A DNA stretch of 9,938 bases from an uncultured delta proteobacterium (lineage in GTDB: Bacteria; RBG-13-61-14; DRUE01). A program made the translations under genes and the position numbers. Where the stretch lies: the NCBI GenBank assembly GCA_903930515.1, contig CAIYYW010000026.1, positions 1-9,938 on the forward strand, read 5' to 3'. Shown piece by piece: positions 1 to 9,938 of the stretch. The notes beneath the pieces were generated by a model that searched no databases, was not told the origin of the DNA, and saw only the letters and a list, made by a program, of their open reading frames with translations. Position 1 is the first letter of the stretch. Each line of letters starts with the position of its first letter.

Positions 1-145
1 CACCGGCTGATTGGAAGACGGCTTCAGCCGGAAGCAGGTGATGTTCGCGGTTGAATGGTTCGGGCAAAAATTTCCCAAAGAAAAAGACCTCTCCCGGCTC
101 CCTTACTACATCACCCGGGCGTTGGAAGAATTGGCTGAAAAATAA
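1..145 (+). CDS. 3' end of an unidentified gene, frame disrupted near base 13
   Basis: The frame ending in TAA at 143-145 encodes a hydrophilic tail that looks like real protein, with residues such as GFSRKQVMFAVEWFGQKFP, then a DLSRLPYYI segment and a charged ALEELAEK end. In this frame a TGA lies at 8-10, so it cannot simply continue upstream. The first bases in frame 1 read HRLI. Removing one G from the GG at 13-14 would join HRLI to EDGFSRK and give one smooth reading, which suggests a one-base frameshift or an assembly error at the edge. Alternatively a 34-residue ORF starts at the ATG at 41, which has GGAAG upstream and overlaps a TGA of another frame. I do not recognise the family. The gene ends 25 bp before the convergent SDR gene. 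Confidence 0.35.
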
Positions 146-170
146 GCGCGGGTCGCGGTCTTGCTCCAAC

Positions 171-929
171 TCAGAGGCTTTTCGCGGTCATCCCTCCGTC
201 AATCACGATGGTGTTGGCGGTGATGAATGAAGATTCTTCGGAGGCCAGGAAGGCAACCACTCCGGCCACATCTTCGGGAACCCCGAGTCTTTTCATCGCA
301 ATGCCTTTGATGAATTTATCGTGCGTTTTGGGGTCCGCGATCAGGGGCGCGAGCATCTCGGTCTGGATCGGACCCGGGCAGAGCGCGTTGACCGTGCACT
401 GGAAGCGGCCGAATTCAATGGCGTTGGCGCGGGTCAGGCCGATCACCCCGGCTTTGGTCGCTCCGTAAACCGGGAGCAAACCGGACCCGCGGATGCCTTC
501 AACCGAGGATAGGTTGATGATCCGGCCCCGGCCGCTTTTCTTGAGGTGAGGCGCGCAGGCGCGGGTGACCCGCATCACTCCGACCAAGTTCACCTTGATC
601 ACCCGGTCTATTTCCGCGTCGCCGACGGATTCAATGAAAGAAGCCGAGGACACCCCGGCGTTGTTCACCAGCACATCCAATCCGCCAAACGCAAAGACGG
701 TTTCCTTGACCATCCGATCAACATCAGCCTGGACCGACACATCCGCCGCGATCGCTAAAGCCTCCCCGCCCGATTGTTTGAGCAACTGCCCGGTTTCCTC
801 CACCCGCTCCTTATTAAGGTCCGCGCACGAAACCCGGCAGCCGTCTTGCGCCAGCCTCCGCGCGATCGCCCTGCCGATTCCGCCCCCGGCCCCGGTCACC
901 AGCGCCCGAACCCCATTTAACCTCTCCAT
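171..929 (-). CDS. short-chain dehydrogenase/reductase (SDR), FabG-like
   Basis: This encodes a complete classical SDR of 252 residues, the usual length for the family, probably a cytosolic NAD(P)(H)-dependent oxidoreductase. Visible motifs are the cofactor glycine motif TGAGGGIG (12-19), an Asp at the end of beta-2 (D37, within CADLN) that generally favours NAD(H) over NADP(H), LVNNAG (87-92), the structural Asn N114, the catalytic Ser in NLSS (S141/S142), and YGATK with Y155 and K159. The CPGPIQTEM segment follows (184-192), and IDGG lies near the C-terminus. The start at 929 is chosen because GGGGAG lies 9 nt upstream. An in-frame ATG at 957-959 would add ten residues but has no ribosome binding site and falls on the candidate promoter. 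The substrate cannot be read from the sequence, and FabG-type 3-oxoacyl-ACP reduction is only one possibility. The gene stands alone, divergent from the DUF2378-like gene. Confidence 0.9.
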   Translation of the reverse strand: MERLNGVRALVTGAGGGIGRAIARRLAQDGCRVSCADLNKERVEETGQLLKQSGGEALAIAADVSVQADVDRMVKETVFAFGGLDVLVNNAGVSSASFIESVGDAEIDRVIKVNLVGVMRVTRACAPHLKKSGRGRIINLSSVEGIRGSGLLPVYGATKAGVIGLTRANAIEFGRFQCTVNALCPGPIQTEMLAPLIADPKTHDKFIKGIAMKRLGVPEDVAGVVAFLASEESSFITANTIVIDGGMTAKSL

Positions 930-938
930 CAGATTCTT

Positions 939-944
939 CTCCCC
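939..944 (-). promoter_or_regulatory. ribosome binding site deciding the SDR start
   Basis: On the minus strand the sequence reads GGGGAG, followed by nine bases and the ATG at 927-929. The alternative upstream ATG (957-959) has no purine-rich site ahead of it, so this site supports the shorter 252-residue SDR. Confidence 0.6.
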
Positions 945-959
945 GCCAATTTTTCCCAT

Positions 960-987
960 ATATTATCAGCGGGATGGAATATCGCAA
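960..987 (-). promoter_or_regulatory. candidate sigma70-type promoter for the SDR gene
   Basis: On the minus strand TTGCGA (982-987) is followed after 16 bases by TAATAT (960-965); each matches four of six consensus positions. Transcription would begin just before the ribosome binding site, leaving a leader of roughly 25 nt to the ATG at 929. The match is modest and found by eye; the location is the main support. Confidence 0.3.
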
Positions 988-1089
988 AATCAGGCGGCCG
1001 GAAAAATAATCGCGGCAACGGTTACCCCCCTTCCCGATCTTCGCGAACCCGGTTTTGAAAAAAATGGCACAAAAAATCGGGTTGAGGCG

Positions 1090-1105
1090 CCATTTATATA
1101 AATGG
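1090..1105. repeat. perfect 16-bp palindrome in the divergent promoter region
   Basis: CCATTTATATAAATGG is its own reverse complement across all 16 bases. It lies about 24 bp upstream of the candidate -35 box of the DUF2378-like gene and about 100 bp upstream of the candidate SDR promoter. The size and symmetry fit a site for a dimeric regulator, but no regulator is encoded nearby and an AT-rich palindrome can arise by chance. Confidence 0.5.
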
Positions 1106-1128
1106 GAATCAGCGCAGGTGGATGGCGT

Positions 1129-1156
1129 TTTACAAATTTCTTCTTTTATGTAATAA
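1129..1156 (+). promoter_or_regulatory. candidate sigma70-type promoter for the DUF2378-like gene
   Basis: TTTACA (1129-1134, five of six matches to the -35 consensus) is followed after 16 bases by TAATAA (1151-1156), inside an AT-rich stretch, TATGTAATAATA. The start codon lies about 28 bp further on, behind a strong AGGAGG, so the leader would be short. The -10 box is imperfect and could be shifted by one or two bases. Confidence 0.35.
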
Positions 1157-1183
1157 TACAATTGCCCATGCGAGGAGGCGAAA

Positions 1184-1735
1184 ATGGACGGAAAAGTTAA
1201 AGGCAGCGTGTTGATTGATTTTATCAAAACCATCCGGGCGGATAAAAGCGGGGTTTATCAGCGTTATCTGACCAAGGAAGATCAGGCGATTATCAACCAG
1301 CGGATTTTACCGAGCGCTTGGTATCCCTATGCTACCTTCCGGAACTGCTTCAACGCGATTTACGAGGTGCTGGCCAAGAAAAACCTGGATCTGGTCCGGC
1401 AATGGGGAAGGCTTTACGGCGCCCGGATTGTGGACGCCCTTTACAAGGGTTTGCTCAAGCAGGGTCAACCTCTGGATTATATCAAGAAGTATGAGGTTTA
1501 TATCAAGAATTTTTTTGACTTCGGCAAGATTGAGGTTGAGGAAGAGGCTCCAAACCAGGTTCTGATCCGGATGATTGATTTTGACCCGTCCTTTCCTCCC
1601 CTCTATGCCATTATGTTCGGATGGCTGGAACGAACCCTGGAGTTGTGCGGAGCCAAAAGCATCAAGTTGGAAATTGTCCGCAAAAGCTGGGAAGGCGCCC
1701 AGGATACCGCGATCCGGTTCAAGTGGCAGCTTTGA
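1184..1735 (+). CDS. conserved protein, DUF2378 (TIGR02265)/V4R-like
   Basis: This encodes a 183-residue soluble protein with no signal peptide or membrane segment. The start is well supported: AGGAGG at 1173-1178 lies 5 nt before the ATG. The layout resembles the DUF2378/TIGR02265 family, described mainly from myxobacteria and related to V4R/heme-NO-binding-like folds. It has an N-terminal KGSVLIDFI segment (6-14), ILPSAWYPY (41-49), a helical middle with LYGARIVDALYKGLL (77-91), an FDFGKIEVEE strand (111-120), and a C-terminal segment with FGWLERTLELCGAKS (145-159). V4R-like modules often bind small molecules or serve as sensory or scaffolding domains, but no ligand residues can be assigned here. 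The function is unknown and the family call rests on pattern memory. The gene is monocistronic as far as visible and converges on the transporter operon. Confidence 0.8.
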   Translation: MDGKVKGSVLIDFIKTIRADKSGVYQRYLTKEDQAIINQRILPSAWYPYATFRNCFNAIYEVLAKKNLDLVRQWGRLYGARIVDALYKGLLKQGQPLDYIKKYEVYIKNFFDFGKIEVEEEAPNQVLIRMIDFDPSFPPLYAIMFGWLERTLELCGAKSIKLEIVRKSWEGAQDTAIRFKWQL

Positions 1736-1924
1736 TCTCAGGGTAGTGTCCCAATCTTCCAGGATGGCTCTGTCCAGATCCGCGCTCTCCTTGCCGTCAT
1801 ATTCAAACGGAAAAGTCCATCTCCTTGACAGGCGGCTGACCATAATAATCAGAAAGGCATAAGTGATCCGGCAGGGATAGGCGAAAATGCGGTCGTCGGT
1901 CTTGACCGGAGAGATCATCCCGGG
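1736..1924. other. convergent intergenic spacer with an unexplained minus-strand open frame
   Basis: These 189 bp lie between the stop of the DUF2378-like gene and the stop of the oppC-type gene. I see no hairpin followed by a T-run on either strand, so no intrinsic terminator is supported. On the minus strand an ATG at 1916-1918, 6 nt after the oppC stop, opens a frame that crosses the spacer without a stop and then runs antisense to the DUF2378-like gene as far as 1307. The roughly 61 codons inside the spacer look protein-like, with FPFEYDGKESADLDRAILED, but no ribosome binding site precedes the ATG and the rest is antisense to a better-supported gene. Confidence 0.3.
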
Positions 1925-2845
1925 TTATTTGTCGCGGCCGGGGGCAAAGGCGTCGCGGAGTCCGTCCCCGAGGAAGTTGAAGGCGAGGATGGTGAGGAAG
2001 ATGGCGAGGGAGGGGAAGAGGATGAGGTGCGGGTGGAATCGGAGATGAGCGAACCCGGAGTTGGCCAGGGTACCCCAGGATGCGAGCGGGGGCTGGATGC
2101 CCAGGCCGATGAAGCTGAGGGTGCTCTCGGCCAGGATCACCGCGGGGATGCGGAAGGTGAGCGTGACGATCAGAGGCCCGAGGGTGTTGGGAAGGATGTG
2201 CTTGAACAGGATCGCGCTGGGTTTGGAACCGAGCGCGACCGCGGCCTCCACGAATTTTTCCTCCCGGATCCGGAGCACTTCTCCCCGGACCAGCCTTCCG
2301 ATATTGACCCAGCTCACCAGGCTGAGCGCGATCAGGAGGGAGAGCACTTCCGGGTTGACCAATTTGATCAGGCCGGGCAGGCCGAGGTGGAGGAAAGCAT
2401 TGGCGAGTCCTTCTCGGTCAATGGAGGCGTTGATCAGGATGATCAAGAGCAGGTCGGGAAAGGAATAAACCACATCCGCGATCCGCATCAGGAAGTTGTC
2501 AAGCTTGCCCCCGACATATCCGCTGACGGCTCCGTAAACCGTTCCCAGCAGAAGGGAGAAGAGGGTTGAGAAATAAGCCACGGCCAGGGAAATCCGGGCG
2601 CCGTAGATGATCCGGCTGAGGAGGTCTCTGCCCAACTCGTCGGTGCCGAGCCAGTATGAATGGGTGGGCCCGGACAGCATCACTTTGGTATCCTGAACTT
2701 CATATCCGAAAGGCGCGATCCCGCGGGCGAAAATGGCGACCAGGGTGATCAGGATGATGAAGCCCAGCCCGGCCATTGCCGATTTGTTTTTGCGGAGCCG
2801 GCTCAGCCCCATCTCCAGCGGGCTTTTAGACTTCAGCTTTGGCAT
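1925..2845 (-). CDS. oppC: ABC importer permease, OppC/DppC type
   Basis: This encodes a 306-residue inner-membrane subunit, the normal length for OppC/DppC proteins. It has the N-terminal cytoplasmic segment and first helix (about 25-44), then the WLGTDELGRD signature (65-74) that marks the OppC branch. Further helices lie at about 85-107, 120-140, 165-186, 223-245 and 275-295. The EAA loop that docks the ATPase is intact: EAAVALG (200-206), then an ILPN ending (217-220). The C-terminal FLGDGLRDAFAPG (291-303) is also typical. The ATG at 2843-2845 has AAGGTGA about 7 nt upstream and lies inside the end of the dehydrogenase gene. The protein should pair with the OppB-type permease in this operon. 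Substrate class (oligopeptide, dipeptide, nickel or sugar) cannot be set from the permease alone. It is the last gene of the operon, with no OppD/OppF ATPase gene after it. Confidence 0.93.
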   Translation of the reverse strand: MPKLKSKSPLEMGLSRLRKNKSAMAGLGFIILITLVAIFARGIAPFGYEVQDTKVMLSGPTHSYWLGTDELGRDLLSRIIYGARISLAVAYFSTLFSLLLGTVYGAVSGYVGGKLDNFLMRIADVVYSFPDLLLIILINASIDREGLANAFLHLGLPGLIKLVNPEVLSLLIALSLVSWVNIGRLVRGEVLRIREEKFVEAAVALGSKPSAILFKHILPNTLGPLIVTLTFRIPAVILAESTLSFIGLGIQPPLASWGTLANSGFAHLRFHPHLILFPSLAIFLTILAFNFLGDGLRDAFAPGRDK

Positions 2846-3798
2846 TGCAAGATCACCTTGAGAGAATTTTTGGAGGACGCTCGTTTAAAGGCCTCCTGAA
2901 AATCTTCCAGCTGATAAATTCCGCAGACCAGATCCGCGGGAGCAATTTTTCCCCGCTGCAAATATCGGATGGCCTTGCCGAATTCTCCGCAGCGGGACCC
3001 GATCAGATCAATCTCGTCAACCACCAATTGAGACAGGTCCAGGTTTGCCGATTGCTGGAAGGTGCTTTTGAGAACGATCGTTCCCGCCGGCCGGCAGAGC
3101 TTAAGCGCCATTTGCAAGCCGGAGGGACGGCCGGTGGCCTCAATCACCAGGTCCGGCTTTTTAAGCGGATCTATTTTCATCAGATCCTTTGCCAGCGCCG
3201 TCTTGATCCCGAGGCGGGAAAGGTGTTGGAGCTTTTCCGGATGCTTCCCGATCACCAGGAGCTTTTTGGTTTCCAGCCGGAGCGCCCTCGCGATCAATTG
3301 CGAGAGCTTGCCGTCTCCCAACAAAAACACCGACTGGTTTTTCCGGATTTTGACCTGGTCCAAAATCCTCAAACTCGCGGCTAAAGGCTCGATAAAAACC
3401 GCGTCCAGATCGGAGATGGATTTCGGGACCGGGTGAAGGTTCTCAACCGGCAAGGTCAGGTATTCGGCGAAGGCTCCGTTTCTATTGGAGATGCCGAGCA
3501 CGGTCCGGTTCGGGCAATGCCGGCTCAAGCCGGCTTTGCAGGATGCGCATTTGCCGCAGCCGAGATTGATCTCGCCGGTCACCCTTTTTCCCGGCCATTG
3601 CCCGGGGCCGACAATCACTCTCCCGATAAACTCGTGTCCGGGAATGCCGGTGAAATTCAGATAGCCCTGCAAAATTTCCAGGTCGGTGTTGCAGATTCCG
3701 GCGTAAAGCACCTGGATCAATGCTTCATTTTTTTCCGGCCGGGGGATTTTGTTCTCCCGGAGGCTCAACCTCTTTCCATCAAACCAGAGCGCATTCAT
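2833..3798 (-). CDS. zinc-dependent medium-chain alcohol dehydrogenase
   Basis: This encodes a 321-residue cytosolic oxidoreductase of the medium-chain (MDR) superfamily, slightly shorter than classical 340-370-residue alcohol dehydrogenases. The catalytic zinc ligands are visible as C36 in GICNTD, H55-E56 in GHEF, and E137 in IEPLA. The structural zinc lobe has four cysteines (C81, C84, C87, C95). The Rossmann motif is LLGDGKLSQLIA (159-170), with Ser where the third Gly of GxGxxG is usual. NAD(P)(H)-linked oxidation of an alcohol or sugar hydroxyl is expected, but the substrate is unknown. The start at 3798 overlaps the OppB-type stop as ATGA and has GAGG 5 nt upstream. Its 3' end overlaps the OppC-type gene by 13 nt. 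A soluble enzyme gene between two permease genes of one transporter is unusual and suggests a role linked to the imported substrate. Confidence 0.92.
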   Translation of the reverse strand: MNALWFDGKRLSLRENKIPRPEKNEALIQVLYAGICNTDLEILQGYLNFTGIPGHEFIGRVIVGPGQWPGKRVTGEINLGCGKCASCKAGLSRHCPNRTVLGISNRNGAFAEYLTLPVENLHPVPKSISDLDAVFIEPLAASLRILDQVKIRKNQSVFLLGDGKLSQLIARALRLETKKLLVIGKHPEKLQHLSRLGIKTALAKDLMKIDPLKKPDLVIEATGRPSGLQMALKLCRPAGTIVLKSTFQQSANLDLSQLVVDEIDLIGSRCGEFGKAIRYLQRGKIAPADLVCGIYQLEDFQEAFKRASSKNSLKVILQCQS

Positions 3799-4712
3799 CT
3801 CAGCCTCACCCTCGGGTCGAGGAAGGCGTAAGTCAGGTCCACCAGGAAATTCATCAGCACGATCAAGACCGCGTAAACAATGGTCACCGCCATAATCAGG
3901 GGATAGTCGCGGTTGCTGACCGCGGTGATGAAATACCTTCCCATCCCGGGGATGGAAAAGATTTTCTCAATCACGAACGAGCCGGTGATCAGCATCGCCA
4001 CCAAAGGACCGAGCACGGTCACCACCGGGGAGAGAGAATTCTTGAGCAGATGCCGGAACACCAGCCTGGCCCCGGAAACCCCTTTGGCCTGTACCGATTG
4101 CACGAACGGCTTGCTCAAGGTTTCCAGCAAGCTGCTGCGCGAGAGCCGGGCCAGATAGGCCGCGGGAGCGGCGGCCAGCGAACAGGCGGGCAGGATATAA
4201 TGGGTCCAATCTTCCAGCAGGGCCGGGGGCAATATTTTCAAGCGGTGCCCGAAGAAATAAATCAACAGGGTGGCGAGCACGAATCCGGGCACGGAGATGC
4301 CGAGGGTTGAGAGGAATATGCTGATCCGGTCAAAGGCCTGGTTGTGCCTGAGCGCGGAGACGATCCCGGCGGAAACCCCGAAACTCACGGCGATGACCAA
4401 GGCCCAGAAGCCTAAAAACATTGAGACCGGAAAGGTCTGCGCCAAAATGTCTTCCACCTGCCGGTTCCGGTATTTGAAGCTGGGCCCGAACTGGAGTCTG
4501 GCCAGGTCGGAGATATAAAATCCGTATTGCTTCCAGACCGGCTGGTCCAGGTGATACTTGGCCTGGATGTTCTTGAGGATTTCCGGCGGGAATTTTTTTT
4601 CCGAGTCAAACGGTCCTCCCGGGACCGAGTGCATCAGGAAGAAGGTGATGGTGGACACGGCCCAGACCACAATCAGGCCGTAGAAAATCCTGCTCAAAAC
4701 CAGCCGGGTCAT
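3795..4712 (-). CDS. oppB: ABC importer permease, OppB/DppB type
   Basis: This encodes a 305-residue polytopic inner-membrane subunit of the oligopeptide/dipeptide/nickel ABC importer class. It shows the OppB-branch features in order: first helix (about 9-29) running into HSVPGGPFD (28-36), the periplasmic region with the KYHLDQP segment (52-58), a helix at about 99-120, GISVPGF (138-144), and the ATPase-docking EAA-type loop FVQSVQAKGVSGARLVFRH (203-221). Next come GSFVIEKIFSIPGMGR (244-259) and the hallmark C-terminus LDPRVRLR (298-305). The length is normal. The ATG at 4710-4712 overlaps the binding-protein stop as ATGA and has GGGAGGG just upstream. It should form a heterodimer with the OppC-type permease encoded two genes on, beyond the dehydrogenase. 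Confidence 0.93.
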   Translation of the reverse strand: MTRLVLSRIFYGLIVVWAVSTITFFLMHSVPGGPFDSEKKFPPEILKNIQAKYHLDQPVWKQYGFYISDLARLQFGPSFKYRNRQVEDILAQTFPVSMFLGFWALVIAVSFGVSAGIVSALRHNQAFDRISIFLSTLGISVPGFVLATLLIYFFGHRLKILPPALLEDWTHYILPACSLAAAPAAYLARLSRSSLLETLSKPFVQSVQAKGVSGARLVFRHLLKNSLSPVVTVLGPLVAMLITGSFVIEKIFSIPGMGRYFITAVSNRDYPLIMAVTIVYAVLIVLMNFLVDLTYAFLDPRVRLR

Positions 4713-6280
4713 TTCCCTCCCCTGAAATCTATCCGGGCGTCTTTGAAATAAAGATGGCCCATCGCGTTGAAGTCCAAATTGTGCGCGTAAGGCTTGACCA
4801 GATAATTCACCGAATAAAAATAGAGTGGAATGAAAATGCAGGCGTCTTCCAAAATGATTTTCTGGGACTGGTGGTAAAGCTCCTGGCGCTTTTGCGGGTC
4901 CGGCTCAAAAGCGGCGCGGGTGACCAGATCGTCATACTCCTTGCTTTTGAAGCGGGTGTGGTTGTTGCCGCCCTCGGAGAGGAACACGGTGGCGAAATTA
5001 TCGGGATCGGGAAAATCAGCGTACCAGCCGAGCCTCCAGATCGCGGGCGGATCCAACTGGAGTTCTTTGAGAAAAACTTTCCATTCCATATTCCGGAGAT
5101 AGACGGTAATGCCCAGGTTGTTTTGCCATTGGGCCTGGGCGTATTCGCAGATCAATTGGTTGACATCCTGGTTGTTGAAAATCAGGGTGATCGCCGGAAG
5201 CTTCTTCGGGTCCGGGTACCCGGCTTGGGCGAGCAACTCTTTGGCCTTTTGCGGGTTGAACTCGAACCCGAGTTTGGGATTATGACCGACCAATCCGGGC
5301 GGAATAAAACTGGTGGCCGGGACCTGGTCGCCTTTGAGGATTTCCGGAAATTTGGAACGGTCAATGGACATTGCCAAGGCCCGTCGCACCAGGGGATTAT
5401 CCACCGGAGGCTTGAGCACATTGAACCCGAGGTAATAGGTTCCCAGGATCGGTTTCTGCCGATACTCGGGCGAACTCCGGTAAGAGGGGATCGCGGCCGG
5501 GGGCATCTGGCAGAGATCCAGGTCGCCGGTGTCGTAAAGGGTGAGTTCGGTGGTGCGCTCGTTCATCATATAGAAAATCACCTGGTTGATCGCGGGCTTG
5601 GGCCCGTAATAATGAGGGTTCGGCTCCAGGATCAGCTTGTATTCGTGATGCCATTTGGTCAGGATAAAAGGACCGGTGGTAAGGAGATGCTCCGGCTCCG
5701 TCCAGGAATCGGGATATTTTTCAATCAGATCCCGCCGTTCCGGAAAGGTCACCATAAAAGTGGTGATCACCGGGAAATATACCAGGGGCTGGACCAGTTC
5801 CACCTCCAAAGTACGGTCATCCAAAGCCCGGACTCCCAGTTGATTGAGATCCTTGATCGCGCCGGAATTGATCTCCCTCGCGTTCCTGACCGGGTATAGG
5901 AAATAGGCGTATTCCGCCGCGGTTTCCGGATTGACCAGCCTTTGCCAGGAATAAACAAATTCCTCCGCCAAAACCGGTTTCCCGTCCGACCATTTCGCCC
6001 CCGGCCGGAGATGGAAAATATATTTAGTCCCGTTGTCCAGGATTTCCCAGCTTTCGGCCAGGGCCGGGATGGGCTTCAGGTTTTCATCATAGCGCGTGAG
6101 TCCCTCCATCAGGTTGTCAAGCACTTCAATGGAAGCGCTGTCCGTGGTGATGCTCCAGTCGAGGGAAGGCGGCTCAGTCAACAGATTGTAGCGGACCCGG
6201 TCCCCGGGATTGCGGTTCCGTTTGACGCACCCGGCCAGGATCAGCAGGATCAGGACCGATATTTTGAAATATATTTTCAT
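4709..6280 (-). CDS. oppA: OppA-type solute-binding lipoprotein (SBP_bac_5)
   Basis: This encodes a 523-residue extracytoplasmic binding protein for the ABC importer. A lipoprotein signal peptide is visible: basic N-terminus MKIYFK, hydrophobic core, lipobox LAGC with the acylated C18. The family 5 signature region spans about 59-113: EGLTRYDENLKPIPALAESW, then YIFHLRPGAKWSDG and FVYSWQR. Later conserved parts include PVDNPLVRRALAMSIDR, SFIPPGLVG, and a C-terminal MGHLYFKDARI. These resemble OppA/MppA-type oligopeptide or murein-peptide binders more than nickel or sugar binders. Residue-level substrate specificity cannot be read. The start at 6278-6280 overlaps the upstream stop as ATGA and lacks a clear ribosome binding site, so coupling is likely. 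Both cognate permeases are encoded downstream; the ATPase is not. Confidence 0.94.
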   Translation of the reverse strand: MKIYFKISVLILLILAGCVKRNRNPGDRVRYNLLTEPPSLDWSITTDSASIEVLDNLMEGLTRYDENLKPIPALAESWEILDNGTKYIFHLRPGAKWSDGKPVLAEEFVYSWQRLVNPETAAEYAYFLYPVRNAREINSGAIKDLNQLGVRALDDRTLEVELVQPLVYFPVITTFMVTFPERRDLIEKYPDSWTEPEHLLTTGPFILTKWHHEYKLILEPNPHYYGPKPAINQVIFYMMNERTTELTLYDTGDLDLCQMPPAAIPSYRSSPEYRQKPILGTYYLGFNVLKPPVDNPLVRRALAMSIDRSKFPEILKGDQVPATSFIPPGLVGHNPKLGFEFNPQKAKELLAQAGYPDPKKLPAITLIFNNQDVNQLICEYAQAQWQNNLGITVYLRNMEWKVFLKELQLDPPAIWRLGWYADFPDPDNFATVFLSEGGNNHTRFKSKEYDDLVTRAAFEPDPQKRQELYHQSQKIILEDACIFIPLYFYSVNYLVKPYAHNLDFNAMGHLYFKDARIDFRGGK

Positions 6281-8034
6281 TTCGGCTCGGGAGAATAATT
6301 CCGCTTTTCCGCCTGCTCCAGCAGCTTCTGATAGTACTGCGCCCGCTCCGGGTCGGGCGAATTGTTCCGATAAAAATCCGCAAGGGCCTGGATCCCGGCC
6401 GGCCCTCGCGGGTCGAGCTGGAAACCTTTCTGCAAATATTTTTCCGCGTCAGGGAATTGGCTGCCCCGGATCAGCATTTGCGCGTATTCCAGGTAATAGC
6501 GGGACGCGGTTTTTTTGATCCCGGGATTGGTCGGGTTGATCCGATGCGCCTGCTCAAGCTGGTTGACCGCCTCCGGGTATCGTCCCATCGCCCAGAGCTG
6601 AATCCCGAGCGCGAGCCGGTTCTGGGAATAGCCGGGATGAATCTCCACGGATTTTTCCAAAGCCAGCGTGGCATCCTCCGGCCGGGCCGTGACCATATAA
6701 TATTTCCCAAGGGTCATATACCCGTAGGCGCTCGCCCACTGTTCCCGCTTTTGATTCCGGTCCAGATGATAGGTGATCCGCTTGACCATATCTTCCTCGG
6801 AATGGTTCACCTTCAGCCAGGCCGTGGTTTGAAAGAGCGAGACCAGCAGAACCATAATCGCGAAGGACGAGAACAGGCGACGGTCGGATTTAAGCCTGGG
6901 CAAAAGATAGATCAGCAGGGCAGGGGTGTAAACCATCGCCGGGATAGAAAACAAGTCCCAATCCCTGGCCGCGCCGATCACCGGCCTGAGCGCGAAAAAG
7001 AAAACCGGCAGGATCAGGCTCGCGAGCAGCAAGACCTTTTCCCATCCGGCCCGGCCCGGCTTTGGGCGGATGATAAATGTTCCCAAGAGCAAAAGTAAAA
7101 CAGCCGGCGAAGCCAGGATTTGATGGTTGAAAAAGTCCAGCAGATGTGGAAGGGAAAAGATTTTATCCGGCGTCAGAAAGATCGCGATCCCGCGGTAATA
7201 TCTCCAGACCAGGAACAAGGACAGGCCGGAAAAAATCGCTCCGCCCAAAGTCAGAAAAACCGCGAGGCCGCGCCGATTTTTCCCGGACCGGCTTAAGAGC
7301 AGATAAATGGTCGCAGGGAGGAGCAAGAGGGAGAAGAAATGGAACAGGATCAGCAAAACCTGGCTCCAAAGGATGGTCCGGGTTTTTCCCGATTCGGTCT
7401 CCTTTACCCCGATGATCCAGAACAAGAACAGGCCGGGCAGGAAAGAATAATTCTCCGCGTATCCGGCAAAGAGCTGGATGAAACCCTGGAAGAGCAAAAT
7501 GGCGGTCCAGAAATTACGGTCGGATTGATCGGAGAAAAATTTCCGGCCTGAAATAAAAACCATCGCCAGGTAAAAAAATCCGGCGCCATAAGAGAGGATG
7601 CGGTAAGTCAGGAAATCGGAATGGGATTGGATTTTGATCGCCTGGAAGAGGATCCAATGCAGGGTCAAATCCAGGGGAGCCGGTTGATGCCGGATCATCG
7701 GCAGCAGCCCGGAGTGGAGGCTGAGAATGCGGTCCAGGCCGTCTCCCAATAGGGGCGCCGAGCATGGCAGGGAGAAAAGCACGGTCAGCCAGAGCAGGAT
7801 GATCAGGGGCGGGAATATTTTGGAAAAGGTTTTCTGATTAAGATCTTCCGGAGGGGCAAGACTGAACCAGAGCAGGGCCAGGATAAAAACCGCGATCCCG
7901 ATCCCGATTTGGATTTGGGAAAAAAATCTCAGTTGATCGAACCCGAAGCAATCCTGGAGCCTTAGCGGGAGCAGATGCAAAAAAATGATGGAAAGCGCCA
8001 GGGACGGGACCGCGATCAGCCGGGTGATTTTCAT
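6277..8034 (-). CDS. polytopic membrane protein with C-terminal TPRs, putative GT-C glycosyltransferase
   Basis: This encodes a 585-residue protein with about ten to eleven hydrophobic helices up to residue 405, then a soluble region (about 430-580) of three to four tetratricopeptide repeats. TPR-like units include ATLALEKSVEIHPG (455-468), EAVNQLEQAHRINP (488-501) and DAEKYLQKGFQLDP (529-542). The membrane part resembles GT-C fold proteins, which transfer sugars from polyprenyl-phosphate donors. A first-loop acidic segment, GDGLDR (97-102), could supply the catalytic Asp. Other conserved-looking parts are YAENYS (192-197) and ARDWDLFS (356-363). No named family motif was recognised, so glycosyltransferase activity is inference. 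The start overlaps the TMTC-like stop as ATGA and has no clear ribosome binding site. The gene lies between two different kinds of envelope function, a TMTC-like protein upstream and an OppA lipoprotein downstream. Confidence 0.87.
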   Translation of the reverse strand: MKITRLIAVPSLALSIIFLHLLPLRLQDCFGFDQLRFFSQIQIGIGIAVFILALLWFSLAPPEDLNQKTFSKIFPPLIILLWLTVLFSLPCSAPLLGDGLDRILSLHSGLLPMIRHQPAPLDLTLHWILFQAIKIQSHSDFLTYRILSYGAGFFYLAMVFISGRKFFSDQSDRNFWTAILLFQGFIQLFAGYAENYSFLPGLFLFWIIGVKETESGKTRTILWSQVLLILFHFFSLLLLPATIYLLLSRSGKNRRGLAVFLTLGGAIFSGLSLFLVWRYYRGIAIFLTPDKIFSLPHLLDFFNHQILASPAVLLLLLGTFIIRPKPGRAGWEKVLLLASLILPVFFFALRPVIGAARDWDLFSIPAMVYTPALLIYLLPRLKSDRRLFSSFAIMVLLVSLFQTTAWLKVNHSEEDMVKRITYHLDRNQKREQWASAYGYMTLGKYYMVTARPEDATLALEKSVEIHPGYSQNRLALGIQLWAMGRYPEAVNQLEQAHRINPTNPGIKKTASRYYLEYAQMLIRGSQFPDAEKYLQKGFQLDPRGPAGIQALADFYRNNSPDPERAQYYQKLLEQAEKRNYSPEPK

Positions 8035-9938
8035 TTCGGAGCAAGTTGCGGATGGGCTTTGCCTCTCTGGAGAATGTCGTAAAGCTGGTTGTAAGATTTT
8101 TGAACCAGCGGATTGGAGGGATCAGTCGCGCGCGCTTTTTCCAGGCTCCCAAGCGCCTCGTCGAATTTTCCCTGTTCGCCCTGGGCGTGGGCGAGCATAA
8201 ACCAGGGCTGGGGGTCCTTGTCATACACGCTCAAAGAGGTTTTCAAGGTGTCCTCGGCTTCCGCGAACCGGCGTTGCTCCACATAGTTCCAGGACAGATT
8301 GGCGTAATATTTATATGCCAGCGGATTGACCTGGATCGCCTGGCGGTAGCATTTTTCCGCCTCGTCATATTCCTTGAGCCGGGTGTAAGTTGTTCCCATA
8401 TCATTCCAGGAATCCGGATTAACCGCGGAGACCGCGAGGGCCTGCTGGAAATATTCAATGGCCTGGCGGTAATGTTTTTCAGCCGTGCCGCTATCCTTTG
8501 CCAGAGTGGCGTCATCCCCGCGCCGGAAATTGACAATCGCCAAATTATGGTAGGCCTTGAAATAGCCGGGATCCGCCCGGATTGACCAGAGATACAACTG
8601 ATCCGCCCGGTTCAGGTCCGCGGGCTCTTTCCGGAAATAGGCGTTGCCCAGATCGCTGATCACCTGGGCCTTGCCCGGCGACTTCTTGATCGCGTCCCTC
8701 CAGAGCACCATATCCGAGGTCCAGATCCGGTTGCGGTTGGCGGACAATACGCCGTAACAGAAACAGAGTAAAATCATCCCGGAAACGATCAGCCCCCTCT
8801 TCCATTCCGCTCCCAGTCTGGCTTCCAAACCCTCCCCGGCTGCGGCGAAGAGCAATCCCAGCCCCAGGGAGGGCAGGTAAAGCCGGTGCTCGTTCATAAT
8901 GGCGTTGAGCGGGATCACCGTGGTGGGCGCCAGGGTGATGAAGAACCAGATCAAAAAGAAAATCAGGATGGGGAATTTTTTCCAGTAATAGATCCCCACT
9001 CCGAGCAAAGCCGCGAGGTAGATTCCGGAGGGCAGGACCCAGTCCTTGATCCAGCCGCCGTATTCAATGGTTTCGTAGCTGGTGTTCTGATGGACGGGCA
9101 GGATCAGTAAATTCAGGTAATGCACCAGGCAGCGCGTCTGGGTCATCGCGTTGAGCAGCAGGGGGCGGGGAGTGTTGTCCTGAATCCAGTATTCCAGAAC
9201 CGCGTGCCGGTAGAAGAAATAGATCGCCACCACGATCAGGAACGGGAAGTAATGTAAAATAAATCGGGAGAAATAATCCCCGCGGGATTTGGGCCAAAGA
9301 AAGAGGACATCCAACAACAGCGCGAGTGCGATCACCACGATCGCTTCTTCCTTGACCAGCATCCCCAGGGCGAAGCCGGCTGCGGAAACGATCATCCAGG
9401 GCCAATGTTTATTAAGGATGCTCCGGGTGAACCCGTAAAGCGAGATCAGGATAAAGGTTGAAACCAGAAGCGAGCTCCGGCAGTTGATATAATTCACGGT
9501 CTCGGTGTTCACCGGGTGCAGGGCGAAGATCAGGGCGGAAACCGCGGCGAATTTTTGCCTCCCGGTCAGGTGGACGATCAAGAAGTAAGCGAAAGCGACA
9601 TTGAAGAGGTGGATCAGGATATTGACCAAAATCCAGCTCCAGGGCCGGTATTCGGTCCAGGCGTAGTTCAGGGCGAAAGTGGTGAGCAGGATCGGCCGGA
9701 CCATCTTCACCGAGATCTTGGAACTGAAGGTTTGGGCGTCGGTGAAAAACTTCGGGATATTGGTCAGCTTCCGGATATGGATGTTATCGGTCAGGGAATG
9801 GAAATCGTCGTAATGGAAAACATTCTGGTAACTGTTGGCGTAAACCAGCAGCACGCAGATTCCCAGCAATATCACGATCGGCCAGCGGACTTTGCCGGCC
9901 GGAAATTTCGGCTTCGGTTTGGATTTTTCTATCTTCAG
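8031..9938 (-). CDS. TMTC-like GT-C membrane protein with TPRs, 5'-partial
   Basis: The frame is open to the window edge. A GTG at 9873-9875 could start a 614-residue protein, but the reading continues upstream through a basic, Lys-rich stretch ending KVRWPIV that looks like the cytoplasmic leader of the first helix, so the true start is probably beyond 9938. Numbered from the GTG, the first loop holds HYDDFHSLTDN (21-31) with the Asp-Asp pair expected at a GT-C active site. HPVNTETVNYI (120-130) matches the HPVxTE motif of the TMTC (DUF1736) family, and NEHRLYLPSLG (328-338) matches a second conserved block. About ten helices precede a TPR region (about 402-600), with units such as AEKCYRQAIQVNP (506-518). 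Eukaryotic TMTC proteins are ER O-mannosyltransferases; bacterial relatives are predicted membrane glycosyltransferases using lipid-linked sugar. Acceptor and donor are unknown. It is the first visible gene of the operon. Confidence 0.9.
   Translation of the reverse strand: MKIEKSKPKPKFPAGKVRWPIVILLGICVLLVYANSYQNVFHYDDFHSLTDNIHIRKLTNIPKFFTDAQTFSSKISVKMVRPILLTTFALNYAWTEYRPWSWILVNILIHLFNVAFAYFLIVHLTGRQKFAAVSALIFALHPVNTETVNYINCRSSLLVSTFILISLYGFTRSILNKHWPWMIVSAAGFALGMLVKEEAIVVIALALLLDVLFLWPKSRGDYFSRFILHYFPFLIVVAIYFFYRHAVLEYWIQDNTPRPLLLNAMTQTRCLVHYLNLLILPVHQNTSYETIEYGGWIKDWVLPSGIYLAALLGVGIYYWKKFPILIFFLIWFFITLAPTTVIPLNAIMNEHRLYLPSLGLGLLFAAAGEGLEARLGAEWKRGLIVSGMILLCFCYGVLSANRNRIWTSDMVLWRDAIKKSPGKAQVISDLGNAYFRKEPADLNRADQLYLWSIRADPGYFKAYHNLAIVNFRRGDDATLAKDSGTAEKHYRQAIEYFQQALAVSAVNPDSWNDMGTTYTRLKEYDEAEKCYRQAIQVNPLAYKYYANLSWNYVEQRRFAEAEDTLKTSLSVYDKDPQPWFMLAHAQGEQGKFDEALGSLEKARATDPSNPLVQKSYNQLYDILQRGKAHPQLAPK

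Follow-up and report, generated by a model that had tools for sequence, protein, structure and literature searches.

A probable lineage-specific operon joins ATPase-less oligopeptide importer genes with two TPR-tailed GT-C-type membrane proteins in candidate phylum RBG-13-61-14

Background

The described systems that come closest to the locus analysed here are the OppABCDF oligopeptide importers, the O-mannosyltransferases TMTC1-4 (CAZy family GT105) and the GT-C enzymes of the STT3/AglB/PglB, PMT and ArnT kinds. In the OppA protein of Salmonella, Asp419 binds the amino group of the peptide. The eukaryotic relatives of bacterial TMTC-like proteins are O-mannosyltransferases, and a literature search returned no paper on a role for the bacterial proteins themselves and none on the gene set described below as a whole.

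The window, that is, the whole stretch of DNA analysed, is an entire contig of 9938 bases from a 401-contig draft genome (G000) that in all likelihood belongs to RBG-13-61-14, a name in use for a phylum (PMC13170169). It was compared with two further genomes of this phylum, those of the uncultured delta proteobacterium AlinenSedimentsD2_bin-1424 (G001, a congener) and of Deltaproteobacteria bacterium RBG_13_61_14 (G002, from another family), so that the phylum sample comprises three genomes. The reading we prefer, with a probability of roughly 0.6, is that the window holds an operon specific to one lineage, a small candidate phylum, in which an ATPase-less OppABC is coupled with two TPR-tailed GT-C proteins and a zinc dehydrogenase. 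The parts are of known kinds; their combination is lineage-specific.

Results

Gene set and junctions

The open reading frame listing gives six overlapping genes on the minus strand, running from 9938 to 1925 (Table 1). Four-base overlaps with the sequence ATGA join the TMTC-like gene to TPR2, TPR2 to OppA, OppA to OppB and OppB to the dehydrogenase, and the junction between the dehydrogenase and OppC is an overlap of 13 bases. This agrees with the gene set and the coupled layout given in the initial annotation, all six frames lying where it had placed them. A plus-strand gene (1184-1735) that separates the operon from an SDR gene encodes a 183-aa protein, which matches no Pfam or NCBIfam model.

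Table 1. Genes of the operon in the 9938-base window, in order of transcription
Feature	Coordinates	Strand	Evidence and remarks
TMTC-like GT-C-type membrane protein, C-terminal TPR tail	8031..9938	-	PF13231, TPRs, motifs; 5' end cut by contig end
TPR2, second predicted GT-C-fold membrane protein, C-terminal TPRs	6277..8034	-	AlphaFold2 model and structural matches
OppA-type peptide-binding lipoprotein	4709..6280	-	PF00496, E 2.6e-91
OppB-type permease	3795..4712	-	PF00528, E 5.6e-38
Zinc-dependent medium-chain dehydrogenase (ADH)	2833..3798	-	PF08240, E 8.1e-22, and PF00107
OppC-type permease, final gene	1925..2845	-	PF00528, E 7e-30, and PF12911

The importer and the dehydrogenase

Pfam matches (PF00496, PF00528, PF08240) bear out the earlier identification of OppA-, OppB- and OppC-type genes and an alcohol dehydrogenase. 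Among solved structures, OppA and MppA proteins are the nearest relatives of the operon's OppA, whose Asp422 falls opposite Asp419 in the alignment with the Salmonella protein; PF00496 and this equivalent residue place it, by sequence, in the Cluster C peptide-binding type. No feature pointing to a glycan or glycopeptide ligand was found in the OppA sequence. The locus is like the OppABCDF importers in its OppA, OppB and OppC types and in retaining the Asp419 equivalent, but unlike them in lacking ATPase genes, in having a dehydrogenase between oppB and oppC and in having two GT-C genes upstream. Genes for OppD or OppF are missing from the operon and from the rest of the window, a point that the initial annotation did not mention. 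The only oligo_HPY (OppDF-type) pair of G000 is on contig C137, and each of the three genomes encodes one OppD-type and one OppF-type ATPase away from the operon, a distribution from which we infer that a single OppDF pair is shared by several permease pairs.

The dehydrogenase has a structural four-cysteine zinc motif (residues 81-95), GHEF at 54 and the nucleotide-binding GDGKLSQ at 161. On contig C4 of G000 another OppA gene directly follows a TPR protein gene, with no permeases nearby (L185:3790-7273). On contig C161 of G001 the OppBCDF genes have upstream of them, on the same strand, a gene for a polytopic protein of 590 aa, which contains a QDD motif and matches no Pfam model (L182:6414-8186).

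TPR2, the second membrane protein

In the Pfam scan no glycosyltransferase family matches TPR2, the TPRs being its sole matches, and TPR models likewise fill the list of the commonest Pfam matches among 45 of its relatives. An AlphaFold2 model computed on an alignment of 46 sequences has high confidence (pLDDT 90.5, pTM 0.90), and in the VIA structural comparison its top 13 rows are all GT-C enzymes, with Z 15.1-18.5 over 308-340 residues; the entries that lead the matches are STT3, AglB, ALG12, Pmt1-Pmt2, Pmt4, ArnT and AftB. Plain Foldseek put TPR proteins first, because of the TPR tail of the query. Residues G97 D98, E194, H232 and W359 D360 are invariant in the 46 relatives, across phyla, and D98 puts an acidic side chain into the first (periplasmic) loop. 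TPR2 resembles STT3/AglB/PglB, PMT and ArnT in aligning with them over 283-340 residues at Z 13-18.5 and in the position of an invariant Asp, which lies in the first loop, following the first core helix, but differs from them in its TPR tail, in a sequence identity of 8-15%, and in belonging to a family whose commonest Pfam matches are TPR models alone. A GT-C fold for TPR2 is supported by this model.

A genome scan that used TPR2 alone as the query detected no relatives; an alignment query was needed, and the 78 relatives belong to Gemmatimonadota, Zixibacteria, Latescibacterota, Ignavibacteria, Caldilineae and other groups. Their neighbours, inspected by eye, present no common theme. Gemmatimonadota and Zixibacteria have three or four TPR2-family GT-C genes in a row (L079, L095, L130).

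The TMTC-like protein

The frame of the first gene, 635 aa long, runs open to the contig end and the protein of the congener has 681 aa, so that the start is probably outside the window and the GTG at 9875 is not necessarily the initiation codon. The Pfam scan matches the protein to PF13231 (E 4.8e-8, 33.8 bits, cut-off 26.1) and places TPR models at residues 440-620, after the membrane part; DUF1736 (PF08409) gives no match at E <= 0.001. The motifs to which the initial annotation had drawn attention are all present, with DD at residues 44-45, HPVNTE at 141 and NEHRLYLPS at 349. Against the published list of seven conserved TMTC motifs, M1 to M7 (PMC7801869), the protein keeps the DD of M1, the RP of M2 and the KE of M4, and alters the RxD of M3 to RSS and the DW of M5 to SYE, with the Arg of ERxxY in M7 shifted by one; the acidic residue of the DW motif is Ser in the TMTC-like proteins of this clade. 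It is like TMTC1-4 in having a predicted GT-C type membrane part followed by TPRs, the first-loop DD, the KE pair and the E and Y of ERxxY, but unlike them in being bacterial, in the missing PF08409 match and in these three alterations. Since M3, M5 and an exact M7 are missing, we call the protein TMTC-like rather than TMTC. Its assignment to the GT-C type is supported by PF13231 and the motifs.

Its orthologues share 63% identity in G001 and 45-48% in G002, and the next paralogue shares 33%. The genome of the window contains 17 matches to it, several of which are other TMTC-like proteins and some of which match through the TPRs alone. A model built from three sequences is poor in the membrane part (pLDDT 62) and finds structural matches to the TPR part only; it was left out of the fold assignment. 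The two proteins were also considered as possible duplicates of each other, and a comparison of the membrane-part profiles gave a probability of 0.8% (the profiles are shallow); as the profiles do not match, we treat the two as different GT-C families. The initial description of both as putative glycosyltransferases holds as regards the GT-C type, by fold for TPR2 and by PF13231 and motifs for the TMTC-like protein, and the transfer reaction stays a prediction.

Conservation within the phylum

The adjacency of the TPR genes and the transporter genes recurs in both other genomes of the phylum. In G001 the complete set of six is present in unchanged order, with identities of 63% (TMTC-like), 53% (TPR2), 72% (OppA), 90% (OppB), 66% (dehydrogenase) and 85% (OppC). 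G002 has five of the six, in the order TMTC-like, TPR2, OppA, OppB and dehydrogenase, at 45, 38, 59, 69 and 53% identity, and its OppC orthologue (66%) is on a separate contig, where it immediately follows the gene for a zinc dehydrogenase that belongs to another subfamily (L175:7846-9990, contig C99). The displaced OppC and a gap of 87 bases between OppB and the dehydrogenase in G002 indicate that the set is not unbreakable. The upstream flanks differ, with a GMC oxidoreductase in G001 and MoeA and PCMT in G002. The recurrence in both genomes argues that the arrangement is more than chance, and conservation across the phylum rests on the three genomes of the sample.

The four-base overlaps at TPR2/OppA and OppA/OppB are found in all three genomes, and the position of the OppA gene directly after the GT-C genes could be read as a sign that the two GT-C proteins add sugar to OppA, or to other lipoproteins, during export. 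A precedent is provided by actinobacteria, in which GT-C enzymes are known to O-mannosylate lipoproteins. The N-terminal sequence of OppA, however, shows no linker rich in Ser/Thr past the lipobox, and relatives of OppA are found without the enzymes alongside, and we regard this explanation as improbable.

The operon of G002 includes an additional gene, for a secreted GH52-like glycoside hydrolase, whose start is 4 bases past the dehydrogenase gene (L041:14532-16589). This is the nearest hint that the enzymes and the importer might act on the same molecules. Together with the coupling fixed in three genomes, it would suit a glycopeptide system in which the GT-C enzymes would glycosylate peptides or envelope proteins, OppA would recapture the glycosylated peptides and the dehydrogenase would process the sugar. 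Yet G000 and G001 lack the glycosidase, OppA resembles an ordinary peptide binder, and no GT-C gene adjoins the OppA relatives of 39-51% identity; such a system seems to us quite doubtful.

The two halves outside the phylum

OppA was searched for in 386 genomes spread over the domain, which yielded relatives of up to 51% identity, and the surroundings of 33 OppA loci were read, with flanks of at most about 10 kb and some contigs short. At most of the closest loci outside the phylum, OppA either adjoins OppB and OppC, with no OppD or OppF, or stands alone, and complete OppABCDF sets occur where the OppA is less similar (34-40%). Within those flanks and contigs, no TMTC-like or TPR2 membrane domain is detectable at any of the 33 OppA loci. 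None of the 78 TPR2 relatives has this importer beside it. The importer module is therefore widespread and often ATPase-less, and its junction with the GT-C genes is seen, among the loci examined, in this phylum only. Conservation of the gene order, which the initial annotation proposed to trace across genera, accordingly extends over the three genomes of the phylum and fails beyond it.

Opp genes do occur near two TPR2 relatives (L100 and L140), and these were not counted as conservation because their similarity is low (OppA 24-42% in the parts that match) and chance alone would, by estimate, produce about as many. At the second of these, in Ignavibacteria (L140:15-9906), two tandem TPR2-family genes adjoin a complete Opp set of another kind, ATPases included. 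In another phylum (genome G141), a gene related to the operon's dehydrogenase (48%) is convergent to an OppABC cluster (L304:11486-12433).

That the two halves never come together outside the phylum in the loci examined, and that OppC stands apart in G002, would suit a purely historical neighbourhood, in which a small clade shares a promoter by descent and the GT-C genes and the importer are functionally unrelated. Against this, the order was kept while identity fell to 38-69% and the flanks changed, and the overlaps were kept as well. We see this as a possible account of the locus, on the unlikely side.

Discussion

Under the preferred reading of a lineage-specific operon, OppABC would act as an old and widespread kind of importer that brings in peptides, energised by the OppDF pair encoded elsewhere. 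The two different TPR-tailed GT-C proteins and the zinc dehydrogenase would be co-transcribed and translationally coupled with it. Each GT-C protein most likely takes a sugar from a polyprenyl-phosphate donor at the periplasmic face and presumably passes this sugar on to an acceptor that the TPR domain holds; a secreted protein or one of the envelope is the probable acceptor. The GT-C and import activities would be made together, most likely for the same growth condition or the same programme of envelope turnover. It is possible that the enzymes and the importer act on the same molecules; a more specific form of this idea, in which the TPR-tailed GT-C pair of this one phylum glycosylates envelope peptides or proteins and the co-encoded OppABC recovers the fragments, we consider unlikely.

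For the wider family, the model of TPR2 suggests a GT-C fold for a TPR-tailed family that extends across several candidate phyla and has had no evident glycosyltransferase assignment in Pfam. For the TMTC-like proteins of bacteria, the stable genetic partner found here, a peptide-binding lipoprotein with its permeases, offers a concrete candidate for the acceptor and for a phenotype.
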